Positions 1 through 40,021 of a stretch of 40,021 nt of DNA are shown piece by piece (position 1 is the stretch's first letter; each line of letters opens with the position of its first letter). The stretch is from an uncultured Monoglobus sp. (GTDB lineage Bacteria; Bacillota; Clostridia; Monoglobales; Monoglobaceae), in contig CANQKC010000024.1 of assembly GCA_947624305.1 (NCBI GenBank), forward strand, positions 1 through 40,021, given 5' to 3'. The notes under the pieces are model-generated. The model saw only the letters and a list, made by a program, of their open reading frames with translations, searched no databases and had not been told where the DNA came from. The translations under genes and the position numbers were made by a program.

Positions 1-79
1 CCACAGTATCTAACTACAGTATAGCATATATCCACGAAAATGGAAAATCAGCTATATTTATATAATACAAGGGGACGAC

Positions 80-235
80 GACCTCGGCGTCCCGGCTCGC
101 CCCTTGGGGAGAGCTGTCAGCGGAGCTGACTGAGAGGGGTTCCTAGTCCCTGCTTCTTAATCTCTAGCACCTACGTTGACCCCTCTCCGTCTTTCCGCCT
201 TTGGCGGAAATCCACCTCTCCCCAAGGGGCGAGGC
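80..235. repeat. Dispersed palindromic repeat, copy R1
   Basis: Two imperfectly inverted halves: 86-141 carries a GTCAGC-GGA-GCTGAC hairpin next to CCCTTGGGGAGAG, and 180-235 carries CCGCCTTTGGCGG next to CTCCCCAAGGGG. The same vocabulary recurs at 4786-4906, 5076-5145 and 5175-5309. R1 lies in the opposite orientation to R2, so the two bracket the large surface-protein gene. No transposase is present; this resembles a small non-autonomous repeat (REP or MITE-like). That classification is inference. Bases 1-79 hold no gene that I can support; a TATAAT at 61-66 lacks a good -35. Confidence 0.7.
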
Positions 236-291
236 AAACCGCATTTTGCAAAAAATATAAAATCATATATAAAAAACGGAGGTAAAACAAA

Positions 292-3200
292 ATGAAAAAA
301 AGACTTATTATCATCGCATTGGCGCTTGCCATGCTGTGCGCGGCGGTGCCGGCGGGGATAAACGCGTTCGCGGCGGGCGATGTTACGCGCGCGGAGTGGG
401 TGTCTCAGCTTGTCGCGGCCTTTGACATGACGGTCGAAAACGACGATAACATGCCCGACAACTATTTCAGCGACATATCCGAGGACATGCCGTATTACCG
501 CGACATACTGCTCGCGGTGGAGTTCGGCGTGATAAACATCGAGGCAGGCGAGCCTTTCTGTCCCGACGAGCCCGCGACACGAGAGTTCGCCGCCCAGACG
601 CTTAACTCCTGCCTACTGTTTCAGCTTGGCGAGGACGAAAGCTACACGTTTTCCGAGTCGGGCAGCGTGACCTATCCCGATGATATACAGGTTGCGATAA
701 ACCGCGGCTGGTTCAAGCTGTCGGGCAATAACTTTATGCCCGAGCAGGCGGTAACGACCGCCGAAATGACCGCTATGCTCGACGACGCCAAAGCCGTCCT
801 CGCAAGCGAGGTAATAGACGAGAACCACCAAAACACATTTGAGTTTGCGCCCGGTGTTATCGAGATACCCGCGACCGCGAATACTTCGATCGCCGCCGAC
901 AACACGGTGACAATAACCGACTATGATCCCAAAATTAAAGCAGGAGATATTTTTGTGGTATATACAGGCGACCTGCCCGTTGCGCTGAAAGCGACAAACG
1001 TCACCGCCGACGGCAGTATGACAATCATATCCGCCGCAAAGGAAGGCGCCGAGGGCGCCATAGTCTCAGCCGACGCCGAAGGCGTTATAGACGTTGACCT
1101 TGAAAACATAGAAGCGCCCGAGCCCGTTACATATCAGGTATATGACGAAGCCGAGGCTTATGCCGCCGCTGAAGATCTGACGGTTGAAGCCGCTGATTTT
1201 AACTACGACAAAAAATCAAAAACGCTTTCCGCTTCGTACAGCATTAAGCTCGGCGGTTCCGCCGCGGGCACAGTAAGCGCCAAACTCAGTAATTTGCAGC
1301 TTCATCACAAGCAGGACGCCGCCGCCGGAAATTATATGGCTTACATAACCGCAGATACAACCGTTTCGACTTCGGTGTCTTTTGATTTCGGAGACTATGC
1401 GGGAATTCCGTCTACCGTTAAATTATGCACAGTCCGCGTCGCGGGAATAGGAACGATCGCGCTTGACGCCGAAATTTCGCTGAAAGGCGGAGTTTCGATG
1501 ACATGGGTCGGAAAACTTAAAACAGGATTCAGCAAAACAAGGCATGACGGGTTTAAATTTGAAAAACAATACACCAAAAAAGAGTTTTCTTTTACCGCAA
1601 ACATTGATATCCGGATGGGGCTTAAATTATCGGCCGGCATTGATTTGCTGCTAATAAAAGGAAATATATACGGCACTGTGGGGGCAAATGTAAGTTACAT
1701 ATACAAAGATTACAGCAGCGGCACGCCCAAATTATGTGAGACGACGAGCGGCTATATGTATGCCAAAATAGGTGTTAATGTCAGCGTTATCGGCGTGGAC
1801 GTTTATAATAAATCAATAGATATTTACACGGCAGACAACAGCCCGATAAGAGTTGTTATCCATTACGAGGACAGCGTATATGTGGGCGAAAAGTGCTCAA
1901 GAGGACAGAATTTAAAATATTTGACCAAACCGACATCAAAATATTTCAATCCCTCGCCAAGTTACGGACAGGGCTCATACGGCGGAAGCTCCGGCGGATC
2001 GGGCTCCGGCGGCGCAAGCGAGCCTGTAGTAATATGGGAATATACGCTTGACAGCGATAATAACGCCACAATAACAAAATACCGCGGAAACGCCTCCGCC
2101 GTTGCGATCCCCTCAAAAATTGACGGACATACTGTGACGACAATTGGAGCCGGTGCATTTCGAAATAATAAATCTTTATATGCAGTAACTATGCCTGATA
2201 CTGTGACAAGTATTAGTAATAATGTATTTTACGGTTGTACAAATTTGAGCAATATAAAACTATCTAAAAACTTAACATCAATTGGATGGTGTTCTTTTGA
2301 AGATTGTGTCTCTTTGACGGATATTGAAATACCTAAATCATTAAAAGAAATAGTACATTCGTCATATAACAATTACAAAGGAATATTTAACAATAGCGGT
2401 TTAAAAACTGTTACATTTGAAGAAGGAACATCGCAAGTAATCGGATATTTATTTTATGGAGCAAATAATCTTGAAAATGTAACTTTATTGGATACTATGA
2501 CTCAACTCGAATATGATTCATTCGCTTATTGTACTTCTCTGCAATCCATATCAATTCCGGAAACAGTGACGTATATTGGAACCAGCACATTTATAGGTTG
2601 TACATCGCTTGATAATATTATTATGCCTGACGCGATTACGAGTATTGGCAGTAATGTATTTTACGGTTGTACAAATTTGAGCAATATAAAACTATCTAAA
2701 AACTTAACATCAATTGGATGGCGTTCTTTTGAAGATTGTGTCTCTTTGACGGATATTGAAATACCTAAATCATTAAAAGAAATAGTACATTCGTCGTATA
2801 ACAATTACAAAGGAATATTTAACAATAGCGGTTTAAAAACTGTTACATTTGAAGAAGGAACATCGCAAGTAATCGGATATTTATTTTATGGAGCAAATAA
2901 TCTTGAAAATGTAACTTTATTGGATACTATGACTCAACTCGAATATGATTCATTCGCTTATTGTACTTCTCTGCAATCCATATCAATTCCGGAAACAGTG
3001 ACGTATATTGGAACCAGCACATTTATAGGTTGTACATCGCTTGATAATATTATTATGCCTGACGCGATTACGAGTATTGGCAGTAATGTATTTTACGGTT
3101 GTACAAATTTGAGCAATATAAAACTATCTAAAAACTTAACATCAATTGGATGGCGTTCTTTTGAAGATTGTGTCTCTTTGACGGATATTGAAATACCTAA

Positions 3201-4749
3201 ATCATTAAAAGAAATAGTACATTCGTCGTATAACAATTACAAAGGAATATTTAACAATAGCGGTTTAAAAACTGTTACATTTGAAGAAGGAACATCGCAG
3301 ATAATCGGATATTTGTTTTATGGAGCAAATAATCTTGAAAATGTAACTTTATTGGATACTATGACTCAAATCGAATATAATTCATTCGCTTATTGTACTT
3401 CTCTGCAATCTATATCAATTCCGGAGACAGTAACATATATTGGAGCCAGCGCATTTTTAGGTTGCACATCATTAAAAGAAACATATATTCCGGATTCAGT
3501 AATATCCATGGGAAGTTCTCTTTTTGAAGGATGCACTAATCTCAAAAAAGTTAGATTGCCAAATGGACGAGAAAATATAATGGCAAGAATGTTTTTTAAT
3601 TGTAAGAGTTTAACGGATATTGAATTACCTAAAACGGTAACAACAATCCAAAGTGACGCATTCTATGGATGTTCATTACTTGAAAACATAATACTTCCCG
3701 AAATTTTAACAACAATTGAGAGTTCAGCTTTTTATGAATGCTCTGCATTAAAAGAAATAACTGTGCCCCAAAAAGTAACATCAATCGGCAGTTCCGCGTT
3801 TTATAACTGTGATGCTTTGACGAGTGCAGTTATAAATGGTTCAGGAAATATAGGAGATCGTGCGTTCTATGATTGCGATGCATTAACTTCAATTGAACTT
3901 GCTGATGGAGTTACGTCGATCGGATCAAATATGTGCTACGGCTGTGATAAATTAACCAATGTTAAGCTTGGCAAATATATAGAAAAAATCCCCGATTCGG
4001 CGTTCAGGCTTTGTCAGAGTCTCACGACGATAAATATTCCGAGATTTTGCACTACTATTGCGGCAAACGCTTTTGCGGAGGATACCAAGCTGAGCTCGGC
4101 TTATATCCCGCCTTATGTGACTAAGATCGAGAATAACTCGTTCTCTTATCCTACAAAAATGACGGCTTACGGCAAATCTGGCTCATACGCCGAGGAATAC
4201 GCTAAGTCGAGGAATATGAAATTCAATCCTGTTGACGCGCCAATAACAAGCATAAGCTTTGCCGAAAACGAGGTGTTTGCGGACAGAGGAAAAAATATTG
4301 TGCTGCCGATGAATATAACGCTGGAGTTTGACACCGACACTATCACATTCTCGTCGTCGGATGAAAATGTGGCGACCGTCAAGGAAAACGGAGTTATAAA
4401 CACCAAAAACTACGGCACAACAACGATAACCGCGAGCACATCGGGCGGCAGGACGGCGACATGCACCCTGCGCGTATTGTCGGACGGCACGATAATAAAA
4501 TTTGAGGCGGAGAAAAACGGTGACACCGCAAATGTGCATATAGAGACAGGAATAGTTCCGGCGGGCGCTGCGGTCTACATCGCCGCCTACGACAAAGACG
4601 GAGTGCTGACATCATTCACTGCTGCCGACCTTGCTGATTACACCGCCGACACAACGATCCCGATAAACGGCACAAGGAAATTGAAAGCGTTTGTTTGGGA
4701 TTCCAAAACGTTGGAGCCATTGACGCAGGCTAAGGAGATAAATATCTAA
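292..4749 (+). CDS. Secreted BspA-like leucine-rich repeat surface protein with SLH-like N-terminus
   Basis: The 1485-aa product starts with a signal peptide (basic MKKR, hydrophobic core, cleavage probably after AFA around residue 27), behind GGAGG at 280-284. Residues about 30-170 look like S-layer homology repeats, which would bind the cell wall. Residues about 190-555 are beta-rich and unrecognised. A Gly/Ser linker near 560-580 precedes many BspA/TpLRR units of about 23 residues (about 585-1315) with the usual TSIG..AF..C.SL pattern. A Big2-like Ig domain (about 1316-1400) and a short beta C-terminus follow. The family (PF13306) is linked to adhesion and host interaction; the exact ligand cannot be read. 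Three nearly identical 144-residue blocks start near residue 643. The LRR part is visibly more AT-rich than both ends of the gene. Confidence 0.85.
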   Translation: MKKRLIIIALALAMLCAAVPAGINAFAAGDVTRAEWVSQLVAAFDMTVENDDNMPDNYFSDISEDMPYYRDILLAVEFGVINIEAGEPFCPDEPATREFAAQTLNSCLLFQLGEDESYTFSESGSVTYPDDIQVAINRGWFKLSGNNFMPEQAVTTAEMTAMLDDAKAVLASEVIDENHQNTFEFAPGVIEIPATANTSIAADNTVTITDYDPKIKAGDIFVVYTGDLPVALKATNVTADGSMTIISAAKEGAEGAIVSADAEGVIDVDLENIEAPEPVTYQVYDEAEAYAAAEDLTVEAADFNYDKKSKTLSASYSIKLGGSAAGTVSAKLSNLQLHHKQDAAAGNYMAYITADTTVSTSVSFDFGDYAGIPSTVKLCTVRVAGIGTIALDAEISLKGGVSMTWVGKLKTGFSKTRHDGFKFEKQYTKKEFSFTANIDIRMGLKLSAGIDLLLIKGNIYGTVGANVSYIYKDYSSGTPKLCETTSGYMYAKIGVNVSVIGVDVYNKSIDIYTADNSPIRVVIHYEDSVYVGEKCSRGQNLKYLTKPTSKYFNPSPSYGQGSYGGSSGGSGSGGASEPVVIWEYTLDSDNNATITKYRGNASAVAIPSKIDGHTVTTIGAGAFRNNKSLYAVTMPDTVTSISNNVFYGCTNLSNIKLSKNLTSIGWCSFEDCVSLTDIEIPKSLKEIVHSSYNNYKGIFNNSGLKTVTFEEGTSQVIGYLFYGANNLENVTLLDTMTQLEYDSFAYCTSLQSISIPETVTYIGTSTFIGCTSLDNIIMPDAITSIGSNVFYGCTNLSNIKLSKNLTSIGWRSFEDCVSLTDIEIPKSLKEIVHSSYNNYKGIFNNSGLKTVTFEEGTSQVIGYLFYGANNLENVTLLDTMTQLEYDSFAYCTSLQSISIPETVTYIGTSTFIGCTSLDNIIMPDAITSIGSNVFYGCTNLSNIKLSKNLTSIGWRSFEDCVSLTDIEIPKSLKEIVHSSYNNYKGIFNNSGLKTVTFEEGTSQIIGYLFYGANNLENVTLLDTMTQIEYNSFAYCTSLQSISIPETVTYIGASAFLGCTSLKETYIPDSVISMGSSLFEGCTNLKKVRLPNGRENIMARMFFNCKSLTDIELPKTVTTIQSDAFYGCSLLENIILPEILTTIESSAFYECSALKEITVPQKVTSIGSSAFYNCDALTSAVINGSGNIGDRAFYDCDALTSIELADGVTSIGSNMCYGCDKLTNVKLGKYIEKIPDSAFRLCQSLTTINIPRFCTTIAANAFAEDTKLSSAYIPPYVTKIENNSFSYPTKMTAYGKSGSYAEEYAKSRNMKFNPVDAPITSISFAENEVFADRGKNIVLPMNITLEFDTDTITFSSSDENVATVKENGVINTKNYGTTTITASTSGGRTATCTLRVLSDGTIIKFEAEKNGDTANVHIETGIVPAGAAVYIAAYDKDGVLTSFTAADLADYTADTTIPINGTRKLKAFVWDSKTLEPLTQAKEINI
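2221..3516 (+). repeat. Three tandem 432-bp repeats inside the LRR gene
   Basis: Copies start at 2221, 2653 and 3085, exactly 432 bp (144 codons) apart, so the reading frame is kept. Copies 1 and 2 differ at two positions that I can find (near 2290 and 2364). Copy 3 matches copy 2 to about 3299 and then diverges progressively. Such DNA-level identity points to recent tandem duplication or ongoing gene conversion. Confidence 0.95.
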
Positions 4750-4758
4750 CCCAAAATC

Positions 4759-4780
4759 GGCGGCAGTTCAACCTGCCGCC
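4759..4780 (+). terminator. Hairpin after the BspA-like gene, possible terminator
   Basis: A perfect 8-bp stem, GGCGGCAG (4759-4766) with CTGCCGCC (4773-4780), lies 9 bp after the stop codon. There is no T-run after it, so it may protect the 3' end rather than terminate by itself. Confidence 0.4.
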
Positions 4781-4785
4781 CGTCT

Positions 4786-4906
4786 GCCTCTCCCTCGGGA
4801 GAGGTGTCGCCAAAGGCGACGGAGAGGGGTTCTTGTTGGTTTATATCCCCTCTCAGTCAGCTTCGCTGACAGCTCCCCCAAGGGGAGCCGGGACGTCGGG
4901 GGCGCC
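4786..4906. repeat. Dispersed palindromic repeat, copy R2
   Basis: The halves 4786-4832 (GTCGCC-AAA-GGCGAC hairpin) and 4848-4906 (GTCAGC-TTC-GCTGAC hairpin, then CCCCCAAGGGG and GGGACGTC) are the inverse arrangement of R1. It begins the 730-bp gene-free stretch 4750-5478, which holds repeats R2-R4, a 20-bp direct repeat and a terminator but no gene that I can support. Confidence 0.7.
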
Positions 4907-5075
4907 TATTTAAGGCCTCCTCCCGGGAAGGAGCCAAGGCGGGCGGATAATATCCGCCCCTACGGTGTGGTGGGTGACATATCGTATCGCTATAACAGCA
5001 TAAATTACACCTAACCCGTAGGGGCGGCCGACCTCGGCCGCCCGCCCTATTCGCTGTTCACTAATTATTACGTTA

Positions 5076-5145
5076 CCCCTCTCAGTCAGCGGACAAGCCG
5101 CTGACAGCTCTCCCCAAAGGGGCGAGCCGGGACGTCGAGGGCGCC
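5076..5145. repeat. Dispersed palindromic repeat, copy R3 (half element)
   Basis: This carries only the right half of the unit: CCCCTCTCAGTCAGC, a longer hairpin (CAGCG-GACAAGC-CGCTG), CTCCCCAAAGGGG and GGGACGTCGAGGGCGCC. Just upstream, 5018-5043 has another inverted motif built from GGGGCGGCCGA and TCGGCCGCCC. Confidence 0.65.
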
Positions 5146-5149
5146 GTTC

Positions 5150-5430
5150 CCTACGGCCATGACGCGCAACGTTACCCCTCTCAGTCAGCTTTGCTGACAG
5201 CATAAAGGAAGCTCTTAGTCAAAATTGCAAGCAATTTTGAAAGATAGCTTTGAACCCGCAAGCAAGCTTGCTGATTATCCCCAAAGGGGCGAGCCGGGAC
5301 GTCGGGGGCTCATAGAACAAATCCTTAATGATTTGTGGCCTCGTTTATTTGCGGGAACGGAATACGCTTGTGCCGCGAACCCGCTTATGCGGCTCCGGCC
5401 GCAGCCGTCACCTACGGCCATGACGCGCAA
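5150..5430. repeat. 20-bp direct repeat pair bracketing repeat R4
   Basis: The same 20 bases (CCTACGGCCATGACGCGCAA) occur at 5150-5169 and 5411-5430. They bracket repeat copy R4 and the sequence that interrupts it. This could be a by-product of repeat amplification or of an insertion event. Confidence 0.75.
5175..5309. repeat. Dispersed repeat copy R4, interrupted by about 78 bp
   Basis: The R3-type half starts at 5175-5200 and resumes at about 5278-5309 (TCCCCAAAGGGGCGAGCC). Between them lie about 78 unrelated bases containing a 10-bp perfect inverted repeat, TCAAAATTGC (5219-5228) and GCAATTTTGA (5231-5240). The interruption is seen directly; its origin is unknown. Confidence 0.6.
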
Positions 5431-5440
5431 TATAACGCAT

Positions 5441-5479
5441 AAAATTGCCGAGGGGTTTGACCCCTCGGCGGTTTGTTTT
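5441..5479 (-). terminator. Bidirectional intrinsic terminator for paaK
   Basis: A perfect 9-bp stem, GCCGAGGGG (5447-5455) with CCCCTCGGC (5461-5469), has a 5-base loop. On the minus strand it is followed by AATTTTATG, which suits the ligase gene ending at 5479. On the plus strand it is followed by GGTTTGTTTTT, so it can work both ways. Confidence 0.8.
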
Positions 5480-6771
5480 TAATGCAGTTTTCTGTTGTCT
5501 ATAACGCGGACGGCCTTGCCTTCGCTGCGGACTATCGATTTGGGTCTCAGCAAGTGAACCTTCGCCTTTATGCCCAGCGACGAGTGGAGCTGGCTCTCCA
5601 GCTTGCGCTTTTCGGCTTCCACGTCGCCCGTGAATTTGGGGCTCAGCTCAACGTTGATGTCGAACGTGTCGGTGTTGTTCACGCGGTCAACCAATATCTG
5701 GTAGTTGGGCGAAACTTCGATGCTGTTCTTGAGCAGAACTTCCTCGATCTGCGACGGGAACACGTTAACGCCGCGGATGATCAGCATGTCGTCGGTCCTG
5801 CCCGCGGGCTTCTTCATTCTCACGTGGGTCCTGCCGCAGGGACAGGGCGAGTAGTCGAGCGTGCACAGGTCCCTTGTGCGGTAGCGCATCAGGGGCTGGC
5901 CCTCTTTGGTGACGGTCGAAAGCACCAACTCGCCGAACGAGCCTTCGGGAAGGACTTCGCCGGTGTCGGGGTCGATGATCTCGGGGATTATCATGTCCTC
6001 GCAGATGTGCATGCCCTGCTGGACCTCGCACTCGTAGGACACGCCGGGGCCCATGATCTCGGTCAAGCCGTAAACGTCGTGGGCCTTGATGCCGAGCGAC
6101 TCCTCGATCTCGTGCCGCATCTCCTCGGTCCACGGTTCCGCGCCGAAAATTCCGGCCTTGAGCTTGAGCTGGTTCTTAACGCCCATTTCGCGCACGGTCT
6201 CGCCTATGTACATCGCGTAGGACGGCGTGCAGCACAGGTGCGTCGAGCCAAGATCGCACAAAAAGCGGATCTGGCGTTCGGTGTTGCCCGACGAGGTGGG
6301 TATAACCATTGCGCCGACCTTCTCGGCTCCCTGGTGCGCGCCGAGGCCGCCTGTGAACAGTCCGTAGCCGTAGGACACCTGAACGATCGATCTGTTGTCG
6401 CCGCCCGCCGCTACCAACTGGCGCGCAAAGCCGTTTGCCCACTGGTCAAGATCGGCGCGGGTATAGCCCGAGACGATCTGCCGTCCCGTTGTGCCCGACG
6501 AGGCCTGAATACGCACGATGTCGCGCTTTGGCACCGCAAGCAGATCAAACGGATAATAGTCGCGCAGGTCCTGTTTGGTTGTGAACGGCAGTTTTGAGAG
6601 GTCGTCGAGAGTCTGTATGTCCTCCGGCTTTACGCCCGCGTCATCCATGCGCTCGCGGTACATCTTGACATTCTCATACATGCGCTTGACCTGCCATTTG
6701 AGCTTTTCAAGCTGGATCTCGCGAATTTGCTCGCGGTCCATGGTTTCGATTTCGGGTTGAAACATTGCCAT
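5479..6771 (-). CDS. paaK: Phenylacetate-CoA ligase (AMP-forming)
   Basis: The 430-aa protein has the usual length for the PaaK branch of adenylate-forming enzymes. It would activate phenylacetate or a related aryl acid with ATP and CoA in the cytoplasm. The ATP-binding loop SSGTTG is at residues 91-96, the YGLTEIMGPG motif lies in the middle, and YRTRDL, the GRTDDMLIIRG hinge and a PaaK-type C-terminal domain follow. The ATG at 6771 has AGGAGGA upstream (about 6779-6785). It stands alone with its own promoter and terminator. In anaerobic Clostridia such ligases often recycle aryl acids made from aromatic amino acids; no indolepyruvate oxidoreductase is next to it here, so the exact substrate is open. 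Confidence 0.93.
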   Translation of the reverse strand: MAMFQPEIETMDREQIREIQLEKLKWQVKRMYENVKMYRERMDDAGVKPEDIQTLDDLSKLPFTTKQDLRDYYPFDLLAVPKRDIVRIQASSGTTGRQIVSGYTRADLDQWANGFARQLVAAGGDNRSIVQVSYGYGLFTGGLGAHQGAEKVGAMVIPTSSGNTERQIRFLCDLGSTHLCCTPSYAMYIGETVREMGVKNQLKLKAGIFGAEPWTEEMRHEIEESLGIKAHDVYGLTEIMGPGVSYECEVQQGMHICEDMIIPEIIDPDTGEVLPEGSFGELVLSTVTKEGQPLMRYRTRDLCTLDYSPCPCGRTHVRMKKPAGRTDDMLIIRGVNVFPSQIEEVLLKNSIEVSPNYQILVDRVNNTDTFDINVELSPKFTGDVEAEKRKLESQLHSSLGIKAKVHLLRPKSIVRSEGKAVRVIDNRKLH

Positions 6772-6810
6772 AACTTTTCCTCCTAAACTTTATTATAATA
6801 AGGTGATTTT

Positions 6811-6839
6811 ATTATATATTAAATATGATGTTTCGTCAA
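6811..6839 (-). promoter_or_regulatory. Sigma-A-type promoter of paaK
   Basis: On the minus strand, TTGACG (6839-6834) and a perfect TATAAT (6816-6811) are separated by 17 bp, about 40 bp upstream of the ATG. Confidence 0.75.
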
Positions 6840-6851
6840 TAAATAATTTTC

Positions 6852-7994
6852 TTATTTCAGAAATTTAAGCATGAACCGGTTGAGGGGCGGGCGTTTTATC
6901 TTGACTGCGCCCTTGGGGCAGAGCTCCTGACAGCAGAAGCATTTTATGCAGACCTTTTTGTCGATCGCGGGCCTGCCGTTTTCCATTTTGATCGCCTTGG
7001 GCGGGCAGCAGCGAAAACATTCGCCGCAGCCGACGCATTCGGAAAGATTTATTTTCGGCCGCGAGGCCAGGACCTTTACCACAAAAGCGTTGAGCTTAGG
7101 CGGCAGCGACACGACCTTGAGCAGATTGAAGTCGCTTTCGGGCTTCACAAAGTCGCCGAGGCCGAAGGAGGCCGGGTCGTCGCCCGCGACGTCGATCTCG
7201 TCCGGGTCGAACAGACCGCGGTTTTTCGCCTCTGAAACCGTGTCAACGTCCCGCGGCTCATAGCCGATCATTTTGCAGGCCGCGCAGTCGAGGGCGTGAA
7301 GGTTGGCGGCCGCCATAATAACGCCCGCGTCGCGCCTGTCGCCGTTGGTCGGGCCGTCGCCCTCCATGCCCCAAACGCCGTCCATTACCGCGAGCGTCGG
7401 CTTCACGCATTCGCACAGGTCGACCAGCATGGCGCAGAAGGCCTTGCGCTCGTCCAGACGGAAGTGGAGCTCCGCTTTGTAGGTGCCGGGAACCGTGCCG
7501 AACAGGTTTTTGACCGCGCCGCTGTAACTTGTCATGGAGTGTGTTTTGAGCTTGGGCAGCGAGATTATCACGTCCGCGTCGAGAACGGGCTTTATGATCG
7601 GGAATTTTTTCAGCACCGCGCCCTCGGGATAGGGAACCTCCTCAAACGCGGTGTCATAGTTTATCACGGCGTTTGTGCCTTCCGCGGCCTCCAAGGCTCC
7701 GCAGGCGGTATAGACCGATTTCAGCAGCGAGGCGTTATACGGCCCGCCGGGGCTCTCGGCCACAACGACCTTTCCGCCCGCAGCCTCGCAGAGCTTTATT
7801 ACCGCCCGAAGGATCGCCGGGTGGGTGGTGACGGCTGCCTCGGGCCTGCGCCGTGAGACGTAGTTCGGCTTCAGGAGCACTTTGTTGCCCGGCTTCACGA
7901 ATTTTTCTATCCCGCCGATCAGGTCGAGCGATCTTTTGACCGCCTCATAAGCGCCCGAGTAGTCCGCGCATTTTACAACCGATACCTTGTCCAT
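6852..7994 (-). CDS. DUF362 domain protein with C-terminal 2x[4Fe-4S] ferredoxin domain
   Basis: The 380-aa product has a DUF362 domain (about residues 1-290; conserved KPN, THP, LPKLKTH and GMEGDGP motifs) fused to a two-cluster ferredoxin domain. The cysteine patterns CVGCGECFRCCP and CIKCFCCQELCP fit two [4Fe-4S] clusters. No signal peptide is seen, so it is probably cytoplasmic. The family is common in anaerobes, but its reaction is not established; a redox or electron-transfer role is inference. The start at 7994 has GGAG about 9 bases upstream. It faces the same way as paaK, with an 80-bp gap containing the paaK promoter, so the two are probably separate transcription units. Confidence 0.88.
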   Translation of the reverse strand: MDKVSVVKCADYSGAYEAVKRSLDLIGGIEKFVKPGNKVLLKPNYVSRRRPEAAVTTHPAILRAVIKLCEAAGGKVVVAESPGGPYNASLLKSVYTACGALEAAEGTNAVINYDTAFEEVPYPEGAVLKKFPIIKPVLDADVIISLPKLKTHSMTSYSGAVKNLFGTVPGTYKAELHFRLDERKAFCAMLVDLCECVKPTLAVMDGVWGMEGDGPTNGDRRDAGVIMAAANLHALDCAACKMIGYEPRDVDTVSEAKNRGLFDPDEIDVAGDDPASFGLGDFVKPESDFNLLKVVSLPPKLNAFVVKVLASRPKINLSECVGCGECFRCCPPKAIKMENGRPAIDKKVCIKCFCCQELCPKGAVKIKRPPLNRFMLKFLK

Positions 7995-8025
7995 TTGAGC
8001 ACGCTCCTTTTATAATTATGATGTA

Positions 8026-8054
8026 ATTATAAACCATTTTGCGGAATTTTACAA
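8026..8054 (-). promoter_or_regulatory. Promoter of the DUF362/ferredoxin gene
   Basis: On the minus strand, TTGTAA (8054-8049) and TATAAT (8031-8026) have a 17-bp spacer, 31 bp from the start codon. It is divergent from the tRNA promoter. Confidence 0.7.
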
Positions 8055-8093
8055 GCGCCGGAGCGGATCGCGGGCAAAATTTTAATAAAAACC

Positions 8094-8122
8094 TTGACAC
8101 GGGCCGCGGATTATGTTATAAT
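8094..8122 (+). promoter_or_regulatory. Consensus promoter of tRNA-Glu
   Basis: Perfect TTGACA (8094-8099) and TATAAT (8117-8122) with 17 bp between them, ending 26 bp before the tRNA. This strength is typical of stable-RNA promoters. Confidence 0.9.
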
Positions 8123-8148
8123 ACAACCCGTCTCAAACAAAAAGACGC

Positions 8149-8223
8149 GGTCCGTTGGTCAAGAGGTTAAGACACCGCCCTTTCACGGCGGTAACAGGGG
8201 TTCAATTCCCCTACGGATCACCA
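8149..8223 (+). tRNA. tRNA-Glu, anticodon UUC
   Basis: A full cloverleaf can be drawn. The acceptor stem pairs GGTCCGT (8149-8155) with ACGGATC (8213-8219) with one G-U. The anticodon stem is CCGCC/GGCGG around the loop CTTTCAC, with TTC at 8182-8184. The T-arm is CAGGGG-TTCAATT-CCCCT. Discriminator A (8220) and an encoded CCA (8221-8223) end the 75-nt gene. Confidence 0.97.
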
Positions 8224-8247
8224 CAGCCGCCGAAGCGGCGTTTTACG

Positions 8248-8279
8248 AAGACCCTGCGCTGCGGGGTCTTTATTTTTAT
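8248..8279 (+). terminator. Terminator of tRNA-Glu
   Basis: The 10-bp stem AAGACCCTGC (8248-8257) with GCGGGGTCTT (8261-8270) has one G-U pair and is followed by TATTTTTAT. A smaller hairpin, GCCGC-CGAA-GCGGC (8226-8239), sits directly after the CCA end. Confidence 0.85.
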
Positions 8280-8298
8280 GCGCATAAAAAGCTGCATA

Positions 8299-8397
8299 TT
8301 TCATTATGAGTTTGAGTTTATACATCCGTTTTCTGACAGCGCCGACCAAGTTAGCGACCAAGTTAACGACCAAGTTAAGGCCTTTTTGGTTGCATAA
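8299..8397 (+). pseudogene. Remnant C-terminus of a putative AlbA_2/RecG-like regulator
   Basis: In one frame, bases 8299-8397 encode FHYEFEFIHPFSDSADQVSD and then QVNDQVKAFLVA plus a stop. Repeated DQV units of this kind are typical near the C-terminus of ATP-binding (AlbA_2) transcriptional-regulator-like proteins in Bacillota. The three 12-bp repeats GACCAAGTTARC/G (8344-8379) explain themselves as this motif. No start or upstream domain survives, so it is a relic; identification rests on motif memory only. The rest of the 324-bp gap 8224-8547 holds the tRNA terminator and a TATAAT at 8500-8505 that could serve the next gene, without a convincing -35. Confidence 0.4.
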
Positions 8398-8547
8398 GAC
8401 CGCGGGCACGGAAAAATTTTTTGCGCGGAGCGGAGCGCCTATTCGCTGTTCTCTAATCGCTGATCGCTATGTTGGCGGCGCTATGCACGAATTATATTGT
8501 ATAATGATAATCGGATACCACAAATATATTTTTTGGAGGAAAATAAG

Positions 8548-9978
8548 ATGTCATTATGGTATGATTCGAGACGGCATGAATACGCCATGGACGGCAAAAA
8601 CGGCTGGTTCATAAAATACTGCGACAAGCTGGCGGCCGATTTGAGCAAGCTTTGCGAGGAGCACTTCAAAGGACTCGCGAACCGTCACACCGCCGATGAT
8701 GTGGATTATGACGAGGAAATGACCGTAAAAGAGAAGATCGATTATGAGGTTGAACAGCGTAAGGGGCTTGACAACACGTTAAGCTTCGCCATTCAGGCTG
8801 AGGTAAATAAACGCATCAGTGAGGACGACAAAATCAAAGAAAGCGTAAGCGACGAAATTTCGGCGAGAGAAGCCGCCGACACCGCGCTCGGAGGCAGAAT
8901 TGATTCCGAAGCGCTTGCGCGTCAGAACGCGGACACGGCTCTTGAAAACAAGATCGACGCGGAAATTGAGCGTAGCAAAGGCTTGGACGGTCTGATCAAT
9001 TTCGCGCTTGATGCCGAGACAACAAAGCGCTCCGAAGAGGATAAAAAGCTGCAGCAGCAGATCGACAGTATTAAAACAAAGGGCACATGGGCGGATCCGT
9101 TTTTGGTGAGCGATCCGAACGCGGACCTGTCAACGCTGACAACGCCCGGAATATATTATTTTGATTTTGACGAGTTTAAAGAAATCAGCCATTGCGGCTG
9201 TTACAACCGCGGATATATGGAAGTCGCGGAGGTCTGGGGCGACAATATCAGCAGAAAGATCATATCACAGAAGATATGCACAGGCTTTGAGGGCAAGGTT
9301 TTCTATTTTGTGCGAACCGTTGACACCAACAGAGTGGGAAATATGGACAATGACACGGACTGGAGGCAGTTTGAGACCACTTCCGGGACAGTAGGGGGAA
9401 CAACGCTGGAAAAGCGGATTGAAGATCTTGAAGAAAGAATTAAAGGACTGGTCGATAGTGCGATAAATAGCGGTGATCTTGCAAAATTAAAGGATGACGT
9501 CACTGCTTTGGGAAAAAGAATTGATGATGAGGCCTCGGAGCGCAAGAACGCAGACGAGACTTTGCAGGAAAATATTGTCGCCGAGTCAGAAGATTTGAAT
9601 AATCGGATCGACGAAGAAGCGATCGACAGAAGAGACGCGGACACGGCTCTTGAGAGCAAGATCGACACGGAGATCGAGCGTAGTAAAGGCTTGGACAGTC
9701 TTACCAATTTCGCGCTTGAAGCTGAGACAACAAAGCGTTCCGAACTGGAAGAACGGGTTGGACTTCTTGAAGAAAAAATTAAAGCGCTTGATGACGGCGC
9801 AGCGGGCGACGAGAGTGAGCTGGCCGATTTAAAAAATGATGTCGCAAAATTAAAGCAATCTGCGGTGGCGAGCGTAAGCGCAATCGGAACGGGGCTTAAG
9901 CTTGAGGATAATACGCTTTCGGTTGATTGCGCGACGGCAGACGAGACAAGCGGCGCGGTTAAGAGCGGTTTGAAATAA
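8548..9978 (+). CDS. Phage tail fibre-like coiled-coil protein with a knob-like domain
   Basis: The ATG at 8548 has GGAGGA at 8535-8540, so I prefer it to an upstream in-frame start at 8497. The 476-aa product begins with a phage-type N-terminus (MSLWYDSRRHEYAMDG, then HTADDVDYDEEMTVKEKID), followed by long coiled coil with alternating acidic/basic heptads. Residues about 180-285 form a compact Trp/Gly-rich block resembling the pyocin-knob type of fibre domain, and coiled coil resumes to the end. It would trimerise as a fibre shaft; receptor and attachment are unknown. A 108-bp coding segment occurs twice (8929-9036 and 9637-9744). It is the first gene of a five-gene tail-tip-like cassette. 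Confidence 0.7.
   Translation: MSLWYDSRRHEYAMDGKNGWFIKYCDKLAADLSKLCEEHFKGLANRHTADDVDYDEEMTVKEKIDYEVEQRKGLDNTLSFAIQAEVNKRISEDDKIKESVSDEISAREAADTALGGRIDSEALARQNADTALENKIDAEIERSKGLDGLINFALDAETTKRSEEDKKLQQQIDSIKTKGTWADPFLVSDPNADLSTLTTPGIYYFDFDEFKEISHCGCYNRGYMEVAEVWGDNISRKIISQKICTGFEGKVFYFVRTVDTNRVGNMDNDTDWRQFETTSGTVGGTTLEKRIEDLEERIKGLVDSAINSGDLAKLKDDVTALGKRIDDEASERKNADETLQENIVAESEDLNNRIDEEAIDRRDADTALESKIDTEIERSKGLDSLTNFALEAETTKRSELEERVGLLEEKIKALDDGAAGDESELADLKNDVAKLKQSAVASVSAIGTGLKLEDNTLSVDCATADETSGAVKSGLK
8929..9744 (+). repeat. 108-bp duplicated coding segment in the fibre gene
   Basis: Bases 8929-9036 and 9637-9744 are near-identical, 708 bp apart (236 codons, in frame). Both encode a block starting ADTALE.KID.EIERSKGLD. 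They sit on either side of the knob-like domain. Confidence 0.9.
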
Positions 9979-10050
9979 TCGCCGTTATCGCGTGCATATA
10001 GAGGAGAATATAAAATAACGGCGCCATAGGCGCGGAAAGGAAAATATATC

Positions 10051-10959
10051 ATGGCAAGTATGAGATTAATGTCAACGGCGGCGGACAGCAAGCCGATAAA
10101 TCTGGAGGATCTGAAAACATTGGTGGAGCTGCTTTCGGATGCGTTCGCGACGCTTGAAGCGGTGAACGCGTTAAGCGGCTCGTCGCACACCCACAACAAT
10201 AAGGCGGTTCTTGACGCGACGGACACAGCGTTCACGAGCACCCTTAAAGGAAATTATGATAAGGCGTATACGCACAGCACTTCACCTCACGCTCCGTCGG
10301 GCGCGCAGGCGAATGTTATCGAGAGCGTCAAGGTAAACGGCACGGCGCTTGTGCCGAGCGATAAAGCGGTTGACGTCACGATCCCGACCAAGGTGTCGAG
10401 TCTTACTAACGACAGCGGATTTCAGACCTCGGCGCAGGTTTTGTCCGCGATAAACACGCAGATCGACGCGTTTGCCAAAAAGGTTACGGATAACGGCACG
10501 ATCGACACGATCAAAGAGGTGATCGACTACATAGCCGAGCACGAGGGCGAGGCAACCGAGATGATGAGCGCGATCACCAAGCTCCAGACGGACGTGGCGG
10601 GAAAAGCGCCCGCGAGCCACAAACACAGTTACAATGATTTGACGGACAAACCGACCATACCGCCGGCTGTGACTGTTGACAGCCAGCTTAACGGAAGCTC
10701 GGCAAATCCGGTGCAGAATAAGGTTATCAACTCGGCGTTGGCGGGAAAGCTTAACACAACGGATGTTCAGGCGTGGGCGAAAGCGGCAAGCAAGCCGACG
10801 TATAACGCGACCGAGGTCGGAGCGATACCGACGACGGAAAAGGGAGCGGTAAGCGGAGTCGCGGAGCTTGACAGCGGAGGCAAGCTGCCTTCAAACAGAT
10901 ATGACTTCGCCACGACCGCCGAGGTGACGGCGATGGTCACAGAGGTTCTTGGAGCTTAG
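10051..10959 (+). CDS. Phage tail fibre-like protein
   Basis: 302 aa, ATG at 10051 with an AAAGGAAA-type ribosome site. The helical N-terminus leads to SHTHNNKAVLDATDTAF and later SHKHSYNDLTDKPTIPP, Thr/His/Pro-rich spacer motifs that are common in tail fibres of Clostridia phages and prophages. The C-terminus (GAVSGVAELDSGGKLPS) also resembles fibre-tip modules. It lies 72 bp after the previous fibre gene and 11 bp before the spike gene, so the three are probably co-transcribed. Function in receptor binding is inferred from family resemblance. A short hairpin (GCGCC-ATA-GGCGC, near 10022-10034) sits in the leader. Confidence 0.7.
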   Translation: MASMRLMSTAADSKPINLEDLKTLVELLSDAFATLEAVNALSGSSHTHNNKAVLDATDTAFTSTLKGNYDKAYTHSTSPHAPSGAQANVIESVKVNGTALVPSDKAVDVTIPTKVSSLTNDSGFQTSAQVLSAINTQIDAFAKKVTDNGTIDTIKEVIDYIAEHEGEATEMMSAITKLQTDVAGKAPASHKHSYNDLTDKPTIPPAVTVDSQLNGSSANPVQNKVINSALAGKLNTTDVQAWAKAASKPTYNATEVGAIPTTEKGAVSGVAELDSGGKLPSNRYDFATTAEVTAMVTEVLGA

Positions 10960-10970
10960 GGGGTGAGACA

Positions 10971-12449
10971 ATGGCGGAAAAACCCATAGGGTTGAGCGGT
11001 CTCAAAGAATTTTTGGGGCAGATCAAGCCGCAGTTTGATAAAGTTAAAAATTTAGAGGAAGATTTAGATTCGATAACGCTGGCTGAGGAAGGACACAAAT
11101 TTTTAAAAGATGTCGGTAATCTTAGCGATGAATTGGATCCCGAATTCCCGACGACCGATTTTCACAATGTTGTGGAATGTTTAAACTATTTATTAAAAAA
11201 CAAACTGGATACCAAAAACGGTAATGTTACGATACCGGGAGAGGTTAATCTTGAGGGAACCGTGCATGCGGACGCCGATGTCAAAGTAGGCGAATTTGAC
11301 GAGTTCGGAAAACCGTTATCCGAAAGCGTAATGAGTAGCAGTCTGCGCGTCAACGGAACTATTGAAAACTGGGGAGAAGTCAAGCATCATGGCAGCGTAG
11401 AGGTTGAACAGCTTAAAGTTAGCAACAAGGACGGTGTTGGCGGCAGCATAGTAGCGGACGGGAGCATATCCGGAAAAGATATCAATGCGAGTGGGTCAAT
11501 TGAAGCCGGAGGAACAATGCGGGCTAAAGGTGACCTAAAAACATCAAAAGGATTATATCCGGAGGTTGATAACACAACTAAGATAGGCAAGGCGGATCAT
11601 CGCTATAACGAGGCGCATATAACAACTGTTTACGGAAAGGTTGTGGGTGTTTCGGCGGCGACGACTAAAGTTGTGGGCGCGGCTGCGTCGGGCCACACCG
11701 CCGGTATGTGCGACTTTCTCTGCGACGGCACGGCTGATCAGGTCGAGATACAAGCGGCGATAAACGTCCTGCCAGCGAGCGGCGGAAAGGTTGTGCTGCT
11801 TGAGGGAACGTATAACATATCCGGCTCGATCAACGTTAACAAACCGAATGTGACGATTGAGGGGATGGGAAACGGAACCGTGCTCAAGCGAATGTTTAAT
11901 GACGGCGGCGTTTGGAACGAAAAAGGCATGATATACATACAGGGAGCACAGATAAAAAATTGCGCAGTTAAAAATATGCGGTTTGACGGAAATCATTCTG
12001 TCTATACCAACGATATTAATGGAGCAGTAAAGGTTTCATATAGTGCTGCGGATATTACAGTCACAGGTGTGACTGTAGAAAACGAGGGTTATGGCATTGT
12101 TTACTCCGGAAACGCATCGGGCGGCCAAATAGCATACAACACCATCCGCAGCAGCGCCATGAACGGGATCGAAATAGGAAACGCACACAAATTGATAGTA
12201 TGCGGTAATTCTATCATTGACAGCAATATCAACGGTATCATGTTTGAGTGGGGTTCGTCATATAACAAGATAGCAAATAACCTCATAATCCGCGGTGACG
12301 GAACGTCGGGTGATTACAGTGCCACACAATATTCTATCCGTTTGAACTCCGCAAACAACAATGATATATCGGACAACTATATCCCCGGCAAGAACTATAC
12401 CAACGGCGGCGGAAGCACCAACACATTTGACAACAACCGGTACCAGTAA
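10971..12449 (+). CDS. Tail-spike-like protein with pectate-lyase-type beta-helix
   Basis: 492 aa, ATG at 10971 with AGGGGGTGA just upstream. Residues about 1-80 are helical, and 80-235 form Gly/Ile/Val-rich short strands as in trimeric fibre shafts. From about 239 (CDFLCDGTADQVEIQAAIN, then GGKVVLLEGTYNISGSI) it matches the start of the Pectate_lyase_3 right-handed beta-helix fold, with Asn ladders to the C-terminus. Such spikes bind or cleave surface polysaccharides. No catalytic residues can be assigned from sequence alone. It fits as the tip protein of the fibre cassette. Confidence 0.75.
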   Translation: MAEKPIGLSGLKEFLGQIKPQFDKVKNLEEDLDSITLAEEGHKFLKDVGNLSDELDPEFPTTDFHNVVECLNYLLKNKLDTKNGNVTIPGEVNLEGTVHADADVKVGEFDEFGKPLSESVMSSSLRVNGTIENWGEVKHHGSVEVEQLKVSNKDGVGGSIVADGSISGKDINASGSIEAGGTMRAKGDLKTSKGLYPEVDNTTKIGKADHRYNEAHITTVYGKVVGVSAATTKVVGAAASGHTAGMCDFLCDGTADQVEIQAAINVLPASGGKVVLLEGTYNISGSINVNKPNVTIEGMGNGTVLKRMFNDGGVWNEKGMIYIQGAQIKNCAVKNMRFDGNHSVYTNDINGAVKVSYSAADITVTGVTVENEGYGIVYSGNASGGQIAYNTIRSSAMNGIEIGNAHKLIVCGNSIIDSNINGIMFEWGSSYNKIANNLIIRGDGTSGDYSATQYSIRLNSANNNDISDNYIPGKNYTNGGGSTNTFDNNRYQ

Positions 12450-12460
12450 GGAGGCGGAAC

Positions 12461-12838
12461 ATGAAATACAGATTTTACGGAGATGAGCTTCAGATTGTGC
12501 GGTATGAGCTGACCGTGACGCATCATATCGAGGGCGGCGACAGCGTACAGACCTACCAAGCGGCCAATGATGATGAAAAGGAGGCCTATCTTGAGCTTTA
12601 TCCCGAGGCAGGAGTCAGCGAGATCGACAACAGCGGATATGAGTGGCTGGACGGCATGAAGTTCACGCAGGAACAGCTGAGAGCGGGCGAGCTTGAACGC
12701 GCGGTCGAGCTGGGCGAGGTTGAATATAAAAAATATCTCATGGAGTCCGACGCGAATTATCAGATGCTTGAACTCGACATGAGGCTGGCGCTGCTTGAAA
12801 GCGGGGTGAAGATAGATGAGTTATATTCTGTTTCTTAA
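12461..12838 (+). CDS. Small phage tail-associated hypothetical protein
   Basis: 125 aa, ATG at 12461 behind AAGGAGGCGG. It is acidic and soluble, with a beta-rich first third (YELTVTHHIEGGD) and a helical C-terminus (FTQEQLRAGELERAVELG). I do not recognise a named family, but proteins of this size and place precede XkdX genes in Bacillota phage tail modules. Its last 23 bases overlap the next ORF, which implies coupled translation. Confidence 0.6.
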   Translation: MKYRFYGDELQIVRYELTVTHHIEGGDSVQTYQAANDDEKEAYLELYPEAGVSEIDNSGYEWLDGMKFTQEQLRAGELERAVELGEVEYKKYLMESDANYQMLELDMRLALLESGVKIDELYSVS

Positions 12839-12950
12839 GCTGATAGAGGCGGAAAAGACGTTCGGACTCGCGGAAAAGGCGGACGTTATGTACACTCTCG
12901 GCAGGTTAACCGAGGAGCAGTACAAGGCGATAGTCGGACGATTGGGTTAA
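12816..12950 (+). CDS. XkdX-like small protein
   Basis: 44 aa (MSYILFLKLIEAEKTFGLAE... ending LTEEQYKAIVGRLG). The ATG at 12816 lies inside the end of the previous gene, with GGGGTGA about 8 bases upstream. The end (TEEQYK.I.G) is the typical XkdX pattern; XkdX-type proteins are encoded near tail-fibre genes of PBSX-like prophages and their role is unknown. Its presence supports a phage tail origin for the cassette. Confidence 0.7.
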   Translation: MSYILFLKLIEAEKTFGLAEKADVMYTLGRLTEEQYKAIVGRLG

Positions 12951-12951
12951 A

Positions 12952-12985
12952 AGAAAATTAAAAAGCCGCGGCATATGAGCCGCGG
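12952..12985 (-). terminator. Terminator for the pqqD-peptidase unit
   Basis: The perfect 7-bp stem CCGCGGC (12966-12972) with GCCGCGG (12979-12985) is followed on the minus strand by TTTTTAATTTTCTTTT. The T-run is on the minus side, so it mainly ends transcription from the peptidase gene; it may also stop the fibre operon arriving from the left. Confidence 0.8.
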
Positions 12986-12997
12986 AACAAAGCGCGA

Positions 12998-13459
12998 TCA
13001 GCGCAGGATAAAGCGTTTGACTTTTGCAAGAAACCGTCTTATCGGGCGGAACACTGACAGCGAGGCGCAATAAACGCGGTAACGCGCGCCGCGCAGGTGA
13101 TATATCCTGCCATCTCTTTTGATAACGCCGCAGGCGACCGCCAGAACGTTTTCGTCGGTAATGCCGGGCTCAAGCGCGGTCTGATTGTCGCCGCACATCA
13201 CATAGCCGTTCCTTGTGATACAGACGATCCGATGCAGAACAAAGCTGCCGTCGGCGCGGCGGTAGAGCGGTATGTCATACTTTTTAAGCCCGCCCTCGGC
13301 GGGCTTTTTTAATACAACGGTGTCGCAGCCGTTTCCGATAAGCGGCAGCATGCTTGTCCCGTTGGTGATCATTCTGAATGTTTTTCCCTGTTCAAACTCG
13401 CCGAGCATTATCGGCAGCAGTTTTTCCATGGGCAGTTTTTTTGTTTGTTTGCTTTCCAT
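12998..13459 (-). CDS. S24/S26 family peptidase (signal peptidase-like)
   Basis: 153 aa. NGTSMLPLI gives the nucleophile Ser36, and VLHRIV has His76 where bacterial signal peptidase I carries its Lys. This is the Ser-His arrangement of the SipW/ER-type branch. MCGDNQ (88-93) completes the fold signature. No N-terminal membrane anchor is obvious; the C-terminal 40 residues are strongly basic and hydrophobic (RYRVYCASLSVFRPIRRFLA), so it may bind the membrane there. It is 12 bp downstream of the PqqD-like gene in one operon. By context it may cleave a leader from an exported peptide; that role is inference. Confidence 0.75.
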   Translation of the reverse strand: MESKQTKKLPMEKLLPIMLGEFEQGKTFRMITNGTSMLPLIGNGCDTVVLKKPAEGGLKKYDIPLYRRADGSFVLHRIVCITRNGYVMCGDNQTALEPGITDENVLAVACGVIKRDGRIYHLRGARYRVYCASLSVFRPIRRFLAKVKRFILR

Positions 13460-13471
13460 GGGTCGGATCCT

Positions 13472-13735
13472 TTAGTCGGTGAGGACGCCCGCGTTTCTTA
13501 AAGTTTCGGCGAATTTCTCGGCGTCCTGCTTCGCGGTTGCTCCGTCGATGTCATACTCCGCGGTGAGCGCCGCCGCCAGGCCGTCGATGTCGGTTCCCTT
13601 TTCGAGCGCCTTCCAGAGTATTATGCCGCTCTCGTTGAGCTCGATCACGGAGCTGCGTCCGTTCGCGGTCCCGCTTTCGATAACGACCGCCTCGCCGCCG
13701 AATTCCTTTAAAATGTATCCGTCTTTTATTTTCAT
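13472..13735 (-). CDS. PqqD-family protein (RiPP recognition element-like)
   Basis: 87 aa from ATG 13735, chosen because AAGGAG lies 7 bases upstream; an upstream in-frame extension to 13912 would run through the divergent promoter and into the ABC gene. The pattern IELNESGIILWKALEKGTDIDGLAAAL (split: IELNESGIILW, then ALEKGTDIDG) is the classic PqqD core: a strand, a helix starting NE.G..LW, then a helical bundle. PqqD-like domains bind leader peptides and present them to modifying enzymes. It sits next to a peptidase, an ABC exporter and an HprK-like kinase. Confidence 0.8.
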   Translation of the reverse strand: MKIKDGYILKEFGGEAVVIESGTANGRSSVIELNESGIILWKALEKGTDIDGLAAALTAEYDIDGATAKQDAEKFAETLRNAGVLTD

Positions 13736-13765
13736 AGTCTTTCTCCTTGTTTGCATAAATATATG

Positions 13766-13794
13766 TTGAAAAATATTGTTTGCTGTGTTATAAT
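13766..13794 (+). promoter_or_regulatory. Promoter of the ABC exporter gene
   Basis: TTGAAA (13766-13771) and TATAAT (13789-13794) with a 17-bp spacer, 36 bp before the ATG. It lies in the 94-bp divergent region between the exporter and the PqqD-like gene. Confidence 0.8.
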
Positions 13795-13829
13795 GGTTCA
13801 AGCAGAATTCCGATAAGGAGGTGCGCAGG

Positions 13830-15500
13830 ATGCGCAGAAGCGGAACTCTCGGTTGGATCTGCGGCCGTATCCGCGGCCGTCGGTATATAATGTTTTTGCT
13901 GATCGCGCTCAACGGCGTTTCTTCCGCGCTGGGCGTTTATTTCGCGTTCCTGTCAAAAAGCGTTATCGACGCCGCGACTTCGCGGGACATGAAGAGCCTG
14001 CTCGCGCAGTCGGTTATTGCCGTTTCGGTCATTCTCGCCGAGATCATGCTTTCGTATCTCTCTGCTTATATCGAGGAGCGTTCCACCGCGTCGCTTGACA
14101 GGGACCTTAAACAGCGCGTGTTTTCAATGATAATAAGAAAGGATTATGCCTCGGTCACTGCCTACCACAGCGGCGACCTTATGACTAGGCTGACCGACGA
14201 CGTGTCGGTGATCTCGGCCAATGTCCTGACCCTTGTGCCCGCGGTTTTCGGGTTCGCCGTGACTTTGGTGCTGGCTCTCATAGGCCTGCTTGAGCTCGAT
14301 CTTAAATTCGGCCTGATTTTTTTGATCGGCGGCGCCCTGTTCCTTATAGCGGTCAGAGTTTTCGGTCGTTATCTCAAGGGCCTGCATAAACGGGTGCAGA
14401 GCGCGGTCTCGAAGGGAAACTCGTTCTTTCAGGAAACGATCGCCAACCTGCTTATGATAAAGGTTTTCGGCATCGAAGACCGCGTCGGCGCAATCGGCGG
14501 CGAGCGGCAAAACAATGTCCGCCGCGCGAGGATCCGCCGCAGCAACGTTCATATCGTGTCATATATGGGCGCGAGCCTGTTGTTCAGCATAGGCAGCCTC
14601 TACGCTCTGATCTGGAGCGCCTATAAGCTGTCGCTGGGGCTGATAACCTTCGGCACACTGACCGCCATTTTGCAGCTTGTGAACCGCGTTCAGTCGCCGG
14701 TGGCCGCCATGACCGGGGTCATCCCCCGCGTGTTTTCAATTCTGGCTTCCGCCGAGCGCATTATGGAGATTGAGAACCTGCCCGACGAGGAGAACTGCGC
14801 CCCGAGGGACCGGGCGGAATACTACCGCGGTTTTTCCGAGCTGCGCTTTTCGGATGTCAGCTTTTCATACGATAAGCTTCCGGTAATAAAGAACGCCGAT
14901 TTTGCCGTAAAGCGCGGCAGCTTCGCCGTTATCGGCGGCCATTCCGGAATAGGCAAGAGCACGCTGCTCAAGCTGCTTCTCGGCGTGTATAAGCCTGACG
15001 GCGGAAGCGTCTCGGTCACTGTCGGGGGCGAGCGCCTTGAGGCGGGCCCCGGAACGCGAGCGCTTTTCGCCTATGTGCCACAGGGCAACATGATATTGTC
15101 GGGAACCATACGCGGCACGCTGACCATGGTCAGGCCCGACGCGTCTGACGAAGAGCTTTGGCGGGCCGCCGAGATAAGCTGCGCGAAAGAATTTCTGGAG
15201 CAGCTCCCCGACGGGCTTAACACCGAGATAGGTGAGAACGGCCTTGGCCTTTCCGAGGGTCAGGTCCAGCGCCTCGCCATAACCCGCGCCGTGCTTTCGG
15301 GAGCGGGAGTGCTGCTGCTTGACGAGGCGACGTCGGCTCTTGACGAGAAAACCGAGGCCGAGCTGCTGTCAAATCTCAAGTCGCTCGAGGACAAGACATG
15401 CATAATCGTGTCGCACAAGCCGTCGGCGTTTAAGGTATGCGACACGGTCATAACCTTAAGCGGCGGAAACGTTAATGTCAAAAGCATAGGCGACAGATAG
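13830..15500 (+). CDS. ABC exporter, fused membrane and ATPase domains
   Basis: 556 aa from ATG 13830, with AAGGAGG at 13815-13821 (the GTG at 13821 lies inside that site). Residues about 20-300 form a six-helix type-IV ABC membrane domain. The ATPase has Walker A GGHSGIGKST (about 370-379), Q-loop VPQGN, signature LSEGQ (about 473) and Walker B VLLLDEATS (about 493). There is no N-terminal C39 peptidase, so any leader removal would need another protease, such as the neighbouring S24/S26 enzyme. Half-transporters like this dimerise in the membrane. The substrate is inferred to be a peptide from context only. It converges with the kinase gene, 7 bp apart. Confidence 0.9.
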   Translation: MRRSGTLGWICGRIRGRRYIMFLLIALNGVSSALGVYFAFLSKSVIDAATSRDMKSLLAQSVIAVSVILAEIMLSYLSAYIEERSTASLDRDLKQRVFSMIIRKDYASVTAYHSGDLMTRLTDDVSVISANVLTLVPAVFGFAVTLVLALIGLLELDLKFGLIFLIGGALFLIAVRVFGRYLKGLHKRVQSAVSKGNSFFQETIANLLMIKVFGIEDRVGAIGGERQNNVRRARIRRSNVHIVSYMGASLLFSIGSLYALIWSAYKLSLGLITFGTLTAILQLVNRVQSPVAAMTGVIPRVFSILASAERIMEIENLPDEENCAPRDRAEYYRGFSELRFSDVSFSYDKLPVIKNADFAVKRGSFAVIGGHSGIGKSTLLKLLLGVYKPDGGSVSVTVGGERLEAGPGTRALFAYVPQGNMILSGTIRGTLTMVRPDASDEELWRAAEISCAKEFLEQLPDGLNTEIGENGLGLSEGQVQRLAITRAVLSGAGVLLLDEATSALDEKTEAELLSNLKSLEDKTCIIVSHKPSAFKVCDTVITLSGGNVNVKSIGDR

Positions 15501-15507
15501 CCGCCTT

Positions 15508-16203
15508 TTATTTTTCTTTTGCCGCGTTATAGGCGCATTTTGCCGCGTCAACGCTCATATTGCAGAAAAGGTCGCAGACGGCGACTTTTTTCAAAAACAG
15601 CATAATATACTCTGTCGTTTTTTCAAAAAGCGCCGGGTCCTTCGGACGGTACACCGCCGCCAGCAGCCGCGTCAGCGACGTTTTCGGGTCAAGCGGAACA
15701 ACGCGGTTCTCGGCCGAGCGGTTCACGCAGAACAGGCGGCGGAGCGGCGCGCTCGTGTTGGTGTGAAGGTTTTCCTTGCCGCACCACGGCGTGCCGTACG
15801 CGCGGCACTCGCCGTCTATGAACCTGATAAGGGGCTTGTCGCCGTTGACGATAACGCACCTGTCGCCGAAAAGCTTTTTCCAATACATCGCGTGGGTGGT
15901 TTTGCCGGTGCCGCTCGGCGCCGTGAAGGCGTAGCCATCGCCGTCGACCTTAAGCACCACTCCGTGCATCAGAAAGCCGTCATAGTCCGGAAGCTTTTCC
16001 GCGATCTTCCGGTAGACCGCGAGGCTTTCGAGATAGCCGGGATCCGAAATATCCTCGGTCTTCTCGGCAGCGATCTCGGCCTCGGTCACGCTTATGTCAA
16101 AATCCGTGTCTCCATCCGCGAAATAATCCTCGCAGAGCGTTTCGATGTACGGATATTTGTTGTCAATGCCGACGGTCAGGCCGGCGATTTTAATTTTGAA
16201 CAT
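15508..16203 (-). CDS. HprK-like serine kinase-related P-loop protein
   Basis: 231 aa. The P-loop APSGTGKTT is at residues 95-103, followed by NGDKPLIR and GTPWCGKE, a layout shared with the C-terminal HPr kinase fold. It is shorter than true HprK (about 310 aa) and lacks the N-terminal domain and the HprK signature region. Kinases of this type occur with PqqD-like proteins in peptide-maturation clusters, for example kinases that phosphorylate lasso precursor peptides. It is the second gene of an operon, 11 bp after the stalk-domain gene. The target is unknown. Confidence 0.75.
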   Translation of the reverse strand: MFKIKIAGLTVGIDNKYPYIETLCEDYFADGDTDFDISVTEAEIAAEKTEDISDPGYLESLAVYRKIAEKLPDYDGFLMHGVVLKVDGDGYAFTAPSGTGKTTHAMYWKKLFGDRCVIVNGDKPLIRFIDGECRAYGTPWCGKENLHTNTSAPLRRLFCVNRSAENRVVPLDPKTSLTRLLAAVYRPKDPALFEKTTEYIMLFLKKVAVCDLFCNMSVDAAKCAYNAAKEK

Positions 16204-16214
16204 TTTCCGCGGTT

Positions 16215-16727
16215 TTAAAGAGTGATGGTAACCGTCGAAGTCGCCTCATCCCAGTCGACAACCGCGTCAAACGCCTCGGAGACAGCCCGCAGCGGAACAA
16301 GAGTTCTGTCGCCGCTGCCGTCGGGAAGAGGCAGCAGGAAGGGCGGAACCTCAAGCTCGATCTGGGTGTTGAGATCGGCGGAAACGTCCGCGATCGACAT
16401 GCTCGGTTTGCCGACCTTCATCGAAACCAGCTTGTAGCTCTTGGTGGCGAGGATGATCTGGTTCTCGTCGATCCACTCGACCTGGGCGCCAAGCTCCTCA
16501 AAAATGGCGCGCATGGGAACGACCGTGCGTCCGTCCAGGATTATGGGAGTCATGTCAAAATCCATCGTTTTGCCGTTGACAATGACGGTCGCGGTCTCGG
16601 CTGTGCCCGAGTCTATGGCCTCCTGCGCCCGCGCCGTCAGGGCCGCCGCGTCGCTCTCGTCAGCGAAAACGCCGACGCACGACATCAGCATAAAGCTGCA
16701 TATCAATGCGGAAATTATCTTTTTCAT
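16215..16727 (-). CDS. Secreted copper amine oxidase N-terminal (stalk) domain protein
   Basis: 170 aa from ATG 16727. GGAGG at 16739-16735 is 7 bases upstream of it but touches the alternative ATG at 16733, so the inner one is preferred. A signal peptide (MKKIISALICSFMLMSCVGV) may end at a lipobox-like LMSC or at VFA; export seems certain, lipidation possible. Residues about 45-170 form a stalk domain (PF07833) with paired motifs RTVVPMRAIFEELGA and RTLVPLRAVSEAFDA. In Clostridia such domains help anchor or space surface proteins. It is followed by the HprK-like gene in the same operon. Confidence 0.85.
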   Translation of the reverse strand: MKKIISALICSFMLMSCVGVFADESDAAALTARAQEAIDSGTAETATVIVNGKTMDFDMTPIILDGRTVVPMRAIFEELGAQVEWIDENQIILATKSYKLVSMKVGKPSMSIADVSADLNTQIELEVPPFLLPLPDGSGDRTLVPLRAVSEAFDAVVDWDEATSTVTITL

Positions 16728-16759
16728 AATCATACCTCCAAAAAAATTAATACGCTTTT

Positions 16760-16788
16760 ATTATATATCATATTTAAAATAATTGCAA
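16760..16788 (-). promoter_or_regulatory. Promoter of the stalk protein-kinase operon
   Basis: Minus strand TTGCAA (16788-16783) and TATAAT (16765-16760) with 17 bp between them, 32 bp from the start codon. Confidence 0.7.
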
Positions 16789-16879
16789 TAAAAAAGATAA
16801 ATTTTTTGACGAGCGGAAGCATTTTACGGAAGCGTTGCGGTTGTTTTACAAAATATTTAAAATTATTTTAATAAAAACC

Positions 16880-16908
16880 TTGATTTTTTAAAAGAAGTAG
16901 TATAAAAT
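16880..16908 (+). promoter_or_regulatory. Probable promoter of the response regulator gene
   Basis: TTGATT (16880-16885) and TAAAAT (16903-16908) with a 17-bp spacer. It implies a leader of about 100 nt before the ATG at 17019. Confidence 0.55.
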
Positions 16909-17018
16909 TATGTTATATGTGATAGTATTTTTCGTCTGACACAACCGCGCGATTGGCCGACACGGCTGTTTGGCGGGTTTATCGAATACAAATAATTATT
17001 TGGGGGTGCTACACCGAT

Positions 17019-17711
17019 ATGGGAAAAAAGGTTATGATTGTCGATGATGAAAAAAGCATCGTTGAGATACTGACGCTGAATTTGAGGAACGAGGGATACA
17101 CAGTCTGCGAGGCGTATGACGGCGAGGAGGCCGTGAAAAAGGCCGAGCTTGAAAAGCCCGACCTGATCCTGCTTGACGTTATGCTTCCGAACATGGACGG
17201 ATTTTCAGTGTGCCGCAAGATACGCGAGCGTTCCGATGTTCCGATACTTATGATCACCGCCCGCGAGGAGGAGGTCGACAAGGTTCTCGGCCTTGAGCTG
17301 GGAGCCGACGACTATATCACAAAGCCGTTCAGCGTTCGCGAGCTTTTGGCGAGAGTAAAGGCCAACATGAGGCGGAGCGATATTGTTCCACAGCAGAACG
17401 AGTCTCAGAACGACATTGTTGAGATTGGCAATTTCACACTCGACTGCAACCGCTATGAGCTTTACAAGGACGGCAAGCTTATTGATCTGACCGTGCGCGA
17501 GTTTGAGCTTATCAAATTCCTGTCCGCCCAGCCCAACAAGATATACTCAAGGAAAAGCCTGCTTGAGTATGTGTGGGACTATGAGTATTACGGCGACGTG
17601 AGAACGGTCGATGTGACGGTCCGCCGTGTGAGAGAGAAGATCGAGGATGATCCGTCACAGCCCAAGCATATCATGACAAAACGAGGCGTGGGATATTATT
17701 TTGCGATATAA
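17019..17711 (+). CDS. OmpR/PhoB-family response regulator, WalR-like
   Basis: 230 aa from ATG 17019 with GGGGGTG at 17002-17008; an upstream TTG start would add residues foreign to the family. The receiver domain has D9, D10, phosphoacceptor D53, T80 and K102. The C-terminal winged helix runs from about residue 130 and ends RRVREKIEDDPSQPKHIMTK plus RGVGYYF. It resembles WalR/YycF or PhoP regulators of cell-wall or phosphate genes. No histidine kinase is adjacent: the following genes are small membrane and unknown proteins, so the partner must be elsewhere or absent. Confidence 0.9.
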   Translation: MGKKVMIVDDEKSIVEILTLNLRNEGYTVCEAYDGEEAVKKAELEKPDLILLDVMLPNMDGFSVCRKIRERSDVPILMITAREEEVDKVLGLELGADDYITKPFSVRELLARVKANMRRSDIVPQQNESQNDIVEIGNFTLDCNRYELYKDGKLIDLTVREFELIKFLSAQPNKIYSRKSLLEYVWDYEYYGDVRTVDVTVRRVREKIEDDPSQPKHIMTKRGVGYYFAI

Positions 17712-17717
17712 AACCGG

Positions 17718-17744
17718 GCCGGATCATATTCCGGCTCTTTTTCT
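17718..17744 (+). terminator. Terminator after the response regulator
   Basis: Stem GCCGGA (17718-17723) with TCCGGC (17730-17735), followed by TCTTTTTCT. It separates the regulator from the next three genes, which probably have their own promoter (TTGACT at 17761-17766 and a weak TACTTT at 17785-17790). Confidence 0.75.
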
Positions 17745-17843
17745 GCGCGACAATTAAACCTTGACTTTTGGTACAGGTTTATGTTACTTTAATATATAGA
17801 AGATTTCGGGCGACTTAAAAATCGCGCCGCGGGAGGGATTTCA

Positions 17844-18323
17844 TTGCCGGATTACAAAGAGTTGGCGAACAGAAAAATAAAGAGCGGGTCGTATTTTGAT
17901 TTCCGCAGGTTTTTCAGTATGTTCACGGTATGGCTTCTGTGTCTGATTTTCTCGTTTTTCCCGCTGGCGCTGCGGCCCATGTTCACCAAGGTTGCGACGA
18001 CTGTGGACACGGGCTACTGGAAAATGGTTTTCAGCGACAATGACGTTTTGTATATAACCGCTGCCGCGTCGATCATCGCGGTGGGCATGTCGGTGCTCAT
18101 GGGAAGGCGCAGCACCATGTTTGTGTACCTGCTCGCGTTTTTCGAGGTTATCGCGATCTTTCTGGCGATAATGGGCTATCTGATGCTTGAGGGAGACCCG
18201 ATGCTGTTCGGCATGACGGTCTATAAGATAAACACCGGGTTTTTAATAGTTTCGGTCATTCTGGCTCTGGTTATGTTCATAACGGTAAACTTTAAAAACG
18301 GAGAAGGAGCTGGAAGACAGTGA
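17844..18323 (+). CDS. Four-TM integral membrane protein, function unknown
   Basis: 159 aa with a TTG start at 17844, supported by GGGAGGGA at 17831-17838; the next in-frame ATG would cut into the first membrane helix. Four hydrophobic segments are visible (about residues 25-48, 70-90, 95-123 and 130-153), with a basic N-terminus. I do not recognise a family. It is translationally coupled to the next gene (GTGA overlap), so the pair probably acts together in the membrane. Confidence 0.6.
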   Translation: MPDYKELANRKIKSGSYFDFRRFFSMFTVWLLCLIFSFFPLALRPMFTKVATTVDTGYWKMVFSDNDVLYITAAASIIAVGMSVLMGRRSTMFVYLLAFFEVIAIFLAIMGYLMLEGDPMLFGMTVYKINTGFLIVSVILALVMFITVNFKNGEGAGRQ

Positions 18324-18622
18324 ACGGCGCTTTTATGATAATATGGATTTCGGGAATAATTATCGGGATTTGCATACTGCTCTGCGCTCTTTACTCGGCC
18401 TATAAGGTCACTGAAGGCAGGGGCGGCTCGACTCTTATGGAGGAGGAGTTCCCGATCTCAACCGAAAGCATAACCAAAAAGAATGTGTATGAATACGAGG
18501 ACTTTTACTCATGGCCCGCGTCAGACGCGCGGGTGGCGACAGGCGCGTTTTACAGCGACGCCAATATTGAGTCGTTGAGAAGAAAGAACTCGCCGCAAAA
18601 ATTATTGAAGGGCAGGAGCTGA
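18320..18622 (+). CDS. Single-TM protein with cytoplasmic tail, function unknown
   Basis: 100 aa, GTG start at 18320 overlapping the previous stop by 4 bases, with AAGGAG at 18304-18309. Residues about 4-28 form one membrane helix (IIWISGIIIGICILLCALYS). The remaining 70 residues are polar, Tyr/Glu-rich then basic. No family is recognised. It lies between the four-TM protein and a soluble helical protein, 4 bp from the latter. Confidence 0.55.
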   Translation: MNGAFMIIWISGIIIGICILLCALYSAYKVTEGRGGSTLMEEEFPISTESITKKNVYEYEDFYSWPASDARVATGAFYSDANIESLRRKNSPQKLLKGRS

Positions 18623-18626
18623 TATT

Positions 18627-19349
18627 ATGAGCAACAATACCGAAAACGGTCAGACAAAAGTTATTCCGTCTGACGACGTCAAGCAGCAGTCCGCAAAAAG
18701 AAGGCAGTCGCCGGACAGCGTTAGCGGCACCGCCGGAACCGACGCCTCGAACCGCGCGATGTTTGACAGCATAAACACGTACCGCAAAAGCGAAATGAGC
18801 GCCGACGAGTACTGGGAGCGCATATTTTATGTTCATCTTAAAACCAAGGAGCTTTATATTCTCGCCGAGGAATACGGCTCCGAGCTCAAAACGTTTTTCC
18901 TGCCGATAAACAGCCTGAAAAACGCTTATGAGAACATTATCCATGTCTGCGCCAACGACTATATGGCAAGAAGCGGCAGCGGCGCGTTTAACGAGAAATA
19001 TATGCTGGACAATCTCAGATCGGCTCTCGGGAACGAAGTCAAGGCGTTTTTTGACACCGCGGACTTTCTGTCTATCCTGCTCAGAAAAAAGATATCCGAA
19101 TGCCTGAACGGATTTACTTATCCGCAGATAGCGTCGGTGTGGGACGAGTATAACGACGTCCGCCTGCAGCTCATCAAGACAAATCAGGAAATCGCGGACA
19201 TCCGCAATCACAAGTCTCAAAGCAGCGATTATTATATCGACGAGGACGTTGAGAAGTATTACAACGAGACCAAGAAGCTGCTCGGCTGGTACATCTATGT
19301 TGAGGAAAAGGTATATCCAAAGCTTGAGCAGCGGTTCAACGATATTTAA
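18627..19349 (+). CDS. Soluble helical protein of unknown function
   Basis: 240 aa, ATG at 18627 with GGCAGGAG upstream. The first 45 residues are polar and low-complexity, then the protein is mainly helical (KTKELYILAEEYGSELK to the end), with an acidic patch near 205-215. No signal peptide or membrane segment is visible. The name and function are not recognised. It is the third member of a tightly packed operon with two membrane proteins. Confidence 0.55.
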   Translation: MSNNTENGQTKVIPSDDVKQQSAKRRQSPDSVSGTAGTDASNRAMFDSINTYRKSEMSADEYWERIFYVHLKTKELYILAEEYGSELKTFFLPINSLKNAYENIIHVCANDYMARSGSGAFNEKYMLDNLRSALGNEVKAFFDTADFLSILLRKKISECLNGFTYPQIASVWDEYNDVRLQLIKTNQEIADIRNHKSQSSDYYIDEDVEKYYNETKKLLGWYIYVEEKVYPKLEQRFNDI

Positions 19350-19389
19350 GTCAGTTTTAATGCGTAATTCGTAATTGAATGAACGGGGC

Positions 19390-19412
19390 GCTTTCGGCGC
19401 CCTGTTTGCGTA
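19390..19412 (+). terminator. Weak hairpin between the unknown operon and the MATE gene
   Basis: GGGCGC-TTTCG-GCGCCC followed by only TGTTT. It may act as a partial terminator or simply be a small intergenic repeat. Confidence 0.35.
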
Positions 19413-19428
19413 AGGGGAGACAGTTTAT

Positions 19429-20790
19429 ATGGAAGCGGTAAAACAGCGAGTTAACGACTTTTCGCGGGGAGGCATACTGAAGCATATTCTGAAACTGGCT
19501 GTGCCTATGACGGTGGCGCAGCTCATAACCATGCTCTATAACGTGGTCGACCGCGTTTTTATCGGCAGGATAAACGGCCCCGACGCGGCGGGCGCGCTGA
19601 CCGGGGTCGGCATATGCCTGCCTGTCGTCACTCTGGTCATGGCTTTCGCAAACCTGATAGGCGGCGGAACCGCGCCGCTTATCTCGATCCAGCGCGGCAG
19701 GCACAACGACGAGGAGGCCGAAAAGCTGCTCGGCACAGCGATGGTACTGCTGCTGACCGCCGCGGCGCTCATAACCGCGCTCGGCCTTATCTTTAAGGTC
19801 CCGATTTTGCGCTTTCTCGGCGCGGGCGACGCGACCATGCCTTACGCGTCGGCCTACACGGGAATATATATTTCGGGCGCGGTGTTCCCGATAATCGCGC
19901 TCGGCCTCAACAGCATAATAAACGCTCAGGGCTTCGGCAAAACCGGAATGATGACCATCGCTCTCGGAGCGGGCGTGAATATTATTCTCGACCCGATATT
20001 TATTTTCGCGCTTGATCTGGGCGTGAGCGGCGCGGCGATCGCGACGGTCATATCACAGGCGGTTTCGGCTGTGTGGACGCTGAGCTTTCTGCTCAGCCGC
20101 CGCGCGGTATACCGTCTGAAGCTCAGCCGTATGAGGCATGTTACCGGCAAAAGAGTCGGCAAGATACTGTCGCTCGGCATGGCGACGTTCACGATGTCGG
20201 CAACCAACGCCGCGGTGCAGTCGGCCTGCAACATGACGCTCGGCAAATACGGCGGCGACACCTACATAGGAATTATGACCATAATAATCTCGGTGCGCGA
20301 GATACTGACGCTGCCCGTGCAGGGCTTCACGCACGGCTCGCAGCCCGTCCTGGGCTACAACTACGGCGCAAAGCTCGGCGGGCGTGTCAAAAAGGGCATA
20401 AAATATATGTCGGCAATAACAATAGTATACACTCTTCTGGCGTGGCTTGCCGCCGCGCTGTTCCCGCGGTTCTTCGTGGGGATCTTCACCAACAGTCCCG
20501 AGCTTCTTGAGCTGGGCGCGGACGCGATGCATATTTATTTCTTCGGATTTTGCTTTATGGCGCTGCAGTTCTGCGGACAGTCGGTGTTCACCGCCCTTGA
20601 CAAGGCGGGCCGCGCGGTGTTTTTTTCGCTTTTCCGCAAGATAATAATCGTGGTCCCGCTGACCGTGCTGCTGCCGCTCGTCTGGCAGCCGCCCGTTAAC
20701 GGCGTGTTCTGGGCGGAGCCCATATCAAATCTTGTCGGAGGCGCCGCAGCGTTCATAACCATGTATCTGACGGTTTATAAAAAACTGTGA
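19429..20790 (+). CDS. MATE-family multidrug/metabolite exporter
   Basis: 453 aa with about 12 membrane helices and the two-fold MATE layout. Typical elements are LAVPMTVAQLITMLYNVVDR near residue 22, INGPDAAGALTGVGICLPV, and the second-half repeat (VRREILTLPVQGF-like segment, then QPVLGYNYGAK). It would use a Na+ or H+ gradient to export cationic compounds; the substrate cannot be predicted. ATG 19429 has GGGGAGA upstream. It is monocistronic by spacing. Confidence 0.92.
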   Translation: MEAVKQRVNDFSRGGILKHILKLAVPMTVAQLITMLYNVVDRVFIGRINGPDAAGALTGVGICLPVVTLVMAFANLIGGGTAPLISIQRGRHNDEEAEKLLGTAMVLLLTAAALITALGLIFKVPILRFLGAGDATMPYASAYTGIYISGAVFPIIALGLNSIINAQGFGKTGMMTIALGAGVNIILDPIFIFALDLGVSGAAIATVISQAVSAVWTLSFLLSRRAVYRLKLSRMRHVTGKRVGKILSLGMATFTMSATNAAVQSACNMTLGKYGGDTYIGIMTIIISVREILTLPVQGFTHGSQPVLGYNYGAKLGGRVKKGIKYMSAITIVYTLLAWLAAALFPRFFVGIFTNSPELLELGADAMHIYFFGFCFMALQFCGQSVFTALDKAGRAVFFSLFRKIIIVVPLTVLLPLVWQPPVNGVFWAEPISNLVGGAAAFITMYLTVYKKL

Positions 20791-20848
20791 ATTAAAAATT
20801 TATATTTGCGGAAACTAATTCAAAACTGATTTAAGGTGGTATAAGACT

Positions 20849-21883
20849 ATGAGTGTTTTGGATATGATTTCCGCAAAATCCTATAAAATCGACGGCGCCG
20901 GGACGGAGCTTGATATTTTCGAGCCCGAAGGCGGCCCCGCGGTCGATCTCCGCAAGGCGGCGGTGATAGGCTGCGGATTTGTGGGCTCGGCGTCGGCGTT
21001 CGCGCTGATGCAGAGCGGCCTGTTTTCCGAGCTGGTGCTTATCGACTCCGACAGGGACCGCGCAGAGGGCGAGGCTCTCGACATCAGTCACGGAGTGCCT
21101 CTCAGCCGCCCGGTAAAGATCTACGCCGGGGACTATTCCGACATTGGCGACGCGTCGGTGATAATCATTGCCGCGGGCGCGAACCAGAAACCGGGCGAGA
21201 CCCGTCTTGATCTGGTGCACAAAAACGTTAAAATTTTTAAATCAATTATTCCCAGAATAAATGACTGCGGCTTCGGCGGCATACTGCTGGTGGTCGCGAA
21301 CCCCGTCGATGTGCTTACCTACGCCGCGACAAAGCTCAGCAGCCTGCCCGAGAGCCGGGTGATAGGCTCCGGGACAGTGCTTGACACAGCCCGCCTCCGC
21401 TATCGGCTCGGCGAGCATCTGGGCGTCGACAGCCGCGGCGTCCACGCGTTTATAATAGGCGAGCACGGCGACAGCGAGATCGCCGCGTGGCACAGCGCCA
21501 ACGTCGCGGGAATACCGCTGAACTCGTTCTGCGAGATGCGCGGCAATTTCGAGCACGAGGAGGACATGATCAAAATCGCCGAGGACGTCAAAAACATGGC
21601 GTATGAGATCATCTCGAAAAAGAAGGCGACCTACTACGGAATAGCGATGGCGGTCAAGCGGATATGCGAGGCGATCCTGCGCGACGAAAAGTCGATACTG
21701 CCCGTGTCGTCAGTGATGCACGGCGAGTACGGAATTGAGGGCGCCGCGCTGAGCATACCCGCGATCGTCGGCAAGGACGGAATTGAGGCGAAGATAACGA
21801 TAAACGTCAGCGAGAACGAGTGCTCAATGCTGCTCAAGTCGGCTGACGCCATAAGATCGGCGATAAAAGAAGCCGATATTTAA
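20849..21883 (+). CDS. ldh: L-lactate dehydrogenase
   Basis: 344 aa with AAGGTGG 9 bases before ATG 20849. NAD-binding motif IGCGFVGSA (about 40-48); the substrate loop reads GANQKPGETR, where Gln before KPGETR marks lactate rather than malate specificity (malate enzymes carry Arg); the catalytic His is in GEHGDSE. It interconverts pyruvate and L-lactate with NADH in fermentation. About 30 residues precede the Rossmann fold, which is longer than the usual few; no internal start with a good ribosome site is evident, so the extension is probably real. Confidence 0.9.
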   Translation: MSVLDMISAKSYKIDGAGTELDIFEPEGGPAVDLRKAAVIGCGFVGSASAFALMQSGLFSELVLIDSDRDRAEGEALDISHGVPLSRPVKIYAGDYSDIGDASVIIIAAGANQKPGETRLDLVHKNVKIFKSIIPRINDCGFGGILLVVANPVDVLTYAATKLSSLPESRVIGSGTVLDTARLRYRLGEHLGVDSRGVHAFIIGEHGDSEIAAWHSANVAGIPLNSFCEMRGNFEHEEDMIKIAEDVKNMAYEIISKKKATYYGIAMAVKRICEAILRDEKSILPVSSVMHGEYGIEGAALSIPAIVGKDGIEAKITINVSENECSMLLKSADAIRSAIKEADI

Positions 21884-21900
21884 AAATTCACCGCGGAGTA

Positions 21901-21929
21901 TGGACACAGCGACAGGAATGTGCTATAAT
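21901..21929 (+). promoter_or_regulatory. Promoter of the DUF4038 glycosidase gene
   Basis: TGGACA (21901-21906) and TATAAT (21924-21929) with 17 bp between them. Transcription from here would begin near 21936, only about 9 nt before the ATG at 21945. Confidence 0.65.
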
Positions 21930-21944
21930 ACCCGCGGTGATTTA

Positions 21945-23228
21945 ATGTTAAAAACAGTGAAAAATTCGGTTTATCTTTACGAGGAGCGCGGAGGCCCGGC
22001 GAGGCCGTTTTTCTGGCTCGGCGATACAGCGTGGCTGCTTCTGCAGAAGCTTGATCTTAATGAGGCGGAGGCGTATCTTGATAACCGCGCGGCGCGGCGT
22101 TTTAACGTTGTTCAGGCGGTGCTTGCCCATGACGAGAATTTCGGAAGGGCGGGCGCGGAGATCGACTTTAACGATCCCGCCGCGGCGGAGGAATACTGGA
22201 AAAAAGCCGAGGCGGTCACGGAGCTCGCGGAAAAGCGCGGGATATACGCGGCGTGGCTCCCGGTATGGGGCTCAATGGTGAAAAAGGGGCTGCTTAACGA
22301 AGGCAACGCCGCCGCTTACGCGGAATTCCTCGCGGAGCGGCTCGGCGGGCGCGAAAACGTGGTCTGGGTCCTCGGCGGCGACATACGCGGCGAAAACGGC
22401 TTTGATGTCTGGAAGATCATGGCGCGGACCTTGAGAGCGAAAAATCCCGAAAAGCTGATAACCTTTCATCCGTTCGGCAGAACATGCTCTGCTGATTGGT
22501 TCGGCGGAACGGGCCTGCTCGACTTTGACATGTTCCAGTCGGGGCACCGCCGCTATGACCAGTCAAGCCTCGGCGCGTGGGATGACAACGCCGAAAAAGA
22601 GGATTTTTTCGGCGAGGACAACTGGAAATATGTGCGAAAATGCCTCGCGGCTGAAGCCTTGAAGCCTGTGCTTGACGGCGAGCCGTCATACGAAGGGATA
22701 CATCAAGGCCTTCACGACTTTTCGCAGCCGTTCTGGCAGGCGGGCGACGCGCGCCGATACGCGTACTGGTCGGTGTTTGAGGGCGCGTGCGGACATACCT
22801 ACGGCGCGAACTCGGTAATGCAGTTTTATAAGCCGTCGGACGAAAAGCCGTCTTATGACGCGCGCGAATATTGGACGGACGGGATAAATCTGCCCGGCGG
22901 CGGGCAGATGAAATATCTGTATGAGCTTATGACCTCGGTGGATTTCGCTTCCGGGAAACATAACGACGGCCTTGTTTCCAACGAGGGCTTTGACGGATAT
23001 GGCAGGATAACGGCTTTTTCGGGCCGCGGTTTCGCGTTCATATATGATTTCAGCGGCAGACCGTTTAAGATCTGCGCCGAAGCGGCGGGCTTCAGGCCGC
23101 GGGTGATCGAGTGGTTCGATCCGACAAACGGGAAACGGAGCGCGGCGGACATTGACCCCGACGGCGAGTTTGTTCCGCCCGTAAACGCCGAGGGCAGCGC
23201 CGATATGGTTCTGGCGCTCCGCGCTTAA
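21945..23228 (+). CDS. DUF4038 family glycoside hydrolase (apiosidase-like, GH140-related)
   Basis: 427 aa from ATG 21945. The longer in-frame reading from 21900 would run through the promoter and adds unrelated residues. A TIM-barrel DUF4038 domain shows GDTAWLLLQKL (near the N-terminus), VVQAVLAHDENFG, VWVLGGDIRGEN, FHPFGR and DGEPSYEG, with acidic residues suited to catalysis. The last 90 residues resemble the DUF5060/collagen-binding-like tail of the family. No signal peptide, so it works in the cytoplasm on imported oligosaccharides, perhaps from rhamnogalacturonan-II-like pectin; the substrate is inference. No transporter genes adjoin it. Confidence 0.8.
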   Translation: MLKTVKNSVYLYEERGGPARPFFWLGDTAWLLLQKLDLNEAEAYLDNRAARRFNVVQAVLAHDENFGRAGAEIDFNDPAAAEEYWKKAEAVTELAEKRGIYAAWLPVWGSMVKKGLLNEGNAAAYAEFLAERLGGRENVVWVLGGDIRGENGFDVWKIMARTLRAKNPEKLITFHPFGRTCSADWFGGTGLLDFDMFQSGHRRYDQSSLGAWDDNAEKEDFFGEDNWKYVRKCLAAEALKPVLDGEPSYEGIHQGLHDFSQPFWQAGDARRYAYWSVFEGACGHTYGANSVMQFYKPSDEKPSYDAREYWTDGINLPGGGQMKYLYELMTSVDFASGKHNDGLVSNEGFDGYGRITAFSGRGFAFIYDFSGRPFKICAEAAGFRPRVIEWFDPTNGKRSAADIDPDGEFVPPVNAEGSADMVLALRA

Positions 23229-23265
23229 AAAGTTTAAATTTTTTGTTAAAATCTTCATATAACTG

Positions 23266-23294
23266 TTGTATTTTTCGCGGAGGTGTGGTATAAT
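23266..23294 (+). promoter_or_regulatory. Promoter of ftsH-rlmH
   Basis: TTGTAT (23266-23271) and TATAAT (23289-23294), spacer 17 bp, 46 bp before the GTG start. Confidence 0.75.
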
Positions 23295-23340
23295 CTATCA
23301 TTGTATACTAAGCGCAGTGTAATTTTCAGGAGGAAACAGA

Positions 23341-25242
23341 GTGAAGAAATATTTAAAAAACATCGGATTTTATCTGATTTTGTTTATAATTATCATTCTG
23401 GTGTTCACCATGACGAGGGTTTCGCCCGAGAGAGAGAACGGGATATATTCCGACCTTGTCAGAAGCATCCAGAACCATGAGGTAAGCGAGATCAGCATAG
23501 TCAGCGATATAGCGACCGTGAAATATAAAAACAGTGATTCCGAGCAGCAGGTCGAGATCCCCGGCTACTCGGTTCTCCGCTCGGATGTGGGCGACGAGCT
23601 TGATGAGCAGATACGCGACGGCTCGCTGAAGGTGGAGACCCCGATCCCGTCGGAGCCGCCGTGGTGGCTGACGCTGCTGCCTACGCTGGGCATTCTTGTG
23701 CTGTTCGGCGTGTTCTGGTTCATGTTCATGCAGCAGTCGGGAGGCGGAGGCCGCGGAATGATGAACTTCGGCAAGAGCAGGGCGAGGGTGTCAAATGACA
23801 GCCAGTCCAAAAAGACTTTTGAGGACGTCGCTGGCGAGGAAGAGGAAAAGGCCGAGCTTGAAGAGATCGTTCAGTTCCTCAAAACCCCCGACAGGTTCCG
23901 CCGTCTGGGCGCCAGAATTCCCAAGGGCGTGCTGCTCGTGGGCCCTCCGGGAACCGGTAAGACGCTGCTTGCGAAGGCGGTCGCGGGCGAGGCGGGAGTT
24001 CCGTTTTTCTCGATCTCGGGCTCCGATTTTGTTGAGATGTTCGTCGGCGTGGGCGCGTCCCGCGTGCGCGACCTGTTTGACAACGCCAAAAAGAACTCCC
24101 CCTGCATTATTTTCATAGACGAGATCGACGCGGTCGGCCGTCACAGAGGCGCGGGCCTCGGCGGCGGACACGACGAGAGAGAGCAGACCCTCAACCAGCT
24201 CCTGGTTGAGATGGACGGCTTCGGCGAAAACGCGGGCGTTATAATCATCGCCGCCACCAACCGTCCCGATATTCTTGACCCGGCGTTGCTGCGCCCGGGC
24301 AGATTTGACCGTCAGGTGCTTGTTGATGTGCCCGACGTTATCGGCCGCGAGGCCATTCTGAAAGTCCATACCCGCAACAAGCCGCTCGCGCCCGACGTCA
24401 AGCTTGACGTTCTGGCAAAGACCACAATAGGCTTCACGGGAGCCGATCTTGAGAATTTGGTCAACGAGGCGGCGCTTTCGGCGGCGCGGGCCAACAAAAA
24501 GGTTATCAACATGATAGATCTTGAGGAGTCGATCATGAAGGTTGTGGCAGGACCCGAAAAGAAGTCCAAAAAGGTCACGGAAAAAGAGAAAAAGCTCACG
24601 GCCTTCCATGAGGCGGGCCACGCTGTGGTGTCAAAAATGCTGCCGACTCAGGACAGAGTGCACCAGGTTTCGATCATTCCGCGCGGCAGAGCGGGCGGAT
24701 ACACGCTTTCGCTGCCCAAGGAGGACACGAGCTACAACAGCCGCACCGAAATGGTCGAGGAGATCGTTGTGCTGCTGGGCGGCAGAGTCGCGGAGAGTCT
24801 TGCGCTTGACGACATAAGCACGGGCGCGTCCAACGATCTGGAGCGGGCCACCAAGATCGCCAAGTCTATGGTCACCAAATACGGCATGAGCGAAAAGCTC
24901 GGCGCGCGCACCTTCGGCGAGCAGAGCGGAGAGGTGTTCCTCGGCCTTGAGGCGGGACATTCCGCCGATTACAGCCAGGAGACCGCGGCGCTTATCGACA
25001 GAGAGATCCACCGCATAATCGACGAGTGCTATCAGCGCTGCAAGGAGATCCTCACCGAGCATATGGACAGCCTCACCAAGGTCGCGGAGCTGCTTCTTGA
25101 AAAAGAGAAGATCGAGGGCGACGAGTTTGACGCGATCTTTATGAGCGGCGACAGCGAGGCTGTGGACGCCGCTATGGAGGTCATGGCTGATACTGCCGAG
25201 GCGGAGGAAAAGTCCGAAAAGGAGAGCGGCGGAAATGCTTAA
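23341..25242 (+). CDS. ftsH: ATP-dependent membrane zinc metalloprotease FtsH
   Basis: 633 aa, GTG start at 23341 with AGGAGG at 23329-23334. Two membrane helices (about 7-24 and 105-127) enclose the extracytoplasmic domain. The AAA module has Walker A GPPGTGKT (201-208), Walker [12 protein letters not shown] and the second region of homology [19 protein letters not shown]. The protease has HEAGH (423-427) and the likely third zinc ligand Asp499 in SNDLERAT. It degrades misfolded membrane proteins and regulatory proteins as a hexamer. It overlaps rlmH by 8 bp, so the two are co-expressed. Confidence 0.98.
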
Positions 25243-25717
25243 CGTGACGCTGATATGCGCGGGCAGAATAAAGGAAAAATTTTTAAGAGAAGCGGCAGGG
25301 GAGTACGAGAAGCGCCTGAGCCGCTTCTGCTCTTTGAAAATAATCGAGGTGAAAGACGAGCCTGCGCCCGACCCGACTTCCGAAAAAGAAAAAAGCGCGG
25401 TTCTTCAAAAAGAGGGCGCGCGGATATTAAGCAAAATTCCGAAGGGCGCGTATGTGATCTCGCTGTGCGTCGAGGGCGCTCAGATGAGCTCTGAGGAGCT
25501 GGCTGAAAAGCTGGATCGCCTCGCGGTGGGCGGCGCGGGCAGTATAGCGTTTATAATCGGCGGCTCGCTGGGGCTTTCTGATGAGATAAAGCGGCGCTCG
25601 GACATGCGTCTCGGATTTTCAAAAATGACGTTCCCGCATCAATTGATGCGGGTGATCCTGCTCGAGCAGATCTACCGCGCCTTCACGATCTCAAAAGGCA
25701 TTACATATCATAAATAA
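25235..25717 (+). CDS. rlmH: 23S rRNA (pseudouridine1915-N3)-methyltransferase RlmH
   Basis: 160 aa, the standard length of this SPOUT-class enzyme. The family motifs are intact: [11 protein letters not shown] for the SAM-binding knot and [18 protein letters not shown] followed by YHK at the C-terminus. It methylates pseudouridine 1915 in helix 69 of 23S rRNA using SAM. The ATG at 25235 lies inside the end of ftsH, with GGAAA/GAGAG-type weak ribosome signals, which suggests translational coupling. Confidence 0.97.
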
Positions 25718-25750
25718 AAATCACGCGCGCGGCACTGCCGCGCGCGTGAT
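25711..25750 (-). terminator. Strong hairpin terminator between rlmH and the small membrane gene
   Basis: A perfect 14-bp stem pairs 25720-25733 with 25737-25750 around a 3-base loop. The T-run (TTTTTATTTA) is on the minus side, so it ends the minus-strand small gene; on the plus side it lies 2 bp after the rlmH stop and may also stop that transcript. Confidence 0.85.
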
Positions 25751-25756
25751 CGGTTC

Positions 25757-25873
25757 TTACATGTGCATGCCGCGCATCATTTTTTTCGCTTTTTTAACGT
25801 CCTTCTTATCCATCATTGCGAGGCCGACGCCAAGCAGCGCGCCGAGAATGAGGCCTGTGCTGAAATTTCCCAT
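25757..25873 (-). CDS. Small YtxH-like single-TM protein
   Basis: 38 aa (MGNFSTGLILGALLGVGLAM then a Lys/Met-rich tail). ATG 25873 is chosen because AAGGAG lies 7 bases upstream; a longer in-frame reading to 25978 lacks that support. One Gly-rich membrane helix with a basic cytoplasmic tail resembles a minimal YtxH-type protein. The role is unknown. Confidence 0.65.
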   Translation of the reverse strand: MGNFSTGLILGALLGVGLAMMDKKDVKKAKKMMRGMHM

Positions 25874-26032
25874 TTCGTTTCTCCTTTCGCTTCGCTCAAA
25901 CTTTGTCTGTTTATCAAACAGGCGTTGAGTTTTATTTATTTCTTTGTTTTTCTCTATTATTATTTGTAGATTAAACATAAAAAATCCAAAAAAATCGGGG
26001 AAAATATTTACATGATTTTACGCAAAATCGGC

Positions 26033-26061
26033 TTGACGCGCCCGACAATATATTGTATCAT
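26033..26061 (+). promoter_or_regulatory. Promoter of the DUF1015-hom-thrB unit
   Basis: TTGACG (26033-26038) and TATCAT (26056-26061), spacer 17 bp, 90 bp before the ATG. No T-box or lysine riboswitch consensus is visible in that leader. Confidence 0.65.
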
Positions 26062-26151
26062 GTAAAGTGATATTTTATCTGATAAAATTAGGCAAAGAAT
26101 GAATTATTATGACGCTTAAGGCGTATTTATAATTCCGAAAGGATGATAGAC

Positions 26152-27474
26152 ATGGCAAAAGTAATCCCTTTTAAAGGGCTCAGATATAATCCGGAGAAAT
26201 TCCGTGACCTTGACGCGGTCACGGCTCCGCCGTATGATATTATAACACCCGAGCAGCAGCAGGAGCTTTACAACAAGGATGAGCACAACATTATCCGTCT
26301 CGACTACGGCATGGATTTTGAAAGCGACGACGAGACGAACAACAAATATACCCGCAGCGCGGCTTTCCTCAAAAATTGGATCGAGGAGCAGATTTTGGTT
26401 TACGAGGACGCGCCCGCGTTCTATATTTACGAGCAGATGTTCAGCCTTGTCGACGAGGAGACCCCGTCGCACTCGCTTAAGGGTATAATCTCCCTTGTGC
26501 AGCTTGAGGAGTTTTCAAAAAAGATAATCATGCCCCACTCCGAGACGCTCAATCAGCCGAAGCGCGACAGAATGGGCCTGATGAAGGCCACGGCCTCGAA
26601 CATGAGCCCGATTTACTCGCTGTATATGGACCCCGATCAGGCGATAGCGGACATCATTTCGGAGTGCTCCGACAGCGATCCCGATTTCAGCTTCACTACG
26701 CAGGATAAGGTCATCCAGAACATATGGGTGATAAAGGATCCCGCGACGCTGAACGTCATATCCAAAAAGTTTGAGAACAAGCAGCTTTTCATAGCCGACG
26801 GCCACCACAGGTACGAGACGGCGCTGAATTACAGACGCGAGAGGCACCTTGCCGACGGCACCGATATGGGAACGCAGCCGTATGACTACACGATGATGAT
26901 GCTTGCGTCAATGGACGACAGCGGACTCTTCCTTTTCCCGACCCACCGCCTTATAAGGGGCGTCAAGAATTTTTCGGAGCAGATGATAATCAGCATGCTG
27001 ACCGACTATTTCAACGCCTCTAAGATTTATATCACCGAGGGCGAATACGCGGATATAATCATGACCAAGCTTGAGAACACGATCGACGAGAAGCGTCTGG
27101 CGTTCTACACCGGCGAGGATTATTATTACACGCTTGACATAAAGGACGTTCACGTTATGGACGATCTGATCGAGGGCAAGAGCGACGCCTACAAGCACCT
27201 CGACGTGACGATACTCCACAAGCTGATACTTGAAAAATATTTCGATATTGACGAGAACCGCGAGTCCGACCGCGACCGCCTGGTGTTCACCAAGGACGCG
27301 GACGAGGCGGTAAACGGCGTCAGGGACGGCGAGTTCCAGTGCTCGTTTTTGATGAACGCCACTAAGATCTCGGAGATAAAGGACATATCGCTGGCAAACG
27401 AGAAAATGCCGCAGAAATCGACCTATTTCTGGCCCAAGCTCGTCACCGGCATAGTGATATACAAATTTGACTAA
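26152..27474 (+). CDS. DUF1015 family protein
   Basis: 440 aa from ATG 26152 (MAKVIPFKGLRYN is the family's usual opening, with AAAGGAT 8 bases upstream; another ATG at 26143 lies too close to that site). Conserved motifs include TAPPYDIITPEQQ, NIIRLDY, IADGHHRYETALNYR (central) and the C-terminal KMPQKSTYFWPK. The family's reaction is not settled; it is often seen beside amino-acid biosynthesis genes. Here it precedes hom by 27 bp, with thrB and lysC following, so a link to aspartate-family amino acids is a reasonable inference. Confidence 0.88.
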   Translation: MAKVIPFKGLRYNPEKFRDLDAVTAPPYDIITPEQQQELYNKDEHNIIRLDYGMDFESDDETNNKYTRSAAFLKNWIEEQILVYEDAPAFYIYEQMFSLVDEETPSHSLKGIISLVQLEEFSKKIIMPHSETLNQPKRDRMGLMKATASNMSPIYSLYMDPDQAIADIISECSDSDPDFSFTTQDKVIQNIWVIKDPATLNVISKKFENKQLFIADGHHRYETALNYRRERHLADGTDMGTQPYDYTMMMLASMDDSGLFLFPTHRLIRGVKNFSEQMIISMLTDYFNASKIYITEGEYADIIMTKLENTIDEKRLAFYTGEDYYYTLDIKDVHVMDDLIEGKSDAYKHLDVTILHKLILEKYFDIDENRESDRDRLVFTKDADEAVNGVRDGEFQCSFLMNATKISEIKDISLANEKMPQKSTYFWPKLVTGIVIYKFD

Positions 27475-27501
27475 AGCTATTATGAATCGGAGGTAGACCA
27501 A

Positions 27502-28722
27502 ATGAAAATAGGAATTATGGGATTTGGCGTTGTCGGAGGCGGCGTGGGAGAGCTTGTCGCGACCAACGCGGAGTCGATAAAGCGCAGATGCGGCGAGGAG
27601 ATCGAGATCGCGAGAATACTTGATCTCAGAGATTTCCCCGACAGTCCCTACAAATGCTTTACCAAGGACTTTAACGATATATTAAACGACCCCGAGATCG
27701 GCGTTGTGGCCGAGGTCATGGGCGGAACCAAGCCCGCGTATGAGTTTACCAAAAAACTGCTGCTCGCGGGAAAGAGCGTTGTCACCTCCAACAAAGAGCT
27801 TGTGGCGAAGCACGGAACCGAGCTTTTAAAGGTCGCCAAGGAAAACGGCGTGAGCTATCTGTTCGAGGCCAGCGTGGGCGGCGGCATCCCGATAATCCGC
27901 CCGCTCTACACCAGCCTTTCGGCCAACGAGCTCACGGATATTTACGGAATTTTAAACGGAACGACAAACTATATCTTAACGCAGATGATAAAAGAGGGAG
28001 CCACGTTTGAGGACGCGCTGAAGGGCGCGCAGGAAAATGGCTATGCCGAAAAGGATCCGACGGCCGACATCGAGGGTCATGACACCTGCCGCAAGATCGC
28101 GATACTGGCGTCTCTCGCGTTCGGAACCTATGTTGACAGCGAGGAGATCCCCTGCGAGGGAATAACAAAGATAACTCTTGAGGACGTGAAATATGCGGCC
28201 AAGTTCGGCTCGGTCGTGAAGCTTCTGGGAATAACGTCAAGAGCGGAGGGCGGCGTTTACGCTATGGTATGCCCCGCGATCCTGCCTGTGGGGCATCCGC
28301 TCGCGGGCATTGACGATGTGTTTAACGGAATTATGGTTCGCGGCGACGGCCTGGGCGATGTTATGTTCTATGGCCGCGGCGCGGGCGCGCTGCCCACGGC
28401 GAGCGCGGTGCTTTCGGATATCGTTGACGCGGTGAAGCACAAAAACAGCAGAGTAAACCTCGGCTGGGAGCAGGGCCGCGACGGCTATCTGCTTGACGCG
28501 AAAAACCTGACCGCCCGCTTTTATTTAAGGCTGACCGGCGGCAAGGCGGAGGACTTTTCCGGCAAGGGCTACGAGGTCTACACCCTGGGCGAAGGCTACG
28601 AGGACGAGTTCGCGGTCGTCACGCCCGAGGTTTCGGAAAACGGTCTTGAAAAGATGCTTGAGGACGAAAACGGCCTCGGCGCGTATAATGTATTGAGCAG
28701 GATAAGATTGGTGGCTGAATAA
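27502..28722 (+). CDS. hom: Homoserine dehydrogenase
   Basis: 406 aa, ATG 27502 with CGGAGGT upstream. The N-terminal NAD(P) motif is GFGVVGGGVGEL. Further landmarks are VTSNKELVAKHG, the catalytic-domain stretch EASVGGGIPIIRPL, NGTTNYILTQM, and DPTADIEGHD. The last 75 residues (FYLRLTGG onwards) form a shortened ACT-like domain that could give threonine feedback inhibition. It reduces aspartate semialdehyde to homoserine in threonine/methionine synthesis. The thrB start follows after 1 bp. Confidence 0.96.
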   Translation: MKIGIMGFGVVGGGVGELVATNAESIKRRCGEEIEIARILDLRDFPDSPYKCFTKDFNDILNDPEIGVVAEVMGGTKPAYEFTKKLLLAGKSVVTSNKELVAKHGTELLKVAKENGVSYLFEASVGGGIPIIRPLYTSLSANELTDIYGILNGTTNYILTQMIKEGATFEDALKGAQENGYAEKDPTADIEGHDTCRKIAILASLAFGTYVDSEEIPCEGITKITLEDVKYAAKFGSVVKLLGITSRAEGGVYAMVCPAILPVGHPLAGIDDVFNGIMVRGDGLGDVMFYGRGAGALPTASAVLSDIVDAVKHKNSRVNLGWEQGRDGYLLDAKNLTARFYLRLTGGKAEDFSGKGYEVYTLGEGYEDEFAVVTPEVSENGLEKMLEDENGLGAYNVLSRIRLVAE

Positions 28723-28723
28723 A

Positions 28724-29632
28724 ATGGTTAAGGTCAGAATTCCCGCCACTTCGGCGAACATGGGTGCGGGCTTTGACAGCATGGGCATTGCCCTCGGCCT
28801 TTATAACTATGTGACCGCCGAGGAAAACGACAGCGGGCGGCTTGAGATAGATATTCTTGACGAGTCCGCCGATTTCCTGCCCAAGGACGAGGAAAACCTG
28901 ATTTACAGATCAATGAAGCGGGTGTTTGACCTTGCCGGACACAAATGTCCCGGTCTCAAACTCACGCTTGAGAACAACATAATGATAACCCGCGGCCTCG
29001 GCAGCAGCAGCGCCGGAATTGTGGGCGGGGTCGTCGCGGCGAACAAGCTGTGCGGCGACAAGCTCAGCCTCGAGGAAATGCTGCGCCTCGCGGCGGAGAT
29101 CGAGGGGCACCCCGACAACGTGACGCCCGCCATGGTTGGCGGGTTCACGGTCAACGTTATGACGAAGCACTCGGTCAGATATGTCAAGACCGAGCTCGAC
29201 GCCGACAAGCTCGCTTTCGCGGCGCTTGTCCCGGATTTTTATCTCCAGACAAAAAAGTCGCGCGAGGTGCTTCCGAAATCGGTCCCGCATAACGACGCGG
29301 CATACAACGTGGGCCACAGCGCTTTGCTGGCGGCGAGCCTGATTACGGGCAAGTATGAGAACATACGCACCGCTGTGGGAGACAAGCTCCACCAGAATTA
29401 CAGAAAGCGGCTTATCCCGAACATGGACAGCCTGTTTCGGCTGTGCTATTTAAAGGGCGCGCTCGGAGTTTATTTAAGCGGCGCGGGCCCCACCATAATA
29501 GCTATCGTGGACAAGTCAAACAAAAGGTTCGCCTGCGAGATAAGCGGCATACTTTTGAGCAAGATGAAGGAATGGAAGCTCTATATGCTTGAGCCCGACA
29601 ATGTGGGCGCGTGTATACTTGAGAATAATTAA
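28724..29632 (+). CDS. thrB: Homoserine kinase
   Basis: 302 aa, GHMP kinase family. The N-terminus VRIPATSANMGAGFDSMG and the ATP loop RGLGSSSAGIVGG (about 88-100) are diagnostic, with SGAGPTIIAI near the C-terminus. It phosphorylates homoserine for threonine synthase. ATG 28724 is 1 bp after the hom stop with only a weak GGTGG site, so translation is probably coupled. thrC is not in the window. Confidence 0.96.
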   Translation: MVKVRIPATSANMGAGFDSMGIALGLYNYVTAEENDSGRLEIDILDESADFLPKDEENLIYRSMKRVFDLAGHKCPGLKLTLENNIMITRGLGSSSAGIVGGVVAANKLCGDKLSLEEMLRLAAEIEGHPDNVTPAMVGGFTVNVMTKHSVRYVKTELDADKLAFAALVPDFYLQTKKSREVLPKSVPHNDAAYNVGHSALLAASLITGKYENIRTAVGDKLHQNYRKRLIPNMDSLFRLCYLKGALGVYLSGAGPTIIAIVDKSNKRFACEISGILLSKMKEWKLYMLEPDNVGACILENN

Positions 29633-29662
29633 AAAGCTAAGTACAAACCGGGAGGGATATTT

Positions 29663-30868
29663 TTGGCACTTATAGTACAGAAATTCGGAGGCAGCTCCGT
29701 GGCCGACGCGGCCAAAGTCATGAATGTTGCGGAGCGCGTAACCGAGACATATAAGGCGGGAAATCAGGTGGTCGTGGTCGTGTCCGCGCAGGGCGACACA
29801 ACCGACGATCTTATCGAAAAAGCAAACGAGATCAATCCGAACGCCTCAAAGCGCGAGCTTGATATGCTGCTTTCAAGCGGAGAGCAGATTTCGATAGCGC
29901 TCCTCGCGATGGCGATCGAGAAGATAGGCTGTCCGGTTATCTCGCTCACCGGCTGGCAGGCGGGTTTTAACACCAACAGCGTGTCGGGCGGCGCCCGAAT
30001 AAAGAACATTGACACCGAGCGCATGCGCAGGGCGATCGACAAAAAGCGCATAGTGGTCGTGGCGGGCTTTCAGGGCCTTAACAAATATGACGACATAACC
30101 ACGCTGGGCCGGGGCGGCAGCGACACCTCGGCGGTCGCGATAGCGGCGGCGCTGCATGCCGACAAGTGCGAGATATACACCGACGTTGACGGCGTTTACA
30201 CCGCCGATCCGCGGATATGCGAAAACGCAAAGAAGCTTGACGAGATAACTTACGACGAGATGCTGGAGCTCGCCAGCCTCGGCGCCAACGTGCTTCACAA
30301 CCGAAGCGTCGAGATGGCGAAAAAGTATAACGTGAAGCTTGAGGTAAGATCAAGCTTTGAGAAAGTTCCGGGCACTATTGTTAAGGAGGTAGTTAATATG
30401 GAAAAAATGTTGATAAGAGGCGTGACGCGCGACAACGACGTGGCGAGAATAGGCGTGATAGGACTTCAGCACACCCCCGGTGTGGCGTTCAGAATATTCT
30501 CCGAGCTCGCCAAGGAGCATATAAACGTTGATATGATACTCCAGTCGGTCGGCCGCGGCGGCACGAAGGATATAGCCTTCACCGTCACGCGCGAGAACGA
30601 GCCGAAAACGCTTGAGGTTCTCGAGGGCCTTAAGGACGTTTTGAAATATGAGAAGCTTGATCACAGAGACGACCTTTCAAAGGTTTCAATCGTGGGCGCG
30701 GGCATGGTCAACAACCCGGGCGTGGCGGCGAAAATGTTCGAGGCGCTCTATGACAACAACATTAACATCCATATGATCGCCACATCCGAGATCAAGGTGT
30801 CGGTTCTGATCAAGCTTGAAAACGCCGAAAAAGCGGTGAGAGTAATACACGACAGATTTATAGGCTGA
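29663..30868 (+). CDS. lysC: Aspartokinase (lysine-sensitive type, alpha subunit)
   Basis: 401 aa with a TTG start at 29663, supported by GGGAGGGA (29650-29657) and by the KFGGSS motif at once after it. The kinase domain (about 1-240) has GRGGSDTSAVAIA and the DVDGVYTADPR segment; two ACT domains follow (about 260-401), giving feedback control. It catalyses the first step from aspartate to lysine, threonine and methionine. An in-frame ATG at 30398 has a perfect AAGGAGGT site, matching the alpha2/beta2 layout known for Bacillus subtilis LysC, whose small subunit is made from the same gene. It is 30 bp after thrB. Confidence 0.95.
   Translation: MALIVQKFGGSSVADAAKVMNVAERVTETYKAGNQVVVVVSAQGDTTDDLIEKANEINPNASKRELDMLLSSGEQISIALLAMAIEKIGCPVISLTGWQAGFNTNSVSGGARIKNIDTERMRRAIDKKRIVVVAGFQGLNKYDDITTLGRGGSDTSAVAIAAALHADKCEIYTDVDGVYTADPRICENAKKLDEITYDEMLELASLGANVLHNRSVEMAKKYNVKLEVRSSFEKVPGTIVKEVVNMEKMLIRGVTRDNDVARIGVIGLQHTPGVAFRIFSELAKEHINVDMILQSVGRGGTKDIAFTVTRENEPKTLEVLEGLKDVLKYEKLDHRDDLSKVSIVGAGMVNNPGVAAKMFEALYDNNINIHMIATSEIKVSVLIKLENAEKAVRVIHDRFIG
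30383..30400 (+). promoter_or_regulatory. Internal ribosome site and start for aspartokinase beta subunit
   Basis: AAGGAGGT (30383-30390) is complementary to the 16S 3' end and is 7 bases before ATG 30398, which is in frame (codon 246). Translation from here would give a 156-aa ACT-domain polypeptide (MEKMLIRGVTRDNDVARIGV...). The surrounding codons KEVVNMEKM are poorly constrained in the family, so the site is unlikely to be chance. Confidence 0.8.
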
Positions 30869-30876
30869 GATAATTT

Positions 30877-30911
30877 GCCGCGGCGTTTCCTGTGAAACGC
30901 CGCGGCTGTTT
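30877..30911 (+). terminator. Terminator of the threonine/lysine operon
   Basis: A perfect 13-bp stem pairs GCCGCGGCGTTTC (30877-30889) with GAAACGCCGCGGC (30894-30906), followed by TGTTTAAAA, 8 bp after the lysC stop. Confidence 0.85.
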
Positions 30912-30926
30912 AAAAGAGGGGAAAGC

Positions 30927-31637
30927 ATGAAAACCGCATTGATAACCGGAGGCTCGCGCGGAATTGGCGCGGCGACAGCGCGCCGCTTCGCAAGGGAAGG
31001 CTTTCGGGTGATAATCAACTATAATAATTCGGAAGCGCGGGCAAAGGCGCTCGCCGCCGAGACGGGCGGGATCGCGCTCCGCGCCGACGTGGGAAGCCCT
31101 GAGCAGGTCGCCGCAATGGCGGAGAAGATAACCGCGGAGCACGGCGCGCTTGACGTTATCGTAAACAACGCGGGGATAGCTCATTTTGGCCTGCTCACCG
31201 ATATGAGCGAGACCGAGTGGCAAAGCCTCGTGAACATAAACTTAGGCGGCGCGTTCCGCGTCACCAAAAATCTTATCAGGCCGATGATTGCGGCGGGGCG
31301 CGGCTGCGTGATAAACATTTCCTCAATGTGGGGGCAGGTCGGCGCGTCCTGCGAGGCGGCGTATTCCGCGTCAAAGGCGGGGCTTATCGGCCTTACCAAG
31401 GCGCTCGCCAAGGAGCTTGGGCCGTCGGGCATACGCGTCAACTGCATAGCGCCCGGCGTGATCGACACCGAAATGAACGCCCGCCTCGACGATGAGACCT
31501 TGGCGGAGCTTAAAGACGAGACTCCGCTCGGCGTGATCGGCACTCCGAAAGATGTGGCGGACGCGGCGTATTTTCTTTATGAGAACGAATTTGTCACCGG
31601 TCAGGTGATAGGCGTGAACGGCGGATTTGTGATTTAG
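30927..31637 (+). CDS. SDR-family oxidoreductase, FabG-like
   Basis: 236 aa, ATG 30927 with GAGGGGAAAG upstream. Classical short-chain dehydrogenase: TGGSRGIGAATA nucleotide motif (7-18), NNAGIAHFG, catalytic Ser (INISSMWG), YSASKAGLIGLTKALA with Tyr and Lys, and PGVIDTEMN. It resembles 3-oxoacyl-ACP reductase, but no other fatty-acid genes are near, so the substrate is open. It is followed 8 bp later by the methyltransferase gene in the same direction. Confidence 0.88.
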   Translation: MKTALITGGSRGIGAATARRFAREGFRVIINYNNSEARAKALAAETGGIALRADVGSPEQVAAMAEKITAEHGALDVIVNNAGIAHFGLLTDMSETEWQSLVNINLGGAFRVTKNLIRPMIAAGRGCVINISSMWGQVGASCEAAYSASKAGLIGLTKALAKELGPSGIRVNCIAPGVIDTEMNARLDDETLAELKDETPLGVIGTPKDVADAAYFLYENEFVTGQVIGVNGGFVI

Positions 31638-31645
31638 GAGGAGCT

Positions 31646-32290
31646 ATGGAATATATAGGAGCGGTTTTCGGCGGCGGCATAACGCGGGCCGTGATAAGCA
31701 ATCCCGCGAAAAAATCAGCGGAAGTAAAAAAGGCTGTGATAACGCTCAAAAGCATTGGCGGAGCCGAAAAATACCAGATCGAGACGTTCACCGAAAAGCA
31801 GGCCTTCCACAAAAACGTTGAAAAGTCGGATATAGCGACCGAGGCGGAGCGGATAATGGCCGAGGGCGGCTTCCGCCAGCTTGACGCGTGGAGCGAAAGC
31901 GCGTATTATCTGCTGAAGGTCTCAAAAAAGGGCAAAACGTCGCTCACCAAAAAACGGCTCGCCGATAAAAAGAGGCCGGCCGGCGCCGAGGGAAATAACC
32001 GTAAAAAGAAATATCTTCTGGGCGGAGGCGGCGAAATCCCGCCGCTGGTCGATCTGGGAGTTATGACAAAGGACGGCCATGTCGTCAGCGCGATGTATGA
32101 CAAGTACCGCCAGATCAACCGCTTTGTCGAGATAATAGACGACGCTCTGGGCGGCGATCCGCCGAAGGAGCTTAACGTGATCGACTTCGGCTGCGGCAAG
32201 TCTTACCTGACGTTTGTGGTGTATTATTACCTGACCGAGGTCAAAGGGATCAGGGCGAATATCACGGGGCTTGACTCAAGGCCGACGTGA
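31646..32290 (+). CDS. SAM-dependent methyltransferase (METTL25/PF13679-like), N-terminal part, frameshifted
   Basis: 214 aa, ATG 31646 with GGAGGAG upstream. The reading carries an N-terminal domain and the SAM motif [19 protein letters not shown] near residue 175-193, then ends at TGLDSRPT at 32290. The natural continuation ([15 protein letters not shown]) is in another frame that starts at about 32280. One base appears to be missing around 32276-32282 (CTCAAGGCC instead of, for example, CTCAAAGGCC). This may be a true mutation or a sequencing/assembly error; the GTGA overlap at 32287 could also allow re-initiation. Confidence 0.75.
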
Positions 32291-32793
32291 TCAGAAAATG
32301 CGGCGCGCTCGCCGAAAAATACGGTTATGAAAATCTTTCGTTCGAGGTCGGCGACATAAACGGATACAGACCGGGGGCGAAGCCCGACATGGTGATCGCT
32401 CTCCATGCCTGCGACACCGCGACGGACTACGCGCTGTATAACGCGGTCTCGTGGGGCGCGGAGCGCATAATCTCGGTGCCCTGCTGCCAGCACGAGCTGA
32501 ACGACCAGATAAAAACCGATAATTTGTCGGCCCTCACCGACTACGGCCTGATCAAGGAGCGGTTCTCGGCCCTCGCCACCGACGCGATCCGCGGCAAGCT
32601 GCTTGAGTATATGGGATATAAGGTGCAGATGCTGGAGTTTGTGGATTTTTCCCACTCGCCCAAAAACCTGCTGATACGCGCGGTGAAGCGGAACGTCCCG
32701 AAGCGGAAGCGCGAAGAGTCTCTCAAACGCGCCGAAGCACTGATAAAAGAATTTAATTTCGACCCGACCTTGTATCGCCTGCTGGTGAAATAA
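32287..32793 (+). CDS. Methyltransferase C-terminal part (after frameshift)
   Basis: 168 aa from the GTG at 32287, or the continuation of the preceding gene. It contains the remaining motifs: [19 protein letters not shown], then [13 protein letters not shown] and [17 protein letters not shown]. These belong to the same Rossmann methyltransferase domain as the upstream part, so the two ORFs were one gene of about 380 aa. Without the upstream SAM motif it cannot be active by itself. Confidence 0.75.
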
Positions 32794-32825
32794 TATATTG
32801 ATGATTAAAATATCGCCCGGATTTG

Positions 32826-32868
32826 GCGGAGGCATAGCGTGAATTATGCCACCGCTGTTTTTTTATTT
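32826..32868 (+). terminator. Terminator after the SDR-methyltransferase pair
   Basis: An 11-base stem with one A-A mismatch pairs GCGGAGGCATA (32826-32836) with TATGCCACCGC (32845-32855), followed by TGTTTTTTTATTT. Confidence 0.9.
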
Positions 32869-32926
32869 GTTGCGAATATTGTAAAATTGATAATCGGCTT
32901 GAATTTGTTGTCTTTTTAAATTTTCA

Positions 32927-32955
32927 TTGACCTTTTTGGAAGAATGTGATATACT
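32927..32955 (+). promoter_or_regulatory. Promoter of the second BspA-like gene
   Basis: TTGACC (32927-32932) and TATACT (32950-32955), spacer 17 bp. The start site near 32962 implies a leader of about 185 nt before ATG 33148. Confidence 0.8.
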
Positions 32956-32961
32956 GAATGT

Positions 32962-33139
32962 GTCACATAAGTTAATATTCTACTTGAACTAATCGGTGTA
33001 TTTTTGCGTTTGGCAAAAATGTACGCTCTATTTTCATATACCGATTATTTCAGGTTAGAAACTTGTGTGACAACAATCGGAGCTAACATTTTTCGTGTAT
33101 GGTTTCGATTGAGGCCATACACTTTTTGTTTTAGGAGGT
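32962..33139 (+). promoter_or_regulatory. Structured leader RNA with attenuator-like terminator
   Basis: P1 pairs AATCGGTGTAT (32991-33001) with ATATACCGATT (33036-33046; one G-U). Within it TTTTTGC (33001-33007) pairs with GCAAAAA (33013-33019). P2 pairs GTTAG (33054-33058) with CTAAC (33083-33087), enclosing TTGT-GTG-ACAA (33063-33073). A terminator, GTGTATGG (33095-33102) with CCATACAC (33115-33122) and then TTTTTGTTTT, ends right at the ribosome site TAGGAGGT (33132-33139). GTGTAT at 32996-33001 could compete for ATACAC of the terminator, and AATCGG at 33075-33080 could compete for the 3' arm of P1. I recognise no known riboswitch class. Confidence 0.55.
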
Positions 33140-33147
33140 ACATTTTT

Positions 33148-34257
33148 ATGAAAAGGATTTTATGTTTAGTATTGGTATTGACAATGGTATGCGCATTGCT
33201 GACTTTTATGCCGGTAAATGCGGCGACAATAGTAGAGAGCGGCGAGTGCGGCGCGCAGGGCGACAACGTGAAATGGACGCTCGATTCCGACGGCATCCTG
33301 ACGATCAGCGGTAATGGTGATATGGAGGATTATAATTTTCTTAATTTTATTCCTTGGTACAGTAGCCGTCCAAACGTTAAAGCGGTGGAAATAAAAGACG
33401 GTGTAACAAATATCGGTAATTTTGCGTTTTATGAATGTGGCAACTTAACAAATATAAATATACCAAATAGCGTTATAAGCATCGGCGAGTGTGCTTTTGA
33501 GTCTTGCACCAACTTAACAAGTGTAAGTATGGGAAATAGCGTGAGATCTATTGGATATGGCGCTTTCCAAGAATGTAATAACTTAACAAAGATTAATATA
33601 CCGGATAGTCTGAATTATATTGGCGATATTGCTTTTTGGGGTTGCAGCAGTTTAAAAAATATAAATATACCACCCAATCTGACAAGCATTGGCGTATGGG
33701 TATTTGGCTCCTGCGGCAATCTTAACATAGAGGTATCTCCACAGAATGAAACATATTCTTCAATCGACGGAGTATTATTTAATAATAATGAAACAGAAAT
33801 ATTAACATATGCAAAAGATGAGATTCAACCGGATTATACAATTCCATATAGTGTGACAAGTATCGGCGGTAGTGCGTTTTACTGCTGTGAAAATTTAACA
33901 AACGTAAATATTCCCAATAGCGTGATTAGTATTGGAGATAGCGCATTTTTAAATTGTAAAAAATTAACAAATGTAAGTATACCAAACAGTATTGCGAGCA
34001 TTGACAGGAGGGCATTTGATGGATGTACCGGGTTGAAAAATGTATCCATCGGAAGAGGAGTGACAAGCATTGGCAATGATGCGTTTAGCTCATGCGGCAG
34101 TGTCAACATAGAAGTTTTAGAGCAGAACAATACTTACTCATCAATTGACGGAGTTTTGTTCAATAAAGAAAAAACACAAATATTAGTATATGCGAAAGAT
34201 AAAATTCAGTCGGAATATAATATTCCTGATAGCGTAACAAGTATTTCCTGCTGTTAG
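33148..34257 (+). CDS. Secreted BspA-like leucine-rich repeat protein, truncated
   Basis: 369 aa from ATG 33148, chosen for the TAGGAGGT site and the signal peptide (MKRILCLVLVLTMVCALLTF, cleavage after VNA near 30). After a short linker (WTLDSDGILTISGNGDMEDY), BspA-type repeats run to the end, with two longer blocks of the YSSIDGVLFN type. The protein ends in the middle of a repeat: DSVTSI is followed by SCC and a stop instead of G..AF..C, and there is no C-terminal domain. The recombinase element starts just after this point. The repeats are AT-rich while 33230-33300 is GC-rich, as in the first BspA-like gene. Confidence 0.75.
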   Translation: MKRILCLVLVLTMVCALLTFMPVNAATIVESGECGAQGDNVKWTLDSDGILTISGNGDMEDYNFLNFIPWYSSRPNVKAVEIKDGVTNIGNFAFYECGNLTNINIPNSVISIGECAFESCTNLTSVSMGNSVRSIGYGAFQECNNLTKINIPDSLNYIGDIAFWGCSSLKNINIPPNLTSIGVWVFGSCGNLNIEVSPQNETYSSIDGVLFNNNETEILTYAKDEIQPDYTIPYSVTSIGGSAFYCCENLTNVNIPNSVISIGDSAFLNCKKLTNVSIPNSIASIDRRAFDGCTGLKNVSIGRGVTSIGNDAFSSCGSVNIEVLEQNNTYSSIDGVLFNKEKTQILVYAKDKIQSEYNIPDSVTSISCC

Positions 34258-34270
34258 GCAAAGACTAAAA

Positions 34271-34323
34271 AATAATGTATCTCCCAAACCGTCACGGCAG
34301 CGTGTTAATGCCGCTGTTTGGGA
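34271..34323 (-). terminator. Hairpin downstream of the recombinase operon
   Basis: TCCCAAAC (34282-34289) pairs with GTTTGGGA (34316-34323), with CAGCG/CGCTG inside. On the minus strand it is followed by AGATACATTATTTTTTAG, so it is a plausible terminator. It may also coincide with the element end. Confidence 0.55.
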
Positions 34324-34345
34324 AACACACTATCTTTCTTATCCG

Positions 34346-35938
34346 TTATTTTGTTTTCAAAACATTCTCGAATATATCCTTAAACCGATACTCGATTTCG
34401 ATTTTATTGCCCGAATATACCTTTACTTTATTGATGAAATATAAGAGCATTTCGTTCGTTATGTTCTGCTCCGAAAGAAAGTCCTCGGCTTTGTCCGCAA
34501 GACATATTGTGCTGTCGTTTTTCTGCGCTACAATGACTTGCAGCTTCTCCTGAAGCTGTGATATTCCCGTCCTTAAAGTTTCTTCTTCGCCGGACAGCTT
34601 ATCTTTAATGAACAGAAATTCATCTTTGGTAATCAGTTCGTCAACGTATCTTTCATAAGTTGATTTTCGCTCGAACGCTTTTTGCTTCAGCAGTTTCTCC
34701 GAACGGTCAATATTTGCCCGTATATTAGTTTCCGTACCGAGCGTAGATTTATCGGCTTCTCTGAGCCGTTTTTGATTATCGACGAACAGTCGGAGCTTTT
34801 CTCTTAAATCCCGCACTACAACGTCCTCAATATCCTTTTCGTAAAACTTTTCCTTTACCGGGCAAGCCGTATCGGGATTTGGAAGCGACCTGTCGCAAAC
34901 ATAATACTTCCGTTTGCTTTGCGGATGGCGGAGCATCGCCCTACCGCAAACGCCACAGGTTATGAGTGATCGCATAGGATAGTCCTTCGGCGCGGTATTT
35001 TCGTTCCTGTTGTATTTCCGTATAGCCGTCTGCGCCTTTTCAAATTCCTCGTCCGTCACAATGGCTTCATGGCAATTCGGGACTATAATCCATTGGCTTT
35101 CATCGTTTTTCTCGCTTCTCGGATTGTCTATCGACTTCCATTTTCTTGTGTTTGAAACCATATCGCCCGTATATAGGCGCGTTTTCAAAATCCGCTTTAT
35201 ATTTGCCGTATTCCAACAGTTTTGCTCCGATGTGCCTGCAAACCTCTTGCTGTCGGGGTGTAAGCTCCTAAAATACTCTGACGGCGTGAGGATTTTATCC
35301 TTGTTCAAAGCTAAAGCAATATCCGATGTCTTTGTACCGCTCTGTGCAAGGTTAAATATCCGTCTTACGATTGGAGCGGTGTTGGGGTCGGGTACAAGGT
35401 GGTTCTTGTTATTTGGGTCTTTCTTGTAGCCATACGGAGCATACGCGCCCACCCACTGACCTTTTTTATGCTTTGCCTGCATAACGGTCTTGACCTTTTG
35501 TGAAAGGTCGCGGCTGTACGAAGAATACACGATGTACTTCATTACGACTTCCATTCCCGATGTTGTACCCTTATAGTTATCGCTGTCGTAATTGTCATTG
35601 ACCGATATGAAGCGCACTCCCAGGAACGGGAAAATTCTTTCAAGATAGTCGCCTATCTCTACATAATCTCTGAAAAAGCGGCTGAAATCCTTGCAGATGA
35701 TTATATCCGCTTCGCCGTTTTTAACGCGCTCTATCATTCGTTCAAATGCGGGTCTGTCGGCATTTGTGCCGGAGTATCCATCGTCAACAAATTCTTCGGA
35801 TACACACCCCGAAAGGTCGGAGTGTGTATCTATGTATCTGCGTAATAACGCACGTTGATTTGATATGCTTTCACTTTCTGTCTTAAACTTCAAGTCCTTG
35901 TCGGCTGATGAAAGACGTATATATATAAACAGGTTCAT
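34346..35938 (-). CDS. Large serine recombinase 3
   Basis: 530 aa. The resolvase-type catalytic domain has IYIRLS with nucleophile Ser10, VDDGYSGTNADRPAF and CKDFSRFFRD. A recombinase domain follows (KKGQWVGAYAPYGYKKD region), then a zinc ribbon (CGVCGRAM ... YYVCDR) and a coiled coil near 400-480. It cuts and rejoins att sites through a phosphoserine link. The ATG overlaps the stop of recombinase 2 by 4 bases (ATGA), so translation is coupled. All catalytic motifs are intact. Confidence 0.93.
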   Translation of the reverse strand: MNLFIYIRLSSADKDLKFKTESESISNQRALLRRYIDTHSDLSGCVSEEFVDDGYSGTNADRPAFERMIERVKNGEADIIICKDFSRFFRDYVEIGDYLERIFPFLGVRFISVNDNYDSDNYKGTTSGMEVVMKYIVYSSYSRDLSQKVKTVMQAKHKKGQWVGAYAPYGYKKDPNNKNHLVPDPNTAPIVRRIFNLAQSGTKTSDIALALNKDKILTPSEYFRSLHPDSKRFAGTSEQNCWNTANIKRILKTRLYTGDMVSNTRKWKSIDNPRSEKNDESQWIIVPNCHEAIVTDEEFEKAQTAIRKYNRNENTAPKDYPMRSLITCGVCGRAMLRHPQSKRKYYVCDRSLPNPDTACPVKEKFYEKDIEDVVVRDLREKLRLFVDNQKRLREADKSTLGTETNIRANIDRSEKLLKQKAFERKSTYERYVDELITKDEFLFIKDKLSGEEETLRTGISQLQEKLQVIVAQKNDSTICLADKAEDFLSEQNITNEMLLYFINKVKVYSGNKIEIEYRFKDIFENVLKTK

Positions 35939-37629
35939 ATTTGTCCCTCCATTTCCTTGATAGCTTCTATAAGCGTTTCAAGCTCGTCGGCATATTTCAG
36001 CTTCACATCAACACGAATACCGCCATTATCATAAACGGTTATATTATCGACAAACGCATCCGCTATTTCCCGCGTGATTTTCCTTGTTTTCAGCAAGCCT
36101 TTGATGTTTTTCAGCCAGCGGTTATTTTGCGATAATGCAGTATTGAGCTTTCTGCGGTCAATTTCAAGAGTATTCAAGCGTGAGCTTAATTCTTTGCACT
36201 CATCGTCATATTTTTGTTTATGATAAATATAGTCCTCCGCGCTGAGTACGCCGTCTGTATAGTCCTCATACAACATCTCTTTGTTACGCTGACGCTTTTG
36301 AAGCCGTGCGACAATATCATCTATTTCTTTATCCATCAGCTTTTGCCGCTCGGTTAAATAGCCCGTATCTTTCATCTTTTCAACAGCCCTGCTTATATCG
36401 GCGAATAGAGCGATATGGTCTGATAAAATTGTGCCGACTATATCAGCCAATTTGTCCTCTCTTATACAATGCGTCGTTTCACAGCGGTTATATTCCTTAT
36501 TCGGACAATAATACCTTGCCGCGTAATTCTTTTCGCTCTTGTTATGGTATCGTGCATAGTTTAAGTTTGCGCCGCAGTCACCGCAGCGAATATGCGTAAA
36601 TATGGGCGGATGCTTTTCCCGAAACTTTTTTGACTTTTCCGTTTTCTTTTTATACGCCTTTGCGGATTTGTCCATATCAACCCTGACTTTATCAAAGCTG
36701 TCCCTGTCAATCAATGCGGGGTGCATATTATGAAGCACTCGCCACTTGCTTTCATCAAGAACGGTTTGAGTATCGGGCTGTCCGAGATAAAGAGCCTTAA
36801 CCTTGCGCCCGAATACCAAATCGCCAAGATATACGGGGTTTTTCAGTATATGCTTTATAGTAGCAGGCAGCCATACGCTGTTTGCGTACATTTCCTTTGC
36901 GTTTTGCCGGCGGATATATCGGAGCTTACCGGGCGACGGGATATTATCGTTGTTTAAGCCTCTCGCTATTTCGTGATAGTTCCTGCCATTCAGTTTCTCG
37001 GTAAATATCCTTTTTACTATCGGCGCTGTTTCGGGGTCTACATCAAATCTGTACGCCTGTGATGCAGACTTCACATATCCATACGGTATCATGCCTGGGA
37101 TATACTCTCCGGCAAGCTGTTTTGCTTGCACAGCCGTTGATACCTTTTTGGATATATCCTTTGAATAATAGCTGTTTATGAGATTTTTCAGCGGGATCAG
37201 CAAACTTTCGGCAGAACCGTCCGTTTCAAAGCTGTCGTACCTGTCGGCAACGGATATGAACCGAACGCCTAAAGCGGGGAATATGCTTTCAAGCAGGTTT
37301 CCCGCTTCTATATAGTCACGGGAAAACCTTGAAAAGTCCTTTATCACCAAAGCGCGGATTTTACCTTGCTTTATATCGCCCAAAAGCCTTTGAAATTCGG
37401 GTCTGTCTGTGTTAGTGCCTGTCCAACCGTTATCGACATATATATCCGCAAGGTTTAAGTAAGGGTGTTCCTCTATATATTCCCTGCAAATATTGACCTG
37501 TCCGTCTATTGACTCGCCATCGTCGTTCTTGCCGCTGTTTTCTACCGAGAGCCTCGCATATATCGCCGTTTCCCATGAAGTGATTACACTTTCTATGCAA
37601 GGACTTTCATATCGTCTTGTTCTGCCCAT
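35935..37629 (-). CDS. Large serine recombinase 2
   Basis: 564 aa, ATG 37629 with AAGGAGG 8 bases upstream. Catalytic motif IYARLS gives Ser28; VDNGWTGTNTDRPEF and IKDFSRFSRD complete the active site. The recombinase domain, zinc ribbon (CGDCGANL ... YYCPN and C..THC) and a long coiled coil (about 430-510) follow. The N-terminus is about 15 residues longer than in its neighbours. It overlaps recombinase 1 by 37 bp. The three proteins are clearly related but divergent, so they are not a recent triplication. Confidence 0.93.
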   Translation of the reverse strand: MGRTRRYESPCIESVITSWETAIYARLSVENSGKNDDGESIDGQVNICREYIEEHPYLNLADIYVDNGWTGTNTDRPEFQRLLGDIKQGKIRALVIKDFSRFSRDYIEAGNLLESIFPALGVRFISVADRYDSFETDGSAESLLIPLKNLINSYYSKDISKKVSTAVQAKQLAGEYIPGMIPYGYVKSASQAYRFDVDPETAPIVKRIFTEKLNGRNYHEIARGLNNDNIPSPGKLRYIRRQNAKEMYANSVWLPATIKHILKNPVYLGDLVFGRKVKALYLGQPDTQTVLDESKWRVLHNMHPALIDRDSFDKVRVDMDKSAKAYKKKTEKSKKFREKHPPIFTHIRCGDCGANLNYARYHNKSEKNYAARYYCPNKEYNRCETTHCIREDKLADIVGTILSDHIALFADISRAVEKMKDTGYLTERQKLMDKEIDDIVARLQKRQRNKEMLYEDYTDGVLSAEDYIYHKQKYDDECKELSSRLNTLEIDRRKLNTALSQNNRWLKNIKGLLKTRKITREIADAFVDNITVYDNGGIRVDVKLKYADELETLIEAIKEMEGQI

Positions 37630-39266
37630 AATTTACCCTCCTTGTTCAGATTGCTGTCTTTGAAGCTCTCTATGTATTGCAGAGCCGTTTCAAATCGGTC
37701 TTGATACCTGAATTTGACCTCAATATGTTTGCTGTCATATATGATTATTTTCTCTATCAGATTAACTATAACGCCCCGATGAAGCTCGGTAATGTTTTCA
37801 TATTCCCGAAACGCTTTTATCCAGTCGTTTTGAGAATTACCCGTGTCGATTGCTTGTTGGCGTTCATCGTTGATAACTGCAAGGGAACGCTGTCGTTCCG
37901 CAATTCTCCTGTCGTATCCCGCGCCAAACTCCATATATTCCTCTCGTGAAATAACGCCGTCTGCCAAATCACTGTACAGATTGAGCTTTAAGTCCTTAAA
38001 CCGCTGAATTTCGCTTTCCAGTTTTGTTATTTGCGCCTCGTAATTAAATACTCTGCGCTGCTTTTCCGGCAGTTTGTTTATGTATTCGAGAACTTCGTCC
38101 ATACGGCTTATATTATCAATATGATCTGTTACAAGCTGAAAGACGATTTTCGTTAGTTTATCCTCGCTAAAGGAGTGAGGGGAGCATACCCTGTTAGCCT
38201 TGTTATTGGAGCAGACAAGATAATGATACTTTTTATCTCCCGACGGTACGGTTTTCCGTACCATGTTACAACCGCAGTCACCGCAAAATACGAAGCCCGA
38301 AAACAGCGGCACGTTATCACTTTTGGGAGCGGTTCTTACATCACGTTTCAAAAGCAGTTGTACGGTTTCAAAATCTTTTTTATCTATGATAGGCTCGTGG
38401 TTGTTCTCGATAATAATCCAGTCGCTTCTGTCGTAATCTAAAATACGCTTTATCTTGTGATTGGGAGTACCGCGTTTATGCTGACACAGCGTACCGATAT
38501 ATACCTCGTTGGTAAGAATACGCATAATGCTTACGGGTGTCCAATAAGCTCTGTCGTTCGTGCGAAAACCCGTGTGATAGCGCATACCGTTTTTTCTTTT
38601 ATACTCCATAGGACACGGAACGCCCATAGAGTTTAATTTCTCGGCAATCTTTGAATTGCACATACCGTCAATTCTCTGATTAAAGATATATTCAACAATA
38701 CGCGCGGCTTCATCGTCAACGACGAGCTTGTTCTTGTTAGTGCCGTCTTTTTTGTATCCGTAAGTTGCAAACGCTCCGATGAAATCGCCCATTTTACGCT
38801 TGATGTCAAGCTGACTGCGGATTTTAACGGATATATCCCTGCAATAGCTGTCGTTTATCAGGTTCTTAAACGGAATAATAAGCGAGTCCTGCTGTGATTT
38901 TTCGCCGTCCGAGTCGTAGTTATCGTTGATTGCGATAAATCTAACGCCCATAAACGGGAATATCTTTTCAAGGTATCGCCCCGCATCGACATAGTTTCTG
39001 CCGAAGCGGGACAAATCCTTACAGACGATGCAGTTTATTTTCTTTTTTTTAATATCCTCCATCATCATCTTAAAGCCGGGTCTTTCAAAATTCACGCCTG
39101 AGAAGCCGTCGTCAACATATTCGCGGACAATAGCCATATTGTTGTACTTTGAAATGAAGTCCCTTATCATTTCTTTCTGACTGGTTATTGAGTTGCTTTC
39201 AGCCTTGTCGCCGTCCTCGCCAGAAAGACGGGCATACGACGCAACATTCCAAAATTTATCAGTCAT
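37593..39266 (-). CDS. Large serine recombinase 1
   Basis: 557 aa from ATG 39266, chosen for GGAGGTGAT just upstream (39279-39271); a longer reading to 39326 has no such site. Motifs: SYARLS with Ser15, VDDGFSGVNFERPGF, CKDLSRFGRN, a recombinase domain containing GAFATYGYKKDG, zinc ribbon CGDCGCNM ... YLVCSN, and a C-terminal coiled coil. It is the first gene of the three-recombinase operon. Large serine recombinases such as TndX and TnpX drive excision and integration of clostridial elements. Confidence 0.93.
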   Translation of the reverse strand: MTDKFWNVASYARLSGEDGDKAESNSITSQKEMIRDFISKYNNMAIVREYVDDGFSGVNFERPGFKMMMEDIKKKKINCIVCKDLSRFGRNYVDAGRYLEKIFPFMGVRFIAINDNYDSDGEKSQQDSLIIPFKNLINDSYCRDISVKIRSQLDIKRKMGDFIGAFATYGYKKDGTNKNKLVVDDEAARIVEYIFNQRIDGMCNSKIAEKLNSMGVPCPMEYKRKNGMRYHTGFRTNDRAYWTPVSIMRILTNEVYIGTLCQHKRGTPNHKIKRILDYDRSDWIIIENNHEPIIDKKDFETVQLLLKRDVRTAPKSDNVPLFSGFVFCGDCGCNMVRKTVPSGDKKYHYLVCSNNKANRVCSPHSFSEDKLTKIVFQLVTDHIDNISRMDEVLEYINKLPEKQRRVFNYEAQITKLESEIQRFKDLKLNLYSDLADGVISREEYMEFGAGYDRRIAERQRSLAVINDERQQAIDTGNSQNDWIKAFREYENITELHRGVIVNLIEKIIIYDSKHIEVKFRYQDRFETALQYIESFKDSNLNKEGKLWAEQDDMKVLA

Positions 39267-39361
39267 TGGTATCACCTCCGCAAATATTTTATATCCTAAA
39301 CTTTTATTAGTCGAGGATGTTGACAAGCGTGAGAAACGAGTGTAAAATTATTTATTTACGC

Positions 39362-39991
39362 TCACTTCACCATATAAACCTTTTTATCGCCCGTTACGGC
39401 GTAAGACTCGCTGTTGCTGCCTGTCAGAACGTCAATCCTGTTTCCTTTGATCGCGCCGCCCGTATCGTGGGCGGTTCTGTAACCGACGCCCTCTATGTAG
39501 ACCGTACTGCCGAGCGGGATAACATTCGGGTCAACCGCGATTATCTCTCCGATCTGCGGCTCTAATGCCTGTCCGAAGCAGTCAACACTGTATCCGCCGT
39601 TCTCGGACGGCGAGGAAGTATAGCCTGTGATATAGAACGTACCTATGCAGTCGCCTATGTCGCCGTTGTTTTCCGACGTTTTCGCTTTCGTCTTTGACTT
39701 TGTTTTCGTTTTATCGGCGCTTTCGGACATATATTCGCTATACACCCACCCCTGGCGAGTACCGTCGTAAACCTGCCACCATTTACCGCCGTCTGTGCCT
39801 ATGATCTGTAACTCCGTATGCTTCGGATACGCTGTTATAATTCTACTGCTTGTGGTCGGTTCAGCGCGAAGGTTAAGTCCGCTCCGTGCGTTCACATACC
39901 ACGTTTCAAAGTCAGCAGCCGATGCCGTGAAACTCATTGATAACGCTGCCGCCGTTAAAATAACTCCTGTGTTCCTGATGATTTTCCTCAT
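39362..39991 (-). CDS. Secreted SH3b-3D domain cell-wall protein
   Basis: 209 aa from ATG 39991 (AAGGAGG about 10 bases upstream; an ATG at 40012 lies before that site). Signal peptide: MRKIIRNTGVILTAAALSMS, cleavage near ASA. Residues about 30-88 form a bacterial SH3 domain (SGLNLRAEPTTSSRII ... GWVYSEY), then a Lys/Thr linker. Residues about 115-209 are a 3D domain (PF06725) with its three Asp residues in AVDPNVIPLGS, AHDTGGAIKG and NRIDVL. Such proteins act on peptidoglycan, probably as lytic enzymes, and are often carried by conjugative elements to open the wall. It lies 95 bp upstream of recombinase 1. Confidence 0.88.
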   Translation of the reverse strand: MRKIIRNTGVILTAAALSMSFTASAADFETWYVNARSGLNLRAEPTTSSRIITAYPKHTELQIIGTDGGKWWQVYDGTRQGWVYSEYMSESADKTKTKSKTKAKTSENNGDIGDCIGTFYITGYTSSPSENGGYSVDCFGQALEPQIGEIIAVDPNVIPLGSTVYIEGVGYRTAHDTGGAIKGNRIDVLTGSNSESYAVTGDKKVYMVK

Positions 39992-40021
39992 AAGTTGTGT
40001 TCCTCCTTGCATTTTTAGTGT

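Follow-up and report, generated by a model that had tools for sequence, protein, structure and literature searches.

The window, i.e. the whole stretch of 40,021 nucleotides from an uncultured Monoglobus sp. that was analyzed here, carries on its plus strand a gene for a BspA-type leucine-rich-repeat protein, the product of which has a signal-peptide-like start. The leader of this gene (32960-33133) is a member of a structured RNA family that lies outside Rfam 15; its predicted parts, together with the promoter and the gene, are as follows.

32927-32955, plus strand: sigma-A-type promoter, comprising TTGACC (32927-32932), a 17-nt spacer and the extended -10 element TGATATACT (TATACT), which ends at 32955
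32961-32973 with 33060-33072, plus strand: P1, a helix of 13 bp, with both-side changes at 9 of 10 pairs among 106 distinct family members
32990-33001 with 33036-33047, plus strand: P2, a variable arm, the P3-proximal part of which covaries
33000-33020, plus strand: P3, an apical hairpin (-6.4 kcal/mol) that covaries and is the local alternative to the pseudoknot PK
33015-33028, plus strand: 5' strand of PK, AAAAAUGUACGCUC, supported by covariation and partner swap
33080-33093, plus strand: 3' strand of PK, GAGCUAACAUUUUU, supported by covariation and overlapping the AT strand
33074-33085, plus strand: 5' strand of the predicted antiterminator AT, CAAUCGGAGCUA, supported by partner swap and prefix folding
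33100-33111, plus strand: 3' strand of AT, UGGUUUCGAUUG, within the terminator 5' arm and loop
33095-33122 (hairpin) and 33123-33132 (U-tract), plus strand: intrinsic terminator, the helix of which is 99.0% paired in the family
33133-33138, plus strand: Shine-Dalgarno sequence AGGAGG, immediately 3' of the U-tract
33148-34257, plus strand: BspA-type leucine-rich-repeat protein gene, with its ATG at 33148 (369 aa; PF13306 LRR_5, E 8.2e-63)

In the window copy P1 starts six bases downstream of the promoter end and encloses both P2 and P3, which have bases 33000-33001 in common, in that the first two bases of P3 can extend P2 instead; the stretch between P1 and the terminator is CAAUCGGAGCUAACAUUUUUC. 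The leader folds at -64.2 kcal/mol, compared with -35.8 +/- 3.7 kcal/mol for 200 dinucleotide shuffles (z -7.6). An earlier note on this DNA had described a long stem of 11 bp with an internal hairpin, a second nested stem, and a rho-independent terminator reaching the ribosome site. The long stem is present but has 13 bp (P1), the nested stem and hairpin are located within it as P2 and P3, and the U-tract does run to 33132, with AGGAGG beginning at 33133. Because there is no space for a second promoter between the U-tract and the Shine-Dalgarno sequence, expression from the leader promoter requires read-through of the terminator. That the terminator is a relic of an upstream gene, a doubt raised in the same note, is rejected, since the gene upstream is followed by a separate terminator-like hairpin of its own (approximately 32822-32868) and a promoter-like sequence precedes the leader.

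Two features of the surrounding genes were also observed. Upstream, the overlapping plus-strand frames 31646-32290 and 32287-32793, the second of which matches the end of a methyltransferase domain, suggest a single gene with a frameshift or sequencing error. Downstream, the BspA-like gene ends abruptly at 34220-34260, apparently in mid-repeat and as if cut by an insertion, before three neighbouring, overlapping genes for large serine recombinases on the minus strand (34346-39326; Resolvase, Recombinase, zinc ribbon).

No Rfam 15 family reaches its gathering cut-off in the element across the window and 20 related loci (146 kb), where the matches at gathering score are tRNAs, Gut-1, ssnA and a twister ribozyme, none of which overlaps the element, and relaxed Rfam searches with two members returned only scores far below the cut-offs. 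We consequently reject a known Rfam family, in agreement with the earlier statement that the leader matches no known riboswitch class. A T-box is likewise rejected, its core sequence occurring in the antiterminator of none of 110 members, as is leader-peptide attenuation, a Shine-Dalgarno sequence with a start codon being found within the leader in 10 of 110, nine of them with at least eight codons. Gut-1 RNAs share loci with the RNA in two cases (L133, 4768-4944; L095, 4935-5007), in the first of which Gut-1 lies approximately 100-200 nt upstream of the attenuator RNA.

By BLAST, the leader matches six sites in the window's genome and has hits in 17 of a set of 40 relatives that includes this genome; with a covariance model built from 56 sequences (alignment A1), the number of copies in the window's genome is 17 (E up to 0.001). 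Searches of more than 40 genomes scored 55 (order) or seven (class, phylum) candidates per genome, so their counts are lower bounds. At least 36 of 51 genomes in the order sample have matches, i.e. at least 35 of 38 in the window's family and at least one of 13 in other families, with the highest genus count, at least 33 copies, in G001; two close relatives, G007 (74% complete) and G008 (one contig, 99% complete), gave no match among the 55 candidates scored in each. In the class sample, matches occur in at least 96 of 391 genomes, representing at least 55 of 222 genera and, by our count, at least 21 family codes, the other 295 genomes giving no match with seven candidates scored in each. The phylum-wide sample of 398 genomes, at least 14 of which belong to the window's class, gave a match only in the window's own genome (seven candidates scored per genome), and the result of 0 of 397 for the others shows that the threshold seldom admits a match by chance.

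In named genomes, 64 loci were obtained by a pattern scan, and their records are mostly metagenome assemblies by title: one is an Opitutia MAG, one an 'uncultured bacterium', and the remainder have titles of Clostridia, Clostridiales or Bacillota type, with Monoglobus, Ruminiclostridium, Oscillospiraceae, Ruminococcus and Ruminococcaceae also among them and many from animal-gut samples. The Opitutia MAG (L084), an exact match to the short pattern, scores 14.7 bits with the covariance model, compared with at least 43 for accepted members, and is taken as a chance match. At several loci (L070, L142/L146, L163, L169, L173, L176, L187, L204) the RNA is present two or three times within approximately 700 nt, and a promoter-like sequence precedes the second tandem copy where examined (L040, L060, L070). 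When L007 is compared with L010, L012 and L026, P1, the 3' block and the promoter are near-identical and the inner P2 arms quite different, as if the arms had been exchanged through recombination.

Covariation was analyzed in two alignments. A1 comprises 56 sequences selected from 103 rows (one of which, L094, is spurious) on the basis of diversity, a well-defined P1 and a typical length; the window sequence stands in for L007, and L001-L006 and L030 were dropped as duplicates of other loci. A2 comprises 110 hits, 106 of them distinct, from 100 of 208 loci; it omits L082, L083, L098, L108, L120, L131, L138 and L140, which are near-duplicates, have an unclear P1 or are incomplete, or fell outside a limit of 100 sources, as well as L084, L116, the named loci of the window's genus and most of the earlier genus loci.

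The covariation supports P1, P2, P3 and the terminator and, in addition, two long-range helices outside the model, PK and AT. In A1, 93.3% of the cells of the nested model are paired and 24 of 35 pairs have changed on both sides; in A2 (106 distinct sequences; P1, P2, PK and terminator) the values are 97.4% and 27 of 37, with none of 500 shuffles as high in either case, and sliding the partners by 1-3 columns in A2 lowers pairing to 31.5-55.7%. All four Watson-Crick pairs occur at P1 pair 5-249. Pairing of PK in A2 amounts to 99.2% for the long half and 95.3% for the short half, the single intervening pair reaching 89.7%, with both-side changes at 168-292 (7), 170-291 (6), 171-290 (3), 176-276 (8) and 179-273 (6). 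Partner-swap z values are 21.1 for P1, 9.7 for AT, 8.9 for PK and 9.7 for P3, the alignment model of A2 having contained P3, which biases counts towards it, with PK and AT outside the model; two unrelated strand pairs, used as controls and subject to the same relatedness among the sequences, gave -0.4 and -0.6. By a simpler score, AT reached 15.5, compared with 13.9 +/- 0.22 for swapped partners (maximum of 200, 14.46) and 11.0 for shuffled strands.

The columns shared by P3 and PK are informative in this regard. Columns 70/170/291 read C-G-C or U-G-C in 93 of 110 rows and U-A-U in six (family codes f32, f22, f34 and, twice, f1, with one named MAG), and columns 71/168/292 read A-U-A in 48 rows and G-C-G in seven (f70, f56, f1), the codes having been assigned to loci by our own matching; by this three-way compensation, covariation links one apical strand to both of its partners, that in P3 and that in PK. 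The conserved unpaired bases are A24-U25-A26 between P1 and P2, U183 after the PK strand, and CAA after P1. Given the strength of the covariation, the objection foreseen in the earlier note, i.e. that related leaders might show no conservation, fails.

The helices compete in a chain, in that P3 and PK, PK and AT, and AT and the terminator each have one strand in common. When members were folded as prefixes, with most of the terminator 3' arm absent, at least three bases of GGAGC paired with the terminator 5' side in 104 of 106, compared with a mean of 43.7 of 106 (range 32-54) in a shuffled-block control. The median energies are -16.1 kcal/mol for the prefix (AT) fold and -15.9 kcal/mol for the terminator, with a median difference of 0.0 (quartiles -1.75 and 1.75) when three 3'-arm bases are kept; when none is kept, the count is again 104 of 106 and AT is weaker than the terminator by a median of 1.2 kcal/mol. 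For the window copy we obtained -16.2 kcal/mol for AT, -16.2 or -17.4 kcal/mol for the terminator, depending on the stretch folded, -10.2 kcal/mol for the PK duplex, loop costs excluded, and -6.4 kcal/mol for P3, all of these being folding energies that take no account of tertiary structure.

Mutually exclusive pairings of this kind had been anticipated in the earlier note, which derived them from the words GTGTAT and AATCGG, but those found differ in part from those proposed. The pairing that involves AATCGG, i.e. that of CAATCGGAGCTA (33074-33085) with the terminator strand given above, is conserved in the family, whereas the sharing of the two words with the P2 5' arm is a coincidence of the window copy (AATCGG occurs in the arms of one of 110 members and GTGTAT in those of 17), and PK was not among the pairings named. 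Two features of a transcription attenuator are found here, namely an antiterminator, conserved in the family, the pairing of which is incompatible with that of the terminator (prefix folding, 104 of 106; swap z 9.7), and an intrinsic terminator between the promoter and the gene served, together with the structured, conserved and covarying sensor expected of a riboswitch.

We propose that RNA polymerase would start a few bases from P1 and that the sensor domain would then fold into P1, the variable arm P2 and the hairpin P3 at the apex; the 3' block, GAGCnnnGCAUUUUU, once transcribed, could form PK by pairing with the 3' half of P3. With PK formed, the 3' block would be unavailable as an antiterminator, the terminator would fold before the ribosome site and transcription would stop after approximately 170 nt. 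Without PK, the 3' block would form AT with the loop and 5' arm of the terminator at a time when the 3' arm has yet to be transcribed, permitting read-through into the gene, the targets across the family being surface, secreted and other accessory genes. The opportunity for PK formation would span approximately 18 nt of transcription, from the end of the PK 3' strand (33093) to completion of AT (33111). Because PK and AT compete for GAGC and the following bases, and AT and the terminator for the terminator 5' arm, two states are predicted, i.e. PK with the terminator and P3 with AT, and from the strand overlap and the order of synthesis we infer that the PK-folded form would be the OFF state. 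The balance would be set by a signal, most likely a small ligand that is bound directly; the conserved unpaired bases cluster where PK would close a pocket, which suggests that the bound form is the PK form and hence OFF.

We consider it likely that this RNA, as the leader of the mRNA for a BspA-like surface protein, belongs to a large family of Clostridia transcription attenuators absent from Rfam 15, with a predicted switch in which PK is OFF and AT is ON; the attenuator is probably an orphan riboswitch. The central proposal of the earlier note, a new cis-regulatory attenuator before a BspA-like gene, is thus supported, with the regulation itself a prediction.

The genetic context of the family bears on this reading. 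A promoter score of at least 9 of 12 was obtained in 91 of 105 distinct upstream regions, compared with 9.7% of shuffles, and in those 91 regions the -10 box ends 4 nt (78 regions), 5 nt (12) or 2 nt (1) upstream of the modelled RNA, a spacing so fixed that the 5' end of the RNA is probably that of the transcript. Of 97 usable copies, 56 are followed on the same strand by a gene start no more than 150 nt away, and 14 have a divergent gene start upstream, no more than 150 nt from the promoter; 41 of the 97 have no start with a good Shine-Dalgarno sequence within 150 nt downstream, and some of these may be stand-alone RNAs or decayed copies. Among the 98 downstream starts chosen, 66 are within 60 nt, and 54 of the 98 proteins have a signal-peptide-like start, compared with 36 of 187 control ORFs at named loci, the calls being made by our own hydrophobicity rule and the control ORFs being subject to a stricter Shine-Dalgarno rule than the downstream genes.

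A Pfam scan of 51 of the 100 downstream ORFs found BspA repeats most commonly (13), a figure that under-counts BspA because most of the BspA paralogues of the genus were left out, followed by copper-amine-oxidase N-terminal domains (3), SLH domains (2), RCC1 repeats (2) and MazE/AbrB-like domains (2); other genes that follow the RNA encode small proteins of unknown kind or hypothetical proteins, an HTH_36 protein and an IS200 transposase. Overall, what follows the RNA is a broad range of accessory genes, roughly half of which have an export-like start. The surface-protein gene named in the earlier note is present in the window, but the family as a whole precedes genes far more varied than BspA. 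Since these genes have location in common more than pathway, they do not indicate a ligand. At several loci (L029, L038, L059, L066-L069, L141, L151) the RNA is followed by the gene for a small MazE/AbrB-like protein, the C-terminal part of which is rich in cysteine, and this protein could link the RNA to a transcription factor.

The same attenuator might be switched by an RNA-binding protein instead of a small ligand, a possibility that we regard as unlikely but deserving of serious consideration. The conserved unpaired A24-U25-A26, U183 and the CAA after P1 could form the protein site, and a precedent for protein-switched attenuation exists in the rimP-leader, argued to be a protein-controlled attenuator in PMC2965389. 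Of the general factors considered, LoaP is above cut-off in only one of 40 relatives (G035) and CsrA likewise in only one (G027), neither of which has an RNA match among the 55 candidates scored, and Hfq is present in 10 of 40, none in the window's genus, the RNA carriers G013 and G021 of the window's family being among those that do have it; all three are disfavoured as general factors by this occurrence. We think it improbable that there is no switch and that the RNA is the product of an independent small RNA gene, equipped with a promoter and a terminator, the read-through of which merely feeds the neighbouring gene. The promoter-like sequence and terminator carried by most members, the tandem copies at several loci and the 41 of 97 usable copies without a nearby start with a good Shine-Dalgarno sequence would fit such a gene; however, a plain small RNA requires neither the covariation of AT nor an antiterminator matched in energy to the terminator, and the terminator in the window adjoins the Shine-Dalgarno sequence, with 66 of 98 chosen starts within 60 nt.

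It is very improbable, in our view, that the RNA is a repeat or mobile element with a terminator, a 'mobile attenuator' of the type proposed in PMC2965389, that landed before genes by chance. There are many paralogous copies, some of which share near-identical flanks around different inner arms, and one copy in the window's genome precedes an IS200-type transposase, but the orientation bias (56 versus 14 of 97), the fixed promoter distance and the compensatory changes in the helices imply selection on the RNA. Carriage by phages or plasmids is rejected: none of 72,556 plasmid records and none of 50,697 phage records was matched by the window leader in blastn, and the single match from two pattern scans of viral contigs (L209, exact to the short pattern), which scores 21.6 bits with the covariance model, compared with at least 43 for accepted members, is taken as chance. 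Riboswitches that occur in many copies before surface genes are typical of c-di-GMP signaling, and the many copies per genome seen here, often before surface or secreted proteins, together with two GGDEF matches in the window's genome, might suggest a c-di-GMP-sensing riboswitch. We nevertheless give this reading very little credence. Five carriers lack a GGDEF match, i.e. G011 (at least 26 copies), G014 (at least 22), G019 (at least 11), G023 (at least three) and G030 (at least one), which, being 82-94% complete, might in any one case reflect a missed gene; conversely, G008 has 14 GGDEF matches and no RNA match (55 candidates scored), and the RNA has no likeness to Rfam models. c-di-GMP is thus disfavoured as the general signal.

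Returning to the attenuator with a directly sensed signal, we more tentatively advance a bolder proposal, which may well prove wrong, that the family constitutes a new class of orphan riboswitches in gut Clostridia, a single RNA design, present in up to at least 33 copies per genome, sensing a common intracellular signal directly via a strand-exchanging pseudoknot and coordinating much of the surface and secreted proteome. If the attenuator reading is correct, a regulatory RNA family present in about a quarter of the class sample (at least 96 of 391 genomes) has been missed by Rfam 15-based annotation. One attenuator design before many unrelated genes would resemble a regulon without a transcription factor, and would offer a way to study how gut Clostridia select the surface, adhesin-like and lipoprotein genes that they display. 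It would also define a testable switch based on competition between four helices, the ligand of which could be sought in vitro with RNA alone.

With respect to previously reported systems, no description of the RNA was recognised in the titles and abstract openings covered, a scope that lies outside most subscription journals, figures and supplements; the RNA may be listed under a number in published supplementary tables, e.g. those of PMC8040213. The family resembles attenuating riboswitches in having its own promoter, a structured and conserved sensor, and a terminator beside the downstream gene, with the antiterminator and the intrinsic terminator mutually exclusive. It differs in that the sensor strand here swaps between P3 and PK, with the PK 3' strand overlapping that of the antiterminator, and in that up to at least 33 copies per genome precede accessory and surface genes rather than those of a single pathway.

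The mobile attenuators of Naville and Gautheret (2010, PMC2965389) are transposon- or prophage-derived terminators and likewise place one attenuator family before many unrelated genes, but the RNA reported here has a long covarying sensor, a promoter and an antiterminator and occurs in at least 21 family codes of one class. By description, the nearest RNA in print that we found is the SLH motif, a riboswitch candidate from Thermovirga lienii for which Stav and others (2019, PMC6429828) report 80 examples in Synergistaceae, Clostridia and Negativicutes, approximately 60% of them before SLH-domain genes. Both are cis-regulatory candidates that precede surface-protein genes, Clostridia included, and two of the 51 proteins scanned here match the SLH domain; BspA repeats, however, not SLH domains, are the commonest here (13 of 51), a distinction drawn from the description of the motif rather than from its sequence. 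On these comparisons, that with the SLH motif being by description, we regard the RNA as representing a new family of riboswitch-like transcription attenuators, with the status of a putative riboswitch.
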